NCBI RefSeq assembly: GCF_016907535.1
Contig: NZ_JAFBCF010000001.1
Coordinates: forward strand, 2,790,001 to 2,854,000
Source: Microlunatus panaciterrae
GTDB lineage: Bacteria > Actinomycetota > Actinomycetes > Propionibacteriales > Propionibacteriaceae
Reading direction: 5' to 3'
DNA: 64,000 nt
In this document: in pieces, positions 1-64,000 of the stretch
How positions within the stretch are numbered: the stretch's first letter is position 1
How the letters are laid out: the number at the start of each line of letters is the position of its first letter
Translations under genes and position numbers: made by a program
The notes under the pieces: generated by a model
Told to the model about the DNA's origin: nothing
The model's database searches: none
What the model saw: only the letters and a program-made list of their open reading frames with translations

Positions 1-1
1 T

Positions 2-403
2 ATCCATGTCGACGACGTGGGCCTGGTCCTCCAGGTCGATCCGCCGGCGGGCCCGAAGGAGTATCTCCACCGCGCCGGCCGGACGGCTCGGGCCGGCGGC
101 ACCGGTGTCGTGGTCACCCTGGCTCTGCCGCACCAGCGCAAGGAGCTGCAGCGGTTGACCTCCCAGGCCGGTGTCGCCTCGGCGCCGCTCGAGGCGCGCC
201 CGGGTGACGAGGCGCTGGCCCGCGCGACCGGCTCCCGCCAGCCGAGTGGCGCCGCCGTCAGCCAGGCGGACTTCGAGAAGCTGATCGCTCCACCGGCACG
301 CGGCGGTGGCCGGCCGAAGAACCGCAAGGACTTCGGCCGTCGTGACGCCGGCGGTTACCGTGGCGGCAACCGCCGTGGAACCGGTGGGCGGTCGCGAGGA
401 TAG
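2..403 (+). CDS. DEAD-box RNA helicase, C-terminal end (5' truncated by window)
   Basis: This is the end of an ATP-dependent RNA helicase; the 5' part lies outside the window. The frame is open from base 2. The first residues (IHVDDVGLVLQVDPP) match the C-terminal RecA lobe, and HRAGRTARAG is helicase motif VI, which contacts the ATP phosphates. A basic Gly/Arg-rich tail follows (GGGRPKNRKDFGRRDAGGYRGG...), typical of bacterial RNA-binding tails on RhlE/DeaD-type enzymes. The likely role is RNA remodelling during ribosome assembly or cold shock. The ATG at 420 of the next gene lies 17 bp beyond the stop. The family is clear; the exact subfamily cannot be named from this fragment. Confidence 0.9.
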   Translation: MHVDDVGLVLQVDPPAGPKEYLHRAGRTARAGGTGVVVTLALPHQRKELQRLTSQAGVASAPLEARPGDEALARATGSRQPSGAAVSQADFEKLIAPPARGGGRPKNRKDFGRRDAGGYRGGNRRGTGGRSRG

Positions 404-419
404 TGCACCTAGCATTCTG

Positions 420-1409
420 ATGGTGAACGTCTCCGTCATCGACCTGGTGCTGTCGGTCGCGTCCCCTGCGGATGCGACCGGCATGGTTGAGGTCATCCAT
501 GCCGCCTTCGGGGCTCGGCCGCCGCTCGACCCGCCGTCGACCGCGATAGCGGAGACGCCGGCGAGCATCCGGACTGCACTGTCGCATGGCGGTGGCGTCT
601 TCGCCACCGTCGACGGCCGTCCGGCCGGGGTGATCCTGGTGTTGCCGGGGCCCGAGGGGGCTCGTGGTCGTACCGCCAGCCTGCAGCGTGTCTCGGTGCA
701 CCCGGAGTTCCAGCGGCACGGCGTCGCCTCGACCATGGTGCATGGCGTCGAGGAGTACGCGGCAGAGCTCGGCTACTCCCGGCTGGAGCTCTTCGCCCGG
801 AGCGAGTTCGCCGAGCTGATCGCCTTCTGGCAGCACCGCGGCTTCACCATCGACCGGGCCGTCGAGCACGGCGTGATCCTGGCCAAGGATCTGCCGTTGT
901 GCGTCGCCATCCCCGACAGCGAGGCCATGCAGGCCTTCGGTGAGCGGCTGGCCGGCCTGCTGCGGCCCGGCGACCTGATCATCGCCAGTGGTGACCTCGG
1001 CGCCGGCAAGACGACCTTGACGCAAGGGATCGGCCGCGGTCTCGGCAGCGACGGGCCGATCATCTCGCCCACCTTCGTGATCTCGAGGGTGCATCGCTCA
1101 GAGGCCGGACGGCCGGCGCTGGTGCACGTCGACGCCTATCGACTCGGTGGCCCGGACGAGCTCGAGGACCTGGACCTGGATGCTTCACTCGCCGATTCCG
1201 TCACCGTCGTCGAATGGGGCGAGGGTATGGCCGAAGCGCTGTCCGACAGCCGGCTGGAGATCGACATCCGCAGGTCGCAGCACGAGGACGACGAGTGCCG
1301 CACCCTCTTCCTCCGTCCGATTGGCGACCGCTGGCACGATGTTGATCTTGAGCCGCTCCGCCACCTAGATCTGAAGGAGCTGGATGGCCATGACCGCAGC
1401 CGACACTGA
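420..1409 (+). CDS. tsaE: GNAT acetyltransferase-TsaE fusion (t6A tRNA modification ATPase)
   Basis: This is a two-domain protein of 329 aa. Residues 1-155 resemble a GNAT acetyltransferase, with the acetyl-CoA loop VHPEFQRHGVAS at 93-104. Residues 165-329 are TsaE, the P-loop ATPase that drives threonylcarbamoyl transfer to A37 of ANN-decoding tRNAs. The Walker A is GDLGAGKTT at 191-199, followed by the TsaE signatures SPTF and HVDAYRL. I chose the ATG at 420 because an earlier in-frame start would lie inside the helicase gene. tsaB overlaps its 3' end by 26 bp. TsaE alone is usually about 150 aa, so the N-terminal domain is a genuine addition. Its acetylation substrate is unknown. Confidence 0.9.
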   Translation: MVNVSVIDLVLSVASPADATGMVEVIHAAFGARPPLDPPSTAIAETPASIRTALSHGGGVFATVDGRPAGVILVLPGPEGARGRTASLQRVSVHPEFQRHGVASTMVHGVEEYAAELGYSRLELFARSEFAELIAFWQHRGFTIDRAVEHGVILAKDLPLCVAIPDSEAMQAFGERLAGLLRPGDLIIASGDLGAGKTTLTQGIGRGLGSDGPIISPTFVISRVHRSEAGRPALVHVDAYRLGGPDELEDLDLDASLADSVTVVEWGEGMAEALSDSRLEIDIRRSQHEDDECRTLFLRPIGDRWHDVDLEPLRHLDLKELDGHDRSRH

Positions 1410-2139
1410 ACAGAACCTGAGCACTGCAGAGGCTCCCAGTGCTCGGCAGATCGCCGGCACCGGGCAGACCGTGCTCGGCATCGACACCTCGACCGAGGTC
1501 TGTGTGGGCATCGCCCGAGCAGGGGTGGTGCTGGCGACAGCCATCGTCGCCGATCGGATGCAGCACGTCGAGCAACTGACCCCGCTGGTGCGTGGTGCCC
1601 TCGGCGACGCCGGTCTCACCCTGGACGAGGTCGAGCAGGTCGTCGTCGGCCTGGGCCCGGGTCCGTTCACCGGGCTGCGGGTCGGGGTCGCCACAGCGCG
1701 GATGCTGGCCTCGGTGCGGCGGCTGCCGTTGCACGGTGTGTGCAGTCTCGACGTGCTGGCCCAGCAGTGGGTCCGGGCCGGGGCAGAGGTGCCGGCGGAG
1801 TTCCTGGTGGGGACCGATGCGCGACGTAAGGAGGTCTACTGGGCTCGCTACGACGCGTCCGGTAGCCGTCTCGAAGGCCCGAAGGTCGGCGTTCCGGAGA
1901 CCCTCCCTGACCTGCCGTTGGTGGGTCCCGCCGCCGACCTGTACTCCGACAGGGTGCGGGCTTCCGAGGGCCCGCGCTCCTTCGACCCGGGTGTGCTCGC
2001 TGTGGTTGCGGCTGATCTTGTCGATGCCGGCGTCGAGCCGCTCTACCTGCGGCGTCCCGACGCTGCCGAGCCCGGCCGGCGCAAGTCGGTACTGGTGCAT
2101 CGGCCATGGGCCGCTCACCGCCTGGGAGGGGCTTCGTGA
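1384..2139 (+). CDS. tsaB: tRNA t6A biosynthesis protein TsaB
   Basis: TsaB is the ASKHA-fold partner that dimerises with TsaD in the threonylcarbamoyl transferase complex. The ASKHA phosphate loop appears as LGIDTSTEVCVGIA, and the family signature GLGPGPFTGLRVGVATA follows. The length of 251 aa is usual, although the first 30 residues before VLGIDTS are a non-conserved extension. A later start is therefore possible but not indicated by any ribosome site. The start lies inside the end of the tsaE gene and the stop abuts rimI, so the four genes are probably co-translated. Confidence 0.93.
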   Translation: MAMTAADTEQNLSTAEAPSARQIAGTGQTVLGIDTSTEVCVGIARAGVVLATAIVADRMQHVEQLTPLVRGALGDAGLTLDEVEQVVVGLGPGPFTGLRVGVATARMLASVRRLPLHGVCSLDVLAQQWVRAGAEVPAEFLVGTDARRKEVYWARYDASGSRLEGPKVGVPETLPDLPLVGPAADLYSDRVRASEGPRSFDPGVLAVVAADLVDAGVEPLYLRRPDAAEPGRRKSVLVHRPWAAHRLGGAS

Positions 2140-2141
2140 TC

Positions 2142-2612
2142 ATGGTCGTGCCGGCCACCGTGGATGATCTTGATGCCATCATGTCGCTGGAGTCAGCAGG
2201 TTTCGAGGCAGCCGAGCAGTGGAGTGAGACCAGCTGGCGCGACGAGCTGAGCGCGCCGGGACGTACGGTGTTGCTGGCGTGCGACGAGCGGGTGGTCGGG
2301 GCGATCGCTCTCAACGCCGTCGGGGAGTCGGCCGACCTGCAACGCATCGTCGTGGACCCCTCGGTCCGGCGCAGCGGCGTGGCCAACCGGCTGGTGCACG
2401 CCGGCCTCGAGGCCGTCCGGCGGTCCGGGGTGCGGAGTGTGATCCTGGAGGTCTGCTACGACAACGAACCGGCGATTGCGCTCTACCAGCGGCTGGGCTT
2501 CGAGCAGCTCGGGGTACGGGAGAACTACTACGGCAGCGGTCGGCACGCGTTGATCTTGAAACTGTACGCCGACAGCATGGAGCGGGAGATGACAGTGGTG
2601 GCGGATGACTGA
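2142..2612 (+). CDS. rimI: Ribosomal-protein-S18-alanine N-acetyltransferase RimI
   Basis: This single GNAT domain of 156 aa transfers acetyl from acetyl-CoA to N-terminal alanine of ribosomal protein S18, or to other N-termini in actinobacteria. The acetyl-CoA-binding stretch [18 protein letters not shown] and the C-terminal [23 protein letters not shown] are classic RimI features. GGAGGGG at 2125-2131 lies 10 nt before the ATG at 2142 and 4 nt before an alternative in-frame GTG at 2136, which would give a GTGA overlap with tsaB. Either start is possible. The tsaB-rimI-tsaD order is the standard actinobacterial arrangement. Confidence 0.9.
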
Positions 2613-3657
2613 GGCAGGTTCGGGGCCGTTGATCCTGGGCATCGAGTCCTCCTGTGACGAGACCGGGATCGGTATCGTCCGTGGCCATACTCTGTTGGCC
2701 AACGAGGTCGCCTCCAGCGTTGAGGAGCATATTCGCTTCGGCGGCGTGGTGCCCGAGGTGGCCAGCCGTGCCCACCTGGAGGCGCTGGTGCCGACCCTGG
2801 AGCGGGCCTGCGCCGGCGCCGACATTGATCTCGCTGAGCTGGACGGCATCGCCGTCACCGCAGGGCCCGGCCTGATGGGAGCGCTGGTCGTCGGACTGGC
2901 CGGAGCGAAGGCGCTGGCGTACGCCCTGGACAAGCCGCTGTACGGCGTCAACCACTTGGCCGGACATGTGGCGGTCGATCTTCTTGATCATGGTTCGCTG
3001 CCGGACCCGTGCGTCGCACTGCTGGTCTCCGGCGGTCACACCTCGTTGCTGCTGGTGGAGGACGTCGCCACCAAGATCACCGAGATCGGGTCGACCATCG
3101 ATGACGCTGCCGGCGAGGCGTACGACAAAGTGGCCAGGGTGCTGGGGCTGCCCTACCCGGGCGGGCCGCACATCGACCGGGCGGCCACTGGGGACCGGCG
3201 TTTCATCAGGTTCCCGCGGGGGTTGACTGCGCCCAAGGACCTGGTCCGGCACCGCTTCGACTTCTCCTTCTCCGGACTCAAGACCGCGGTGGCCCGCTGG
3301 GTGGAGGCTCGCGAGCGGGACGGCGAGCCGGTGCCTGTCGCCGACGTCGCTGCCAGCTTCCAGGAGGCTGTCTGCGACGTGCTCAGCGCGAAGGCGATGG
3401 ACGCCTGCCAGGCCTACGGATCTCAGGATCTGCTGATCGGTGGCGGGGTCGCTGCGAACAGTCGGCTCCGGGCGCTGCTGGCCGAGCGGGCGGCAGCGCT
3501 GGGTATCCGGCTGCGTACGCCGCGACCGATCCTCTGCACCGACAACGGTGCGATGATCGCCGCCCTCGGATCGGAAATCGTCTCCCGGGGCGGCCGGCCG
3601 TCCAGCCTCGACATCGGCGCGCACTCGTCTCTGCCGGTGTCCACAGTGCTGCTCTGA
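2605..3657 (+). CDS. tsaD: tRNA N6-adenosine threonylcarbamoyltransferase TsaD
   Basis: TsaD is the catalytic subunit that moves the threonylcarbamoyl group from threonylcarbamoyl-AMP to A37 of tRNA. The start [15 protein letters not shown] is diagnostic. The metal-binding histidines are in [11 protein letters not shown] (the HxxxH-type motif), and NHLAGH follows further on. [15 protein letters not shown] and [10 protein letters not shown] form the ATP-binding lobe. The length of 350 aa is normal. The gene overlaps rimI by 8 bp and is the last of the four-gene t6A operon. Confidence 0.96.
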
Positions 3658-3736
3658 GGGCGGGTCGAAACCCTTCCGGGCAAGGGCTGCGGACCCCGAC
3701 GGGAGGTCTGGACGCTCTGACGCCGACGGCGTACCG

Positions 3737-3742
3737 TTGACA
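3737..3742 (+). promoter_or_regulatory. Possible -35 element TTGACA
   Basis: A consensus TTGACA sits 57 bp upstream of the GTG of the duplicated-domain gene. No good -10 box is seen at 16-18 nt spacing (TCAACG at 3761 is weak), so the promoter is tentative. Confidence 0.3.
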
Positions 3743-3798
3743 GTTGGACACTTGGCCACGTCAACGTCGAGGTGGCCTTCAGAGATCGGAGGCTCGCT

Positions 3799-4392
3799 GT
3801 GTTCATCCAGATCATTCAAGGCAAGTGCACCCGCCACGACGAGATGCGGGCCATGATGGAGCGGTGGCGCGCCGAACGAGGCGACCAGGTGGAGGGTTGG
3901 CTCGGCGGCACCTACGGCTTCACCGACGACGACATGTTCGTGGGCGTCGTCCGGTTCGACTCCAAGGAGTCGGCGATGGCCAACTCGGACAGTCGCGAGC
4001 AGAGTGAATGGTGGGCCGAGACCGAGCGGCTCTTCGACGGCCCGGTGGAGTTCCACAACTGCAGCGACGTGACGTTGATGATGGACGGCGGCTCCGACCA
4101 GGCCGGTTTCGTCCAGATCATCCGCGGCAAGGCCGACAACCCGGACGAGCTGCGGTCGATGATGAGCGACACGGCCATGCTGCACGAGGCCCGGCCGGAC
4201 ATCCTCGGTGGGTCGCTGGCGATCGAGGACGACGGCACCTTCACCGAGACGGTCTTCTTCTCCGACGAGGAGTCGGCGCGACGCGGTGAGCAGGTCGAGA
4301 TGCCCGCCGACGTGCGGCAACGGATGGAGTCGTCCATGCATGACGTCAGCTACCTGGACCTGCACCACCCGTTCTTCACCAGCCGCAGCTGA
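3799..4392 (+). CDS. Unknown protein with two tandem homologous halves
   Basis: I do not recognise a named family. The 197-aa protein is two copies of one about 95-aa unit. The first half starts VFIQIIQGKCTRHDEMRAMM and the second GFVQIIRGKADNPDELRSMM. Each half goes on with a glycine-containing strand, an acidic turn (FTDDDMFVGVVRF / IEDDGTFTETVFF) and a DSKESA/DEESAR helix. The pattern looks like a duplicated ferredoxin-like alpha-beta barrel (antibiotic-monooxygenase type), which is an inference. The GTG at 3799 is preferred because GGAGG (3788-3792) lies 6 nt upstream; the in-frame GTG at 3772 has no ribosome site. There is no signal peptide, so it is probably cytoplasmic. Confidence 0.75.
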   Translation: MFIQIIQGKCTRHDEMRAMMERWRAERGDQVEGWLGGTYGFTDDDMFVGVVRFDSKESAMANSDSREQSEWWAETERLFDGPVEFHNCSDVTLMMDGGSDQAGFVQIIRGKADNPDELRSMMSDTAMLHEARPDILGGSLAIEDDGTFTETVFFSDEESARRGEQVEMPADVRQRMESSMHDVSYLDLHHPFFTSRS

Positions 4393-4400
4393 CGAGGACT

Positions 4401-4464
4401 GTGCAGACCGTCGTCCCTGTCTGCAGGCCCCCGGAAGCCTGCACGGAGCGGCGACGGTCTGCAC
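4401..4464. repeat. Nested palindromic intergenic element A
   Basis: The outer arms GTGCAGACCGTCG (4401-4413) and CGACGGTCTGCAC (4452-4464) are perfectly complementary. Inside them TGCAGGC (4422-4428) pairs with GCCTGCA (4437-4443). A sequence with the same building blocks lies at 30322-30369. It could act as a terminator-like structure or belong to a dispersed repeat family. Confidence 0.6.
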
Positions 4465-4596
4465 GGACGCGGCTGAACGGTCGCCGTTGAGCCGTGAAGC
4501 GCGAGGTCTGCCGGCCGCTTGTGCGTCCCGGCCCTCGGATGGGTTTTGCTAGGGTGCACCCGGATCGTCTGTGACCCGCGGTCCGGGAGGGTGATC

Positions 4597-5775
4597 GTGG
4601 ACGCGGACCTGGTCGCGGCGCTGACAACGGCTCAAGGCAAGGCGGCTCTGGCCGCGGCAGCCGAGCAGTCGGATCCGAGCAGCCTGGCTGCCGCATCGGC
4701 TCTGCGTGCGCGGTTCAGTGCCGGACTGTCGTCAGCCGCGCTGTCCCAGGAGCATCTCCGACGCAGAGCCGTGCCGAAGTTCGGTGCGGCCGCCAACTCG
4801 ATGCTGTTCACCCCCGACGGGCTTGAACAGGCGTCGAGGCCCGAGGTCTCGAGCTATCGGGCCCAGCGGCTGGTGGCGGCCGGCGTCCGGCGGGTGGTCG
4901 ACCTGGGCTGCGGCATCGGCTCCGACGCGGTGGCCTTCGCCGCGGCCGGCCTGCGGGTGAGTGCGGTGGAACGCGACCCGGCGACGGCACTGGTGGCCCA
5001 GGCGAACCTGGGAACCAAGGGGATCGTCTACTGCGGCGATGCCGAGGAGGTCGCGCCCGACCTGGTGGCCGATCCGGGCACGGCGGTCTTCTGCGACCCC
5101 GCCCGCCGAGATGCCAAAGGACGGTTGTGGCAACTGGAGCAGTTCAGCCCCGACTGGTCCTTCGTGCTCGGGCTGCTCGAGTCGGGCCGACCGGCCTGCG
5201 TGAAGCTGGGGCCCGGGCTGCCACACTCGATGCTGCCGCGCGAGTTGGAGGCGGAGTGGATCAGCGTGCACGGCGACGTGGTCGAGGTCGCGCTCTGGGC
5301 CCATGCCGACAGCCGGCCGGGGGCCCGCGTCGCCACCCTCCTTCCGGCAGGGGAGCGGATCGTGCGCACCGACGCAGCGCCGGAGATCGGCGTCAGCGAG
5401 CCGAAGGCCTACCTCTACGAGCCGAACGGCGCCGTGATCCGGGCCGGCGCGGTCACCCTGGTGGGAGCCGCCCTGGACGCCACCCTGCTCGACCCCCAGA
5501 TCGCCTACCTGACCTCCGATCGTCTGACGCACACCCCGTTCGCCACCGCGTTCGCGGTACGGGAGGCGCTGCCGTACCAGGAGAAGGCGCTGCGGGCGTG
5601 GGTCCGCGACCGCGGCATCGGTGAGCTCGAGATCAAGAAACGCGGCATCGACGTGGACCCCGCCGAGCTGCGCAAGCGGCTCCGGCCCAACGGTGCCAAC
5701 CGGGCCACCCTGGTGCTGTCCCGCTCACCGCAGGGCGCCCGGGTGCTGGTGGTCGAGCGGGTCGCCTCGGCCTGA
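4597..5775 (+). CDS. Class I SAM-dependent methyltransferase, THUMP-like C-terminal domain
   Basis: A predicted methyltransferase of 392 aa. The Rossmann SAM-binding motif is VVDLGCGIGSDAVAFAAAG, followed by the acidic ribose-binding VERD and the post-motif CDPARR. The C-terminus (EIKKRGIDVDPAELRKRL and SPQGARVLV) matches the THUMP-like domain found on actinobacterial methyltransferases thought to act on RNA; the substrate here is inferred. The GTG at 4597 has GGGAGG 6 nt upstream, whereas the GTG at 4591 directly abuts that site. A TAGGGT -10-like hexamer at 4550-4555 could give a leader of about 35 nt. Confidence 0.82.
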   Translation: MDADLVAALTTAQGKAALAAAAEQSDPSSLAAASALRARFSAGLSSAALSQEHLRRRAVPKFGAAANSMLFTPDGLEQASRPEVSSYRAQRLVAAGVRRVVDLGCGIGSDAVAFAAAGLRVSAVERDPATALVAQANLGTKGIVYCGDAEEVAPDLVADPGTAVFCDPARRDAKGRLWQLEQFSPDWSFVLGLLESGRPACVKLGPGLPHSMLPRELEAEWISVHGDVVEVALWAHADSRPGARVATLLPAGERIVRTDAAPEIGVSEPKAYLYEPNGAVIRAGAVTLVGAALDATLLDPQIAYLTSDRLTHTPFATAFAVREALPYQEKALRAWVRDRGIGELEIKKRGIDVDPAELRKRLRPNGANRATLVLSRSPQGARVLVVERVASA

Positions 5776-5816
5776 GGAACCTTTCAGCGGGTCGGAACGG
5801 TCCCACACCGGCGACC

Positions 5817-6224
5817 TCAGTCCTGGCCGACGGCCCCCCAGCCGTGCCAGCGGTCGATCTCGATCCAGGCACTGATCCGCCGGCGCTCCCGGTTGGGATA
5901 GGCGCCGCCACCGTAGTGTCTCGACAGTCGGTCGATGTCGGCGAGCTCCGCGTCCTCGATGAGCTCGACCACCCGACCCTGGACGCTGACGTGGGTCGAC
6001 CAGTCACCGTCGGCGAGTGCGGTCAGTGAGACCCTGGGGTCCGCCCGCAGGTAGTCCAGCCGCTTGCGGGCGGCGTCCATGTTGACCAGGATCCGGCCAC
6101 CGTCGAGCAGATACCAGGTCGCCACCGAGACCGGCTGGCCGTCGGGTCGCACTGCGGTGATCACCGCCGGGTTGGGCCGGGCGAGCAGCTCTGCGACATG
6201 GGCGGGTAGGGGAGCTCTGGGCAT
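5817..6224 (-). CDS. PPOX-class (pyridoxamine oxidase fold) flavin/F420-dependent protein
   Basis: A 135-aa split-barrel protein of the pyridoxamine-5'-phosphate-oxidase-like superfamily. In actinobacteria many members use coenzyme F420 or FMN. Visible features are the opening helix HVAELLARPNPAVITAVRPDGQPVSVATWYLLDGG, then NMDAARKRLDYLRADPRVSLT, and the C-terminal RISAWIEIDRWHGWG, which fits the Rv1155-like group. GGAGG lies 6 nt before the ATG at 6224; longer open frames upstream lack a ribosome site and run into the groES control region. It is transcribed divergently from groES. The cofactor and substrate are not shown by the sequence. Confidence 0.85.
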   Translation of the reverse strand: MPRAPLPAHVAELLARPNPAVITAVRPDGQPVSVATWYLLDGGRILVNMDAARKRLDYLRADPRVSLTALADGDWSTHVSVQGRVVELIEDAELADIDRLSRHYGGGAYPNRERRRISAWIEIDRWHGWGAVGQD

Positions 6225-6319
6225 CGTTACCTCCGGGAAGCCGTGACTGATGTCGGCGCCACTCTGCCATGGGTAGGCGTCGCCGGCGGCGGCGCCGGCG
6301 GAAATTCCCGGCCACGACT

Positions 6320-6346
6320 CTGGCACTCGGCTTGACCGAGTGCTAA
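6320..6346 (+). promoter_or_regulatory. CIRCE element 1 (HrcA operator) overlapping the groES promoter
   Basis: CTGGCACTC, 9 nt, then GAGTGCTAA matches the CIRCE consensus TTAGCACTC-N9-GAGTGCTAA with two changes in the left arm. The -35 box TTGACC (6332-6337) lies inside it, so HrcA binding would block RNA polymerase. Confidence 0.9.
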
Positions 6347-6360
6347 CAGGCGCATACATT
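6332..6360 (+). promoter_or_regulatory. groES-groEL promoter
   Basis: TTGACC (6332-6337) and TACATT (6355-6360) are spaced by 17 nt, a good housekeeping-type promoter. It is flanked by two CIRCE elements, one covering the -35 and one just downstream of the -10. Confidence 0.8.
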
Positions 6361-6364
6361 CTGA

Positions 6365-6391
6365 TTAGCACTCTCACCATGAGTGTGCCAA
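6365..6391 (+). promoter_or_regulatory. CIRCE element 2 (HrcA operator) downstream of the -10
   Basis: TTAGCACTC, 9 nt, then GTGTGCCAA. The left arm is exact and the right arm has two mismatches. It covers the expected transcription start of the groES message. Confidence 0.82.
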
Positions 6392-6466
6392 CGGACGGGA
6401 CGGCACCGCGACGACGGCCCGGCCATCATTCATCTGCAAACCTGACACCTGTGAAAGGGGTTTGAC

Positions 6467-8385
<1,919 letters not shown>

Positions 8386-8400
8386 CCTGCGACCGTTGAC

Positions 8401-8430
8401 AGGGCCCCTCCCCTCTGGGGGAGGGGCCCT
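8401..8430 (+). terminator. groESL terminator hairpin
   Basis: Perfect 13-bp stem (8401-8413 with 8418-8430) and a 4-nt loop TCTG, 15 bp after the groEL stop. There is no T-tract, as is common in high-GC actinobacteria. Confidence 0.85.
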
Positions 8431-8550
8431 GTTCGCGTCGGCGGGCGCCGACCCTGAGAATGTGGATCTCGTGACAGCCTGGACCCGTCCACCGCGCTCA
8501 GCCTGACGGCCGCGGGCCGTCTGGATCCAGATTTTCAGAGGGAGGGCACG

Positions 8551-8919
8551 ATGAGCACACTGCTGGTGCTGCTCTACGTCTCCACCGGCGTCGCCGCCGC
8601 CTGGGAGGCACGCCGCAAGGGCTACCACGACCTGCTCTTCCTGCTGCTCGGGGTCGCACTGGGCCCCATCCTGCTGCTGGTGATGCTGGTACTGAAGCCG
8701 CGGCCACTTGCGGTCGGCCAGCCGGTCCGCCCGGCCGCGGTCATCAGGCTCGACGACGGACGCCGGATCCCGCCGTCGCACGTCTCGGTGGTCCGCGCCG
8801 TCTCGGTCGCCGACGGTGAGATCATCTGCCAGATCACCGCTCCGGGCGGCAGCCGGCACTGGGTCGCCCAGGAGGCCCTGTCCCGGGTGGGCCGGCCGGT
8901 CGAGGGCCTGGCCGCCTAG
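8551..8919 (+). CDS. Small two-helix membrane protein of unknown function
   Basis: The 122-aa protein begins with two hydrophobic segments, about residues 3-18 and 27-48, joined by a charged loop EARRKGYHD. A roughly 70-residue soluble tail rich in beta-type residues follows (VRPAAVIRLDDGRRIPPSH...). GGGAGGG lies just upstream of the ATG. I do not recognise a family. It sits alone between the groESL terminator and the M3 peptidase gene, so context gives no function. Confidence 0.65.
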   Translation: MSTLLVLLYVSTGVAAAWEARRKGYHDLLFLLLGVALGPILLLVMLVLKPRPLAVGQPVRPAAVIRLDDGRRIPPSHVSVVRAVSVADGEIICQITAPGGSRHWVAQEALSRVGRPVEGLAA

Positions 8920-8950
8920 GACCGGTGCGGGGCATCGACCCGACCCTGGC

Positions 8951-8956
8951 TAGGCT
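8951..8956 (+). promoter_or_regulatory. -10 box TAGGCT for M3 peptidase gene
   Basis: TAGGCT ends 8 nt before the GTG at 8965 and no ribosome site is present, so the gene is probably transcribed as a leaderless mRNA. Confidence 0.5.
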
Positions 8957-8964
8957 CGGCTGAC

Positions 8965-11031
8965 GTGACTGCTGCGAACCCCTTCTTCGCTCCCAGCGAG
9001 CTGCCGTACGAACTGCCGCCGTTTGCCCGGATCGAGGTGTCGCACTTCCGGGAGGCGCTGGAGCGGGGGATGGCAGAGCAGCTGGCCGAGGTCGAGGCGA
9101 TCGCACTGTCGGCCGAGGAGCCGACGATGGCCAACACGATCGACGCCCTGGAGCGCTCAGGTCGCATCCTCACCCGGGTGATGCGGGTGTTCGACAACCA
9201 GACCTCGGCCGACACCAACGAGGAGCTGCAGCAGATCGAGGCGGACTTCGCTCCCCGCTTCGCCGCCCACGACGACGCGATCCTGCTGAACGAGCGGCTG
9301 TTCGCCAGGATCGACGCGCTGTACGCCAGGCGGGACGAGCTGGACCTGACCGCCGAGGCACGCCACGTCCTGCGGCGCTACCACCTGGACTTCGTCCGCG
9401 CCGGGGCGGCGCTGGCCCCTGAGCAGCGGCAACGGCTGCGGGAGATCAACACCCAGCTGGCATCGTTGTCCACCCTGTTCGGCAGCAACCTGCTGGCCGA
9501 CACCAACGCGTCGGCGCTGCAGCTGAGCTCCCGAGCGGACCTGGACGGGCTCTCCGAGGATGCCATCGCGGCAGCGGCGGCGGCCGCGCAGTCCCGCGGC
9601 CTGGACGGTTACCTGATCACGCTGGTGCTGCCGACGCACCAACCCGCGCTGGAGTCGCTCACCAACCGACAGGTTCGGCGTCGGCTGTACGAAGCCTCGG
9701 TTGCTCGCGGTAGCCGAGGCAACGCCCACGACAACACCGACATCGCCCGGCAGCTGGTGGTGCTGCGGGCCGAGCGGGCCGAGCTGCTCGGCTATCGCAG
9801 CCACAGCGACTATGTGCTTGCCGACCGGACGGCCGGGTCGAACGAGCAGCTGGACGCGATGCTCGACCAGCTGATCGCCCCGGCGGTGGCCAACGCGCAC
9901 GCGGAGCAGGCCGACCTGGCGGCGGCCATGGCGGCCGACGGTGTCGAGGACGAGTTCGCCGCCTGGGACTGGGCCTTCTATGCGGAGGCGGTGAGGCGGG
10001 AGCGGTACGAGCTGGACACCAACGCCCTGCGGCCCTACTTCGAGGTGGACCGCACCCTGGTGGACGGGGTCTTCTTCGCCGCCACCAGCCTCTACGGCAT
10101 CACCTTCACCGCTCGCGACGATCTGCAGGCCTATCATCCCGAGGCGCGGGTGTTCGAGGTACGCAACGCCGACGGCTCCGAGCTCGGGCTCTTCATCGCC
10201 GACTACTTCACCCGCGACTCGAAGCGCGGCGGCGCCTGGATGAACTCGCTGGTGACCCAGTCGAGACTGCTCGACCAGAAACCGGTCGTGCTGAACAACA
10301 TGAACATCCCGAAGCCGCCTCCGGGCCAGCCGGCGCTAATGAGCCTGGACGAGGTCCGGACCATGTTCCACGAGTTCGGTCATGCGTTGCACGGACTCTT
10401 CTCCTCGGTCACCTACCCACGGGTGGCCGGTACGGCGGTGGCCCGCGACTTCGTCGAGTACCCCTCGCAGGTCAACGAGATGTGGCTGAGCTGGCCCGAG
10501 GTGATCGCCAACTACACCAGGCATCACGAGTCGGCGGAGCCGCTGCCGGCGGACGTGATCACCAGGATCGAGGAGTCGTCGGCGTTCAACCAGGGCTTCG
10601 AGACCGTGTCGTACCTGGCCGCGACCTGGCTGGACCTGTGCTGGCACCGACTCGGCGCAGCTGAGGCTCGGGCGTTGGAGGGCTCGATCGAGGACTTCGA
10701 GCGCCGGGCCCTCGAGCAGGTCGGGCTGGCGCTCGAGACCGTTCCGCCTCGCTATCGCAGTGCCTACTTCAACCACATCTTCGCCAGCGGCTACGCGTCC
10801 GGCTATTACTCCTACATCTGGAGCGAGGTGCTGGACGCCGACACGGTGGAGTGGTTCAAGGAGTCTGGCGGCCTGCAGCGCCGCAACGGCGACCTCTTCC
10901 GCGACGCCCTGCTCGCCCGCGGGGCCAGCGGCCCCGAGATGTCCTTCTTCGAGTCCTTCCGGGGGCGGCCCGCCTCGATCACTCCGCTGCTGGAGCGTCG
11001 CGGTCTGGCCAGCGCCCCGAGTTCGCCCTAG
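8965..11031 (+). CDS. dcp: M3 family metallopeptidase (peptidyl-dipeptidase Dcp type)
   Basis: A zinc metallopeptidase of 688 aa, the usual length of oligopeptidase A / Dcp enzymes, that would cleave short peptides in the cytoplasm. The zinc site is MFHEFGHALHG, with HEFGH at 469-473. The conserved DFVEYPSQVNEMW supplies the downstream glutamate ligand. The C-terminus IFASGYASGYYSYIWSEVLDAD is the M3 substrate-binding signature. There is no signal peptide. The GTG at 8965 follows a TAGGCT -10 box by 8 nt. Dcp rather than oligopeptidase A is inferred from overall resemblance. Confidence 0.92.
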   Translation: MTAANPFFAPSELPYELPPFARIEVSHFREALERGMAEQLAEVEAIALSAEEPTMANTIDALERSGRILTRVMRVFDNQTSADTNEELQQIEADFAPRFAAHDDAILLNERLFARIDALYARRDELDLTAEARHVLRRYHLDFVRAGAALAPEQRQRLREINTQLASLSTLFGSNLLADTNASALQLSSRADLDGLSEDAIAAAAAAAQSRGLDGYLITLVLPTHQPALESLTNRQVRRRLYEASVARGSRGNAHDNTDIARQLVVLRAERAELLGYRSHSDYVLADRTAGSNEQLDAMLDQLIAPAVANAHAEQADLAAAMAADGVEDEFAAWDWAFYAEAVRRERYELDTNALRPYFEVDRTLVDGVFFAATSLYGITFTARDDLQAYHPEARVFEVRNADGSELGLFIADYFTRDSKRGGAWMNSLVTQSRLLDQKPVVLNNMNIPKPPPGQPALMSLDEVRTMFHEFGHALHGLFSSVTYPRVAGTAVARDFVEYPSQVNEMWLSWPEVIANYTRHHESAEPLPADVITRIEESSAFNQGFETVSYLAATWLDLCWHRLGAAEARALEGSIEDFERRALEQVGLALETVPPRYRSAYFNHIFASGYASGYYSYIWSEVLDADTVEWFKESGGLQRRNGDLFRDALLARGASGPEMSFFESFRGRPASITPLLERRGLASAPSSP

Positions 11032-11157
11032 GCTGCTGTCCGGGCGACGTCGCGTCCGCGTCTGAAGATCCGCCAGCATAATGCTTGGCTATGGATCGTC
11101 GGCCTGAGAGAGTGAGACCAGTCGATAACAGGGGCGGCATGGTGAGGGGGCACGGGG

Positions 11158-11778
11158 ATGACGCAGGACGGTCTGTCGGTGGTGCCGAGCGGCGAGCTCG
11201 TCGCCGAGGCGAAGGCCGGTGACCGCACCGCGATCGACCTCCTGATCGGGTTGGTCCGCCCGCTGATCTACCGTTACTGCCGGTCTCGGCTGGCCAGCTA
11301 TGCCGGTGGCCTGGACATCGCCGACGACGTCGCGCAGGAGACCTGCATGGCTGTCTACCGGGTACTGCCATGGTACGAGGACAGGGGAGTGCCGTTCGCC
11401 TCCTGGCTGTATGCCATCGCCTCCCACAAGGTGGCCGATGCGCAGCGGTCCTACCTCCGGTCGCCGACCCTCCTCGATGAGCTCCCGGAGGTGGCCGAGC
11501 CCTCACCGACACCGGAGGAGCGGCTGATCGCAGCCGCCAACGCCGGCATCGTCCTCGACCTGGTGGACCAGCTGCCGGAGAAGATGCGCAACGTCGTGAT
11601 GCTGCGCACCGGCGGGGCAACGGCCGAGGAGACCGCAGTGATGCTCGGCATGAGTGCCGGAGCGGTACGGGTGACCCACCACCGCGCGCTGACCAAGTTG
11701 CGGGCGCTGGCGCATCAGGCCGGCGCGGTGCCGGACCCGTCGGTGGATGGCAGCGACCTGCTCGAGACCGCCAGCTGA
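11158..11778 (+). CDS. shbA: RNA polymerase sigma-70 family factor, ShbA/SigD type
   Basis: An alternative sigma factor of 206 aa with region 2 (DIADDVAQETCMAVYRVLPWY, then FASWLYAIASHKVADAQRS) and region 4 (LPEKMRNVVMLRTGGATAEETAVMLGMSAGAVRVTHHRALTKLR). Mycobacterial SigD and Streptomyces ShbA are encoded close to guaB in the same way, and ShbA drives transcription of the principal sigma factor gene. That role here is an inference from family and position. The ATG at 11158 follows GAGGGGG. No anti-sigma gene lies next to it. Confidence 0.85.
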   Translation: MTQDGLSVVPSGELVAEAKAGDRTAIDLLIGLVRPLIYRYCRSRLASYAGGLDIADDVAQETCMAVYRVLPWYEDRGVPFASWLYAIASHKVADAQRSYLRSPTLLDELPEVAEPSPTPEERLIAAANAGIVLDLVDQLPEKMRNVVMLRTGGATAEETAVMLGMSAGAVRVTHHRALTKLRALAHQAGAVPDPSVDGSDLLETAS

Positions 11779-13395
<1,617 letters not shown>

Positions 13396-13406
13396 GGGGT
13401 CACGCA

Positions 13407-14510
13407 ATGTACGAGATCGGTCGCAGCAAACGGGCTGAGCAAGCCTTCGCGTTCGACGACATCGCCATCGTCCCGTCGCGCCGCACCCGTGGCGACGACG
13501 AGGTGTCGTTGTCCTGGCGGATCGACGCCCAGACGTTCGCCTTTCCGCTGATCGCCGCACCGATGGACTCGGTGATGTCGCCGCAGACAGCGATCACGGT
13601 CGGCCGCCTCGGCGGCCTGGGTGTCCTCAACCTGGAGGGTCTGTGGACCCGTTATGCCGAGCCGCAGCCGCTGCTCGACGAGCTGGCCGGCATCGAGGAC
13701 CCGCTGGCCGCGACCCGACGGATGCAGCAGATCTATGCCGAGCCGATCAAGCCCGAGCTGATCAGGTTGCGGATGTCGGAGATCCGCGAGGCCGGGGTGC
13801 CGGCAGCGGGATCGCTGTCGCCGCAGAACACCCAGGCCTACGCTCAGGCCGTCGTCGACTCCGGCGTGGACTTCTTCGTCATCCGCGGCACCACTGTGTC
13901 GGCCGAGCACGTGTCGAAGGAGCACGAGCCGCTGAACCTGAAGCAGTTCATCTACGACCTCGACGTACCGGTGATCGTCGGCGGTTGCGCCACCCACCAG
14001 GCGGCGTTGCACCTGATGCGGGCCGGCGCCGCCGGTGTTCTGGTCGGCTTCGGCGGCGGGGCAGCGCACACCACCCGGTCCGTACTGGGCGTCGCCGTGC
14101 CGATGGCCTCAGCCGTGTCCGATGTCGCGGCCGCTCGGCGCGACTATCTGGACGAGTCCGGTGGCCGCTATGTCCATGTCATCGCGGACGGGTCGATCGG
14201 CCGGTCCGGTGACATCGCCAAGGCGATCGCCTGCGGAGCCGACGCGGTGATGGTCGGCTCGCCACTGGCCCGGGCCGACGAGGCGCCCGGCCGCGGCTAC
14301 CACTGGGGCGCGGAGGCCTGGCACGACAGCCTGCCGCGCGGTGAGCGGGTGAAGTTCAACCCCGTCGGCAGCCTCGAGCAGATCCTGCTCGGCCCGTCGT
14401 CGGTCCCAGACGGCACCATGAACCTGGTCGGTGCCCTCCGCAAGGCGATGGGCACCACCGGATACACCGAGGTGAAGGAGTTCCAGCGGGTCGAGGTCGT
14501 CGTCGGCTAA
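13407..14510 (+). CDS. guaB3: GuaB3 family IMP dehydrogenase-related protein
   Basis: A 367-aa TIM-barrel protein of the GuaB3 group, which accompanies true GuaB in actinobacteria. It has the IMPDH start AFAFDDIAIVPSR and phosphate-binding VMVGSPLARADEAPGRG. It lacks the CBS domains and the SxCTTR catalytic-cysteine loop of GuaB: where that loop is expected the sequence reads LVGFGGGAAHTTRSVLG, without cysteine. It is therefore unlikely to be a standard IMP dehydrogenase. Related proteins have been reported to act as GMP reductases, which is possible here. It lies directly downstream of guaB. Confidence 0.9.
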   Translation: MYEIGRSKRAEQAFAFDDIAIVPSRRTRGDDEVSLSWRIDAQTFAFPLIAAPMDSVMSPQTAITVGRLGGLGVLNLEGLWTRYAEPQPLLDELAGIEDPLAATRRMQQIYAEPIKPELIRLRMSEIREAGVPAAGSLSPQNTQAYAQAVVDSGVDFFVIRGTTVSAEHVSKEHEPLNLKQFIYDLDVPVIVGGCATHQAALHLMRAGAAGVLVGFGGGAAHTTRSVLGVAVPMASAVSDVAAARRDYLDESGGRYVHVIADGSIGRSGDIAKAIACGADAVMVGSPLARADEAPGRGYHWGAEAWHDSLPRGERVKFNPVGSLEQILLGPSSVPDGTMNLVGALRKAMGTTGYTEVKEFQRVEVVVG

Positions 14511-14639
14511 CGGCGGCCTCGCGGAGGGAATGCATCGGCAACCTTGACAAATCCTGACCGCGGGCTGGAGGCTGCCCGTGGTGCATCCTCTCGACGTCAA
14601 CGCGATTGACGCGCCCTACGAAGCCAAGGGAGCCTCACA

Positions 14640-16997
14640 ATGTCTCGAGTCACGAGTCGGGGAGGGCTGCGCCGACTGACCGCGGCCACCCTCGCCGCAG
14701 GGCTGGCGATCGCCGGCCTGGTGGGTGTCGGCAGCACGACCGCAGCAGCCGATCCGCCCGCATCGTCGAGGACCCGCGTCGCCTCCGACACGCGCGACGT
14801 GGGCGAGAACGTCCGCAAGCAGCAGAAGGTCCACCTGTCCAAGTCGGAGCGGGCCGAGTTCGCCGACGATGCCCCGGCAGCCCAGTCACGGACGCAACTG
14901 CGCTCCCAGGCGGCCGCGGATGAGGCGACCGGCACCCCGATCGGCGGTGAGAAGTCCTGGCTGGTGCTGAACGACTACACCGGCAGCTACAACGCGGCGT
15001 CCTACGTACTGCGCGGCGTCGGGCAGGACATCGAGGTCTGGGTGCAGAAGAACATCGACTTCCCGGCCGGCGACTGTCGCAATGACGGCGTCCGCAACGT
15101 GGTCACCGACCAGCAGGTCCAGTCGCTGATCACCGAGTTCGACAGCAACATCCTGCCCAAGGAGTCGGAGGCCTTCTCGGTGGCTCCCGAGCGGGACGGC
15201 ACCCAGTCCGTCGACGTCGGTTTCGGCGCACCGCTGTGGCAGATCCTCGGCGGCGGGAACCCCGACTACTACAAGGGTGACGGCAAGAAGACGGTGGCGC
15301 TGATCAGCAATGTGCGGGACGCCAACTACTACGCCCCGACCACCCCGGACGGCCAGACCTACATCGCCGGCTTCTTCTCCCCGCTCTACAACGAGGCGTT
15401 CGACCGCAACGTGATGACGATCGACTCCTACGACTGGCTGCACCGCACCGGCGCCAACCCGCCGGACGAGACCCCGGGCGGGTTGTGCAGCGCCAAGCAG
15501 GCGGCGCGTCCGCACGCGTACGAGGGCACCTTCGCCCATGAGTACCAGCACCTGCTGCAGTACTACACCGACCCGGGGGAGAACACCTGGCTGAACGAGG
15601 GTCTGTCCGACTATGCCCAGACGCTGGTCGGCTACGTCGACACCACGATCCCGTACGGGCAGAAGGGGGCGGACTCGCACATCAGCTGCTTCCAGGGCTT
15701 CCTGGGCAGTGACACCTTCCCCTACTGCGGGGCGGAGAACTCGCTCACCCGTTGGGCCGACCAGGGGTCACCCTCCATCCTGTCCGACTACGGCGCGGCG
15801 TACTCCTTCGTCACCTATGTCGCGGACACCTTCGGTGAGCAGGCGGTCACCTTCCTGCACCGCGACGGCGCCAACGGGCTCGCCTCGCTGCAGAGTTACC
15901 TGGACGACCACGCGCCCGGTCTGAGGTCCACCGACGTGGTCCACGACTGGGCCACGGCGATGGCGGTCGACGGCTGGCTGGACGGCAAGGCGACGGGGCT
16001 CAACCGGGACCAGCGGTCGCGGTTCAGCTCCAAGCAGCTGCACTCGGCGATCGACTGGGCCTGGAGCGGCTCCTATGACTCGCCAGGGGCTCCGGCCAAC
16101 GGTTCGGACTACGTGCTGGGGATGGACGGCCGGCCGGTGAACGGCAACACCCTCGGCAAGGTCCAGTTCCGAGGCGCACCCAGCTATGCGCCGGACCCGC
16201 TCGAGTGGACCATCGCGGACGGGGCGCTGTATGCCGGCGAGGGCAACGAGCTCGACCGTGCCGCCGTCTACTCCGTCGACGTCCCGGCGGGCGGCAACCT
16301 GACCTTCACCACCCGGTACGACATCGAGCAGGGCTGGGACTTCGGCGTCGTGCAGGTCTCGACCGACGGCGGCAAGTCCTACACCACCCTGGCCAACGCC
16401 GACACGACCAGCACGCACGCCGACGGCGCTGACGGCAAGATCGTGTCCCAGCTGCCCGGGCTCACCGGGCTGAGCGGTGGCTGGCGGAACGAGACGTTCG
16501 ACCTGAGCGCCTACGCCGGCAAGAGTGTGCTGCTGTCGTTCCGCTACCTCACCGATGCGGCCGCCAACGGCAACGGTGGGACCGGCCCGACGGGCTGGTG
16601 GGTGAAGGACGTCAAGGTGGGTGACACCCAGGTCACCACCGGCGCGACCACCGACGGTGCCCGGTCGGCGACCGAGGTGTCGCCGATCCCGGTGGCCGGC
16701 TGGAAGCTGCAGGCCGTCGGCTGGACGCTGAGCGGTACGAAGGTCCGCTACCTGGAGGTCAAGCTGAACAGGCACAACGCCGCGACGCTCGACCGCAAGG
16801 CGCTGAGGAAGCGGTTCAGCAAGGTAGACCGGATCGGCTTCATCGTCACCGTGGACGACCCGAAGGAGGTGGCGACCAAGAACGCCAGCTACCGGCTCCG
16901 GGTCAACGGGACGCTGCAGCCGGGTGGCTCGGGCAACACCGGCGTCTCACCCGGCCAGCTGCCCCTCTCCCGGCAGCTGCCGGTCCGCACCAGCTGA
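14640..16997 (+). CDS. Secreted gluzincin-like metalloprotease
   Basis: A 785-aa exported protein. The Sec signal peptide spans about residues 1-37 (RGGLRR, hydrophobic AATLAAGLAIAGLVGVG, then ATAAAD-type cleavage). The zinc site is HEYQH at 300-304, with a third-ligand glutamate 16 residues later (WLNEGLSDY, E320). That spacing fits gluzincins rather than the M6 HExxHxxGxxH pattern. The C-terminal 250 residues are beta-rich, with a MAM/jelly-roll-like domain (GWDFGVVQVSTDGGKSYTTL, VLLSFRYLTDA). The protein probably degrades extracellular proteins. It lies downstream of guaB3 but is separated by 129 bp, and is likely its own unit. Confidence 0.85.
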   Translation: MSRVTSRGGLRRLTAATLAAGLAIAGLVGVGSTTAAADPPASSRTRVASDTRDVGENVRKQQKVHLSKSERAEFADDAPAAQSRTQLRSQAAADEATGTPIGGEKSWLVLNDYTGSYNAASYVLRGVGQDIEVWVQKNIDFPAGDCRNDGVRNVVTDQQVQSLITEFDSNILPKESEAFSVAPERDGTQSVDVGFGAPLWQILGGGNPDYYKGDGKKTVALISNVRDANYYAPTTPDGQTYIAGFFSPLYNEAFDRNVMTIDSYDWLHRTGANPPDETPGGLCSAKQAARPHAYEGTFAHEYQHLLQYYTDPGENTWLNEGLSDYAQTLVGYVDTTIPYGQKGADSHISCFQGFLGSDTFPYCGAENSLTRWADQGSPSILSDYGAAYSFVTYVADTFGEQAVTFLHRDGANGLASLQSYLDDHAPGLRSTDVVHDWATAMAVDGWLDGKATGLNRDQRSRFSSKQLHSAIDWAWSGSYDSPGAPANGSDYVLGMDGRPVNGNTLGKVQFRGAPSYAPDPLEWTIADGALYAGEGNELDRAAVYSVDVPAGGNLTFTTRYDIEQGWDFGVVQVSTDGGKSYTTLANADTTSTHADGADGKIVSQLPGLTGLSGGWRNETFDLSAYAGKSVLLSFRYLTDAAANGNGGTGPTGWWVKDVKVGDTQVTTGATTDGARSATEVSPIPVAGWKLQAVGWTLSGTKVRYLEVKLNRHNAATLDRKALRKRFSKVDRIGFIVTVDDPKEVATKNASYRLRVNGTLQPGGSGNTGVSPGQLPLSRQLPVRTS

Positions 16998-17005
16998 TCC
17001 AGGCC

Positions 17006-17042
17006 CTGAGCCTGTCGAAGGGCGGCTCTTCGACACGCTCAG
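17006..17042. repeat. Palindromic repeat, CTGAGCCTGTCGAAG type
   Basis: CTGAGCCTGTCGAAG (17006-17020) and CTTCGACACGCTCAG (17028-17042) are inverted copies with one mismatch and a 7-nt loop. The left arm matches a copy at 36552-36568. It sits 8 bp after the metalloprotease stop, so it can also serve as a terminator hairpin. Confidence 0.75.
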
Positions 17043-17129
17043 AGCCTGTAGCGGCCGGAGGTCGGAGGGGCCGACCGCTGGGTGGGATGTGGTGGGTGAC
17101 CCGGCCGGGCGCCTCCTACGCTGGTGGCC

Positions 17130-17423
17130 GTGAGCGATGACGTGACCGGCGAGTTGAACCGCCTCAGAGACAGCATCGACAACATGGACGCTGCTCTGGT
17201 GCACCTGCTGGCCGAGCGGTTCAAGATCACCCAGCAGGTGGGGGTGCTGAAAGCGGAGCACGGCCTCCCGCCGGCCGATCCTGCCCGTGAGGCGCGGCAG
17301 ATTGCTCGGCTCCGTGCTCTGGCGCTGGAGGCCAAGCTGGATCCGGAGTTTGCCGAGAAGTTCCTCAACTTCGTGGTGGCCGAGGTCGTCCGGCACCATC
17401 AGTCCATCGCCGAACGGGCCTGA
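17130..17423 (+). CDS. Chorismate mutase (AroQ fold)
   Basis: A 97-aa all-helical AroQ-type chorismate mutase, converting chorismate to prephenate for Phe/Tyr synthesis. Key residues are visible: RLRDSIDNMDAALVHLLAERFKITQQVGVLKAEHGLPPADPAREA (catalytic Arg, Lys and Asp-Arg positions) and a final helix FLNFVVAEVVRHHQ. A TACGCT -10-like hexamer (17117-17122) lies 7 nt before the GTG at 17130 with no ribosome site, so a leaderless start is likely. The GTG at 17124 is the alternative. It is not fused to prephenate dehydratase. Confidence 0.88.
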   Translation: MSDDVTGELNRLRDSIDNMDAALVHLLAERFKITQQVGVLKAEHGLPPADPAREARQIARLRALALEAKLDPEFAEKFLNFVVAEVVRHHQSIAERA

Positions 17424-17432
17424 CCAGACCGG

Positions 17433-19091
17433 TCAGCCCCCGTCGGCGACCGCAGCCCCGGCCACCTTGCCAGAGAACAGGCAGCCGCCCAGGAAGGTTC
17501 CCTCCAGGGCCCGGTAGCCGTGCATTCCGCCACCCCCGAAGCCGGCCGCCTCACCGACGGCGTAGACCCCGGGCAGCAGGCTGCCGTCGGGGCGGAGTAC
17601 GCGACCCGACAGGTCGGTCTCCAGCCCACCGAGGGTCTTGCGCGTCAGGATGTGCAGTCGGACGGCGATCAGCGGCCCGTGCTCGGCCGACGCGGTGCCC
17701 GGGCGCCGCCGGTCCAACAGCTCGTGAGGCGGTGCGACCCGGATGAGCCGATCGCCAAGGAAGCTGCGGGCTGCCCGGCTGGCGACCACCTGCGGATCCT
17801 TGCCCAGACCGCTGCGTACCTGCAGATCACGGGCCTCGATGATCTGGCCGAGCGCGTCGGCGTTGACCAGCCGCTCGCCGGCCAGCGCGTTCATCTTTCC
17901 AGCCAGCTCGGTCACCGTGGCGGCGGAGACGAAGTCGACGCCCCGGTCAAGGAAGGCCTGGACCTCAGGCGTCGGACCGCCGCGGACTCGGGAGGTCAGG
18001 CCTCTGACGTCCTTGCCGGTCAGGTCGGCGTTCTGCTCCGAGCCCGACAGGGCGAACTCGGCGGCGATGGTGGTCAGGTCCAGCACGAACCAGGAGTAGT
18101 CGTAGCCGGTTCGGGTGATGTGGCGCAGGGCACCGAGCGCGTCAAAGCCGGGGAACAGCGGCGCCGGCAGCCGCTGCCCGTGCGCATCGAGCCACAGCGA
18201 CGACGGGCCGGGCAGGATCCGGATGCCGTGAGACGTCCAGATCGGCGAATGGTTGATGATCCCCTCCGGGTAGTGCCACATCCGGTCGGAGTTGATCACC
18301 CGGCCGCCGGCCGTCTGGGCGACCTCGATCATGGAACCGTCGACATAGTCCGGCACCCCGGAGATCAGCTGCTGCGGCGGCTGTCCCCACTGGGTGGGCC
18401 AGTACCGGCGCACCAGGTCGACGTTGGCGCCGATCCCGCCGCTGGCGATGATCACCGCCCCCGCGCTGAAGGAGAAGTCGCCCACCGCGGTCCGGCTGGT
18501 CGGAACCCCGCGGGCTGCGGTGGTGGGCTCCAGCACCCGTCCGCCGATGCGCACCTCGGACTCGTCGACCTGCAGGTGATCGACCCGATGCCGACTGCGG
18601 ATCCGCACGGTCTGCGACTGCAGCACCTGGGCCGCGAACGGTGCCACCAGTCCCGGGCCGGTGCCCCAGGTGACGTGGAAGCGGGGGACCGTGTTGCCGT
18701 GGCCGGGCGCGGGGTATCCGCCACGTTCGGCCCACTGCACCAGCGGGAACCAGCGGACCCCGAGCCGGTGCAGCCAGCTCCGCAGCTCTCCTGCGGCGAA
18801 ATGCACATACGCCTCGGCCCACCTGCGTGGCCAGTAGTCCTCACCTCGGTCGAAGGCCGCCGAACCCAGCCAGTCGGCCAGGGCGATCTCCTCTGAGTCG
18901 TGAACCCGCAGCCGGCGTTGCTCCGGGGTGTCGACCAGGAAGAGCCCGCCCAGGGACCAGTGCGCCTGGCCGCCCAGCGACTGCAACGCCTCGCCGTCGA
19001 CCAGCAGCACCGACCGGCCGGCCGCTGCCGCAGTGGCCGTCGCGACCAGTCCGGACAGGCCCGCGCCGACCACGATCACATCAGCGTCCAT
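17433..19091 (-). CDS. FAD-binding dehydrogenase, fumarate reductase/KstD-like
   Basis: A flavoprotein of 552 aa. The N-terminal dinucleotide fold VIVVGAGLSGLVATATAAAAG binds FAD. The motif SAGAVIIASGGIGANVDLVRRYW and the C-terminal GVYAVGEAAGFGGGGMHGYRALEGTFLGGCLFSGKVAG are typical of the fumarate-reductase / 3-ketosteroid dehydrogenase superfamily. The whole protein best resembles the COG3573-like 'FAD-binding dehydrogenase' group, whose substrate is unknown. It has no signal peptide. It converges with chorismate mutase and is divergent from the aldehyde dehydrogenase gene. Confidence 0.85.
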   Translation of the reverse strand: MDADVIVVGAGLSGLVATATAAAAGRSVLLVDGEALQSLGGQAHWSLGGLFLVDTPEQRRLRVHDSEEIALADWLGSAAFDRGEDYWPRRWAEAYVHFAAGELRSWLHRLGVRWFPLVQWAERGGYPAPGHGNTVPRFHVTWGTGPGLVAPFAAQVLQSQTVRIRSRHRVDHLQVDESEVRIGGRVLEPTTAARGVPTSRTAVGDFSFSAGAVIIASGGIGANVDLVRRYWPTQWGQPPQQLISGVPDYVDGSMIEVAQTAGGRVINSDRMWHYPEGIINHSPIWTSHGIRILPGPSSLWLDAHGQRLPAPLFPGFDALGALRHITRTGYDYSWFVLDLTTIAAEFALSGSEQNADLTGKDVRGLTSRVRGGPTPEVQAFLDRGVDFVSAATVTELAGKMNALAGERLVNADALGQIIEARDLQVRSGLGKDPQVVASRAARSFLGDRLIRVAPPHELLDRRRPGTASAEHGPLIAVRLHILTRKTLGGLETDLSGRVLRPDGSLLPGVYAVGEAAGFGGGGMHGYRALEGTFLGGCLFSGKVAGAAVADGG

Positions 19092-19151
19092 ACCGGCATG
19101 GTCTCAGACCGCGACGGCCGTCGTAAGGCGTTTCGGCAGCAGCTGGCGGAA

Positions 19152-19157
19152 TAGGCT
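19152..19157 (+). promoter_or_regulatory. -10 box TAGGCT of aldehyde dehydrogenase gene
   Basis: TAGGCT ends 7 nt before the ATG at 19165, leaving no room for a ribosome site. The message is expected to be leaderless. Confidence 0.55.
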
Positions 19158-19164
19158 GTCAGGC

Positions 19165-20733
19165 ATGACGCACAGTCGCGTGTCGATGGCGTTGCCACCT
19201 GCTGGGCCCGCCGACCTGACCCAGCTGGCCGACCGGGTCGCAGCCTCCGGACCCCGGGTCGAGCTCTGCTCGCCGTACGACCACGAGGTGCTGGCCACGA
19301 TCCGCACCTCCACCCGGGAGGACGTCCGCACCGCAGCCGCAGCGGCGCGGCAGGTGCAGCCTGGCTGGGCCGGCCGGCCGGTCGAGCAGCGGGCCAGGGT
19401 GCTGCTCGACTTCCACGACCGGCTGATGGACCGCCGCGACCATTTCGTCGACCTGGTGCAGCGCGAGTCAGGCAAGTCGCGGCTGGCCGCCGTCGAGGAG
19501 GTGCTGCACGTCGCCGTGACCGCCCGCTACTACGGCCGGACCGCCCAGCGTCATCTGCGCAGCGAACGCGGCCTGGGGCTGTTCCCGGTGCTGACCAGGC
19601 TCGACCGGAACTACCTGCCGAAAGGCCTGGTCGGCGTCATCGGGCCCTGGAACTACCCGTTCACGATGATGGTGTCCGACGCCCTGGCGGCGGTGGTCGC
19701 CGGTAACGCGATCCTGGCGAAACCGGACGCGCAGACGCCGTTGGTGTCGCTTGCTGCGGTGGAGCTGCTCGAGGAGTGCGGGTTGCCGAGCGGCCTGTGG
19801 CAGGTGGTCAACGGCGACGGCGGCCAGATCGGCCCGGCACTGATCGACCAGGTCGACTATGTCTGTTTCACCGGCTCGACCGCGACCGGGACGAAGATCG
19901 CTGAACAGTGCGCACAGCGGCTGATCGGCTGCTCACTCGAGCTCGGCGGCAAGAACCCGCTGCTTGTGCTGGCCGACGCCGACGTCGACAAGGCCGCCGA
20001 GGGCGCCGTCCGGAGCTGCTTCTCCAACGCCGGCCAGCTGTGCGTGTCAGCCGAACGGATCTATGTCAGCGAACCGCTGATGGCCGAATTCTGTGCCGCG
20101 TTCGTGGCCAGGACCCGGGCTCTGAAGCTGGGTCGCTCGATGGGCTTCGACTCCGAGATGGGGTGCCTGATCGATGCCGCCCACCTTCAGCGCGTCGAGC
20201 GGCACGTCGACGACGCGCGTCGCAAGGGTGCGACCGTGCTGACCGGAGGGCAGCGGCGCCCCGACCTGGGCGAGCTGTTCTTCGAGCCCACCGTCCTGAC
20301 CGGCGTCACTCCCGAGATGGACTGCTATGCGGACGAGACGTTCGGCCCGGTGGTGAGCATCTACCCGGTGGCCGATGACGAGGAGGCGGTGGCGCGGGCC
20401 AACGACTCGGCCTACGGCCTCAACGCAAGTGTCTGGACGTCCGACCCGGAACGCGGACGCCGGGTGGCCGCCCGGATCCGCTGCGGTTCGGTGAACGTCA
20501 ACGAGGGGTTCGCCGCGACCTTCGGCAGTATCGATGCGCCGATGGGCGGGATGAAGGGGTCCGGGCTGGGCCGCCGGCAGGGGATCGAGGGGATCCGTCG
20601 CTTCGTCGAGGTGCAGTCGGTGGCCACCCAGTCGGGGGTGCCCATCGCACCGAGCCACGGGATGGACGCGGGCACGTTCACCGCCGTGATGACCGGGGTG
20701 CTGCGGGTGCTGCGGAGGATCGGCCGGCCCTGA
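19165..20733 (+). CDS. NAD(P)+ aldehyde dehydrogenase, succinate-semialdehyde type (GabD2-like)
   Basis: A full-length ALDH (522 aa) that oxidises an aldehyde to an acid with NAD(P)+. The cofactor loop VIGPWNYPFTMMVSDALAAVVAGNAILAKP, the FTGSTATGTKI turn, the general-base glutamate in LELGGKNPL and the catalytic cysteine in NAGQLCVSAERIYV are all present. The closest group by eye is actinobacterial GabD2, succinic-semialdehyde dehydrogenase; the substrate is inferred. The ATG at 19165 is 7 nt after a -10 box. In-frame codons upstream overlap the divergent flavoprotein gene and are not used. Confidence 0.88.
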   Translation: MTHSRVSMALPPAGPADLTQLADRVAASGPRVELCSPYDHEVLATIRTSTREDVRTAAAAARQVQPGWAGRPVEQRARVLLDFHDRLMDRRDHFVDLVQRESGKSRLAAVEEVLHVAVTARYYGRTAQRHLRSERGLGLFPVLTRLDRNYLPKGLVGVIGPWNYPFTMMVSDALAAVVAGNAILAKPDAQTPLVSLAAVELLEECGLPSGLWQVVNGDGGQIGPALIDQVDYVCFTGSTATGTKIAEQCAQRLIGCSLELGGKNPLLVLADADVDKAAEGAVRSCFSNAGQLCVSAERIYVSEPLMAEFCAAFVARTRALKLGRSMGFDSEMGCLIDAAHLQRVERHVDDARRKGATVLTGGQRRPDLGELFFEPTVLTGVTPEMDCYADETFGPVVSIYPVADDEEAVARANDSAYGLNASVWTSDPERGRRVAARIRCGSVNVNEGFAATFGSIDAPMGGMKGSGLGRRQGIEGIRRFVEVQSVATQSGVPIAPSHGMDAGTFTAVMTGVLRVLRRIGRP

Positions 20734-20749
20734 CAGGCGGCTCGCCGAC

Positions 20750-20772
20750 GACCCCGACCGGGCTCCGGGGTC
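20750..20772. terminator. Hairpin between convergent aldehyde dehydrogenase and marR genes
   Basis: GACCCCG (20750-20756) pairs with CGGGGTC (20766-20772) across a 9-nt loop. It overlaps the marR stop codon and can serve both converging genes. Confidence 0.5.
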
Positions 20773-21292
20773 ATGCCTCGGCCGACACGCTGTCGGCCCC
20801 GGCCGTGGCGATGTCTGCCGGGATCGTCGCGGTGCTGTCCCGCAGACCGGCGGTGAGCGTCTCCAGCAGGGTGACCGCCGTCGGCAGCTGTGCCGCGGGG
20901 ATCTGGTGGAAGGCGGCTTCGAACCAGTGCTGGCTGATCGCCAGTACCTCGTGACCGCGCCCGGTCAGGCGGACGATGGCTCGGCGGCGGTCCTCGGGAT
21001 GGGAGGCGCGCTCGACGAAACCCACCGCCTCGAGCCGGTCGATCAGGCTGGTGACAGAGCTGGTGGTGCGGCCCAGGAGGTTGGCGAGCTCGGTCTGGCC
21101 CAGCTCTCCACGCGTACACAGATAGCTGATCGCCATGGTCTCGGTGACCCCGACGCCGAAGTGAGCGGCTACGGCCTGTCGGTAGGCCTCACCCGCCAGC
21201 GTGAACTCACGAAGGGCGGCGGTTGCCTCCCGGAGCGCCGGCGGGCCCGTGATCGCCGCGACCTGATGGCTGTCTGAACGGTGCGCGCGCAC
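20771..21292 (-). CDS. MarR family transcriptional regulator
   Basis: A 173-aa winged-helix regulator. The helix-turn-helix is in LGQTELANLLGRTTSSVTSLIDRLEAVGFVERASHPEDRRRAIVRLTGRG, where DRR is the MarR wing signature. The GTG at 21292 has GGAGG 8 nt upstream. Two palindromes (21327-21345 and 21345-21357) lie just upstream, so it is probably autoregulated and responds to an unknown ligand. No obvious target gene is divergent next to it; the aldehyde dehydrogenase is convergent. Confidence 0.88.
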   Translation of the reverse strand: MRAHRSDSHQVAAITGPPALREATAALREFTLAGEAYRQAVAAHFGVGVTETMAISYLCTRGELGQTELANLLGRTTSSVTSLIDRLEAVGFVERASHPEDRRRAIVRLTGRGHEVLAISQHWFEAAFHQIPAAQLPTAVTLLETLTAGLRDSTATIPADIATAGADSVSAEA

Positions 21293-21326
21293 GGTGGGGC
21301 CCTCCGGGCCTGCTGGTCCCCCGAGG

Positions 21327-21345
21327 TTGTCCGACTGTCGAACAA
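21327..21345. promoter_or_regulatory. Candidate MarR operator, TTGTCCGAC-T-GTCGAACAA
   Basis: 19-bp inverted repeat with one mismatch in 9-bp arms, 35 bp upstream of the marR start codon. The size and position suit autoregulation by a MarR dimer. Confidence 0.6.
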
Positions 21346-21357
21346 CTAGACACTAGT
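21345..21357. promoter_or_regulatory. Second palindrome ACTAG-ACA-CTAGT near marR
   Basis: A perfect 5-bp inverted repeat with a 3-nt centre, directly next to the larger palindrome. It could be a second operator or part of the marR promoter. Confidence 0.4.
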
Positions 21358-21813
21358 ATTACCAGAGCATAGACTGAACAGCGATGTAGCACTCAGGGTG
21401 TCACCAGCACTACCGGCCGGCCCACCAGGTGACTCGCATCGAGCTCGATGGCACGAATCTCGGGGGAAGTTCGTCGGGGGCATCGAGGCGATGCGGGCAG
21501 GACCTGGGCGGGGCCCGGCGCGGCGGGATGACGGTGGTTCACCCCAGCAGGCCTAGCCGGTGAGTGTTTCTCCTGATCGCTGCTGCGGGGGGCAGCTGGA
21601 TCTCATCCACGCAGTGGCTCTGCGGCTGCCCCTGGCTGGACTTCCCCCGGTCCTCCGGGGGCAGCTTCAGTTCTGCCGGTCGGCCGCCCTGCCTGCCGCC
21701 ACCGATCTGCCTGCGCCCGATCTTGGGGCTCGGACCGCCGACCGCCGCGCGCCACGGAGGCTCTAGACTCCAATCTCCGACACCGGCAGCTGGCGAGAGG
21801 CCCGACCGCACCC

Positions 21814-23382
<1,569 letters not shown>

Positions 23383-23408
23383 GTGTGGGACGACTGGTGT
23401 AGTGACGC

Positions 23409-23437
23409 AGAGCCGAGACCGGGCAGGTCTCGGCTCT
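23409..23437. terminator. Terminator between guaA and the convergent pspC gene
   Basis: AGAGCCGAGACC (23409-23420) and GGTCTCGGCTCT (23426-23437) form a perfect 12-bp stem with a 5-nt loop, followed by CTCTCGTT. It sits between convergent genes and may work both ways. Confidence 0.85.
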
Positions 23438-23450
23438 CTCTCGTTGAGGG

Positions 23451-24119
23451 TCAGACCCGCGGCGGCTGACCGTCGCCTCGGACGTCCTCCGCAGTCCCCT
23501 CACCGGTGCTCGACGAGGAGTCGCCGGGGGTGGCACCTTCCTCCGCCGGCGCAGCGGGCGAGGCCGTGGCCGACTCCTGCTCCGGCGCGACCGGTTCGGT
23601 TGAGGGGCCTTGGCTGGCGGCGGACTGCTGACCCCACTGGGCGGTCGCGTCCGGGCCCGAATGAGTGGGGGGCTGGGCCGCCGGCTCTCCACTGCGCTGC
23701 TCCCAGGGTGCCCCCTCGGCGCCCCAGACCGCCTCGTCGCTGCTCGGCTGCGGCTGGCTGCCGTACTCACCGGGTGTGGACGCCTGAGCGGGGCTGGCCT
23801 GATCGCCGTATCCCTGCCCCGCGGGCTGGTAGCCCTGCGGTTGGTACGGCTGGAAGCCCTGCTGCGGCGGGTTCACCGGGGGGTAGTGCGGCGGCGGAGC
23901 CGATCCCTCCTCGGGGATGACGAACAGCGCCACGATATAGGCGATGATCGGCACGCCGGTGAACAGCGAGAGGACCACCGTCAGCACCCGCACCAGCGTC
24001 GGGTCCATGTTCAGATACTTGGCGACGCCGCCGCAGACGCCGCCGAGCACCTTGTTCGTCTTGCTGCGTTCGAGCCTCTTGGGAGCCTGGTAAGGCGGCG
24101 GTGGATACGGATTGGTCAT
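23451..24119 (-). CDS. PspC-domain membrane protein with long Pro/Gln/Ser-rich tail
   Basis: The N-terminal 70 residues are a PspC domain: LERSKTNKVLGGVCGGVAKYLNMDPTLVRVLTVVLSLFTGVPIIAYIVALFVIPEE, a short amphipathic helix plus one or two transmembrane helices. The remaining 150 residues are low-complexity Pro/Gln/Ala/Ser/Glu and probably disordered. PspC proteins sense membrane stress. AAGGAAGG precedes the ATG. It is the third gene of a minus-strand group with the 60-aa membrane protein and a larger PspC protein. The function is inferred from the domain and neighbours. Confidence 0.85.
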   Translation of the reverse strand: MTNPYPPPPYQAPKRLERSKTNKVLGGVCGGVAKYLNMDPTLVRVLTVVLSLFTGVPIIAYIVALFVIPEEGSAPPPHYPPVNPPQQGFQPYQPQGYQPAGQGYGDQASPAQASTPGEYGSQPQPSSDEAVWGAEGAPWEQRSGEPAAQPPTHSGPDATAQWGQQSAASQGPSTEPVAPEQESATASPAAPAEEGATPGDSSSSTGEGTAEDVRGDGQPPRV

Positions 24120-24183
24120 GTCATGCCTTCCTTGGTCATGGTGGGTGTGGTCATGCAGCAGCGGTCGTATCCGGGACTCAAGA

Positions 24184-24366
24184 TCATTCTCTGTTCCGGG
24201 ACAGTGTCAACCCCAAGAGGCCGACGATCACGAGGCTCAGCGGGGCGGCCACCTTGAGCAGCTGCCAGTTGATCGTCCCGACGACGGTGAGCCACAGGGA
24301 ACCGGCGGCTACCCCGGTCATCAGCAGCCCGACGATCAGGGCCAGTACGTCGATCCGCCGCCTCAT
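24184..24366 (-). CDS. 60-aa two-helix membrane protein coupled to pspC-like gene
   Basis: A small protein (MRRRIDVLALIVGLLMTGVA...) with two hydrophobic helices at about residues 6-27 and 34-53 and a basic start and end (LSRNRE). Its ATG overlaps the stop of the upstream PspC gene as ATGA, so translation is coupled. No family is recognised. Its tight linkage to the PspC/Lia-like genes suggests a membrane partner in the same stress response, which is an inference. Confidence 0.75.
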   Translation of the reverse strand: MRRRIDVLALIVGLLMTGVAAGSLWLTVVGTINWQLLKVAAPLSLVIVGLLGLTLSRNRE

Positions 24367-25769
24367 CGGTGCACCTCCAGCTTTCCGCGGTCGACCGACA
24401 GCATCAGGGTCAGCGTGGGCCCGTCCGCTGCGGACCGGATGCTCGACGTCCCGTGCAGGTTGCCGCCGAACTCCGCCTCGACGCCGTCTCGGAGGTATGC
24501 CCCGGTGCCGACCTGGTACTGGATCCGTACGTCCGTGTCGGGCGGGACGGTGACCTCGAGGCTGCCGTAGTCGACGTGCGCCGAATAGGTCGTGTCCTTG
24601 GTGAGGTCGAGCTGACGGAGGTCGACCTTGAGCTGACCAGCACGCAGGTAGTCGGGGCTGGCCGGCAGGGTGGCTGCGGTGTAGCTGCGCGGCGCCGCCG
24701 TCTCCCAGCCCTGCTGCGCCGCCAGCGGGCCGCTGACTGTGGTCGTCACCACCGCGAGCAGCAGGGCGAAGCCGGCGAGGAGCAGACCGCGGGCCCGGCC
24801 GAACCAGGCAGCTGCCACCAGCGTCAGACCGACCACCAGCAGGGCGCTGGCAAGATAGACCGTGAGGGGGATGACGGCACCCAGACTCTCGGCGAGGCCG
24901 AGACTGGACAGCGTGAGGCCGAGGACCACCAGGGAGACCAGCCGCAACCGCCTGGCAGAGCGGGTGTCGGCCCGCTTCACGACCGGTGCTGCAGCAACCG
25001 TCACCGGCTGCTGCTCCGTGTACAGGCCGACCGGGTCCGCGGTGGCGAAGAAGGCGTCCGGCTCGCTCCACGGGCCGGCCGGGGGCTCGAGCGGGACTGG
25101 ATCAGACTGCGGTGGCGCGACCGTCGGCCCGGACGACCCGCGGACGTCCACCTGCCCGCTGACACCCATGGGCGTTGATGGCGGCGTCTGCTGCTGGCGC
25201 GCCAGCTGCTGGGCCTCCAGGATCCGCCGCTGCCAGGCCTCGGCCGCCTGGGTGAAGGGGGTGGGCGCTCCGGGGTAGCGAGCGAACTGCTGGGCGGATG
25301 GCGGGCTCGGTGCGCCGAGTGCGCCCGGTGTGGCGGCGGACGATTCGCCCGGTTGGTGTTGGCTGGGGGCAGTGGTGTCCTCGCGTATCGGGCGGTGGCG
25401 GTAGTAGCCGAAATACCAGATCGCTGCCAGGATCACCGCAGGCCCGAACCCGAACGGGATGATCGATCCCAGGGTGGCCATGGTGACGACGGCGGCGACG
25501 GCGACGATGACGATCCACACCTCGCGCGGCCAGCGCCGCGCCTGTGGGCCGAGCACATCCTCGATGGGCGCCCGGTCCTTGCCCTCGACCGGGATGAGCA
25601 GCCAGCCGGCCGCGTACAGCACCAGGCCGATGCCGCCGCTCAGGGCCAGCATCGCCCAGCCGACCCGGACCAGCACCGGATCGACGCCCCAGTGTCGGGC
25701 CACGCCGGCGCACAGACCGGCCACCTTGGCGTCGGTCGCGCTGCGGCGCATCGTCCAGATCGAGCTCAT
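24363..25769 (-). CDS. PspC-domain multi-pass protein with C-terminal LiaF/DUF4097-like beta domain
   Basis: The 468-aa protein opens with a PspC domain (WTMRRSATDAKVAGLCAGVARHWGVDPVLVRVGWAMLALSGGIGLVLYAAGWLLIP). It continues with a second membrane region, a proline-rich linker, and four more helices around residues 265-360. The C-terminal 110 residues (LKVDLRQLDLTKDTTYSAHVDYGSLEVTVPPDTDVRI...) form an outward-facing beta-solenoid-like domain seen in LiaF-type proteins. The ATG at 25769 is preferred over an in-frame start 36 bp upstream. It is divergent from the PspC-histidine kinase gene. Confidence 0.85.
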   Translation of the reverse strand: MSSIWTMRRSATDAKVAGLCAGVARHWGVDPVLVRVGWAMLALSGGIGLVLYAAGWLLIPVEGKDRAPIEDVLGPQARRWPREVWIVIVAVAAVVTMATLGSIIPFGFGPAVILAAIWYFGYYRHRPIREDTTAPSQHQPGESSAATPGALGAPSPPSAQQFARYPGAPTPFTQAAEAWQRRILEAQQLARQQQTPPSTPMGVSGQVDVRGSSGPTVAPPQSDPVPLEPPAGPWSEPDAFFATADPVGLYTEQQPVTVAAAPVVKRADTRSARRLRLVSLVVLGLTLSSLGLAESLGAVIPLTVYLASALLVVGLTLVAAAWFGRARGLLLAGFALLLAVVTTTVSGPLAAQQGWETAAPRSYTAATLPASPDYLRAGQLKVDLRQLDLTKDTTYSAHVDYGSLEVTVPPDTDVRIQYQVGTGAYLRDGVEAEFGGNLHGTSSIRSAADGPTLTLMLSVDRGKLEVHR

Positions 25770-25988
25770 GCACCCATCCTGCCGACTCCGGCCGGTGCGG
25801 ACCATCAGGGACCACCCCCAATTGGCCCCCTCGCCGGGTCAGGTGCCAAACCGACTCCTGCTGAGGGCTGCGACGACCGGGGCGAGGCTGCCGGGGGAGC
25901 CCCCGGCAGCGCCGGTTGCCGAATCGGGGTTAACTGGGTGACGACCCCGCTGGCGTACGACCGGCGCGCGTGTGAGGCTTGAAGCACC

Positions 25989-27404
25989 ATGTCCACCACT
26001 GAGTCGAGCGAAGCCGAGGCGGTGACGTCGGCCGCCGACCGCCCGCCGACGGCGACGCCGTCGGGCGTTCCCGACCAGACGGCGCCCCCACCGGACGGCA
26101 CCGACCAGCCTGCTGGAGCGTCGTCGCCTGCTGCGCTGCCTGCTGCCGTGGCGGCCGCTGAGCGGGCCGAGCAGCGACCGCGGGCAACCCGGGTGGCCGA
26201 GGGAGCCCTGCTCGGCGGTGTCTGCACCGGCCTGGCCCGGCATCTCGGCTGGCCGGTGATGGTGATCCGGGTCGGCTTCGTCGCGCTGCTGCTGATGCAG
26301 TTCATCGGTGTGATCGTCTACGGCGCGCTGTGGCTGTTGATGCCCCCGGAGTCGGAGACGAAGGCCCCCGGCCTGGACGCGGCCAGCCGTCGGGGGATGC
26401 GCGACCAACGGGCACAGTCGGCCCGCCGGGCGGATGTTGGTGTCGTCGTCGCCCTGATCGCCCTGGCCGTCGGGCTGCTGTGGATCGTCCAGATCAGCGG
26501 GCTCGGGATCAGCCAGCAGCTGTTCTGGCCGGTCGCCTTCGCCTGCGCGGGGGCCGCACTGGTGTGGCGCCAGGCCGACACGGCACGACAGCAGCAGTGG
26601 ATGGCCGAGACGGGCGGCCGGGTCTGGCTGGCGCCGTTCGTGGCCCGCGGCGGCTGGCCGGCCCTGTTGCGCGTAGTGGTCGGGCTCGGCCTGGTCGGCG
26701 GCGCCTTCGGCCTGGTGATCGCCCAACAGGGCAACCTGGCCCAGCTGCCGCAGGTGATGGCGATGACCGTACTGGCGCTGACCGGCCTGGCGGTCGTACT
26801 GGCGCCCTGGCTGCACCGCTCGCGATCGGCGCTGAACCAGGCGCGCGCGGAGAAGGTGCGGGCCGACGCCCGCGCTGACATGGCCGCCCACCTGCACGAC
26901 TCGGTGCTGCAGACCCTGGCGCTGATCCAGCGACAGGCAAACGATCCCAAGGCGGTGCAGGCCATCGCCCGGCGGCAGGAGCGTGAGCTGCGGAACTGGC
27001 TGTACGGGGACGAGCTGGCCAGGACAACGCTCAAGGCAGCCCTGACCCTTGCCGCCTCCGAGGTGGAGGATGAGCGGGCGGTACCGGTCGAGCTGGTGGT
27101 GGTCGGCGACTGCGACACCACCGAGTCCGTCAGCGCCCTGGTGCAGGCAGCCCGTGAGGCGATGGTCAATGCGGCCAAGCACTCGGGTGCGACGAAGATC
27201 GACGTCTTTGCCGAGGTCGACGACGACCGGGTGGAGGTGTTCGTCCGGGACCGGGGCAGGGGCTTCAGACTGGACGAGGTGGCCGAGGACCGGATGGGCG
27301 TCCGAGGCAGCATCATGAACCGGATGAAGCGGCACGGCGGGACAGCACGGATCAGATCAACGGCCGAAGACGGCACCGAGGTACGACTGGAGATACGCAG
27401 ATGA
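25989..27404 (+). CDS. PspC-domain sensor histidine kinase (LiaS/NarX-like)
   Basis: A 471-aa membrane kinase. After a disordered Pro/Ala-rich 60 residues comes a PspC domain (AEGALLGGVCTGLARHLGWPVMVIRVGFVALLLMQFIG). Further helices lie to residue 275. A HisKA_3 dimerisation helix has phospho-acceptor His303 in AAHLHDSVLQTL. The HATPase domain follows, with N-box AAREAMVNAAKHSG and G-box DRGRGFRLDEV...GVRGSIMNRM. The PspC module probably senses envelope stress and feeds the response regulator encoded next, which it overlaps by ATGA. Confidence 0.92.
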   Translation: MSTTESSEAEAVTSAADRPPTATPSGVPDQTAPPPDGTDQPAGASSPAALPAAVAAAERAEQRPRATRVAEGALLGGVCTGLARHLGWPVMVIRVGFVALLLMQFIGVIVYGALWLLMPPESETKAPGLDAASRRGMRDQRAQSARRADVGVVVALIALAVGLLWIVQISGLGISQQLFWPVAFACAGAALVWRQADTARQQQWMAETGGRVWLAPFVARGGWPALLRVVVGLGLVGGAFGLVIAQQGNLAQLPQVMAMTVLALTGLAVVLAPWLHRSRSALNQARAEKVRADARADMAAHLHDSVLQTLALIQRQANDPKAVQAIARRQERELRNWLYGDELARTTLKAALTLAASEVEDERAVPVELVVVGDCDTTESVSALVQAAREAMVNAAKHSGATKIDVFAEVDDDRVEVFVRDRGRGFRLDEVAEDRMGVRGSIMNRMKRHGGTARIRSTAEDGTEVRLEIRR

Positions 27405-28087
27405 GCGATACCACCCCCACCACCGGCGACCAGAACGGGTCGGTCCCCGGCCGCTCGCGGGTCGTTGTGGTCGACGACCACGCGATGTTCCGTACCGGGG
27501 TCAAGGCAGAGATCGGGACCGCCGTCGACGTCGTCGGTGAGGGCGCCGATGTGGACTCCGCGGTGGCGGCCATTCTGCAGACCAGCCCCGACGTGGTGCT
27601 GCTGGACGTCCATCTGCCCGGCGGTGGCGGCGTCGAGGTGCTGCGCCGGGTGCACGAGAAGAACCCGGACCAGAGATTCCTGGCGCTCTCGGTCTCCGAT
27701 GCGGCGGAGGACGTGATCGGGGTGATCCGGGCTGGTGCCCGGGGTTATGTCACCAAGTCGATCAGTGGGGACGAGCTCGTCGACGCCATCCGCCGAGTGG
27801 CCGAGGGTGACGCGGTGTTCTCGCCGCGGCTGGCCGGGTTCGTGTTGGACGCGTTCTCCGGCGCGATCGACATCGCGGCGGTCGACGAGGACCTCGATCG
27901 GCTGTCGCAGCGTGAGCGCGAGGTGCTCCGGCTGATCGCCCGCGGGTACGCCTACAAAGAGGTCGCCAAGGAGCTCTTCATCTCGATCAAGACGGTGGAG
28001 ACCCATGTCAGCAGCGTGCTGCGCAAGCTGCAGCTGTCCAACCGGCATCAGCTCACCCGCTGGGCCACCGACCGTAGGCTGGTCTGA
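27401..28087 (+). CDS. NarL/LuxR-family response regulator
   Basis: A 228-aa two-domain regulator. The receiver has acidic pair D25-D26, phospho-acceptor Asp69 in VVLLDVHLPGGG, and the conserved Lys in GYVTKSI. The LuxR helix-turn-helix is LSQREREVLRLIARGYAYKEVAKELFISIKTVETHVSSVLRKLQLSNRHQLTRWA. The start overlaps the kinase stop (ATGA), so the pair form one two-component system. The likely targets are the divergent PspC genes, in analogy with LiaFSR autoregulation. Confidence 0.93.
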   Translation: MSDTTPTTGDQNGSVPGRSRVVVVDDHAMFRTGVKAEIGTAVDVVGEGADVDSAVAAILQTSPDVVLLDVHLPGGGGVEVLRRVHEKNPDQRFLALSVSDAAEDVIGVIRAGARGYVTKSISGDELVDAIRRVAEGDAVFSPRLAGFVLDAFSGAIDIAAVDEDLDRLSQREREVLRLIARGYAYKEVAKELFISIKTVETHVSSVLRKLQLSNRHQLTRWATDRRLV

Positions 28088-28119
28088 ACGAGCAGGACAC
28101 CCGGCGAGGGGGAGAGATC

Positions 28120-28383
28120 ATGGCGCAGGTCGTCGGCACCATCATCTTCGGAGCGGTCATCGGCGTCATCGCCCGCCTGGTGCTGCCCGGCAGGCAGGCG
28201 TACGGCTGGGTGGTCACCGTGCTGCTGGGGATTCTCGGGGCGTTGATCGGTTACTGGGTATGGGGTCTGATCGGCAACGGCAACACCTCCGGCATCGACG
28301 TGGTCCGCTGGATCATCAGCATCATCGCAGCGGCGATCCTGAGCTTCGCCTACACGGCCCTCACCAAGCAGAAGCAGGTCTGA
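28120..28383 (+). CDS. GlsB/YeaQ/YmgE family stress-response membrane protein
   Basis: An 87-aa protein with three transmembrane helices. The conserved glycines and GAVIGVIARLVLPGRQAYGWVVTVLLGILGALIGYWV identify the transglycosylase-associated (GlsB/YeaQ) family, seen in general stress regulons. GAGGGGGAGAG precedes the ATG. It lies 32 bp after the response-regulator gene and may belong to that operon, in line with an envelope-stress role. Confidence 0.85.
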   Translation: MAQVVGTIIFGAVIGVIARLVLPGRQAYGWVVTVLLGILGALIGYWVWGLIGNGNTSGIDVVRWIISIIAAAILSFAYTALTKQKQV

Positions 28384-28464
28384 CCGCGGCTGCGGCGCTG
28401 CCGGACGCCGAGGCGGCTGCTCCCTCGTCGGTTCAGGATTGGCCTGACTGCTAGGTTTCGCTCC

Positions 28465-28809
28465 ATGGAGATCGTCCAGCAGATCCTCGTGCTCGTGCAC
28501 CTGGTCGGGTTCGCGTCGCTGTTCGGCGGGTTCCTGGTGCAGATGCGGACCGCGCATCCGGAGGTGAACCCGGCCATGCTGCACGGCGCCCTGACCCAGT
28601 TGGCCAGCGGGCTGGTGCTGGTCGTGCTGCTGGAGGTCGGCGACGAACCGGTCAACCACGTCAAGATCGGGATCAAGCTGTTGGTCACGCTGGCGATCAC
28701 CGTACTGGTGGTGAAGAACCGCAAGTTCGAGTCCATCCCCCGAGGGCTGTGGGCGCTGTTGGGTGCGCTGACGCTGCTGAACGCCGCGCTTGCGGTGCTG
28801 TGGAAATAG
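28465..28809 (+). CDS. Four-helix integral membrane protein of unknown function
   Basis: A 114-aa protein, mostly hydrophobic, with about four helices (residues 4-24, 40-58, 66-84, 93-112). HLVGFASLFGGFLVQMRTAHPEVNP between helices 1 and 2 resembles small conserved actinobacterial membrane proteins. TAGGTT (28452-28457) lies 7 nt before the ATG, which points to a leaderless mRNA. No function can be assigned. The next gene (Rrf2 regulator) begins 10 bp after its stop. Confidence 0.75.
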   Translation: MEIVQQILVLVHLVGFASLFGGFLVQMRTAHPEVNPAMLHGALTQLASGLVLVVLLEVGDEPVNHVKIGIKLLVTLAITVLVVKNRKFESIPRGLWALLGALTLLNAALAVLWK

Positions 28810-28819
28810 CGCCCCCCCG

Positions 28820-29266
28820 ATGAGACTGTCCGCCCGCGTCGACTACGCACTCCGAGCCGTGTCCGAGCTCGCCGCAGCGGATGCCCCGCGCACCGTCGAC
28901 CAGCTGGCGGCCGCCCAGAACATCCCCGGCAAGTATCTGGAGAGCATTCTCGGTGAGCTGCGTCGCGGCGGCCTGCTCCGCAGCCAGCGGGGCCCCGACG
29001 GCGGCTACCGGCTGGGCAGACCGGCCGACCAGATCAGCATCGCGGACGTGATCCGCGCCTTGGACGGGGAACTGGCCAACATCCGGGGTAGTCGGCCCGA
29101 GAACCTGGAGTACGTCGGTGCGGCAGCGCCCCTGCAGGAGGTCTGGATCGCCCTGCGCGCCTCCGAACGGGCGATCCTGGAGGGCGTCACCCTCGCCCAT
29201 GTCGCCAGCGGCACCCTGCCGAAGGCGGTCGCCAACCTGGTGGCCGACCCCTCCGCCTGGGCCTGA
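28820..29266 (+). CDS. Rrf2 family regulator without Fe-S cysteines
   Basis: A 148-aa winged-helix regulator starting MRLSARVDYALRAVSELAAAD. The recognition helix is in TVDQLAAAQNIPGKYLESILGELRRGGLLRSQRGPDGGYRLGRPADQISIADVIRALDG, the Rrf2 signature. The three cysteines that hold the Fe-S cluster in IscR/NsrR are absent; the region reads ENLEYVGAAAPLQEVW. It may instead sense a sulfur metabolite, like CymR. That idea is supported by the TSUP transporter gene 130 bp downstream with a palindromic operator. The ATG at 28820 is the conserved start. Confidence 0.88.
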   Translation: MRLSARVDYALRAVSELAAADAPRTVDQLAAAQNIPGKYLESILGELRRGGLLRSQRGPDGGYRLGRPADQISIADVIRALDGELANIRGSRPENLEYVGAAAPLQEVWIALRASERAILEGVTLAHVASGTLPKAVANLVADPSAWA

Positions 29267-29352
29267 GCCCGCCGTCGCGGCAACCCGTCCAACCGAATAC
29301 TGAGACCCCCCGTGACAGCGGGCTCAGCCCCCGTTAAGGTTTCTCCATCTTC

Positions 29353-29369
29353 CCTAGTGAGTCACTAGG
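29353..29369. promoter_or_regulatory. Perfect 17-bp palindrome at the TSUP gene promoter
   Basis: CCTAGTGA-G-TCACTAGG has perfect 8-bp arms. It overlaps a TAGGAT -10-like hexamer (29366-29371) 25 bp before the ATG of the TSUP gene, so binding would repress it. The adjacent Rrf2 protein is the obvious candidate. Confidence 0.7.
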
Positions 29370-29396
29370 ATTCATCGGAGCAATGGAGAACCCGGG

Positions 29397-30290
29397 ATGC
29401 GCAAACTGATCGTGCTGGCCCTCGTCGGCCTGGTGGCTCAGCTCGTCGACGGCAGCCTCGGGATGGGGTACGGGGTCACCTCCACCACGCTGCTGGTCGT
29501 CGCGGGCCTGACCCCGGCCGCGGCCTCGGCTTCCGTCCACTTCTCCGAGCTCGGCACCAACATCGCCTCCGGCGTCGCCCACTGGCGGCTCCGTAACGTC
29601 GACTGGCGGGTGGTCGCCCGGATCGCCGGGCCCGGCGCCGTCGGCAGCTTCCTCGGCGCGACGCTGCTGTCATCCCTGTCCACCGATGCCGCGGCCCCGC
29701 TGATGTCGACCCTGCTGGCCGTCCTCGGGCTCTACGTCCTGGTGCGCTTCGTCCTCGGCCGCCGACCCGGTTTCCGCCGGCAGCTGACCGCCCGCTTCCT
29801 CGCCCCACTCGGTCTGGTCGCCGGCTTCGTCGACGCCACCGGCGGCGGCGGTTGGGGACCTGTGGCCACCCCCGCCCTGCTCGCCGACGGGCGGCTGGAG
29901 CCGCGCAAGGTGATCGGCTCGGTCGACACCAGCGAGTTCGCGGTCAGCGCCGCCGCCAGCCTCGGCTTCCTGATCGGCCTCGGCGCCGGGGGAATCAGCT
30001 GGAGCTTCGCACTCGCGCTGCTGGCCGGCGGCCTGGTCGCTGCGCCACTGGCGGCCTACCTCGTCCGGGTCGCACCCGCCCACGTACTGGGCATCGTGGT
30101 CGGTGGGATGATCCTGGCCACCAACACCCGGGTGCTGCTGAAGACCTTCGACACGGCGACGCCGGTACGGCTGCTGGCGTACGGTCTGATCCTCGCGCTC
30201 ACCGTGGTCGCCCTCTCGCTGGGAGTCGCCCGGACCCGTCGACAGGCCGCCCAGCAGGCGGAGTCGCCGGCCGAGCTGGTCTCCGCCTGA
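29397..30290 (+). CDS. TSUP family transporter (TauE/SafE-like sulfur-anion exporter)
   Basis: A 297-aa polytopic membrane protein with the TSUP pattern of two repeated halves: LVALVGLVAQLVDGSLGMGYGVTSTTLLVVAGLTPAAASASVHFSELGTNIASG in the first and FVDATGGGGWGPVATPALL...VIGSVDTSEFAV in the second. The family exports sulfite, sulfoacetate or takes up related anions. The upstream Rrf2 gene and palindrome suggest sulfur-responsive control. GGAG lies 9 nt upstream of the ATG. The substrate is inferred. Confidence 0.88.
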   Translation: MRKLIVLALVGLVAQLVDGSLGMGYGVTSTTLLVVAGLTPAAASASVHFSELGTNIASGVAHWRLRNVDWRVVARIAGPGAVGSFLGATLLSSLSTDAAAPLMSTLLAVLGLYVLVRFVLGRRPGFRRQLTARFLAPLGLVAGFVDATGGGGWGPVATPALLADGRLEPRKVIGSVDTSEFAVSAAASLGFLIGLGAGGISWSFALALLAGGLVAAPLAAYLVRVAPAHVLGIVVGGMILATNTRVLLKTFDTATPVRLLAYGLILALTVVALSLGVARTRRQAAQQAESPAELVSA

Positions 30291-30321
30291 CCCCTTGGAG
30301 ACTGGGCAGGTCCTCGCCGCA

Positions 30322-30369
30322 CCGTGCAGACGTCCGGAGGTCTGCCCACAGTGACCACGGCCTGCACGG
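30322..30369. repeat. Nested palindromic intergenic element B
   Basis: Outer arms CCGTGCAG (30322-30329) and CTGCACGG (30362-30369) enclose GCAGACGTCC-GGAGGTCTGC (30326-30345), a near-perfect palindrome with one mismatch. It lies between convergent genes and shares GTGCAGAC and TGCACGGACG words with element A at 4401-4464. Confidence 0.55.
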
Positions 30370-30382
30370 ACGAGCGGCAGGG

Positions 30383-31615
30383 CTACAACAGCGGCCGCAG
30401 CGGTGTCAGGACCGTCTCGGAGAACTTCACCATCGCGTGCCGCGCATGCCACTTCTCCAACGTCAGCTCGATGGTGTTGGACAGGTCGACCTCGAAGATG
30501 TGCTCCATCTGCCGGGCCACGTCGCGGTCGAACACCTCCATATTGATCTCGTAGTTGCCGGTCAGGCTCAGCCGGTCGATGTTGGCGGTGCCGATGGTGG
30601 ACCACTGTCCGTCGATGGTCGCGGTCTTCGCGTGCACCATCGCCCCCTGGTAGAGGAACAGCCGGATCCCACCCCGCAGCAGCTGGCTGTAGTAGCCGCG
30701 GGAGAGCCAGTCGGCGACGATGTGGTTGGACTCGGCCGGCACGATGATCCGGACGTCGACCCCGCGGCGGGCCGCCTGGATCAGGGCCCGGAGCATGTCC
30801 TCGTCCGGGATCAGGTATGCGTGCGTCAGATAGACGTGGTGGGCGGCGCGGTCAATCGCCTCCAGGTACATCCCGCGGATCGGGTAGACGAAGTGCCGGG
30901 GGATGTTGCGGTGCAACCGGATCGTCGGCTGCCAGTGCAGGCTGCCCCGGTCGGGGATGCGGTGCTTGTTCGCCGACAGGTTCCAGTAGTCGATGAAGGC
31001 GTTCTGCACGTCCCAGACGATGTCGCCGGTGAGCCGGGCATGGGTGTCGCGCCAGTCGGTGGCGTACAGCGAACCGATGTTGTAACCGCCCAGGAAGGCG
31101 GCGTCATCGTCCACCACCAGCAGCTTGCGGTGGTCCCGACCGCTGTAGCGGGGGTGCAGGAAGCGGTAGCCGCCACCGACCAGCGGGTGGCGTTGCACCT
31201 TGACGTTGTCCGGGAAGTGGAAGAACGAGCGCGGCACCACCAGGTTCGCGAACTCGTCGAAGGCGACATAGACGTCGACGCCGCGGTCGGCGGCGTCGAT
31301 CAGCGCCTGCTTGAACGACTGGCCGACGGCGTCGCCCTTCCAGATGTAGGTCTCGAAGAAGATCCGGTGCTTGGCCTGCCGGATCGCGCCGAGCATGTCG
31401 TAGAACAGGTCCTCGCCGTAGGTGTAGACGGTGACCTCGGAAGTGCCGGCCGTCACCGACCGAGCCGGGACCCGTGGGAAGACGGCCGGAGCACGGTTCC
31501 GCTTCCGGCGATGGTCGACCACCAGCAGGGTCCCGATGGTCGCAGCCTGCACCGCAGCCACCGCCAGCGCGGTGCGCTTGATGATCTTCCTCACCGGAAT
31601 CCGGCTCAACCACAT
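30383..31615 (-). CDS. Phospholipase D-like/cardiolipin synthase family protein
   Basis: A 410-aa enzyme with two HKD motifs: H162-K164-D169 (SGRDHRKLLVVDD) and H328-K330-D335 (MVHAKTATIDG). The pair forms one active site that transfers phosphatidyl groups through a phospho-histidine. An N-terminal helix (residues 14-34, ALAVAAVQAATIGTLLVV) anchors it to the membrane. This is the layout of bacterial cardiolipin synthases, which join two phosphatidylglycerols, but a single N-terminal helix and the short length leave a phospholipase role open. The ATG at 31615 is the only good start. Confidence 0.85.
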   Translation of the reverse strand: MWLSRIPVRKIIKRTALAVAAVQAATIGTLLVVDHRRKRNRAPAVFPRVPARSVTAGTSEVTVYTYGEDLFYDMLGAIRQAKHRIFFETYIWKGDAVGQSFKQALIDAADRGVDVYVAFDEFANLVVPRSFFHFPDNVKVQRHPLVGGGYRFLHPRYSGRDHRKLLVVDDDAAFLGGYNIGSLYATDWRDTHARLTGDIVWDVQNAFIDYWNLSANKHRIPDRGSLHWQPTIRLHRNIPRHFVYPIRGMYLEAIDRAAHHVYLTHAYLIPDEDMLRALIQAARRGVDVRIIVPAESNHIVADWLSRGYYSQLLRGGIRLFLYQGAMVHAKTATIDGQWSTIGTANIDRLSLTGNYEINMEVFDRDVARQMEHIFEVDLSNTIELTLEKWHARHAMVKFSETVLTPLRPLL

Positions 31616-31683
31616 GCGATCAAATCTACCCGCTTCGGGCCAGGCCCGGCCTGTCGGTCGAGGCGTCTAAGGTTGACCCAGTC

Positions 31684-34230
31684 ATGACTAGCCTTTCCGA
31701 CGCCGAACCGTTGTTCCCGCCACCGTCAGACCGTCCCCGCCCCAGCCGTGCCGAGGGCCGGTCGGCGCGCGGCACCGCCGACCTGCTGGACGGCCTGAAC
31801 GGGCCTCAGCGGCAGGCCGTGGTGCACCAGGGCGGGCCGGTGCTGGTCGTCGCCGGGGCCGGCTCGGGCAAGACCAGGGTGCTGACCAGGCGGATCGCCT
31901 ACCTGGTGCGCGAGCGCAAGGTGCACCCCGGCTCCATCCTGGCGATCACCTTCACCAACAAGGCGGCCGCCGAGATGCGCCACCGGGTGATCGACCTGGT
32001 CGGCAACCGGGCGAAGCTGATGTGGGTGTCCACCTTCCACTCGGCCTGCGTCCGCATCCTGCGGGCCGAGATCGGCCGGTTCGGGCTGACCCGCACGTTC
32101 TCGATCTATGACGACACCGACTCCAAGCGGCTGATGCAGCTGGTCTGCAAGGACCTGGATCTTGATCCCAAGCGGTTCCCGGTCCGGCAGGTGATGAACT
32201 GGGTGTCCAACCTGAAGAACGAACTGGTTGACCACGAGTCCGCCTCCCAGCATGTCAGCTCCACCAACGAGGAGAGCTACCTCGAGGCTTACAAGGCCTA
32301 CCAGCAGCGCCTGACCCAGGCCAACGCGCTGGACTTCGACGACCTCATCATGACGACCGTGCACCTCCTGCAGGCGTTCCCGGACGTACGCGAGCAGTAC
32401 CGACGCCGGTTCCGGCATGTCCTGGTGGACGAGTACCAGGACACCAATCACGCCCAGTACGCGCTGATCCGCGAGCTCTGCGGCGAGGAGGGGGACGGCG
32501 CCGACGGACCGGTCGCGGCGCCGGCGGAGCTGATGGTCGTCGGCGACTCCGACCAGTCGATCTACGCCTTCCGCGGGGCGACCATCCGCAACATCAACGA
32601 CTTCGAGTCCGACTTCCCCGGTGCGACCACGATCCTGCTGGAGCAGAACTACCGCTCGACCCAGACCATCCTCAACGCCGCCAACGGTGTCATCGTGCAG
32701 AACCAGGGCCGGGCCCCAAAGCGCCTCTGGTCCGACTCGGGCGACGGCGAACGGATCGTCGGCTATGTCGCCGACTCCGAGCACGACGAGGCCACCTTCG
32801 TCGCCGAGGAGATCGACCGGCTGCACGACGCCGGGAACGGTCGGTACGGCGACGTCGCGGTGTTCTACCGCACCAATGCCCAGTCCCGTGCGTTCGAGGA
32901 GGTCTTCATCCGGGTCGGGCTGCCGTACAAGGTGGTCGGCGGGGTCCGGTTCTATGAGCGGCGGGAGATCCGCGACGCGATCGCCTACCTGCGGGCGATC
33001 GCCAACCGCTCCGACGACGTCTCCCTCCGGCGGATCCTGAACGTGCCCAAGCGGGGGATCGGCGACCGCGCCGAAACGGCCATCGAGGCGCTGGCCAGCC
33101 GCGAGCGGATCAGCTTCGCCGAGGCGCTCCGCCGAGCCGACGAGGCCCCCGGTCTGGCGACCAGGTCGGCCAAGCAGATCGCCGGCTTCGTGGACTTCCT
33201 GGAAGCACACGAGGCCATGGTCGGCGAAGGAGTTCCGGCCGACCAGATCCTGACCAGCGTGCTGACCGAGTCCGGCTACCTGGCCGAGCTGCAGGACTCC
33301 AGCGACCCGCAGGACGAGACCCGGCTGGAGAACCTGGTCGAGCTGGTGGCCGTGGCGCGGGAGTTCGTCGCCGGGGCGGCGGCAGCGGCCGGTCCGGTCG
33401 GCGCCGAGGGCGACACCGGGGTGTCGGCGCCGACCGACCTGTTCGGAGCGGGTCTGATCGGGACGGACTTGTTCTCCACCGGGCCCGCTGCGGCGGCGAG
33501 CCCCCAACGGCTTCCGGCGGCTCCGGAGCTGCATCTCGACGAGGACCCCGAGTTCGACCTGGCGGCCGGAGCGCCTGAGCCGGACAGCTCGCTGGGGGCG
33601 TTCCTGGAACGGGTGTCCCTGGTCGCCGACTCCGACCAGATCCCCAGCGCCGACCCGGACGACGCCGGGGCGGTCACCCTGATGACGTTGCACACCGCCA
33701 AAGGGCTCGAGTTCGACACCGTCTTCCTGACCGGTTTCGAGGACGGAGTGTTCCCGCATCAGCGGGCGCTCGGGGACAAGGCCGAGCTTGAGGAGGAGCG
33801 CCGTCTGGCCTATGTCGGCATCACCCGCGCCCGCCAACGGCTGTATCTGTCCAGGGCTGTGGTGCGCGCCGCCTGGGGTGCACCCCAGCACAACCCGCCG
33901 AGTCGGTTCCTGGACGAGATCCCCTCCTCGCTGCTCGACTGGCGGCGGACCGAGAGCGCCCAGACCAGCTGGCGCTCGACCTCGGCCACCAGCCGGATGG
34001 GACAGGGTTCGTGGTCGGCGGGGCGCGGCGGCGCGGCGTTCAGCTCCAAGCCGAAGATCAGGGAGATCCCCAACCTCACGGCCGGCGACCGGGTGCTGCA
34101 CAGCACCTTCGGCCTCGGCTCGGTGGTGGCGACCTCAGGGGCCGGCGATAGCGCGAAGGCCGATGTCGACTTCGGCTCCGCCGGGATCAAGCGGTTGTCG
34201 CTGCGGCACGCGCCGCTGGAGAAGCTCTGA
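31684..34230 (+). CDS. pcrA: ATP-dependent DNA helicase PcrA/UvrD
   Basis: A superfamily I 3'-5' helicase of 848 aa. Walker A is GAGSGKT at 58-64, followed by TFTNKAAAEMR, the DEYQDTN Walker B, GDSDQSIYAFRGA, NYRSTQ and the late VTLMTLHTAKGLEFDTVFLTGFEDG. It acts in repair and replication restart. An unusual Gly/Ala-rich insertion near residues 555-640 (PVGAEGDTGVSAPTDLFGAGLIGTD...) splits the 2B region. The C-terminal Tudor-like domain (LTAGDRVLHSTFGLGSVVAT) contacts RNA polymerase in PcrA. TAAGGT at 31668-31673 lies 10 nt before the ATG. Confidence 0.95.
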   Translation: MTSLSDAEPLFPPPSDRPRPSRAEGRSARGTADLLDGLNGPQRQAVVHQGGPVLVVAGAGSGKTRVLTRRIAYLVRERKVHPGSILAITFTNKAAAEMRHRVIDLVGNRAKLMWVSTFHSACVRILRAEIGRFGLTRTFSIYDDTDSKRLMQLVCKDLDLDPKRFPVRQVMNWVSNLKNELVDHESASQHVSSTNEESYLEAYKAYQQRLTQANALDFDDLIMTTVHLLQAFPDVREQYRRRFRHVLVDEYQDTNHAQYALIRELCGEEGDGADGPVAAPAELMVVGDSDQSIYAFRGATIRNINDFESDFPGATTILLEQNYRSTQTILNAANGVIVQNQGRAPKRLWSDSGDGERIVGYVADSEHDEATFVAEEIDRLHDAGNGRYGDVAVFYRTNAQSRAFEEVFIRVGLPYKVVGGVRFYERREIRDAIAYLRAIANRSDDVSLRRILNVPKRGIGDRAETAIEALASRERISFAEALRRADEAPGLATRSAKQIAGFVDFLEAHEAMVGEGVPADQILTSVLTESGYLAELQDSSDPQDETRLENLVELVAVAREFVAGAAAAAGPVGAEGDTGVSAPTDLFGAGLIGTDLFSTGPAAAASPQRLPAAPELHLDEDPEFDLAAGAPEPDSSLGAFLERVSLVADSDQIPSADPDDAGAVTLMTLHTAKGLEFDTVFLTGFEDGVFPHQRALGDKAELEEERRLAYVGITRARQRLYLSRAVVRAAWGAPQHNPPSRFLDEIPSSLLDWRRTESAQTSWRSTSATSRMGQGSWSAGRGGAAFSSKPKIREIPNLTAGDRVLHSTFGLGSVVATSGAGDSAKADVDFGSAGIKRLSLRHAPLEKL

Positions 34231-34252
34231 GAGTTCTTTAGGGCCCGCTAGC

Positions 34253-35215
34253 TCAGGGGTTGAGCCCGCGGGAACGCAGCCAGGGCTCGGGATTGATGGC
34301 CCGGTAGACGTCGCCGGGGGTGACGCCCGCCGGGTACACCTCGAAGTGCAGGTGCGGGCCGAAGGTCCGCCCGGTCATCCCGACATGCCCGATCAGCTGG
34401 CCACCGGACACCGACTGGCCGACGCTGACCGAGACCGAGGAGAGGTGGGCATACAGCGTGCTGGTGCCGTCGCTGTGCCGGATGGTGATGTAGGTGCCGG
34501 CCCAGCCCGAGGCGGACCCGGGCCCGGCGTTGGTGACCACGCCCGAGGCCGGCGCATGCACCGGCGTACCGACGGGGGTAGCGAAGTCGAAGCCGGTGTG
34601 ATATCTCGCCCAGGCCCCGACCTGACCGAACCGCGCGGCAACGCTGTAGCCGCTGGTGATCGGCAGCGAGGCGCCGCCGGTGGCGTTCGCGGGTCGGGTT
34701 GCGGCGGCTGTTCCGTTCTGGCCAGCCCTCGACCGCGATGTGCTGGGTGCCCGCTGGGCGAGCTTGGCGGCGTTCTTCTTTGCCGCAGCCTGCTCAGACC
34801 TGAGCTCCTTGGCCCGGGCGGCCAGGGCCCTCTGCTGGGCTGCCTTGCTGGTCTTGGCGGTCGCCTTGTTGAGCTCGATGGCGCGCTTCTGCGCCTGTTC
34901 CGCGACGGTGGCCGAGTCCAGCGCCGGGCGGTCAACGCCGCGGCTGGTGTCGGCGCCCGTGTCGCGCCGCTCAAAGGCCGACGGCTGCGCGACCCCGGGG
35001 GCGACCGTCTTCTGCACCGCAACGGCCTCCGCCGTGTGCTGGGCATTTCCGGTCAGTACGAGGGAGCCTGCGACGCCGAGGCCGAGGGCGGAGACCGCCA
35101 GGGCAGCGATGCCGTGCTGCAGCCAGCCCTTCCTGTCCCAGGCCCTGGTGCTGGGAGCGACGTCCTCGATCAGCGCTCGCCGGGGTTGGCTCCGGCCGGA
35201 GAAGCTGCGTAACAA
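34253..35215 (-). CDS. Membrane-anchored LytM (M23) peptidase, paralogue 1
   Basis: A predicted cell-wall endopeptidase or its activator (about 320 aa). It has a short basic N-terminus, one helix (WLQHGIAALAVSALGLGVAGSLVL), a coiled-coil-like Ala/Lys/Gln stretch, and the LytM domain. The zinc ligands are H-x3-D in RYHTGFDFATPVGTPV and HxH in FGPHLHFEVYPAG. No ATG is in frame nearby; the TTG at 35213-35215 has AAGGG 8 nt upstream and gives an N-terminus aligned with its paralogue, so I use it. The start is uncertain. The leader holds a 10-bp hairpin and a 32-codon upstream frame. Confidence 0.85.
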   Translation of the reverse strand: MLRSFSGRSQPRRALIEDVAPSTRAWDRKGWLQHGIAALAVSALGLGVAGSLVLTGNAQHTAEAVAVQKTVAPGVAQPSAFERRDTGADTSRGVDRPALDSATVAEQAQKRAIELNKATAKTSKAAQQRALAARAKELRSEQAAAKKNAAKLAQRAPSTSRSRAGQNGTAAATRPANATGGASLPITSGYSVAARFGQVGAWARYHTGFDFATPVGTPVHAPASGVVTNAGPGSASGWAGTYITIRHSDGTSTLYAHLSSVSVSVGQSVSGGQLIGHVGMTGRTFGPHLHFEVYPAGVTPGDVYRAINPEPWLRSRGLNP

Positions 35216-35228
35216 CGTGTGAGCCCTT

Positions 35229-35262
35229 CGTTCAGCGATGGATGCTTCCGCTTCGCTGAACG
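35229..35262 (-). promoter_or_regulatory. Leader hairpin just upstream of the M23-1 ribosome site
   Basis: CGTTCAGCGA (35229-35238) and TCGCTGAACG (35253-35262) form a perfect 10-bp stem with a 14-nt loop. On the message it ends next to the AAGGG ribosome site, so it can affect translation. Confidence 0.5.
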
Positions 35263-35325
35263 ACTCATGGTTACTCGGCCAGTGAAGCCCGCCCTGTTGG
35301 AGACAATGGACGGTGAACTTCCAGA

Positions 35326-35353
35326 ACCATAACGGATGAGTAACGAGAAGCAA
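35326..35353 (-). promoter_or_regulatory. Promoter for the M23-1 gene
   Basis: On the minus strand TTGCTT (35348-35353) and TATGGT (35326-35331) are spaced by 16 nt. Transcription would start near 35320 and give a leader of about 105 nt. Confidence 0.5.
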
Positions 35354-35395
35354 AAAGCTCTGGTGCAACCAGTTGGCTCAGTGGTATTGAGTGCA

Positions 35396-35413
35396 CCCCC
35401 TGCTGAGCGGGGG
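35396..35413 (-). terminator. Possible terminator after M23-2
   Basis: CCCCC (35396-35400) pairs with GGGGG (35409-35413) across an 8-nt loop, 46 bp past the stop of the second LytM gene. The stem is short, so this is tentative. Confidence 0.35.
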
Positions 35414-35458
35414 AGTGAGAGCAAGGTCACGTTTGACGACCGTGCACTCGGGGTGGGG

Positions 35459-36598
35459 TCAGCGGGTCTGGACTCCGTTGGAGGCGAGCCAGGGCAGCGG
35501 GTTGATGGCCCGGTACACGTCGCCGTACCGGACGCCGGCCGGGTACAGCTCGAAGTGCAGGTGGGCGCCGAAGGCGCGGCCCGTCTCGCCGACGTAGCCG
35601 ATGATCTGGCCGGCCTGGACCGACTGGCCGCTGCTGACCGCCATCCTCGACATGTGCGACGACATGGACGTCACACCGCCCGCGTGCCGGATGGCGACAT
35701 GGTTGCCGGCCCAGTCGCCGCTGTTGCCGGCGAAGACGACGATGCCGTTCTGGACGGCGCGGATCGGGGTGCCGTAGCTGGCCCGGAAGTCGAGCCCGGT
35801 ATGCCACCTCGACCAGGAACCCCACTGCCCGAACTGGGCTCCGACCACGGCGCCCGCCACGGGGGACACTCCGCGACCGGTGGAGATGGCGCCAGCGTCG
35901 ATCTGCGGGGAGGTGGGGGTCGGCTGCTGGTTCTGCTGGTCCGACGCCGCGGTCCCGGTGGCGCCGCCGTTGCCATTCGGCTCGCTGGCCTGCTGGGCAG
36001 CGGCCTCGGCGGCCTTACGGGCCTCCTCGGCCTGGCGCCGCTTCTCTTCAATTAGGCGGAGCTCGTTGGCCTGGGTCTGCTTCTCGGTCTCGGCGAGCTG
36101 CGTGCGGCGGGCCTGGTCGCTCGCCTGGGCGGCACGCAGAGCGACACTCTGCTGGGCACGGACCAGGGTGGCCTGGCGCTGAGCCGCCTGCTCGGCTACC
36201 CGCGCGGTCCGGATCCGGGCGCGCGACGGGTCGGCGTCGCCGCTGCGGGTGAAGACGAGCGTTCCACTCTCGGCGTCTGCCGTTGACCCGACGGTGCGTC
36301 CGCCGGTCTGCGGCCCGGCCCACTCCTGCTGGGCGGGGACCGCGAGGGTCGAGTCCGACTGCCGGACCATCGACGTCCGAGCGTCCGGCGACACCGGCCC
36401 CGCGCTCTGAGCACTGGTGGTGAGAGCTACCGAACCGGCGACAGCGAGGCCGAGGGCGGAGATGGCGAGTGCAGCGAGACCGTGCGACAGCCAGCCGCGG
36501 CGGTCGTCCGACTCCAGCGCCTCACGCTTGCGGCCATAGAGCACCTCATGGCCTGAGCCTGTCGAAGGCGCTTCACGCTTCGGCGTGCGCTGCGACAC
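35459..36598 (-). CDS. Membrane-anchored LytM (M23) peptidase, paralogue 2
   Basis: A 379-aa paralogue of the neighbouring gene with the same plan. A cytoplasmic N-terminus is followed by one helix ([25 protein letters not shown]), then a long Gln/Ala/Arg-rich helical region (residues about 160-225, coiled-coil-like). The C-terminal LytM domain carries [14 protein letters not shown] and [13 protein letters not shown] zinc ligands. The GTG at 36598 has GAGGA 9 nt upstream. Residues 10-16 (APSTGSG) are encoded by a copy of a dispersed palindromic repeat. Its leader is about 155 nt long. It probably cleaves peptidoglycan cross-links during growth or division. Confidence 0.88.
36552..36568. repeat. 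Dispersed repeat CCTGAGCCTGTCGAAGG inside an M23 gene
   Basis: The first 13 nt after CCTGAG match the left arm of the palindrome at 17006-17042. Read on the minus strand it encodes part of APSTGSG near the N-terminus of the LytM protein. Confidence 0.7.
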
Positions 36599-36759
36599 GT
36601 ACGGATCTCCTCGGTCAACGACTTCACTGGCCCGGCACCCGGAACGGCCTTCCCCAAGGTCGTCCCACATGGCCATGTCCATCCAGGGAGAGGGGAAGAG
36701 AGCACCCAGACGACGTACATGCACCACGCCTACCCCGGGAGAGGTAGACGAATCAGTTC

Positions 36760-36788
36760 AAGATAACGGACCGGTAACCAAATGCCAA
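36760..36788 (-). promoter_or_regulatory. Promoter for the M23-2 gene
   Basis: On the minus strand TTGGCA (36783-36788) and TATCTT (36760-36765) are spaced by 17 nt. Transcription from about 36753 gives a leader of about 155 nt before the GTG at 36598, long enough for a regulatory RNA structure. Confidence 0.6.
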
Positions 36789-36800
36789 CCCTATGCCTCA

Positions 36801-37670
36801 CTATGTGGATGTCATCGAGCCCTGTTCGTCGGCGGTGCCGTCGTGATGCAGCTGGCACAAGGTGGTGGCGATGTCGAACGCGATCCGCCGGTTGCTGGTC
36901 AGCGACAGGTGACCGACACCGCGCACGGGGATGTTGCGTACGTTCAGGTCCGGGTGCACGATCCGGGCGTTCGCGCTCGGGTGGATCAGCTGGTCGAGGT
37001 TGCTGTAGAAGGCCACGAAACGGGTCGAGCAGTCGGGCGCCGGCTCGGCCAGCTCGGCAATCAGGTCCGAGGATGGCTTGAGCTGGCGGATGAGCGGCAG
37101 CAGCTGGCCGGCCAGGGCGAGGTTCGTGCCCTGGTGAGGGGTGCCGAGGGTCACCAGCGTATGGACCCGGGCATCACCGCCCATCCGCTGGACGTAGTAG
37201 CGGGCGATCAGCCCACCCAGGCTGTGTCCGATGACGTGGATCCGCTCATACCCGCTCTCCTCGGACAGCCGATCGATCGCCTCGGCCAGCTTGACCGCGG
37301 TCCTGGGAACGTCCCGGGTCAGCAGGCCGTAGTCGAACGAGGAGATGTTGGTGAACCCCCGTCGCTGAAGGGCACGCTCGAGCACCGCGAAGATCGAATG
37401 GTTGTCGATGATGCCGTGCACCAGCAGGATCGGGGTCGCCGCGGCGTCGACGTCGTGGTGCACCAGCCCGCGCTGCTGCGGGGACAGCCCCTGAAGGTCG
37501 TGTCGGGCGTGCGCCCGGCCCGAGGACGACGACGGCTCCGACAGCAGGCCGACCGGGTACATCATCAGATGGGCCGCGGTCCACCCCGCCTCGACCGCGA
37601 TGCCGGAGGCGAATCGGGCGAGGTCCTGGGTCAGGGCGCGAGAGAACTCCTCGATCGACGCTGCGGGCAC
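36801..37670 (-). CDS. Alpha/beta-hydrolase, lipase family
   Basis: A 289-aa hydrolase. [14 protein letters not shown] is the oxyanion-hole HG strand, and the nucleophile elbow GHSLGG has Ser150. [14 protein letters not shown] is a lipase-family signature, and a C-terminal histidine ([10 protein letters not shown]) completes the triad. There is no signal peptide by eye, but residues 18-45 contain a hydrophobic helix. It probably cleaves ester bonds of acyl lipids. GTG at 37670 is the start. It is divergent from the B12-binding gene. Confidence 0.85.
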
Positions 37671-37703
37671 GGCGAAAGCCTACCTCCGGGTAATGTGGCC
37701 GAC

Positions 37704-38120
37704 GTGGAGACGACGGGATCACCGCTGCGCGTGGTGGTGGCCAAGCCGGGGCTGGACGGTCATGACCGGGGTGCCAAGGTGGTGGCGCGGGCCCTGCGGG
37801 ATGCGGGTATGGAGGTCATCTACACCGGCCTGCACCAGACGCCGGAGCAGATCGTCAACACCGCCATCGCTGAGGACGCCGACGCGATCGGTCTGAGCGT
37901 GCTGTCCGGCGCCCACATGACCCTGTTCGCCAGGGTCACCAAGCTGCTCGAGCAGGCTGGCGCGGGCGACATCGTGGTCTTCGGCGGCGGCATCATCCCG
38001 GAGGCCGACCGGGCCGCGCTCGCCGAGCTGGGGGTCAGGCAGGTCTTCACTCCGGGCGCCACCATGGCCGAGATCGTCCGGTGGGTCGAGGCCAACGTCC
38101 GGCGCGCCGACGACCTGTGA
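37704..38120 (+). CDS. Stand-alone cobalamin (B12)-binding domain protein
   Basis: A 138-aa protein that is all B12-binding domain, equivalent to the C-terminal part of methylmalonyl-CoA mutase. The D-x-H-x2-G cobalt-ligand motif is D18-H20-G23 in [14 protein letters not shown]. The following GLSVLSGAH and [12 protein letters not shown] loops hold the cofactor tail. No mutase catalytic subunit is nearby. It lies 186 bp before sucC, which fits propionate/succinyl-CoA metabolism. TAATGT (37691-37696) lies 7 nt before the GTG at 37704, suggesting a leaderless start; the GTG at 37695 overlaps that box. Confidence 0.88.
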
Positions 38121-38200
38121 CGGCTGCCGCGGCATCCGCGGGATGGGCCGAATGCTGGCCAAGATCGGCACCTGGGAGGCCGGACCCCGGTCGCGCCCAT

Positions 38201-38206
38201 TAGGCT
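38201..38206 (+). promoter_or_regulatory. Possible -10 box for sucCD
   Basis: TAGGCT at 38201-38206 would give a leader of about 95 nt before the sucC GTG. No clear -35 is seen. Confidence 0.35.
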
Positions 38207-38306
38207 CACATCGTCCGACCCGATCGGGCCATACCTACCGACTGACGGTCTGCGCCGTGGGCCATCAAGTAGCCGGGAGTTGTCAGAGAGCGAGGATGAA
38301 GCCGTC

Positions 38307-39509
38307 GTGGATCTTTACGAATACCAGGCGCGCGACCTGTTTGAGGCGCACGGAGTGCCGGTGCTGAGGAGCATCACCGCCACCACACCGGAGGAAGCCA
38401 AGGCCGCAGCGGAGCAGCTCGGCACCCCCGTCGTGGTGGTCAAGGCCCAGGTGAAGACCGGAGGCCGCGGCAAGGCCGGCGGTGTCAAGGTCGCCAAAGG
38501 CCCGGACGAGGCTGCCGCCCGGGCAGCGGAGATCCTTGGCCTCGACATCAAGGGCCACCCAGTCAAGACCGTCATGGTGGCCGAGGGCGCCGACATCGCC
38601 GAGGAGTACTACTTCTCGCTGCTGCTGGACCGGGCCAACCGCACCTATCTGGCGATGTGCAGCAAAGAGGGCGGCATGGACATCGAGCAACTCGCCGTCG
38701 AGCGGCCGGAGGCGTTGGCCAAGGTTCCGGTCGACCCCACAGTCGGCATCGACCAGGCCAAGGCGGACGAGATCGTCGCCGCTGCCGGCTTCGACGAGGG
38801 TGCCGGCTTCGACGCTGCCACCCGGGCCGAGATTGCCCGGGTGCTGCAGCTGCTGGGCAAGGTCTACCTGGAGTCCGATGCCACCCTGGTCGAGGTCAAC
38901 CCGCTGGTGAAGACGGGCGACGGCGCGATCATCGCCCTCGACGGCAAGGTGACACTGGACGAGAACGCCGACTTCCGGCACCCCGAGTTCGCCGCACTGG
39001 TGGACAACTCCGCGACGGACCCGCTGGAGCAGGCGGCCAAGGAGAAGGGTCTCAACTACGTCAAGCTGGACGGCTCCGTCGGCATCATCGGCAACGGCGC
39101 GGGCCTGGTGATGAGCACCCTGGACGTCGTCGCCTACGCCGGTGAGGAGTTCGCCGGCCAGCCCAGACCCGCCAACTTCCTGGACATCGGCGGCGGTGCG
39201 AGCGCCGAGGTGATGGCGAACGGCCTCGAGATCATCCTCGGTGACGCGCAGGTCAAGAGCGTCTTCGTCAACGTCTTCGGCGGCATCACCGCCTGCGACG
39301 CGGTGGCGAACGGCATCGTTCAGGCCTACGAGCTGCTCGCGTCGCGGAATGAGCACGTGACGAAGCCACTCGTGGTCCGGCTGGACGGCAACAACGCCGA
39401 CGAGGGGCGGCGGATCCTCGCCGACGCCCAGCTGGAACGCCTGGAGCAGGTGGACACGATGGACGGCGCGGCCCGCCGGGCCGCCGAGCTCGCCGCCGCC
39501 GCGAACTGA
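38307..39509 (+). CDS. sucC: Succinyl-CoA synthetase (ADP/GDP-forming), beta subunit
   Basis: The beta subunit binds nucleotide and completes the TCA-cycle step succinyl-CoA + ADP + Pi to succinate + ATP + CoA. Its ATP-grasp domain starts [17 protein letters not shown], with [21 protein letters not shown] and [15 protein letters not shown]. The beta-alpha-beta CoA-ligase end has [20 protein letters not shown] and [17 protein letters not shown]. The GTG at 38307 is chosen because the protein then begins MDLYEYQ like its homologues (400 aa). sucD follows 13 bp downstream. Confidence 0.95.
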
Positions 39510-39522
39510 GACGGAGCAGAAC

Positions 39523-40410
39523 ATGGCAATCTTCCTGAATGCAGAGTCCAAGGTCATCGTCCAGGGCATGACGGGGTCGGAGGGACGCAAACACACCCAG
39601 CGGATGCTCAACTCCGGCACCGCCATCGTCGGCGGCGTCACGCCCGGGAAGGGTGGTCAGTCGGTCGAGTTCGAAGGCGCCACTGTCCCGGTCTTCAACT
39701 CGGTGGGGGAGGCGGTCGAGGCGACCGGAGCCGACGTCACCGTCATCTTCGTCCCGGCCAAGTTCACCAAGTCCGCCGTGGTGGAGGCGATCGAGGCGGA
39801 GATCCCGCTGGCGGTGGTGATCACCGAGGGTGTCCCGGTCAAGGACACCGCGGAGTTCTTCACTCTCTCGCAGGCATCCGGAACCCGCCTGATCGGGCCG
39901 AACTGCCCAGGGCTGATCTCGCCCGGACAGTCCAATGCGGGCATCATCCCTGCCGACATCACCAAGGCGGGAAGAGTCGGGCTCGTGTCCAAGTCGGGGA
40001 CGCTGACCTATCAGATGATGTACGAGCTGCGTGACTTCGGCTTCTCCTCGGCGGTCGGTATCGGTGGCGACCCGATCATCGGGACCACCCACATCGACGC
40101 CCTGCGCGCGTTCCAGGAGGACCCGGAGACCGACGCGATCGTCATGATCGGTGAGATCGGCGGGGACGCCGAGGAGCGGGCGGCTGAGTTCATCCAGGCG
40201 AACGTGACCAAGCCGGTCGTGGGTTACGTCGCCGGCTTCACCGCGCCCGAGGGCAAGACGATGGGCCACGCCGGCGCCATCGTCTCCGGCTCGAGCGGCA
40301 CGGCGGCAGCGAAGAAGGAGGCTCTCGAGGCGGCCGGGGTCCGGGTCGGCAAGACGCCCAGCGAGACCGCCGACCTGATGCGCGAGATCATGCGGGGGCT
40401 CGGCGGCTGA
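39523..40410 (+). CDS. sucD: Succinyl-CoA synthetase, alpha subunit
   Basis: The alpha subunit binds CoA and carries the phospho-histidine. Its Rossmann start is [20 protein letters not shown], followed by [27 protein letters not shown] and the active-site His in [17 protein letters not shown]. The length of 295 aa is normal. It is the second gene of sucCD and is followed by a strong bidirectional hairpin. Confidence 0.97.
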
Positions 40411-40458
40411 CACCGCGATCCGTGGCCGTCGATGCCCATCGGCGGTCCGCACATGAGG

Positions 40459-40492
40459 ACAGGGTCTCGAACCGGGAGGTTCGAGACCCTGT
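40459..40492. terminator. Bidirectional terminator after sucD
   Basis: ACAGGGTCTCGAACC (40459-40473) and GGTTCGAGACCCTGT (40478-40492) form a perfect 15-bp stem with a GGGA loop between convergent genes. Confidence 0.88.
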
Positions 40493-40519
40493 GTCGTTGC
40501 TGCGCGGTAGCGCGAAGGC

Positions 40520-42151
40520 TTACTTCACCTGGCTGGCACGCTGCCCGGCACGGACATTCAGGCTCTGCCACTGCCCGTCGGTGAAGTCGAACCCCTTGCC
40601 GGTCGGCAGGAAGGTATAGACGACCTTGGTGCCGGCCGAGCCGATGCCGACCCGGTAAGTCGCTGTGGTCTTGGCGTCGACCTTCTGCCGGACGGTCATC
40701 ACCCAGCCGGCCACCGGCGTGCGCTGGGCGCCTATGCCGGAGAACTTCTTCTCGCCGCTGACCGAGGCGGTCAGCGACCGTTTGCCGCATTTGTTCAGGT
40801 TGTCGCGGACCTTGGTGACCAGGCTGTCGGCCTGCTTGGCGTCCGGCATCGTCAGCAGCACCTCATCCAGGCCGAAGGACTCCGGTACGTCGGCGTTCTC
40901 GGCCAGCAGGTATGCCCGCGCCCTGCGGTCCGTCGGACCCTTAACCGTGCTGAAGGCGAGGCCCTCGCAGCCGCTGAACAGATCCTTGACGCCGCCCGGG
41001 ATGTCTCCCGACCAGACGCCTTCCTGGCCCTTCACCGGCGGGATGTCGGCCGTTGCCAGGAAACCGGGCTGGTCGCCGCCCAGCGGCGGAGGGCCGGCGC
41101 TGACGGTCACATTGGTGGCACACAGTCCCACTGCGGCCGTGCACTGGTCGTTGGTGACCTGCCCCAGCGCGTCGGCAACGGCTTTCGGTGCCACCGCGGA
41201 GCCGTCCCGGGCCACGTCGACGATGTTGACGACCCGTCCGGTGCGGTTCAGCACCAGGGTGCGGAACTGGGTCTTGCCGTCGGAGATCGCGACGACGACC
41301 CCGACAGCCTGGTTGCCGAGGTTGGACACGACGGCGCCGGACTCGATATGGGCGAAGTCCATCGGACAGCCACCCAGGGCCTGCGACATCGCCGTGTACG
41401 CCTGGGTCGCCTCGTCGGCGCTGGCGTAGGCGTCCGCCTGGTGCAGCACCGCCGGGGCGTCCTTGCCGTCAGAGGCCAGGGTCCGCAGAATGGTCTGCTG
41501 CGGCTGCGGGGTGCCCTCCGCCGGTTGGGCCGGGGTACAGGCCGCCTGCGGGGCGTTGTCGCCGCGGCCCTTCTGGGTCAGCGCGACCTTCCAGGCCCGC
41601 TTGCCGTCGATCCGCTTGGCATCCTTCGCCGTGAGCATCGACGTATCACTGAGCAGGACGCCGGCATCGGCCGGTGCAGCGCTGCTCTGCTCGCCGCCGG
41701 AACCGGTCGTCGATCTGGTGCGACCGGGGCCGGCCTGAGCGTCGTCGCCGAGTGAGATGACCGCGTAGCCGACGGCCAGACCGAGCACGACGACAGCGGC
41801 TACCGCTCCCACCAGCAGTGCGAGCCGGGAGCGCTGAGTGAACCGCGAGCCGATTCCAGCTGTCTCGTCGGTCGCATCGGAGTCGTCCAGCGTCTCCGCG
41901 TCGCTGGTCGAACGTGCCCGGGACCCTCTGCTGTCGGAGCGCTCGGCCACCCGGGAGCGGATGGTCCGAGGAAGCACGGTGGTCTCCACCTCGGAGGCGC
42001 TGGCGCCCCCCGGCCGGGGCTGGTCAGCGGCGGCGCTCTCGGAGTCGTGGTCGCCCGCGTCCTCGGTGGTCGGCTCGACGGTGGCGGGGTCGTCGGGGGT
42101 CTCCACCCAGGCGCGACGAGGGCGGTATTCCTCAGGCTCCTGGCCCACCAT
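40520..42151 (-). CDS. Single-helix anchored protein with large extracellular sensor-like region
   Basis: A 543-aa protein. The N-terminal 108 residues are acidic and disordered, one transmembrane helix lies at about 109-134 (RLALLVGAVAAVVVLGLAVGYAVISL), and a Ser/Gly linker leads to two similar about 190-aa extracellular domains with paired cysteines (CTPAQP/CPMDF, CTAAVGLC, SGCEGL, LNKCGKR). The domains resemble PknH-type sensor domains found outside actinobacterial membranes. No kinase domain is attached. The function is unknown. Confidence 0.75.
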   Translation of the reverse strand: MVGQEPEEYRPRRAWVETPDDPATVEPTTEDAGDHDSESAAADQPRPGGASASEVETTVLPRTIRSRVAERSDSRGSRARSTSDAETLDDSDATDETAGIGSRFTQRSRLALLVGAVAAVVVLGLAVGYAVISLGDDAQAGPGRTRSTTGSGGEQSSAAPADAGVLLSDTSMLTAKDAKRIDGKRAWKVALTQKGRGDNAPQAACTPAQPAEGTPQPQQTILRTLASDGKDAPAVLHQADAYASADEATQAYTAMSQALGGCPMDFAHIESGAVVSNLGNQAVGVVVAISDGKTQFRTLVLNRTGRVVNIVDVARDGSAVAPKAVADALGQVTNDQCTAAVGLCATNVTVSAGPPPLGGDQPGFLATADIPPVKGQEGVWSGDIPGGVKDLFSGCEGLAFSTVKGPTDRRARAYLLAENADVPESFGLDEVLLTMPDAKQADSLVTKVRDNLNKCGKRSLTASVSGEKKFSGIGAQRTPVAGWVMTVRQKVDAKTTATYRVGIGSAGTKVVYTFLPTGKGFDFTDGQWQSLNVRAGQRASQVK

Positions 42152-42278
42152 GCAGCAATCTCCTCAACGATCTTGGCCCGCGGACGGCTCGGTCGCCCGG
42201 GCACGGACCATCAAACTTTACCTGCTGCGGGCGTGTCTAGGCGATTTGAGCAGTGGCGTCGGAGAGCATGAGAGGAAT

Positions 42279-43517
42279 ATGGCTTCCCTCTTGTCCCCCC
42301 GTCGGGGCAGCTCCGACATCCACCTCACTGCCACCGTCCCGCTGCAGGAGGTGCTCCAGCCGCGACCCGAGGAGCCGGTCGAGCCGCCGTTCGGCTGGGC
42401 GCTGGTGAGCGTGGTCGGGGGACTGTCGGCTGCCGCCTTCGGCTGGGTGCTGGTCGCCGGCCTCGCTGTGGTCGGTTGGCTGGCAGCCGACACAGGTTCG
42501 TTGCCGTCGGCGCTGGCGGTCGGCACCCAGCTCTGGCTGCTCGCCAACGGAGGCGGTGCACACCTCGGCGGCCTCCGGCCGACGCTGGTGCCGTTGGGAG
42601 TCACAGCGGTCTTCGCCGTCATGCTCAGCCGCTTCGCTGCTGTCGCAGGGCGGCAGGCGTCCGGCGACCAGGTCCGTCCGATCCGCGCCTGGTCGCGGAT
42701 CGTGGCCATCATGACGTCGGTCTACACCGTCGCGGTTGGAGTCGTCGCACTGCTCGCCGGGGGGCCCGGGCAGGCCGGCCGGGCGGCTGTCGGTGCTCTG
42801 CTGATCTCCGCCATCGCCTCCGCCTGGGGCAGCCACCGCGCCCTGGAGCTCCGACCCGCCGAGCTGCTTCCGGCCTGGGGCCGCTCGGTGCCGGTGGCTG
42901 TCGCCGGCGCCATGCTGACGATGGTGCTCGCCGGCAGTGCAGCCCTGGTGGCCGCCCTGGTGGCGAACTTCAGCCGGGTCGAGCAGCTCGGCACCGTCCT
43001 GCAGACCGGTGTCGCCGGCGGCATCGCCCTGCTCGCCCTCCAGCTCGCGTTCGCGCCGAATGCGGTGCTGTGGGCGGCCAGCTATGCCCTGGGTGCCGGT
43101 TTCTCCGTCGGCGACGGGTCGCTGGTCAGCCCGACCAGCACCGACCTCGGGGTACTGCCGGGGCTGCCGATCCTGGGGGCGCTGCCGGCCGAGGGCCCGG
43201 GCGACGACCGGTACTTCTGGTGGCTCGCCGCCGGCGTACTCGCCGGAGCGGTGGCGGCCCTGCTGGTGATGCGGGGACGGCCGTCGGCGCGGTTCGATGA
43301 GACGAGCCTGGTCGGTGGGCTGGCCGGAGCGCTCTCCGGGCTGGCGTTCGTAGCGCTGGCCTGGGCGGCCGGTGGGGATCTGGGCAGCGGTCGACTGTCC
43401 GACCTCGGCCCGAGGCTGGGGCCGCTGCTGGTGATGGCCGTCACCCTGATGGGCCTGTCGGGGATGGTCGCCGGCCTGCTACTGGGGTTGGTCCGGCGGC
43501 GACGCTCCCCTCGGTAG
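42279..43517 (+). CDS. DUF6350-type polytopic membrane protein
   Basis: A 412-aa protein with about ten transmembrane helices and few charged residues between them. Positions such as WLLANGGGAHLGG and WGSHRALELRPAELLPAWGRSVPVAV resemble the actinobacterial DUF6350 family, which is usually encoded right before purN as here. The ATG at 42279 is preceded by AGAGGA. The open frame continues 440 bp upstream, but that part overlaps the divergent anchored protein. The function is unknown. Confidence 0.82.
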   Translation: MASLLSPRRGSSDIHLTATVPLQEVLQPRPEEPVEPPFGWALVSVVGGLSAAAFGWVLVAGLAVVGWLAADTGSLPSALAVGTQLWLLANGGGAHLGGLRPTLVPLGVTAVFAVMLSRFAAVAGRQASGDQVRPIRAWSRIVAIMTSVYTVAVGVVALLAGGPGQAGRAAVGALLISAIASAWGSHRALELRPAELLPAWGRSVPVAVAGAMLTMVLAGSAALVAALVANFSRVEQLGTVLQTGVAGGIALLALQLAFAPNAVLWAASYALGAGFSVGDGSLVSPTSTDLGVLPGLPILGALPAEGPGDDRYFWWLAAGVLAGAVAALLVMRGRPSARFDETSLVGGLAGALSGLAFVALAWAAGGDLGSGRLSDLGPRLGPLLVMAVTLMGLSGMVAGLLLGLVRRRRSPR

Positions 43518-43567
43518 CCGGACCGGCCCGGGTGGGCCCGACTGGCGGCGCGAGCCACCGGGGTCGA

Positions 43568-43573
43568 TAGGCT
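43568..43573 (+). promoter_or_regulatory. -10 box TAGGCT of purN
   Basis: TAGGCT ends 7 nt before the GTG at 43581, which leaves no ribosome site and points to a leaderless purN message. Confidence 0.55.
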
Positions 43574-43580
43574 GCCTCCC

Positions 43581-44171
43581 GTGGCTTCACGTCTGGTGGT
43601 CCTGGTGTCCGGCACGGGCACCCTGCTCCAGACCCTGATCGACGCCTGCGCCGACGCGGAGTTCGGGGCCGAGGTCGTCGCTGTCGGGTCGGACCGGCCG
43701 GACATCCCCGCGCTGGAGCGGGCCGAGCGGGCCTCGATCCCGACCTTCGTCCATCCGCTGGCCAAGGGTGCGGACCGGATCGCGTGGGACCGTGAGCTCA
43801 CCGCCCTGGTGGACAGGTATAACCCGGACCTGGTGGTCAGTGCGGGATTCATGAAGCTGGTGGGGACCGACTTCCTGGCCCGCTTCGGCGGCCGCATGAT
43901 CAACACCCACCCGGCCCTGCTGCCGTCGTTTCCCGGCATGCACGGACCGAGGGACGCGCTCGCGTACGGTGTGAAGGTCACCGGCGCCACCGTGTTCCTG
44001 GTCGACGAGGGGGTCGACAGCGGGACCATCCTTGCCCAGGCGGCCGTCGAGGTGCGGGCCGACGACACGGTCGACTCGCTGCACGAGCGGATCAAGGTGG
44101 CGGAACGACGACTGCTGCTGCAGACCGTTCGGGACTGGGAGACGGTCCGCGCCGGACTGACCAGACACTGA
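43581..44171 (+). CDS. purN: Phosphoribosylglycinamide formyltransferase
   Basis: PurN formylates GAR with 10-formyl-THF in purine synthesis. The 196-aa protein has VVLVSGTGTLLQTLIDAC (phosphate loop) and the catalytic Asn-His pair in INTHPALLPSFPGMHG. The asparate is in LVDEGVDSGTILAQ. The GTG at 43581 follows a -10 box. purH starts 51 bp after its stop, and folD, which supplies the cofactor, follows. Confidence 0.96.
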   Translation: MASRLVVLVSGTGTLLQTLIDACADAEFGAEVVAVGSDRPDIPALERAERASIPTFVHPLAKGADRIAWDRELTALVDRYNPDLVVSAGFMKLVGTDFLARFGGRMINTHPALLPSFPGMHGPRDALAYGVKVTGATVFLVDEGVDSGTILAQAAVEVRADDTVDSLHERIKVAERRLLLQTVRDWETVRAGLTRH

Positions 44172-44222
44172 TTCACCGACGTCTCGACCGACGTCGCCGA
44201 CAAGAGAGGTTCGCTGGGACTG

Positions 44223-45836
44223 ATGACCGAGACGACCGCACACCGCGACACGACACAGGCGAGCACCGGCTCGGCGGGCGGGGATCGCCGCCCGATCCGG
44301 CGCGCCCTGGTGTCCGCCTACGACAAGACCGGGCTGGTGGAGGTCGCCCGGGCCCTGGCGGAGGCCGGCGTGGAGCTGGTCTCCACCGGCTCCACCGCCG
44401 CCAGGATCGCCGAGGCGGGGCTGAGCGTGACCGAGGTGGAGCAGGTCACCGGCTTTCCCGAGTGTCTGGACGGCCGGGTGAAGACGCTGCATCCTGCGGT
44501 GCACGCGGGGCTGCTCGCCGACCAGCGGCTGGAGAGCCACCGGTCCCAGCTGGAGGAGCTCGAGATCAAGCCGTTCGACCTGCTCATCTCGAACCTGTAC
44601 CCGTTCACCGAGACGGTCTCTTCGGGCGCCACCGCCGACGAGTGCATCGAGCAGATCGACATCGGCGGACCATCCATGGTCCGGGGTGCCGCGAAGAACC
44701 ATGCCTCGGTGGCTGTGATCACCTCGCCGGCGCAGTACCCGCAGCTGCTGCAGGCGTTGGCGGCCGGCGGTTTCACGCTCGCCGAACGGCAGGCGCTGGC
44801 TGCTGCGGCCTATGTGCACACCGCGACCTACGACGTGGCCGTCGCCAGCTGGATGGGTTCGGTGGTGACCGACACCGGTGACGGCACCGGCTTCCCGGCC
44901 TGGGTGGGCGCCACCTGGAACCGGGCAGCCGTACTGCGCTACGGGGAGAACCCGCATCAGCGGGCGGCGTTGTACCGTGACGGCGACCGGACGGCTGGTC
45001 TGGCCGCGGCCGAGCAGCTGCACGGCAAGGAGATGTCCTACAACAACTACGTGGACGCCGACGCGGCCCGCCGGGCAGCCGGGGACTTCGACCAGCCGGC
45101 TGTCGCCATCATCAAGCACGCCAACCCCTGTGGCATCGCGATCGGGTCCGACATCGCCGAGGCGCACCGCAAGGCCCATGCCTGCGACCCGGTCTCGGCC
45201 TTCGGCGGGGTGATCGCAGCCAACCGAGAGGTCAGCGTCGAGATGGCCCGCCAGATCGCCGACGTCTTCACCGAGGTGGTGCTCGCGCCCGGCTACGCCG
45301 ACGGCGCCGTGGAGGTGCTGGCGGCCAAGAAGAACATCCGGCTGCTCGTGGTGGAGTCGTACCGGCGCGGCGGTGTCGAGTCGCGGCGGATCGACGGCGG
45401 CCTGCTGATGCAGTCCGTCGACTCGGTGGACGCCGACCACGACCGGGCCCCCAACTGGCAGCTGGTGACGGGAGATCCGGTCGGCGAGGACCTCTTGGTC
45501 GACCTCGAGTTCGCCTGGAAGGCCTGTCGGGCCGTGAAGTCGAACGCGATCCTGCTGGCTGCCGACGGAGCCTCGGTCGGGGTCGGGATGGGCCAGGTCA
45601 ACCGGGTCGACTCGGCTCGGCTGGCGGTGGAACGGGCGGGCGATCGGGTGGCCGGTTCGGTGGCGGCCTCCGACGCGTTCTTCCCGTTCGCCGACGGGCT
45701 GCAGATCCTGCTGGACGCAGGTGTCCGGGCCGTGGTGCAGCCCGGCGGGTCGGTCCGTGACAACGAGGTCATCGAAGCGGCGAAGGCCGCCGGGGTCACG
45801 ATGTACTTCACCGGCGCCCGGCACTTCTTCCACTGA
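44223..45836 (+). CDS. purH: Bifunctional AICAR transformylase/IMP cyclohydrolase
   Basis: PurH makes the last two steps to IMP. The 537-aa protein has the cyclohydrolase half ([44 protein letters not shown]) and the transformylase half ([31 protein letters not shown], ending [15 protein letters not shown]). The first 25 residues are a variable Thr/Ser-rich extension. GAGAGGTT precedes the ATG at 44223. Confidence 0.97.
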
Positions 45837-45865
45837 CGACCTCACCCAGACGAAGGACGGACGAG

Positions 45866-46723
45866 ATGACGGCACAGATCCTCGACGGAAAGGCCGCCGC
45901 CGCGGCCATCAAGGACGACCTGCGGACCAGGGTCGCGGTGTTGGCCGAACGGGGGATCGTCCCCGGGCTGGGCACGGTCCTGGTCGGCGACGACCCCGGC
46001 AGCCACGCCTACGTCGCCGGAAAGCACCGGGACTGCGCCCAGGTCGGCATCTCGTCCATCCAGGTCGAGCTGCCGGCCGACACCTCCCCGGCCGAGCTCG
46101 AGAAGCGGCTGGCCGAGCTCAACGCCGACCCCGCCTGCACCGGCTACATCGTTCAGCTTCCGCTGCCGAAGGGGCTGGACGACAACTGGGCGCTGGAGCT
46201 GGTCGACCCGGCCAAGGATGCTGACGGCCTGCATCCGATGAACCTCGGCCGGCTGGTGCTGATGGAGCCGGGTCCGCTGCCCTGCACCCCGCGCGGCATC
46301 GTCGACCTGATCCGACGTAACGGCATCGACCTCAACGGTGCGGAGGTGTGCGTGGTGGGCCGGGGGACAACGGTCGGTCGGCCGCTCGGGCTGCTACTTA
46401 CCAGACGGAGCGAGAACTCGACCGTGACCCTCTGCCACACCGGCACCCGTAACCTGGCTGATCATCTGCGTCGGGCCGATATCGTGATCGCGGCCGCGGG
46501 TGTTCCGGGCCTGGTGAAGGGCGACATGATCAAGCCCGGAGCGGTCGCGGTGGATGTGGGCATCACCCGGACCGAGGCCGGGCTGAAGGGTGATCTCGAT
46601 CCCAGCGTGCTCGAGGTGGCCAGCTGGGTGGCGCCGGTTCCCGGCGGGGTGGGTCCGATGACCAGGGCGATGCTGCTCAGCAATGTGGTCGAGCGGGCCG
46701 AGAGGCTCGCAGCCCAAAGCTGA
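45866..46723 (+). CDS. folD: Methylenetetrahydrofolate dehydrogenase/cyclohydrolase
   Basis: FolD converts 5,10-methylene-THF to 10-formyl-THF, the donor for PurN and PurH. Signatures are [25 protein letters not shown] (with the catalytic Lys near it), [14 protein letters not shown], and [20 protein letters not shown] for NADP binding. The length of 285 aa is usual. It is 29 bp after purH and 2 bp before the next gene, so it is part of the purine/one-carbon operon. Confidence 0.96.
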
Positions 46724-46725
46724 TC

Positions 46726-47034
46726 ATGGTCAGAGACGACTCCGCCTCCTCCCGTGCCGCTGCCCGGTCGCTCAAGCAGTGGCCGTTGATGATCGTCGTC
46801 GGCGGAATCGTGATCGGCCTGGTGGTGATCTTCCTCGGCCAGTGGCGGTTCGGCTGCCTGGTGATCGGCAGTTCGCTCGGTGTCGGTGCCGTCGAGCGGA
46901 TCGCCCTGTCGAACAAGGAGGCGGGGCTGTTGCAGGTGCGCAGCCGGCCCTTCGACATCCTGGTCATGATCGCGATGGGGGCAGGCATCATCGCGCTGAC
47001 CATTCTGGTGCCCGAGGGCGGCACCGGTCGCTGA
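46726..47034 (+). CDS. DUF3017 membrane protein
   Basis: A 102-aa protein with three hydrophobic helices (MIVVGGIVIGLVVIFLGQWRFGCLVIGSSLGVGAVERI...FDILVMIAMGAGIIALTILV). It fits the DUF3017 family, which follows folD in many actinobacteria. The function is unknown. It begins 2 bp after the folD stop, so translation is probably coupled. Confidence 0.85.
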   Translation: MVRDDSASSRAAARSLKQWPLMIVVGGIVIGLVVIFLGQWRFGCLVIGSSLGVGAVERIALSNKEAGLLQVRSRPFDILVMIAMGAGIIALTILVPEGGTGR

Positions 47035-47042
47035 CCGCCGCC

Positions 47043-47111
47043 CGCGACAGCGAGCCGGATTCACTCGCGACAGCGATCCGGACTCACTCGCGACAGCGCT
47101 AAGGACTCAGC
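47043..47111. repeat. Three tandem 23-bp repeats
   Basis: Units at 47043-47065, 47066-47088 and 47089-47111 share CGCGACAGCG followed by a variable 2-3 nt and (C/A)GGA(T/C)TCA. It lies between convergent DUF3017 and M20 genes, and the third unit overlaps the M20 stop codon. Confidence 0.8.
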
Positions 47112-48312
47112 TGAGCCGGTCGATCTCCCGCACCGCCAGCTCCGCCAGCAGCAACGACGCATCCGGCAGCACCGCGTCGTCGAAGCGGACCTCGGCCGAG
47201 TGGTTGGCCGGCGCCGCCGTCCAGTCGTCGTCGGGACAGGCGCCAAGAAAGACGAAGGCGCCCGGTATCTGCTCCAGCACCCGGGAGAAGTCCTCCGAAC
47301 CCATGATCGGGTTGGGCATGGCTAACGCCCGGTCCGATCCGAACAGGTCGGTGACGGTGTCCAACGCGAACGCCGCCTGCTCGGCATGGTTGGTGGTGAC
47401 GGGATACTCCGCCACGAAGGTGGCGTCTGCGGTCATCTGGTGCGCCGCGGCGATCTGCTCGCACAACCGCACGGTGACGGTGCGGATCCGTTCCAGCGAC
47501 TCGGGAGTGAAGGTACGGACGGTGGCCTCGAAGGTGGCGTCGTCCGGGATGATGTTGCGCCGGGTGCCGGCATGGAACGTGCCGACGGTGAGCACCACTG
47601 GGTCGAAGACATCGAACTGGCGGGTGATGACGGTCTGCAGAGCGATGATCATCTCCGCGGCGACCACGATCGGGTCGGCTGCATCCTTCGGCCGGGACGC
47701 ATGACCCCCGACCCCGTTGACGGTGACGAAGAGGCTGGAGGAGGCCGCCATCATCGGACCGGGGCGGGTGGTGAACGTTCCGCGGGGAACCATGTTGGCG
47801 CTGACGTGCAGCCCGTAGGCGACATCCGCCCGCCGGCCGGCAGCCTCCAGGACACCCTCGTCGATCATGACAGCTGCGCCGTCATGGCCTTCCTCGCCCG
47901 GTTGGAACATGAACACCACGTCGCCGCGCAGCTGATCACGGATGCCGCTCAGCAACCTGGCGGCGCCGATGAGACCGGCCGTGTGCAGATCATGTCCGCA
48001 GGCGTGCATGGCGCCACCGGTGGCGGCGAACTCCTCGCCCGAGCGCTCGGCGAGCGGCAGCGCATCCATATCACCGCGGAGCAGCACCACTGGCCCGGTG
48101 GGGGCTCCGGGAGCACCGCCCCGGAGCACTGCCGTCACCGAACTGGCTCCGGTGCCGGTGATGATCTCCAGGTCCAGGGGCCGGAGGGCCGACAGCACGC
48201 ACTGCTGGGTCTGCGGCAGCTCAAGTCCGATCTCCGGGACTCGGTGCAGCTGACGACGCAGCGCGCTCAGCTCGGGTCCGAGCTCGGCGGCCAACTGTCG
48301 AAGGTCGGCCAT
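47107..48312 (-). CDS. M20 family metallopeptidase/amidohydrolase
   Basis: A 401-aa dinuclear metal enzyme of the M20D group (IAA-amino acid / hippurate hydrolase type). Metal ligands appear in HRVPEIGLELPQTQ, RGDMDALPLAERS, HACGHDLHTAGLIG and FQPGEEGHDGAAVMI; the dimer domain begins VTVNGVGGHASRPKDAADPI. It would remove acyl groups from amino-acid conjugates in the cytoplasm. The ATG at 48312 starts the conserved MADLRQLAAELG; the longer open frame overlaps the next gene. Confidence 0.9.
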   Translation of the reverse strand: MADLRQLAAELGPELSALRRQLHRVPEIGLELPQTQQCVLSALRPLDLEIITGTGASSVTAVLRGGAPGAPTGPVVLLRGDMDALPLAERSGEEFAATGGAMHACGHDLHTAGLIGAARLLSGIRDQLRGDVVFMFQPGEEGHDGAAVMIDEGVLEAAGRRADVAYGLHVSANMVPRGTFTTRPGPMMAASSSLFVTVNGVGGHASRPKDAADPIVVAAEMIIALQTVITRQFDVFDPVVLTVGTFHAGTRRNIIPDDATFEATVRTFTPESLERIRTVTVRLCEQIAAAHQMTADATFVAEYPVTTNHAEQAAFALDTVTDLFGSDRALAMPNPIMGSEDFSRVLEQIPGAFVFLGACPDDDWTAAPANHSAEVRFDDAVLPDASLLLAELAVREIDRLS

Positions 48313-48319
48313 CCGTCGG

Positions 48320-48667
48320 TCAGCCGCCGTACGTCGAGGCGCTGGACGCAGCGATGATCGCGATGACGGCGAAGATGATGCCGAAGACCAGGCCGATGAT
48401 CGCAAGGATGGTCACGATCATGCCGAGGATCTTGCCGATGTTGATGTTCTGCTCATTGGAGTAGTGCACCCCGGTGGCGGCGATCTCCTTCTGCACCTTG
48501 CGGCCCATGTACCAGGCGATGGGTCCACAGATGCCGACGAAGAAGCCGACGATGCCCAGCACCAGGATCATGGTTCCCTGCGGGTGCTCCTGGGTGGCAG
48601 CGCCGTAGGGCTGGCCGTAGGGCGGCTGCTGCTGGCCGGCCGGCTGCTGGGAATACGGGTCTGACAT
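48320..48667 (-). CDS. DUF4190-type two-helix membrane protein (copy 1)
   Basis: A 115-aa protein with a Pro/Gln/Tyr-rich N-terminus (QQPAGQQQPPYGQPYG) and two helices (MILVLGIVGFFVGICGPIAWYMG and ILGMIVTILAIIGLVFGIIFAVIAIIA), joined by GRKVQKEIAATGVHYSNEQNINIGK. That is the DUF4190 pattern. AAAGGA precedes the ATG at 48667. Its function is unknown. Two similar proteins are encoded nearby. Confidence 0.82.
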   Translation of the reverse strand: MSDPYSQQPAGQQQPPYGQPYGAATQEHPQGTMILVLGIVGFFVGICGPIAWYMGRKVQKEIAATGVHYSNEQNINIGKILGMIVTILAIIGLVFGIIFAVIAIIAASSASTYGG

Positions 48668-48699
48668 GGTCGTTTCCTTTGCTGCTGGGTGAGACGACA

Positions 48700-48728
48700 G
48701 CAAGCCGGAGCGGGAGGCTCCGGCTTGC
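48700..48728 (-). terminator. Terminator of DUF4190 copy 2
   Basis: GCAAGCCGGAGC (48700-48711) and GCTCCGGCTTGC (48717-48728) make a perfect 12-bp stem with a 5-nt loop, 20 bp past the stop of the upstream gene. Confidence 0.85.
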
Positions 48729-48748
48729 CCTGGTCGAATGAGGTGACG

Positions 48749-49057
48749 TTACTGTTGCGAGCCGGCGACGACGAAGGTGATGATGTTGATCACGATGCCG
48801 ATGGCCCACAGCACGATGGCGACGATGCCGAGGATCCGGCCGATCACCACGTTCTGGCGGTTGGTGTAGGCGCCCGGGTTCGCGTCGATCTCCTTCAGGG
48901 CGTTGTTGCCCTGGATCAGCGCGATGGGGCCGAGGATGATACCGCAGACGAAAAGGCTGACGATACCGAGGACGAGGACTTGGGTGCCCTTGGGGTGCGG
49001 CTGGGGAACGCCACCAGGGCCGCCCGCATAGGGATTCTGGTCGTAAGGGTTGCTCAT
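48749..49057 (-). CDS. DUF4190-type two-helix membrane protein (copy 2)
   Basis: A 102-aa paralogue of its neighbour with the same layout: QNPYAGGPGGVPQPHPKG lead, first helix (QVLVLGIVSLFVCGIILGPIALIQGN), the linker KEIDANPGAYTNRQNVVIGR and a second helix ILGIVAIVLWAIGIVINIITFVV. It is the shortest of the three copies in this region. The gene has its own hairpin terminator, so it is a separate transcription unit. Confidence 0.85.
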   Translation of the reverse strand: MSNPYDQNPYAGGPGGVPQPHPKGTQVLVLGIVSLFVCGIILGPIALIQGNNALKEIDANPGAYTNRQNVVIGRILGIVAIVLWAIGIVINIITFVVAGSQQ

Positions 49058-49143
49058 GGCGATAAGTGTGACGTATCAAAGGGTCGCTCGACAAACAACC
49101 GCGGCCATTTGGCGGCGAAAGTTGCCGGCCCGTGATCACCCAC

Positions 49144-50592
49144 TCAACTGGACCGCTGGACGAAGTTGATCAAGTCCGCCGACTGCCTCAATCGGCTGGG
49201 TTCATGGACGTACATCATGTGCCCGGCATCGTAGAAGGCCCACTCGATCCGGCCCCTGGCCTCAGCCGGGATCCGCAGATGGGCGAAGACGTGCTCGGCG
49301 GCGTAGTGCGGGGTGGCTCCGTCGTAGTAGCCGCATGCGATGTGCACCTGAAGGTGCGGGTTGGCCCGCATCGCTCGGCTGAGCGCGCTGGCCACCTCGA
49401 CCGATGTCCCCTCGAACTCCTTGTAGGACCAGGGCTGCACCTTCGGGGTCAAGATGTTGTAGGACAGGTCGGTCTCGTAGCCCAGCTCGGTCCGCACATA
49501 GGCGTTCAGGGCGGCTGCGTAGGGCCCGGTGATGGCTGCGTGGGATGGGTCGTAGTCCATCTTGTCGGCATTGGTGTCGCCCGGCCAGCCGTCGAAGCGC
49601 ATGTCGAGGCGACCGATCAGCCTCCCCCTGCTGCGCAGCAGCTCGGCAGCGAAGGCGGGCAGGCTGACCCGCAGGTCGGCCCGGTCGACGTAGTCCGGGC
49701 TCAGACCGGTCAGCTCGCAGTAGCGGCTGATGACCTCCGACCGTTCGTCCGCGGCCAGCCGGTTGCCACGCGCGAGCGCCCACGGCAGGTCTCGGGAGGC
49801 GAAGTCCTCGGCCGCTTCGATCACGGTCCTCAGCTCGCCTGTGATGACGCCGTGATAGTGCGCCGCCGCGGCATAGGTCGGCAGATAGAGCGCATAGGGA
49901 AGATCGTTCCCCTCGCTGAAGTCCACCGATCCCAGGTCCAGCACCGAAGAGATCAACATCAGGCCGTTGACGTACATCCCGCAGCCGTCGGCCAGGTGGG
50001 CGGCCAGCGCGGCCGCCCGGGTGGTGCCGTAGGACTCGCCTGCCAGGAACTTCGGCGACAGCCAGCGCCCGTTTCGCGAGGCCCAGAGTCGGATGAACTC
50101 GCCGACCGACTCCACGTCACGCGTGAAGCCGTGGAAGTCGCCGGCGTCGTGACCCTCGCTGGTGCGGGAGAAACCGGTCGTGACCGGGTCGATGAAGACC
50201 AGGTCGGAGACCTTCAGCAGCGTCTCCAGGTTGTCTTCGAGGCCGTACGGCGGGGCCGCCAACGCGCCGGCATCACCCATCACCACCCGCCGTGGCCCGA
50301 ACAGGCCCAGGTGCAACCAGACCGAGGACGATCCGGGACCGCCGTTGAAGGCGAAGGTGACCGGCCTGGTGGAGGACTCCACCTCGTCCAGCACGTAGGA
50401 GGTGTGGAAGATCTGCGCCCTCGGCTGGTGTCCGCCGAACTTGCCGTCGTCGATGATCTCTTCCCTGAGCACGACCCGGCCGGTTGTGGCGGTGTACTTC
50501 AGCCGGTCCTTGCCCGAGCCGAGCTGGTGCTGGGTGACGACAAGATCATCGGTGACGGGCTTCTCGGCGGCCGGCTCCTGGACTTCTTCCAT
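49144..50592 (-). CDS. S10 family serine carboxypeptidase-like protein
   Basis: A 482-aa S10 hydrolase. TFAFNGGPGSSSVWLHLGLFGP supplies the oxyanion region, and the nucleophile Ser187 lies in FLAGESYGTTRAA. A charged pair follows in IACGYYDGATPHYAAEH, and YDAGHMMYVHEPS carries the catalytic His. No signal peptide is seen, unlike most eukaryotic members, so it may act inside the cell on peptides. ATG at 50592 is used. It is flanked by DUF4190 genes. Confidence 0.9.
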   Translation of the reverse strand: MEEVQEPAAEKPVTDDLVVTQHQLGSGKDRLKYTATTGRVVLREEIIDDGKFGGHQPRAQIFHTSYVLDEVESSTRPVTFAFNGGPGSSSVWLHLGLFGPRRVVMGDAGALAAPPYGLEDNLETLLKVSDLVFIDPVTTGFSRTSEGHDAGDFHGFTRDVESVGEFIRLWASRNGRWLSPKFLAGESYGTTRAAALAAHLADGCGMYVNGLMLISSVLDLGSVDFSEGNDLPYALYLPTYAAAAHYHGVITGELRTVIEAAEDFASRDLPWALARGNRLAADERSEVISRYCELTGLSPDYVDRADLRVSLPAFAAELLRSRGRLIGRLDMRFDGWPGDTNADKMDYDPSHAAITGPYAAALNAYVRTELGYETDLSYNILTPKVQPWSYKEFEGTSVEVASALSRAMRANPHLQVHIACGYYDGATPHYAAEHVFAHLRIPAEARGRIEWAFYDAGHMMYVHEPSRLRQSADLINFVQRSS

Positions 50593-50664
50593 GCCGCCAC
50601 TCTAGGGAGCCACCCTTCGGCGGCTGTCCTCACCCCGCGACGGTGCTCAGGTGGACGACGGTGC

Positions 50665-51579
50665 TCAGTTGAAGCCGCCGGAGGCGCCGATCACGATGAC
50701 CGCCACGAAGTAGATCACGACGATGACGCTGTAGATGACCGAGAGGATGCCCAGCACGAAGCCTGCGGTGGCCAGACCGCGGCCGGTGTACTGCTGTGGG
50801 TTGGCGTCGATCTGCTTACGGGCCTTGTTGCCCAGCACCAGACCGCCGATGCCGACGAACGGGCAGAGCACCAGCCCGATGATGCCGAGGATCAGTGCCG
50901 TGGTGGCCTGCGGGTGCTGGACCGGGGCGACGCCGTAGGGGCTGTAGCCCCCATAGCCCGCCTGGTAGGGGTTGGCGTCGTACGGGTTGGCCCCGTACTG
51001 GGGGACGCTGCCGCCGTACTGGGGCGTCGATCCGTAGTCGGGCGTCGGTGAGCCATAGCCGGAGCCGCCAGGGGCGGCGTAGGGCGGGGTCTGCTGTTGG
51101 CCGTAGTCCCCGCTGGTGCTGCCATAGGCTCCGCTGCCGCCGAAGGACTGCCCCGATCCACCCGGGGCGTACGGATCCGCGGGGGGCGTCGCCGGCGGAT
51201 AGCCGGGCCAGCTCTGTCCGGTCGACGGCTCCGGCTGGGACGCGGAGCCAGCCGAGGACGGGTAGCCGGGCTGGGAGGCGGACCCGGCCGAGGACGGGTA
51301 GCCGGGATAGGGCGAGCCCGGAGCCGGGTTGGCCGGAGAGGCGGACGAGCCAGGACCGCTGGCGCCGAGCGCGTCGTCGGGGCGGGAAGCCTCCCGACTG
51401 AACGGGTTCGGGGACTCCGGCTGCCCTGAGGCGTTGTTGTCGTCCAGGCTGCTGTTGCTCAGGCTGGACTGCCACTGTGACTCCCACTCACTGGGTTGCC
51501 ACTGGCCTGGCTGGTTCTGGCCTGGCTGGTTCTGGCCCTGATCGTTCTGGCCCGGACCGGTGCGGTCGTGCTCGCTCAT
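50665..51579 (-). CDS. DUF4190-domain membrane protein with long repetitive Pro/Ser/Gly/Tyr N-terminus (copy 3)
   Basis: A 304-aa protein. The first 210 residues are low-complexity (NQPGQ repeats, duplicated PGYPSSAGSASQ, many GSG/PYG units) and should be disordered. The last 80 are the DUF4190 pair of helices (TTALILGIIGLVLCPFVGIGGLVLG and TAGFVLGILSVIYSVIVVIYFVAVIVIG) with the linker NKARKQIDANPQQYTGRGLA, which is like copy 2. ATG at 51579 and an alternative ATG at 51597 are both possible. Function is unknown. Confidence 0.8.
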   Translation of the reverse strand: MSEHDRTGPGQNDQGQNQPGQNQPGQWQPSEWESQWQSSLSNSSLDDNNASGQPESPNPFSREASRPDDALGASGPGSSASPANPAPGSPYPGYPSSAGSASQPGYPSSAGSASQPEPSTGQSWPGYPPATPPADPYAPGGSGQSFGGSGAYGSTSGDYGQQQTPPYAAPGGSGYGSPTPDYGSTPQYGGSVPQYGANPYDANPYQAGYGGYSPYGVAPVQHPQATTALILGIIGLVLCPFVGIGGLVLGNKARKQIDANPQQYTGRGLATAGFVLGILSVIYSVIVVIYFVAVIVIGASGGFN

Positions 51580-51736
51580 GATCCCATTGTCTCCCATCGG
51601 CGGTGTTTCTCGGGAACCGGCGTCAGGTTGACTTCCCGATGACCTGGACAGGGACGCGACCCAGGCCCCGGCGGTTCCGCCGCGCCCGGGTCGGGAACGG
51701 AGCGCTTGGCCTCCGCTGGTGTCGCCGCGCGTCGAC

Positions 51737-52747
<1,011 letters not shown>

Positions 52748-52895
52748 TCACGGCCCCAGCGATGAGGCGCGCATCGGCTCTCGTGGAGTGCTGCCACTCC
52801 TGGCACCGACGCTAGCAAGGTTGGCCGTTGTCAGGGTTATGGGGTGGCCCAGCAGCGTCGGGGCACCGGGTCAGCCACGGGTAGCGTTGTCGAGC

Positions 52896-53465
52896 GTGAG
52901 CCTCCAGCTGACCCCGCTTCCGCCGGTCGTCGCCGTCACCGCGGTGCTGCAACGGATCGGCGGGCTCTCCGGCACGCTCTGGGTCGGCATCGACGGCAAA
53001 GGGGCCTCCGGCAAGACCTCGTTTGCGACCCGGCTGGCCGAGCGACTGCCGACTGCCGCGGTCATCCATATCGACGACTTCGCCCGCCCGGAGCTGTCCG
53101 GGTGGGAGCGCGACCGGTTCGTCGAGCAGGTGCTGACGCCGATCCGATCCGGCCGGCCGGGGCGCTACCAGCGCTGGGACTACCGCACAGACCGCTGCAT
53201 CGGCTGGTCCGACGTTCCGCTCGGTGAACCGATCATCGTCGAGGGAGTGTCGGCCACCGACGTACGGCTGGGAGTGCCGTGGGCGTGCACGGTCTGGGTG
53301 GAGGCGCCCGCGGAGCTGAGGTTGCACCGGGCACGCGAACGCGACGGTGAGGAGATGATGCACCGATGGTTGACCGACTGGATGCCTAGCGAGGACGCCT
53401 ACGAGGCGGCGCAGCGCCCGCAGGACAGGGTCGACCTGGTCGTCGACGGCGGCAGCTGCCGGTGA
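52896..53465 (+). CDS. P-loop kinase, uridine-kinase-like
   Basis: A 189-aa P-loop protein. Walker A is GIDGKGASGKTS at 31-42, followed by HIDDFARPELSGWERDRFVEQVLTPIRSGRPGRYQRWDY and VEGVSATDVRLG, as in the uridine kinase-like group. Its substrate is unknown. TAGCGT (52882-52887) lies 8 nt before the GTG at 52896, which fits a leaderless start; the longer open frame overlaps mdh on the other strand. It lies between mdh and icd. Confidence 0.8.
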   Translation: MSLQLTPLPPVVAVTAVLQRIGGLSGTLWVGIDGKGASGKTSFATRLAERLPTAAVIHIDDFARPELSGWERDRFVEQVLTPIRSGRPGRYQRWDYRTDRCIGWSDVPLGEPIIVEGVSATDVRLGVPWACTVWVEAPAELRLHRARERDGEEMMHRWLTDWMPSEDAYEAAQRPQDRVDLVVDGGSCR

Positions 53466-53498
53466 GGGGCCGAGGTGGCCGATTCCGATCGAGTCAGA

Positions 53499-53516
53499 TA
53501 TCTTGATGTCAACATA
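53499..53516. promoter_or_regulatory. Palindrome TATCTTGA-TG-TCAACATA upstream of icd
   Basis: 18-bp inverted repeat with one mismatch in 8-bp arms, 37 bp before the icd ATG. It resembles operators of MarR-type regulators at TCA-cycle genes in Streptomyces, as far as I recall. Confidence 0.6.
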
Positions 53517-53553
53517 AAAGGCAGAATCGCACTCCACCTGGAAGGCTTGCGCG

Positions 53554-54771
53554 ATGGCGAAGATCAAGGTCGTAGGAACGGTCGTCGAACTCGACGGCGA
53601 CGAGATGACCCGCATCATCTGGCAGTTCATCAAGGATCGGCTGATCCACCCGTACCTCGACATCAACCTCGAGTACTACGACCTCGGCATCGAGAGTCGT
53701 GACGCGACCGACGACCAGGTCACCATCGACTCGGCCAACGCGATCAAGAAGCACGGTGTCGGCGTCAAGTGCGCCACCATCACCCCAGACGAGGCGAGGG
53801 TGGAGGAGTTCGGGCTGAAGAAGATGTGGGTGTCGCCGAACGGCACCATCCGCAACATCCTGGGCGGCGTGGTGTTCCGCGAGCCGATCATCATCTCCAA
53901 CATCCCGCGGCTGGTGCCGGGCTGGACCAAGCCGATCATCATCGGTCGTCACGCCCATGGTGACCAGTACAAGGCGACGAACTTCAAGGTCCCCGGTGCC
54001 GGCGAGCTGACCATCACCTTCACCCCGGCCGACGGCTCCGAGCCGATCCACCATGTGGTGGCGAACTACGGCCCCGACGGCGGCGTCGCGATGGGGATGT
54101 ACAACTTCAACAAGTCGATCGAGGACTTCGCCCGGGCCTCGTTCGCCTACGGCCTGCAGCGCAACTACCCGGTGTACATGTCCACCAAGAACACCATCCT
54201 CAAGGCCTACGACGGCGCGTTCAAGGACATCTTCGCCGAGATCTTCGAGCGGGAGTTCAAGGCCGACTTCGACAAGGCCGGCCTGACCTACGAGCATCGG
54301 CTGATCGACGACATGGTCGCGGCGGCGATGAAGTGGGAGGGCGGCTATGTCTGGGCGTGCAAGAACTACGACGGTGACGTGCAGTCCGACACGGTGGCCC
54401 AGGGATTCGGTTCGCTCGGCCTGATGACGTCGGTACTGATGACCCCGGACGGCAAGACCGTCGAGGCCGAGGCCGCCCACGGCACGGTCACCCGGCACTA
54501 CCGCCAGCACCAGCAGGGCAAGCCGACCTCGACCAACCCGATCGCGTCGATCTTCGCCTGGACCGGTGGCCTCAAGCACCGCGGCAAGCTCGACAACACC
54601 CCTGAGGTGACCGCCTTCGCCGAGACGTTGGAGAAGGTCTGCATCGAGACGGTCGAGAGCGGCAAGATGACGAAGGACCTGGCGATGCTGGTCGGTCCGG
54701 ACCGGGCGTTCCTGACCACCGAGGACTTCCTGGCCGCTCTGGACGAGAACCTCTCGGCCAAGCTCGGCTGA
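53554..54771 (+). CDS. icd: NADP-dependent isocitrate dehydrogenase (eukaryote-like homodimeric)
   Basis: This enzyme oxidises isocitrate to 2-oxoglutarate and CO2 with NADP+. The 405-aa sequence starts [23 protein letters not shown] and continues with [50 protein letters not shown] and the late [32 protein letters not shown]. This is the eukaryotic-like subfamily II, not the 740-aa monomeric enzyme used by some actinobacteria. GGAAGG precedes the ATG. The upstream palindrome suggests regulation. Confidence 0.96.
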
Positions 54772-54786
54772 GCTCGGCTACCTGAC

Positions 54787-54816
54787 GGGGCCCGGACCAC
54801 CTTCGGTCCGGGCCCC
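54787..54816 (+). terminator. icd terminator
   Basis: GGGGCCCGGACC (54787-54798) and GGTCCGGGCCCC (54805-54816) form a perfect 12-bp stem with a 6-nt loop, 15 bp past the icd stop. Confidence 0.85.
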
Positions 54817-54918
54817 ACCCGGGTCCGCCCCGGTCAGGGTGTGGTCGGGCAGCCTGGGTGCGAGCTGGCGTTGGTGGCGCATCGGCCGCAGTCGTTGAGG
54901 CTCACGGCGCGGTGAGGC

Positions 54919-56067
54919 TCAGGGTCGGGAGAAGCTGAGCAGGTCCGCCAGAGTGCCGTCACCGAGCGGCTCGGAGGCGGGCAGGGCGCCGATGTAGTGA
55001 TAGCCGGCGGCCTCGGCCACATGTCGCGAGGCCGTGTTGCCGTCGGCGACCCGGATCACGATCGAGTCGGCCACGCTCTCCTCGGCGAACTCGGTGACCA
55101 GCCGGACCGCCTCGGTCACCACACCGCGACCCCGCGCCCCGGGATGCGCCCAGTAGCCGATCTCCGCGCGGCGCGCATAGCCGCCGAAACCCTCCAGGCT
55201 CACCGAGCCGAGGCACCGGTCGTCCGCCGGGTCGGCTATGCACCAGTTGAAGGCGTGCCCGGCGGCTGCCGCCTCCCGGGTCAGCTCGATCCAGTCGTGC
55301 GCATCGCTCTCGGAGTACGGCTGGGGCAGCGACACCAGCCAGTGCCGGGTGCGATGGTCGGCGCAGGCCTCGGCGACCCGGGCAGCATCACCGTGCCGCC
55401 AATCGCGGAGCCGAACCTGGTGACCGGACAGGGTCGGCGCCTGCAGCCAGCGCCGGTCCGGCCGGCGCGGGTCGCCGGCGACGATGGTGGCCACCCACGC
55501 ATCCTTCAGCTCGCCCCGATGGGGCAGCAGTCGGCGGACCGAGCCGTCGAAGCTGAAGCCCACCGCGGCGGCCACCCGACGTGACGGCCAGTTGCCGCGC
55601 TCGGCCAGCCAACGGATCGCGGTCAGCCGCTCGACCGTGAGGCCGTAGTCGACGACCAGCCGCACCGCACTGCTCATCACACCGCGGCCGCGGGCGCCCG
55701 GGTGCAGGGCGAAGCCCACCTCTGCGCTGCCGTCGCCCTTGAAGCGCAGATCGACGGCCCCGCAGTACTGCCGCAGCGGACTGCCGTCCGGGCCGGGCCG
55801 CTCCGCGTCGACGACCCAGGTCGAGCAGGTGTGCTCTTCCCAGCCCTGCGGCACCACCGACTGCGCGAAGTCGCGGGCATCGTCGAGCCGGTAGCCCCCC
55901 GCCGGAAGCGGTACGGTGGTCCAGCGCCGGACCTGCGGGTCGTTGCACTGCTCGACGATGGCCGACAGGTCCTGCTCGGTGTGCGCCCGCAGCACCACGC
56001 CGGTGGCAGGGTCCACCAGGGACGGGACGCAGCCCGGGAACGACGTGGCAGGCGGGGCCGAGATCAT
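54919..56067 (-). CDS. Double-GNAT acetyltransferase
   Basis: A 382-aa protein with two RimJ/RimL-type GNAT domains in tandem (residues about 25-190 and 215-375). Each carries the acetyl-CoA signature: AEVGFALHPGARGRGVMSSAVRLVVDYG in the first and AEIGYWAHPGARGRGVVTEAVRLVTEFA in the second, followed by RVAAAVGFSFDG and HVAEAAGYHYIG. The likely role is N-acetylation of a small molecule or protein N-terminus; the substrate is unknown. The ATG at 56067 follows GGATGGGG. It is divergent from the small leaderless gene. Confidence 0.85.
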   Translation of the reverse strand: MISAPPATSFPGCVPSLVDPATGVVLRAHTEQDLSAIVEQCNDPQVRRWTTVPLPAGGYRLDDARDFAQSVVPQGWEEHTCSTWVVDAERPGPDGSPLRQYCGAVDLRFKGDGSAEVGFALHPGARGRGVMSSAVRLVVDYGLTVERLTAIRWLAERGNWPSRRVAAAVGFSFDGSVRRLLPHRGELKDAWVATIVAGDPRRPDRRWLQAPTLSGHQVRLRDWRHGDAARVAEACADHRTRHWLVSLPQPYSESDAHDWIELTREAAAAGHAFNWCIADPADDRCLGSVSLEGFGGYARRAEIGYWAHPGARGRGVVTEAVRLVTEFAEESVADSIVIRVADGNTASRHVAEAAGYHYIGALPASEPLGDGTLADLLSFSRP

Positions 56068-56167
56068 CGCCCCATCCAAGCCCGTGCGGGCGGCAGCAGG
56101 CAAGCAGTTTTGACGCGGCCCGCTCCCTGTCCGGCCGCACGAGTTCGCACCCGGGGCGACCCATCAC

Positions 56168-56173
56168 TAATCT
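56168..56173 (+). promoter_or_regulatory. -10 box TAATCT of the 56-aa gene/CNNM operon
   Basis: TAATCT ends 6 nt before the ATG at 56180, with TTCGCA (56144-56149) as a possible -35 at 18 nt spacing. It supports leaderless transcription of the small ORF and the gene after it. Confidence 0.55.
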
Positions 56174-56179
56174 GGACGG

Positions 56180-56350
56180 ATGAATACGCAGCAGACGGGT
56201 CAGCAGACCCCCGAGCCCGGGGACGTCGACCCGGGCTCGGACGACGGCGACAGCCATAGACCCTGGGCCCCCACCGGGGCCCGTCAACCTGGGTGGGCTG
56301 CAGCGGCCCACCGTCGTCTGCGGGAGCGCACAGCGGAGAGCGCCCGATGA
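56180..56350 (+). CDS. Small 56-aa hydrophilic protein upstream of CNNM gene
   Basis: An open frame of 57 codons, ATG at 56180, TGA at 56348-56350, that overlaps the ATG of the next gene as ATGA. The protein begins MNTQQTGQQTPEPGDVD and ends HRRLRERTAESAR: acidic and Pro/Gln-rich at first, basic at the end. No family is recognised. A -10 box 6 nt before its ATG suggests a leaderless message. The overlap suggests it is translated and couples to the CNNM transporter gene. Confidence 0.6.
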   Translation: MNTQQTGQQTPEPGDVDPGSDDGDSHRPWAPTGARQPGWAAAAHRRLRERTAESAR

Positions 56351-57705
56351 ACGACACCGTGCTGAATATCGTGCTGATTTTCCTCTTCATCGCCGTCGGC
56401 GGGGTGTTCGCCGCAGCCGAGATGGCTCTGGTCTCGCTCCGCGACAGCCAGGTCAAACAGCTGAGCCATCGGGGCAAGCGCGGCCAGACCCTTGCCCGGC
56501 TGACCTCGGATCCCAACCGGTTCCTGTCCGCAGTGCAGGTGGGGGTCACCCTGTCGGGATTCCTGTCCGCTGCGTTCGGTGGCGCGACCCTCGCCGGAGA
56601 TCTCTCCCCGGTGCTTCAGCGGCTGGGTCTCGGTCATGGGCTTGCCGACGCTGTCGCCCTGGTGCTGATCACCGTCGTCATCTCCTACGTCTCGATCGTG
56701 CTCGGGGAACTGGCCGCCAAACGTCTCGCTCTGCAGCGGGCGGAGACTTTCGCGCTGGCCCTGTCGCCGCTGGTGGACTTCATCGCCAAGCTGGCCCGGC
56801 CGGTGATCTGGCTGCTCGGTGTCTCGACCGACGTCGCTGTCCGGCTGCTCGGCGGCGACCCGCAGGCCTCCCGGGAGGAGGTTTCCGACGAGGAGATCCG
56901 CGCGCTGGTCAGCGGCTCGCAGACGCTCGGCGACGAGGAGCGTCAGATCGTCGACGACGTGTTCGCCGCCGGCGAGCGGGGACTGCGGGAGGTGATGCTG
57001 CCCCGCACCGAGGTCGACTTCCTGCCCGGGGACATGCCGGCCCACAAGGCGGTCCGCGAGATCAGCCAGTCGCCGCATTCCCGCTATCCGGTGATGGGTG
57101 ACTCCGCCGACGATGTGATCGGCTTCGTGCACGTCCGGGACCTGCTGGACCCCGAGGTCAGCTCCCGCTCGACGCCGGTCTCCGAACTGGCCCGTCCGGT
57201 GATGTCCCTGCCGGACACGGTGCGGGTGCTGCGCGCCCTGACCGACATGCGACGCTCCGCCGCCCACCTGGCCATCGTGCTGGACGAGTACGGCGGTACG
57301 GCCGGCATCGTGACCATGGAGGATCTGGTCGAGGAGCTGGTCGGTGACATCACCGACGAGTACGACGTGGTGACGGAGGAGCGCGAACACCTCAGCGGCG
57401 AGGTGGAGATCGACGGCCTGTCGACCCTGGATGAGTTCGCGGAGAAGACGGGCTACGTCCTGCCCGAGGGTCCCTACGACACCGTCGCCGGCTACTTCAT
57501 GGCTCAGTTGGGGCGGATCCCGGCCAGCGACGACGTGCTCGAGATCGAGGTGCCGTCGGCCGCGGACGACGAGGTGGTGGCCACGATCCGGCTGGCCCTG
57601 ATCGAGCTGGATGGTCGCCGCGCGGCCCGGTTCCTCGCCCAGCGGGTGGAGGGTGCGCCGGTGCCCGCGCCCGAGCCGGCGGACGGCAGCGCCACCGTCG
57701 GCTGA
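56347..57705 (+). CDS. CNNM/CorC-type transporter with CBS pair (hemolysin family)
   Basis: A 452-aa protein with a DUF21/CNNM membrane domain (four helices, LIFLFIAVGGVFAAAEMALVSLRDSQV to PVIWLLGVSTDVAVRLLGG). A CBS pair follows (VMLPRTEVDFLPGDMPAHKAVREISQSPHSRYPVMGDS... and HLAIVLDEYGGTAGIVTMEDLVEELVGDI), and the C-terminal CorC/HlyC domain has DTVAGYFMAQLGRIP. Members move Mg2+ or related ions; the 'hemolysin' label is historical. The ATG at 56347 overlaps the small gene upstream. Confidence 0.92.
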   Translation: MNDTVLNIVLIFLFIAVGGVFAAAEMALVSLRDSQVKQLSHRGKRGQTLARLTSDPNRFLSAVQVGVTLSGFLSAAFGGATLAGDLSPVLQRLGLGHGLADAVALVLITVVISYVSIVLGELAAKRLALQRAETFALALSPLVDFIAKLARPVIWLLGVSTDVAVRLLGGDPQASREEVSDEEIRALVSGSQTLGDEERQIVDDVFAAGERGLREVMLPRTEVDFLPGDMPAHKAVREISQSPHSRYPVMGDSADDVIGFVHVRDLLDPEVSSRSTPVSELARPVMSLPDTVRVLRALTDMRRSAAHLAIVLDEYGGTAGIVTMEDLVEELVGDITDEYDVVTEEREHLSGEVEIDGLSTLDEFAEKTGYVLPEGPYDTVAGYFMAQLGRIPASDDVLEIEVPSAADDEVVATIRLALIELDGRRAARFLAQRVEGAPVPAPEPADGSATVG

Positions 57706-57746
57706 ACCCGGTCGAACCGGTCGGAAGGGCGTGAAACAATGTGGCC

Positions 57747-58754
57747 ATGTCGTCTCTGCCACGGGTGCTCTCGCTCATCCAGCCGACCGCACAGTCCTTC
57801 CACCTGGGCAACTACCTGGGTGCGCTGCGCCAGTGGGTGCCGCTGCAGGACGACCACGACGCCTTCTACGGCATCGCGGACCTGCACGCCCTCACCGTCG
57901 AGATGGACCCGCAGGAGCTGCATGACAACACCCTCCGGGGTGCGGCGCAGCTGATCGCGGCCGGCGTGGACCCCGAGCGCTCCACCCTCTTCATCCAGTC
58001 GCACGTGCCCGAGCACACCCAGCTGAGCTGGGTGCTGGGCTGCCTGACCGGCTTCGGACAGGCCAGCCGGATGACCCAGTTCAAGGACAAGGTCGGCAAG
58101 GCCGGCACGGAAAGCGCCAACGTCGGCCTGTTCACCTACCCGGTGCTGATGGCGGCCGACATCCTCGTCCACCAGGCCGACCAGGTGCCGGTGGGGGAGG
58201 ACCAGCGACAGCATCTCGAGCTGACCCGTGACCTGGCCCAGCGGTTCAACGCCCGCTACGGCGAGACGTTCGTCGTGCCGGAGCCGTACATCCTCAAGTC
58301 GGTCGGCAAGATCCAGGACCTGCAGGACCCCACCATGAAGATGAGCAAGACCGGTTCCTCGCCCAACGGTCTGGTCGAGCTGCTCGAGGACGAGAAGAAG
58401 CTGGTCAAGAAGTTGAAGTCGGCGGTGACCGACTCCGGCCGGGAGATCATCTTCGACGAGCAGGCCAAGCCGGGCGTCTCCAACCTGCTGACCATCCTGT
58501 CGGCCTTCTCCGGCACCGCCATCCCCGACCTGGTGGACCAGTTCGCCGGCAAGGGCTACGGCGACCTGAAGGGGGCCGTTGCCGACGCGGTGGCCGGGTT
58601 CGCCACCCCGTTCCGGGAGCGCACGCTGGAGCTGATGGGGGAACGGACCGAGCTGCAGGCGATCCTGGCCCGCGGCGCGGCCAGGGCCCGGGAGGTGGCC
58701 AGCAAGTCGGTCACCGAGGTCTATGCCAAGGTGGGGCTGCTGCCGCCGCGCTGA
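57747..58754 (+). CDS. trpS: Tryptophanyl-tRNA synthetase
   Basis: TrpRS charges tRNA-Trp. It is 335 aa with the class I signature HLGN in [30 protein letters not shown], and the KMSKS-like [12 protein letters not shown]. The C-terminal part [30 protein letters not shown] is typical. The ATG at 57747 is used; the GTG 6 bp upstream would add two residues. AACAAT (57735-57740) lies 6 nt before this ATG, so a leaderless start is possible. Confidence 0.96.
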
Positions 58755-58771
58755 CCAGAACGCGGGTGTCC

Positions 58772-61357
58772 TCAAGCCTGGCCGGTTCCCAGCCGCCAGG
58801 ACGCCCCGAAGCAGACGAAGGGTACGAACGGCTGGTCAACCTCGACCACAGCGGCAGCCAGCGCCGAGGCGGCATCGGAGCCGGCGGCGAGCCGGCGGTG
58901 GTAGGACGCCATCACCTGACCGGCGATCTCGTCACCCACCTGGGCCACCCCGGCCACCACGCAGCGCGCACCGCGCTGCAGCAGCACGCTGGTCAGTCCC
59001 AACGTCTCGTCACCGGGCCGCAGCGTGTTCTGTCCGAGCTCACAGGCGGACAGGATGACGTGCGCAGCGATCGGGTCCTGCTCGATCTCGTAGGCGAACA
59101 ACGGGCCGTCGGCCAGCTGCAGCGACGAGAACAGCGGGTTCTGGCGTTGGTGTGAGCCGTGCGCGGCGACGTGCACCACGGTCGCTGACGCGAGCGCGCT
59201 GCTGAGCTGGTCGCGGGTGGCCTCGGCACCCACATAGGCGGTGGCCCGAGTGTCGGGCCGCAGCGTGCGCCAGGCCGCGGCCACCGCCGTCGCCTCGCCC
59301 TGGGCGGTGCCGAGCCCGGGGCCGGCGAGCACGTCCACCGTCACCGACGCCACCGGGTGGGTCAGCGACAGCGCGTTCGCCAGCCACCGGGTGGCGGTCG
59401 GCGAGACGACGATCGACCGCCCGCGCAGCGACGGCAGGCAGTTCCAGCTGAAGGCGGCCAGGGCGCCGGTCGGGACCAGCACCACTGGTCGGTCGCCGAG
59501 GCTGAGCGGGGCGATCAACGTGTCGTCCAACCGCTGCATCGTGTGCTGCAGGGAACCGGTCACCGTATTGCGCATCTCCGTGGGCAACGAGCTGTAGGCC
59601 AGCACATTCAGGTCTGCCTGGGCCCGTCGGACCAGTTCGGGCGTCTGGTCGGCCCGGGGCAGCTCGACCAGCCGCGGCGGGCCGTCGCCGAGCACGATCG
59701 CCGACCAGGTGTTGCGGAACACGCAGAAGGTGACCAGCACCTGGTTCCGGCGCTCGATCTCGGTCCGGACGTCAGCCATCGTTGCCGGCGGTGTCGGCCG
59801 GCCGGCGCCGAGCGCCCGCCAGGAGATGGAGCTCAGCTCGGTGTACAGCGCCGAGGTGCGCTGGCGCATCTGGCCCACCACCTCGATCGCCGTCGGATCG
59901 TCGCTGATGCTGCGGATGATCTCGGTCAGGTGCCGCAGTTCGGCCAGCAGCTCGGCGGACTCGCCGACCGGTGGGGTGACGGCGGTCAGCCGGCGCGAGA
60001 TGGCACGGCCCCGTTCGACCGCACTGAACAGGGCATCCGGCCGGTGGCTGCTGAACGCCGTGTCCAGGTCGAGCTCGACCAGCCGCCGGCCGTGGATGGC
60101 ACTGGAGGTCTGCAGGTCGATGCTCCCGAACTGCGCCTGGTGTCGGGTGAGCTCGCGCAGACCCTGGCGGATCTCGGCTCGGGCCGAGCCGCGGTCGGCG
60201 GAGGCCAGGGCGAGCTCGGCGCCGACCGCCCGCTGCTGCAGCTTGATGGTGATCGGATCGGTCGGCTCGATCTTGTGCACCCGGGCGAAGCGCTCCCTGG
60301 CCTCCGGCAGCCGGTCCGCGGCCGCCAGTGCCGCACAGGCGATCAGCCCGGCCGTCCGCGCCTGCAGCTCCAGCCCGTGGTCGGTGAACTCGCGCTCCAG
60401 CCGCAGGGCCGGCGCGACCAGCAGGGACGCCGGCCGGCCGGCCGCCAGGTCGGCCTGCAGCAGGGTCAGCTCGGCGATCCGGCGCCAGCGGTCGTTGCCC
60501 CGGCGTTTGAAGCGCGTCCGGGCCGACCCGGCGAGCTTGCGGGCCGAGGCGAGATCGCGGGCCAGCATCGCGCACTCGGCCCGGGCCAGCTCGGTCTCGG
60601 CCAGCTCCTGGTGCAGCCGGCCGCGGCGGAACTCGTCCTCCGCCAGCAGCAGGGTGCGGTCGGCCGCGTCGATCAGTCCGGCGGCGATGAGCACCCGGGC
60701 CTTGTCCAGGTAGGAGATGCCCCGCGAGCCGTCGATCGGCATCCCGGCGGCCTGGTCCATGGTCTGCAGGGCAGCCGGGATGTTGCCCGCCAGGTACTCC
60801 AGGTAGCCGAGGTTGTGGCGCGCCATGAAGGCCAGGTTCAGCAGGCTGTCGTCGGACTGCTGAGCGCTTACCAGGGCGATGCATCGTTCGAAGTCGGCCC
60901 GAGCCTCGGCCAGATCGAGCTGCTGCAGCCGCAGCGTGCCACGGTTGAGCAGCAGGATGCAGGCATCCTCGACCGGCGCCTCGGCCAGATGCTCCTCGGC
61001 GCTGGCGAAATGCCGCAGCGCCTCGTCCTCGTCACCGTCGCGCATCGCCCGTAGGCCGCGGGCGTTGTCGATCGCGAACGCCAGCGCCTCGGCCCCGATC
61101 CCGGACACGATCTGGTCGGCCTGGTCCAGCAGCTCGCGCCGGTAGGGCCGGCCGCTGAGCTCCGCCTCCACGTTGTAGAGGGTGATCAGCACCCGAACCC
61201 TGACTGCGAGAGCCTCGGCATTGACGCCGAGCTCGGGTCGGTCCAACCTCTCCAGCGCGGCCAACAGCTTGCGGCGTGCCAGGTCCAACCGACCACGGTC
61301 GAAATGCACCATGGCCAGCCGGTGCAACGCGCTGGATTCGGTGACCGGTTCCCCCAT
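58772..61357 (-). CDS. TPR-CHAT (caspase-fold) protease-like protein
   Basis: An 861-aa protein. The N-terminal about 550 residues are a long array of TPR-like helical repeats (for example ALAFAIDNARGLRAMRDGDEDEALRHFASAEEHL, LARAECAMLARDLASARKLAGSA). The C-terminal about 300 residues are a CHAT domain, the caspase/separase-like fold. The catalytic His733 lies in VVHVAAHGSH and Cys772 in VILSACELG. Such proteins act as cytoplasmic proteases that are activated through the helical scaffold. AAGGAC precedes the ATG at 61357. It is the last gene of a four-gene operon with subtilase, sigma factor and a 169-aa protein. Confidence 0.92.
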   Translation of the reverse strand: MGEPVTESSALHRLAMVHFDRGRLDLARRKLLAALERLDRPELGVNAEALAVRVRVLITLYNVEAELSGRPYRRELLDQADQIVSGIGAEALAFAIDNARGLRAMRDGDEDEALRHFASAEEHLAEAPVEDACILLLNRGTLRLQQLDLAEARADFERCIALVSAQQSDDSLLNLAFMARHNLGYLEYLAGNIPAALQTMDQAAGMPIDGSRGISYLDKARVLIAAGLIDAADRTLLLAEDEFRRGRLHQELAETELARAECAMLARDLASARKLAGSARTRFKRRGNDRWRRIAELTLLQADLAAGRPASLLVAPALRLEREFTDHGLELQARTAGLIACAALAAADRLPEARERFARVHKIEPTDPITIKLQQRAVGAELALASADRGSARAEIRQGLRELTRHQAQFGSIDLQTSSAIHGRRLVELDLDTAFSSHRPDALFSAVERGRAISRRLTAVTPPVGESAELLAELRHLTEIIRSISDDPTAIEVVGQMRQRTSALYTELSSISWRALGAGRPTPPATMADVRTEIERRNQVLVTFCVFRNTWSAIVLGDGPPRLVELPRADQTPELVRRAQADLNVLAYSSLPTEMRNTVTGSLQHTMQRLDDTLIAPLSLGDRPVVLVPTGALAAFSWNCLPSLRGRSIVVSPTATRWLANALSLTHPVASVTVDVLAGPGLGTAQGEATAVAAAWRTLRPDTRATAYVGAEATRDQLSSALASATVVHVAAHGSHQRQNPLFSSLQLADGPLFAYEIEQDPIAAHVILSACELGQNTLRPGDETLGLTSVLLQRGARCVVAGVAQVGDEIAGQVMASYHRRLAAGSDAASALAAAVVEVDQPFVPFVCFGASWRLGTGQA

Positions 61358-61364
61358 AGTGTCC

Positions 61365-61874
61365 TTAGAGCTCGATCGTCGGACTGATCACCATTGAGCT
61401 TTCCTCGCCCTTCGGCACCCTCAGGGCGAACTTGGCCAGCCCGGCGGGCAGTCCCTCGAGCGCGAACCGACCGTCCTCGTCGGCCACCGTCTCCACCGTG
61501 TCGTGCGCGAGCAGCACCTGGACGGTCAGCCCGGCCCCCGGCGAGGCCCAGCCGTCCACCCGGACGGTCCCGTCCGGCTGCGGGGTGATGGTCACCATGG
61601 TGGTGAGGCTCTCGCTGGTGAACGTCACGGTGCGTACCGCCTCGGTGGCCGAGCCGCGGACGGCCGTACCGACCGACTCCATCTGGATCAGGTTGGCCAC
61701 CTCGGTGTGCAGCGCATCCAGGGTCAGCTCGAACTGGATCTTCTCCACCAGGGACTCGGGCACCGGGTCGGTCTCGTCATAGAACGCGCGAAGGGCGTTC
61801 AGCACGGCCTGGTCGTCGGCGTCCAGCGGCTGGAGCGAGAGCTCGATCTCCCGATCCTCTTGTGATGCGTTCAT
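61365..61874 (-). CDS. Sigma-linked 169-aa protein, acidic helical N-terminus and beta-sandwich-like C-terminus
   Basis: No named family is recognised. Residues 1-75 are acidic and helical (DDQAVLNALRAFYDETDPVPESLVEKIQFELTLDALHTEVANLIQM); the DPVPESL pattern recurs in proteins next to actinobacterial sigma factors, as far as I recall. Residues 80-169 form beta strands (VTITPQPDGTVRVDGWASPGAGLTVQVLLAHDTVETVADEDGRFALEGLPAGLAKFALRV), like a carboxypeptidase-regulatory or Ig-type fold. The ATG at 61874 overlaps the sigma-factor stop by ATGA, and GGGAGG lies upstream. It could regulate the sigma factor or link the two proteases. Confidence 0.82.
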   Translation of the reverse strand: MNASQEDREIELSLQPLDADDQAVLNALRAFYDETDPVPESLVEKIQFELTLDALHTEVANLIQMESVGTAVRGSATEAVRTVTFTSESLTTMVTITPQPDGTVRVDGWASPGAGLTVQVLLAHDTVETVADEDGRFALEGLPAGLAKFALRVPKGEESSMVISPTIEL

Positions 61875-62479
61875 CGTGCCTCCCATGCAGGGTCGTTGCT
61901 GAGGGCCAGGCGGAGCTTCGCCAGGCACCGTCCCCGAGTCGGCCCGATGCTGCCCTGCGGCATCCCGAGCGCCTTGGCCAGCTCCGCATAGTCGGGCCGG
62001 TCGGCGAACGCGATCACCCGCAGCAGCGCTCGGCAGCGTTCCGGCAGCGCCTCGATATGTCGCCACAGCTTGGCGTCGGTGTCACCACGCAGCACCTCGT
62101 CCTCGACCGCTTCGCCACTGTCCGAGTCGGGCGCACCCGGTCCGTCGAAGTCCTCCGGTCGGGTCCGGGCCTGGATCCGCGACACTCGCCACGCCTCCCT
62201 CTTCGTCGTCACCAACATCCACTGCAGCAACGCCAGCGGCTCGGTGATCGAGTCCGCCTTGCGGACCAGCACCAGCCAGACGCTCTGCACCACATCCTCG
62301 GCGGTCTGGCTGTCGAGCCGCATCGACCGGGCGGTGTGCCACAGGATCGGCGTCAGCATCCTCACCAGCTCGGCCATCCGGGTCTCGTCGCCGTCGCGAT
62401 AGGCCGCGAACGCCCGGCCGGCCCGACCGGCGAGACTGTCCTCGCCGGCCCTGCTCTCTTCGATGATCCCACCAGTCAT
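61871..62479 (-). CDS. ECF-like RNA polymerase sigma factor
   Basis: A 202-aa sigma factor with region 2 (MAELVRMLTPILWHTARSMRLDSQTAEDVVQSVWLVLVRKADSITEPLALLQWMLVTTKREAWR) and region 4 (ALPERCRALLRVIAFADRPDYAELAKALGMPQGSIGPTRGRCLAKLR). The GSIGPTRGRCLAKL ending is typical of a sigma group encoded near CHAT and subtilase genes. AGGAGG lies 6 nt before the ATG at 62479. It overlaps the protease stop (ATGA) and the 169-aa gene (ATGA). No transmembrane or zinc anti-sigma protein is encoded alongside. Confidence 0.92.
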   Translation of the reverse strand: MTGGIIEESRAGEDSLAGRAGRAFAAYRDGDETRMAELVRMLTPILWHTARSMRLDSQTAEDVVQSVWLVLVRKADSITEPLALLQWMLVTTKREAWRVSRIQARTRPEDFDGPGAPDSDSGEAVEDEVLRGDTDAKLWRHIEALPERCRALLRVIAFADRPDYAELAKALGMPQGSIGPTRGRCLAKLRLALSNDPAWEAR

Positions 62480-64000
62480 GACGGCCTCCTGAGCCGGGGA
62501 ACGAGCGCGGTGAGGGCCTGCCATCCGGCGTCCAGGGCCTGGTCGGCGGCGGTGGCGGGGGCGATCGACTCACGCAGTTGGTGCGAGGTGTTGAGCCATT
62601 CGGCGATGTCGCCGGCCAGGATCGGTGCGGCGAACGACGTACCGCTCCAGGAACCGAAGCCGGAGGAGAAGTCGTCCGGGTCGACGGTGGCTCGCACCTC
62701 GCCGCGGTAGACGGTCTCGGAGACGGGTTGGCCGGCGGCGTCGAAGGTGGTCGGCAGGGTGCTGATCAGCGAGGCGCCGGGCCGCCAGACCCGCACCCAG
62801 GGGCCGTCGTTGGAGAACAGGGCGATGCTGCCGTCGGGGTTGAGGGCGCCGACACTGACGATCGGCAGCACGTTGCGTTCGTTCCGCTTGATCAGCCCGC
62901 TGGGATGTGGGGCGAAGGCGGCGGGGAACATCGGACGTACGGTCGCGTCGTTGCCGGCGGAGGTGACCACCGCGACACCGAGCTCGCCGAGTGCCCGCAA
63001 CGGGGTCAACAGCAACGGGTCGAACGCAGCATCGGACGGCTGCTCATGGTAGTAGCCGAGGGACAGTGAGACGACGTCGATCAGCTTGGCCGGGTCGCCC
63101 TGGATGATGGCCAGCTTCTGCCGCAGCCAGAGCATGTTCAACGCCTCCAGCAGGTCACCCTCGGTGACCACGCCGTCGCCCTGGATCACCCGGATCGCGA
63201 GCAGGTTGGCGTCCGGGCACTTCTGCCGGACCAGCCCGGCGATGAAGGTGCCGTGTCCGGCGTCGGCGTCCAGGTTGCCGGTGAGCTCGTTGGTGACCAC
63301 GCCGGTCAGCTCGGGGTTGGTGGCCGGGTCGGTGAGCCCGATCCGCAGCGCACCGCAGGTCGGCCTGCGGTCGACGATGCCGTCCGGCAGCCAGTCATGT
63401 TCGCCCACGCCGGTGTCCAGGATCGCAACCACCGGACGCCGCCGGCCGTCCAGCCAGGCGTCCGGGCAGCGCAGTGGCGCCGGCCCGATCCAGGTCACCG
63501 GCGTGCGCGCTCCCCAGCCCGGCTCGCCGTAGCTGCCGGTGCCGGGGATCTTCCAGTACGGGTTGGCCTCGGTGCCGGGGATCTTCCAGTACGGGTTGCC
63601 GGTCACGTTGGGTCCGTCGGCCGAGGTCATCAGGTGGTCGAGCTGGACCGAGTTCCTGGTCCGGTCGCGGGCGCCGAACATCGCCCGGAAGGTCTGCAGC
63701 ACCGGCCAGGCGTCCGGCGGCGCCTGCGGGGCGCCGGTCCAGCGTGGCATCAGGTGCACCCGGGCGAGCAGCGGCTGCGCCTCCTCCGGGGTGATGCCGG
63801 CATCGCGTGCCATCCGGCGCAGCCGCCGGTCGATCGGGTCGATGGTGATGTCGAGGTCGTGCGCGTCTGCGGCCCTGCGCAGCTTGTCCACGACCTCCTG
63901 CTCGTTGCTGGTCGGGCGGATCAGCAGCCGGTCACCGGCGTAGATGGTCGGGTCGAGGCGCTGACCACGGAGTCTGACCGCCTGAGTCGGGTCGAGGGCC
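62476..64000 (-). CDS. S8 (subtilisin-like) serine protease, 5' end beyond window
   Basis: The frame stays open through 64000, and the stretch beyond 63891 codes for clear protein (TIYAGDRLLIRP), so the N-terminus lies outside the window. The subtilase triad is present: Asp at 63415-63417 (VVAILDTGVGEHDW), His at 63253-63255 (DADAGHGTFIAG), oxyanion Asn at 62950-62952 (VVTSAGND) and Ser at 62635-62637 (SGTSFAAPILAG). No signal peptide or transmembrane helix is visible in the part seen. A duplicated NPYWKIPGT lies before the catalytic domain (63538-63597). The stop overlaps the sigma-factor ATG. Confidence 0.9.
   Translation of the reverse strand, partial: ALDPTQAVRLRGQRLDPTIYAGDRLLIRPTSNEQEVVDKLRRAADAHDLDITIDPIDRRLRRMARDAGITPEEAQPLLARVHLMPRWTGAPQAPPDAWPVLQTFRAMFGARDRTRNSVQLDHLMTSADGPNVTGNPYWKIPGTEANPYWKIPGTGSYGEPGWGARTPVTWIGPAPLRCPDAWLDGRRRPVVAILDTGVGEHDWLPDGIVDRRPTCGALRIGLTDPATNPELTGVVTNELTGNLDADAGHGTFIAGLVRQKCPDANLLAIRVIQGDGVVTEGDLLEALNMLWLRQKLAIIQGDPAKLIDVVSLSLGYYHEQPSDAAFDPLLLTPLRALGELGVAVVTSAGNDATVRPMFPAAFAPHPSGLIKRNERNVLPIVSVGALNPDGSIALFSNDGPWVRVWRPGASLISTLPTTFDAAGQPVSETVYRGEVRATVDPDDFSSGFGSWSGTSFAAPILAGDIAEWLNTSHQLRESIAPATAADQALDAGWQALTALVPRLRRPS
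63537..63598. repeat. Two-copy 29-bp direct repeat inside the subtilase gene
   Basis: Identical 29-nt copies at 63537-63565 and 63570-63598 are spaced at a 33-nt period, so the reading frame is kept. They encode the repeated peptide NPYWKIPGT upstream of the protease domain. Confidence 0.9.

What the first reader, a model, noticed from the sequence alone, without database searches (positions are those of the whole stretch)
58772..64000. Coupled operon of subtilase, sigma factor, 169-aa protein and TPR-CHAT protease
Seen: four minus-strand genes joined by two ATGA overlaps and a 7-bp gap, with intact catalytic motifs in an S8 protease and in a caspase-fold CHAT domain, plus a sigma factor between them. 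Known: CHAT proteins with TPR repeats often act in regulated proteolysis and bacterial conflict or cell-death systems. Inference: the subtilase senses or activates something, the CHAT protease executes, and the sigma factor reports the signal in transcription. No anti-sigma with the usual zinc or membrane signature is present, so control must be different.
Basis: partly seen in the sequence, partly recalled or inferred. Interest (0 to 1): 0.8.

Follow-up and report, generated by a model that had tools for sequence, protein, structure and literature searches.

The report
Protease-controlled sigma switch with peptide barcode
Four neighbouring genes in this actinobacterium belong to a recurrent control unit in which two protein-cutting enzymes sit with a gene-switching factor and its likely partner, and one cutter carries a short repeated peptide whose wording differs between species, as if it were a recognition tag.

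Summary
In detail: S8 subtilase, ECF sigma, 169-aa protein (P169) and TPR-CHAT protease are coupled by two ATGA overlaps and a 7-bp gap. The set recurs in Actinobacteriota: P169 lies beside sigma in 79 of 80 loci found with sigma and 27 of 29 found with P169; catalytic residues are kept in every aligned row. Three features were not in the finding. (1) A promoter, GTATC-N17/18-CTC(C/T), precedes the operon in 68 of 85 upstream regions (shuffled mean 0.3); eight same-genus genomes with sigma-P169 hold 37 motif copies, eight without P169 hold one. (2) The S8 carries a tandem peptide (NPYWKIPG here) between prodomain and catalytic domain, uniform within a gene and different between species; in most relatives the copies differ at silent sites (pS 0.47), though the window's two copies are identical DNA. 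(3) An unrelated S1 protease shares the promoter and, in Knoellia sinensis, the same repeat. Best reading: a CRISPR-free system working like Csx29-Csx30-CASP-sigma, with P169 as soluble anti-sigma, relieved by an intracellular protease, and the repeat as docking code. Autoregulation is well supported by sequence; the rest is inferred.

The parts
62476..64000 (-). S8 subtilase with I9-type prodomain; gene continues to 64119 outside the window (547 aa)
63625..63999 (-). prodomain-like N-terminal part of the S8 protein that lies in the window
63574..63597 (-). first copy of the tandem peptide NPYWKIPG, in a segment predicted disordered (pLDDT under 50)
63541..63564 (-). second copy of NPYWKIPG, identical in DNA to the first
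61871..62479 (-). ECF-type sigma factor (SIG), 202 aa
61365..61874 (-). P169, candidate soluble anti-sigma
61668..61868 (-). P169 three-helix N-terminal domain (residues 3-69); residues 70-77 are a low-confidence linker
   Evidence: covaries most with the repeat unit
61386..61634 (-). P169 C-terminal beta sandwich (residues 81-163), Ig-like
58772..61357 (-). TPR-CHAT protease, 861 aa
58838..59545 (-). CHAT domain with His733 (59159-59161) and Cys772 (59042-59044)

Best explanation
The operon is a cytoplasmic, CRISPR-free protease-to-sigma relay. SIG drives its own operon and a regulon from the promoter GTATC-N17/18-CTC(C/T) (strongly supported by sequence, not by experiment). P169 is a soluble two-domain anti-sigma: its helical domain holds SIG and its Ig-like domain presents it to the protease (inferred). 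When the proteases are engaged, TPR-CHAT, the S8 or both cut P169, most likely in the flexible linker at residues 70-77, and free SIG, which amplifies the loop (inferred). The S8 is made as a zymogen with an I9-type prodomain (fold predicted). The tandem repeat, placed in the S8 prodomain linker and, in some genomes, in the C-terminal tail of an unrelated S1 protease, is a species-specific multivalent docking or cleavage tag read in trans by the helical domain of P169 and/or by CHAT (inferred from covariation). The trigger is unknown.
For: Recurrence: 93 loci (80 found with sigma, 13 own or found with P169; 90 distinct, as L062, L063 and L065 repeat L020, L019 and L025); P169 beside SIG in 92, and in 79 of the 80 found with sigma, the miss being at a contig end; commonest orders S8-SIG-P169-CHAT in 58 and SIG-P169-S8-CHAT in 10. 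P169-led phylum sample: SIG directly upstream in 27 of the 29 loci read, the best-scoring ones outside the window's own genome. Three same-genus genomes keep SIG-P169 without S8 or CHAT nearby. Promoter: 68 of 85 regions; 37 matches in 8 SIG-P169 genomes of the genus (reversed-pattern control 2) against 1 in 8 P169-less ones (control 10); 84 against 16 controls in 12 other genomes. The window's own promoter is at 64192-64218, 72 nt before the S8 ATG. Downstream genes in other genomes include CHAT, C1, DUF6345, phospholipase and PG-binding proteins. S1: beside the operon in 15 loci, with an exact motif facing it in 10; unlinked in the window's genome, with a motif 46 nt before its likely ATG. 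Repeat: score 8 or more in 66 of 75 S8 ORFs; pS 0.47, pN 0.004; 55 of 57 short units hold Y, W or F, 42 distinct units; the same unit GWGDGI in S8 and S1 of one genome. Partial Mantel: P169 helical part 0.36, CHAT first eighth 0.23, last eighth 0.27; S8's own domains -0.02 to 0.02. Parallels: Csx30 inhibits CASP-sigma and is cut by TPR-CHAT Csx29 (PMC10028731, passages); CalpT inhibits CalpS and is cut by CalpL (PMC11417357, passages).
Against: No binding, cleavage or transcription data exist. P169 shows no sequence match to a known anti-sigma, nor to Csx30 in the PDB search; its structural matches are generic Ig-like folds of the beta domain, and the helical domain was not searched alone. The window's two repeat copies are identical DNA, so the silent-site argument rests on relatives; pN is biased low because repeats were chosen by amino-acid identity. 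The Mantel tests only partly remove phylogeny, and CHAT's last eighth belongs to the catalytic domain. L074 has SIG-P169-CHAT with no repeat-bearing protease nearby; L028 and L029 have S8 without a scored repeat. Of 7 loci with both S1 and S8, only L107 shows the S8 unit in the S1, and the window's own S1 lacks NPYWKIPG. The protease-rich downstream genes come mostly from one genome, G451; sites in the window's genus precede other genes. Some sites lie inside genes (7 of 42, 10 of 32). Exact reverse copies of the motif also occur in 15 regions without a detected S1. Four genomes of the genus hold further sigma relatives that might share the promoter, one of them (G002) without P169 and without the motif.
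Confidence: 0.43

Rival explanations
1. SIG is controlled mainly by its own autoregulated transcription; P169 is an adaptor or substrate carrier, and S8, CHAT and S1 are effectors of a stress, conflict or death response. The proteases act downstream of SIG and not on P169.
For: S1, and in other genomes CHAT proteins and hydrolases, follow the SIG promoter; SIG-P169 persists without the proteases nearby.
Against: Proteases are co-transcribed with SIG-P169, which suits feedback on SIG; the Csx29/Csx30 and Calp systems show such wiring.
Confidence: 0.27
2. The tandem repeat is only a flexible linker between prodomain and catalytic domain, homogenised by slippage.
For: Predicted disordered; length and copy number vary; 57 of 57 short units contain Gly or Pro; the window's two copies are identical DNA.
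Against: In most relatives synonymous sites between copies are strongly diverged while residues agree, unlike fresh slippage; 55 of 57 short units hold an aromatic residue; it also occurs in the C-terminal tail of an unrelated S1 protease, with the same motif in one genome; the unit does not track S8's own divergence once other genes are allowed for.
Confidence: 0.2
3. The repeat is a multicopy peptide signal: autoprocessing of S8 releases short identical peptides that bind the TPR domain of CHAT, as peptide pheromones bind RRNPP receptors (recalled family).
For: Position at the prodomain junction, where subtilisins self-process (self-processing recalled); an aromatic residue that could suit a subtilisin P1 site (recalled preference); identical copies, fast change between species; the CHAT profile's TPR matches include Rap proteins among many TPRs.
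Against: No secretion signal was seen by eye on the S8; the S1 version sits in a C-terminal tail; no peptide has been observed.
Confidence: 0.1

Closest known systems
Type III-E CRISPR CASP/Craspase: Csx29 (TPR-CHAT), Csx30, CASP-sigma (PMC10028731, passages read)
   Same: TPR-CHAT protease, ECF sigma and a further small-locus protein together; the CHAT C-terminal part is nearest to Csx29 among NCBIfam models (1.2e-7), and 7zoq (TPR-CHAT) is the only PDB match (0.021).
   Different: No Cas7-11-sized gene among the ORFs of the locus; score 31 against the Csx29 cut-off of 300; P169 has 169 aa against 565 for Csx30; adds S8/S1 proteases with a repeat tag. With the family profile the PDB matches shown are generic TPRs (best 60 of 154 listed).
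CalpL/CalpT/CalpS (PMC11417357, passages read)
   Same: Logic: protease, anti-sigma, ECF sigma.
   Different: The protease is a SAVED-Lon protein triggered by cA4; neither domain was found in the four proteins.
EACC2-caspase-TRADD-N neighbourhoods with ECF sigma and a DUF1822 TPR protein (PMC8195603, passages read)
   Same: Caspase-like domain, trypsin-like peptidases, ECF sigma and a TPR protein in one neighbourhood.
   Different: Different TPR and adaptor families; no S8-SIG-P169-CHAT order or peptide repeat in the passages shown.
Subtilases with I9 prodomain (pro-subtilisin E, PCSK9)
   Same: Fold of prodomain plus catalytic domain; catalytic triad.
   Different: No signal peptide seen by eye; a tandem peptide at the prodomain junction.

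Membership tests
Type III-E CASP (Csx29/Csx30/CASP-sigma) | TPR-CHAT protease with His-Cys pair | tested here: met
Type III-E CASP (Csx29/Csx30/CASP-sigma) | Csx29 orthology by the curated NCBIfam cut-off | tested here: not met
   31 bits against 300
Type III-E CASP (Csx29/Csx30/CASP-sigma) | Cas7-11 effector beside it | tested here: not met
   ORFs of window 52-64 kb and of L002 6-16 kb show none by size or by eye; no search for CRISPR arrays was run
Type III-E CASP (Csx29/Csx30/CASP-sigma) | Csx30 homologue | tested here: inconclusive
   the P169 profile matched no Csx30 chain in the PDB sequences
CalpL/T/S | SAVED-Lon protease | tested here: not met
   Pfam of the four proteins shows neither domain
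ECF sigma factors | sigma2 and sigma4 regions in a short protein | tested here: met
   202 aa; TIGR02937 54.1 against 42.9; Sigma70_r2 over cut-off, region 4 below the Pfam cut-off; PDB ECF matches
ZAS / membrane class I anti-sigma | zinc motif (HxxxCxxC, recalled) or transmembrane segment in P169 | tested here: not met
   no cysteine in the window's P169; 2 of 92 P169 frames exceed a hydropathy of 1.6, at most 1.67, measured on stop-to-stop frames that include non-coding flanks
Anti-sigma factor (functional class) | binds and inhibits its sigma | not testable with these tools
   only gene order and predicted fold are available
S8 subtilase zymogen | Asp/His/Ser triad and I9-type prodomain fold | tested here: met
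   the fold is a prediction
RRNPP peptide signalling | TPR receptor with HTH or Rap-type effector and exported propeptide (recalled) | tested here: not met
   the effector domain is CHAT; no signal peptide seen by eye on the S8

The most novel reading that the evidence does not exclude
A species-specific intracellular peptide barcode: short tandem peptides carried by two unrelated serine proteases (S8, S1) are read in trans by P169 and/or the TPR-CHAT caspase-like protease, so that only a matching protease can engage the switch that frees a sigma factor and its regulon. It would be a bacterial protease cascade with a built-in self-recognition code, without CRISPR or a known second messenger.
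Probability: 0.28. Interest if true: 0.92.

Novelty: new variant of a known kind. Interest (0 to 1): 0.8.

Why it matters
TPR-CHAT proteases tied to a sigma factor are known from CRISPR loci, where the guide supplies the trigger (PMC10028731, passages). Here the same kind of pair recurs with no CRISPR effector gene seen beside it, through Actinobacteriota and in different housekeeping neighbourhoods, with a promoter that makes its regulon readable from sequence. The fast-changing, internally uniform repeat offers a testable ligand-receptor code inside a bacterial protease cascade. None of my paper searches listed a paper whose title or abstract start describes this four-gene operon or its repeat; these cover one open library only, and the ECF reclassification paper was not held, so a published ECF group may already include this sigma.

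Tried and rejected
Defence-island or mobile element: PADLOC gave only weak matches (S8 to 'subtilase' 6.1e-4, CHAT to ZorC 0.003); the plasmid and phage collections gave one record each for P169: an 11.85-Mb Nonomuraea record and a 7.5-kb faecal record named Bacteriophage sp. Flanking gene clusters occur in at most 14 loci against 50-74 for the four genes and look like housekeeping genes by eye. I do not call it a phage-defence system, though it may serve one.

Repeat as a genome-wide tag: not supported. PYWK(I/V)P patterns occur in 4 of 7 genomes and there only in the operon's S8. GYWGG-type patterns form one array in all 10 genomes, inside the contig range of the operon locus, with one extra isolated hit in 2 of the 10 (G435, G438). 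PFTE doublets occur in 7 of 8 genomes; in four they form a single array, in G447 and G449 two arrays at contig ends, and in G448 one short stretch on a contig I did not trace.

Repeat as a zymogen linker only: disfavoured because an S1 protease carries it in its tail, but kept as a rival.

L307, an AMP-binding protein with an apparent GHGLYPA repeat: rejected as a start-codon over-call. Several long open frames printed by my scripts are shadow ORFs in GC-rich DNA, and ORF starts there are not curated.

Regulon calls: 42 sites from eight of the twelve genomes were read. Of the ten P169-positive genomes of the genus counting G000 and the ten P169-negative ones, eight each were used (left out: G008, G009; G013, G015). 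Orthology among downstream genes was judged by eye.

Rows left out before counts: L062, L063 and L065 as duplicates; loci with under 200 bp upstream (85 kept); L069 and L131 and units over 8 aa in the Mantel tests (52 loci kept). In one search, 2 of 66 genes (the window's and L018) had under two full units and added nothing, and for L069 the script scored a stretch other than its visible SPMING repeat. In one search the list of S1 genes with repeats was set by hand, and two rows counted as lacking a repeat (L020, L082) show two copies by eye.
Full report
What is there. Four minus-strand genes at window 58772-64119 encode a TPR-CHAT protease, P169, an ECF sigma and an S8 subtilase; the S8 gene passes the window edge by 119 bp. 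Transcription order is S8, SIG, P169, CHAT. The window lies in a 4.07-Mb single contig with one CHAT match by Pfam. One genome of the same genus group is Microlunatus flavus: its contig in L065 has the length and sigma coordinates of G017:C4.

Recurrence. A scan with the sigma alignment gave 80 loci; with L002 and 12 loci around P169 matches in relatives this makes 93 (90 distinct). P169 was found in 92, and in 79 of the 80 found with sigma; the miss is at a contig end. CHAT matches lie in 81 ORFs and S8 matches in 76. Orders: S8-SIG-P169-CHAT 58, SIG-P169-S8-CHAT 10, SIG-P169 9, SIG-P169-CHAT 7, SIG-P169-S8 3, and six single cases; several short ones end at contig ends. Catalytic residues: CHAT His and Cys in 76 of the 76 aligned rows with a letter (9 of 85 rows gapped); S8 Asp in 73 of 73, His, Asn and Ser in 74 of 74 (6 or 7 of 80 rows gapped). 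A separate search with the P169 profile found it in 49 of 396 genomes and 33 of 246 genera of the phylum; of the 29 best-scoring loci besides the window's, 27 have SIG directly upstream. Clustering of flanking genes gave 50-74 loci for each of the four genes and at most 14 for any other.

Promoter and regulon. Upstream regions of the first operon gene share GTATC-N17/18-CTCCT in 47 of 85 and GTATC-N17/18-CTC(C/T) in 68 of 85; 50 sets of base-shuffled sequences give means of 0.0 and 0.3 and maxima of 1 and 2. Exact reverse copies occur in 25 of the 85 regions; of the 15 loci with a divergent S1 gene, 10 have one. The window's copy lies just outside, at 64192-64218, and scores 14.5 against a shuffled 99th percentile of 7.2 with a matrix built from other loci. 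In the genus, eight genomes with SIG-P169 hold 37 matches (reversed-pattern control 2) and eight without P169 hold one (control 10). One of the latter, G002, has a weaker sigma relative (8e-52), and G005, G016 and G019 have extra ones. In twelve other genomes there are 84 matches against 16 controls, operon sites included. Of 42 sites read there, 30 had an ORF of at least 140 aa starting -90 to +160 nt from the site, 7 lay inside a same-strand ORF and 5 inside an opposite one. Pfam of downstream genes gives PG_binding_1, Zn-dependent phospholipase C, DUF6345, papain-type C1 and two divergent CHAT proteins in genome G451, Sir2 in G453 and a Tle1-like hydrolase in G456; three of ten proteins in the first scan had no match over cut-off and four of nine in the second had none listed, with one more below cut-off. 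In the window's genus, sites precede an endonuclease/phosphatase-family protein and a tyrosinase (own genome), an L,D-transpeptidase with a PG-binding domain (G018) and proteins without a clear family; 10 of 32 genus sites lay inside a same-strand ORF.

The repeat. The S8 model shows an I9-type prodomain joined to the catalytic domain by a disordered segment (pLDDT under 50) that holds the tandem peptide. Of 75 distinct S8 ORFs, 66 have a tandem repeat of score 8 or more before the catalytic His motif. Units include NPYWKIPG, GYGEGV, GWGQGV, HPITGG, PYWDPV, PYYAGV, PFTQSH and NPFDLS. Between copies pS is 0.47 and pN 0.004, pooled over 66 genes of which 64 had two or more full units. Choosing the region by residue identity biases pN low, but a high pS is not expected of fresh slippage. 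The window's own two copies are identical DNA and add nothing here. Among loci with enough flank, 56 of 64 have CHAT and a repeat-bearing protease, five have CHAT without a scored repeat (two of these show copies by eye), and three have neither. The unit is the same in 2 of 2 pairs above 90% catalytic-domain identity, 3 of 4 at 80-90%, 4 of 16 at 70-80%, and 0 of 28 at 60-70%. Distant loci show PFTSGG, GNPSFF and NPAYQG in S8 and PHYQAVTGLE in S1.

Second protease. In Cellulomonas-type loci without S8, a divergent NAL1/trypsin-like protease carries PFTE repeats in its C-terminal tail (six loci; two more S1 genes are cut by contig ends). Its family match is weak: Trypsin_2 1.6e-4, below cut-off. 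Seven loci have both S1 and S8; in one of them, Knoellia sinensis, both carry GWGDGI, four and six times. In the window's genome a 68%-identical homologue is unlinked (contig 3229033-3230232) and has GTATC-N18-CTCT 46 nt before its likely ATG. It shows no NPYWKIPG repeat.

Which protein reads the repeat. Partial Mantel tests over 52 loci, controlling for the other genes, give the highest values for the helical half of P169 (0.36) and the last and first eighths of CHAT (0.27, 0.23); S8's own domains give -0.02 to 0.02. Without the ten SIG-first loci: P169 helical half 0.30, CHAT eighths from -0.06 to 0.29 with the first highest, S8 domains -0.03 to 0.06. This is a lead and not proof: phylogeny is only partly removed.

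Mechanism. Shown by sequence: a conserved operon, a cognate promoter, intact active sites, the repeat and its pattern of change. Inferred: P169 holds SIG, a protease cuts P169, the repeat docks or is cut. The model follows Csx30/CASP-sigma (PMC10028731, passages read) and CalpT/CalpS (PMC11417357, passages read). By the membership tests it belongs to neither.

The S1 count was corrected from 14 to 15, the identity of the window's repeat DNA and the extra sigma relatives were added as evidence against, and the protease-rich regulon was tied to the genome it comes from; confidence in the best explanation went from 0.45 to 0.43, the autoregulation rival from 0.25 to 0.27 and the novel case from 0.30 to 0.28.

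Verdict. The finding is real, recurrent and more interesting than described. I rate it a new variant of the protease, anti-sigma, sigma kind, with a repeat code that may prove to be new in kind.

Noticed in passing
L225:274-768, L233, L246 (regulon loci): Proteins of 165-181 aa with an ALNPQPLPP-type motif follow the SIG promoter in three genomes; no Pfam match for the one scanned.
   Followed up: partly
L227, L242, L243: DUF6345-like proteins (one scanned), with His and Cys stretches that recall caspase-fold peptidases, follow the motif in two genomes, twice in one of them.
   Followed up: partly
L229:819-5608: Two divergent CHAT proteins with SIG motifs facing both ways between them, one with a CBM9-like domain at its C-terminus.
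   Followed up: partly
L107, L084, L097 S1 tails; L319:2210-3970: S1 homologues have a Cys-rich tail with CxxxT(R/K)P-like repeats and a C-terminal YWxGYLAALEE-like motif that resembles some S8 repeat units.
   Followed up: no
MT838002.1:1702-2172: A 7.5-kb faecal record labelled Bacteriophage sp. encodes a P169 relative (41% identity); a bacterial fragment under a phage name is my guess.
   Followed up: no
L314 (G133): A distant locus carries two P169 genes around one CHAT and one S8 with PFTSGG repeats.
   Followed up: no
L112 CHAT frame (9114-11918) and L089 CHAT frame (9098-11746): In-frame acidic or Ser-rich tandem repeats inside or at the end of the CHAT frames of two loci, unlike the S8 units.
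   Followed up: no
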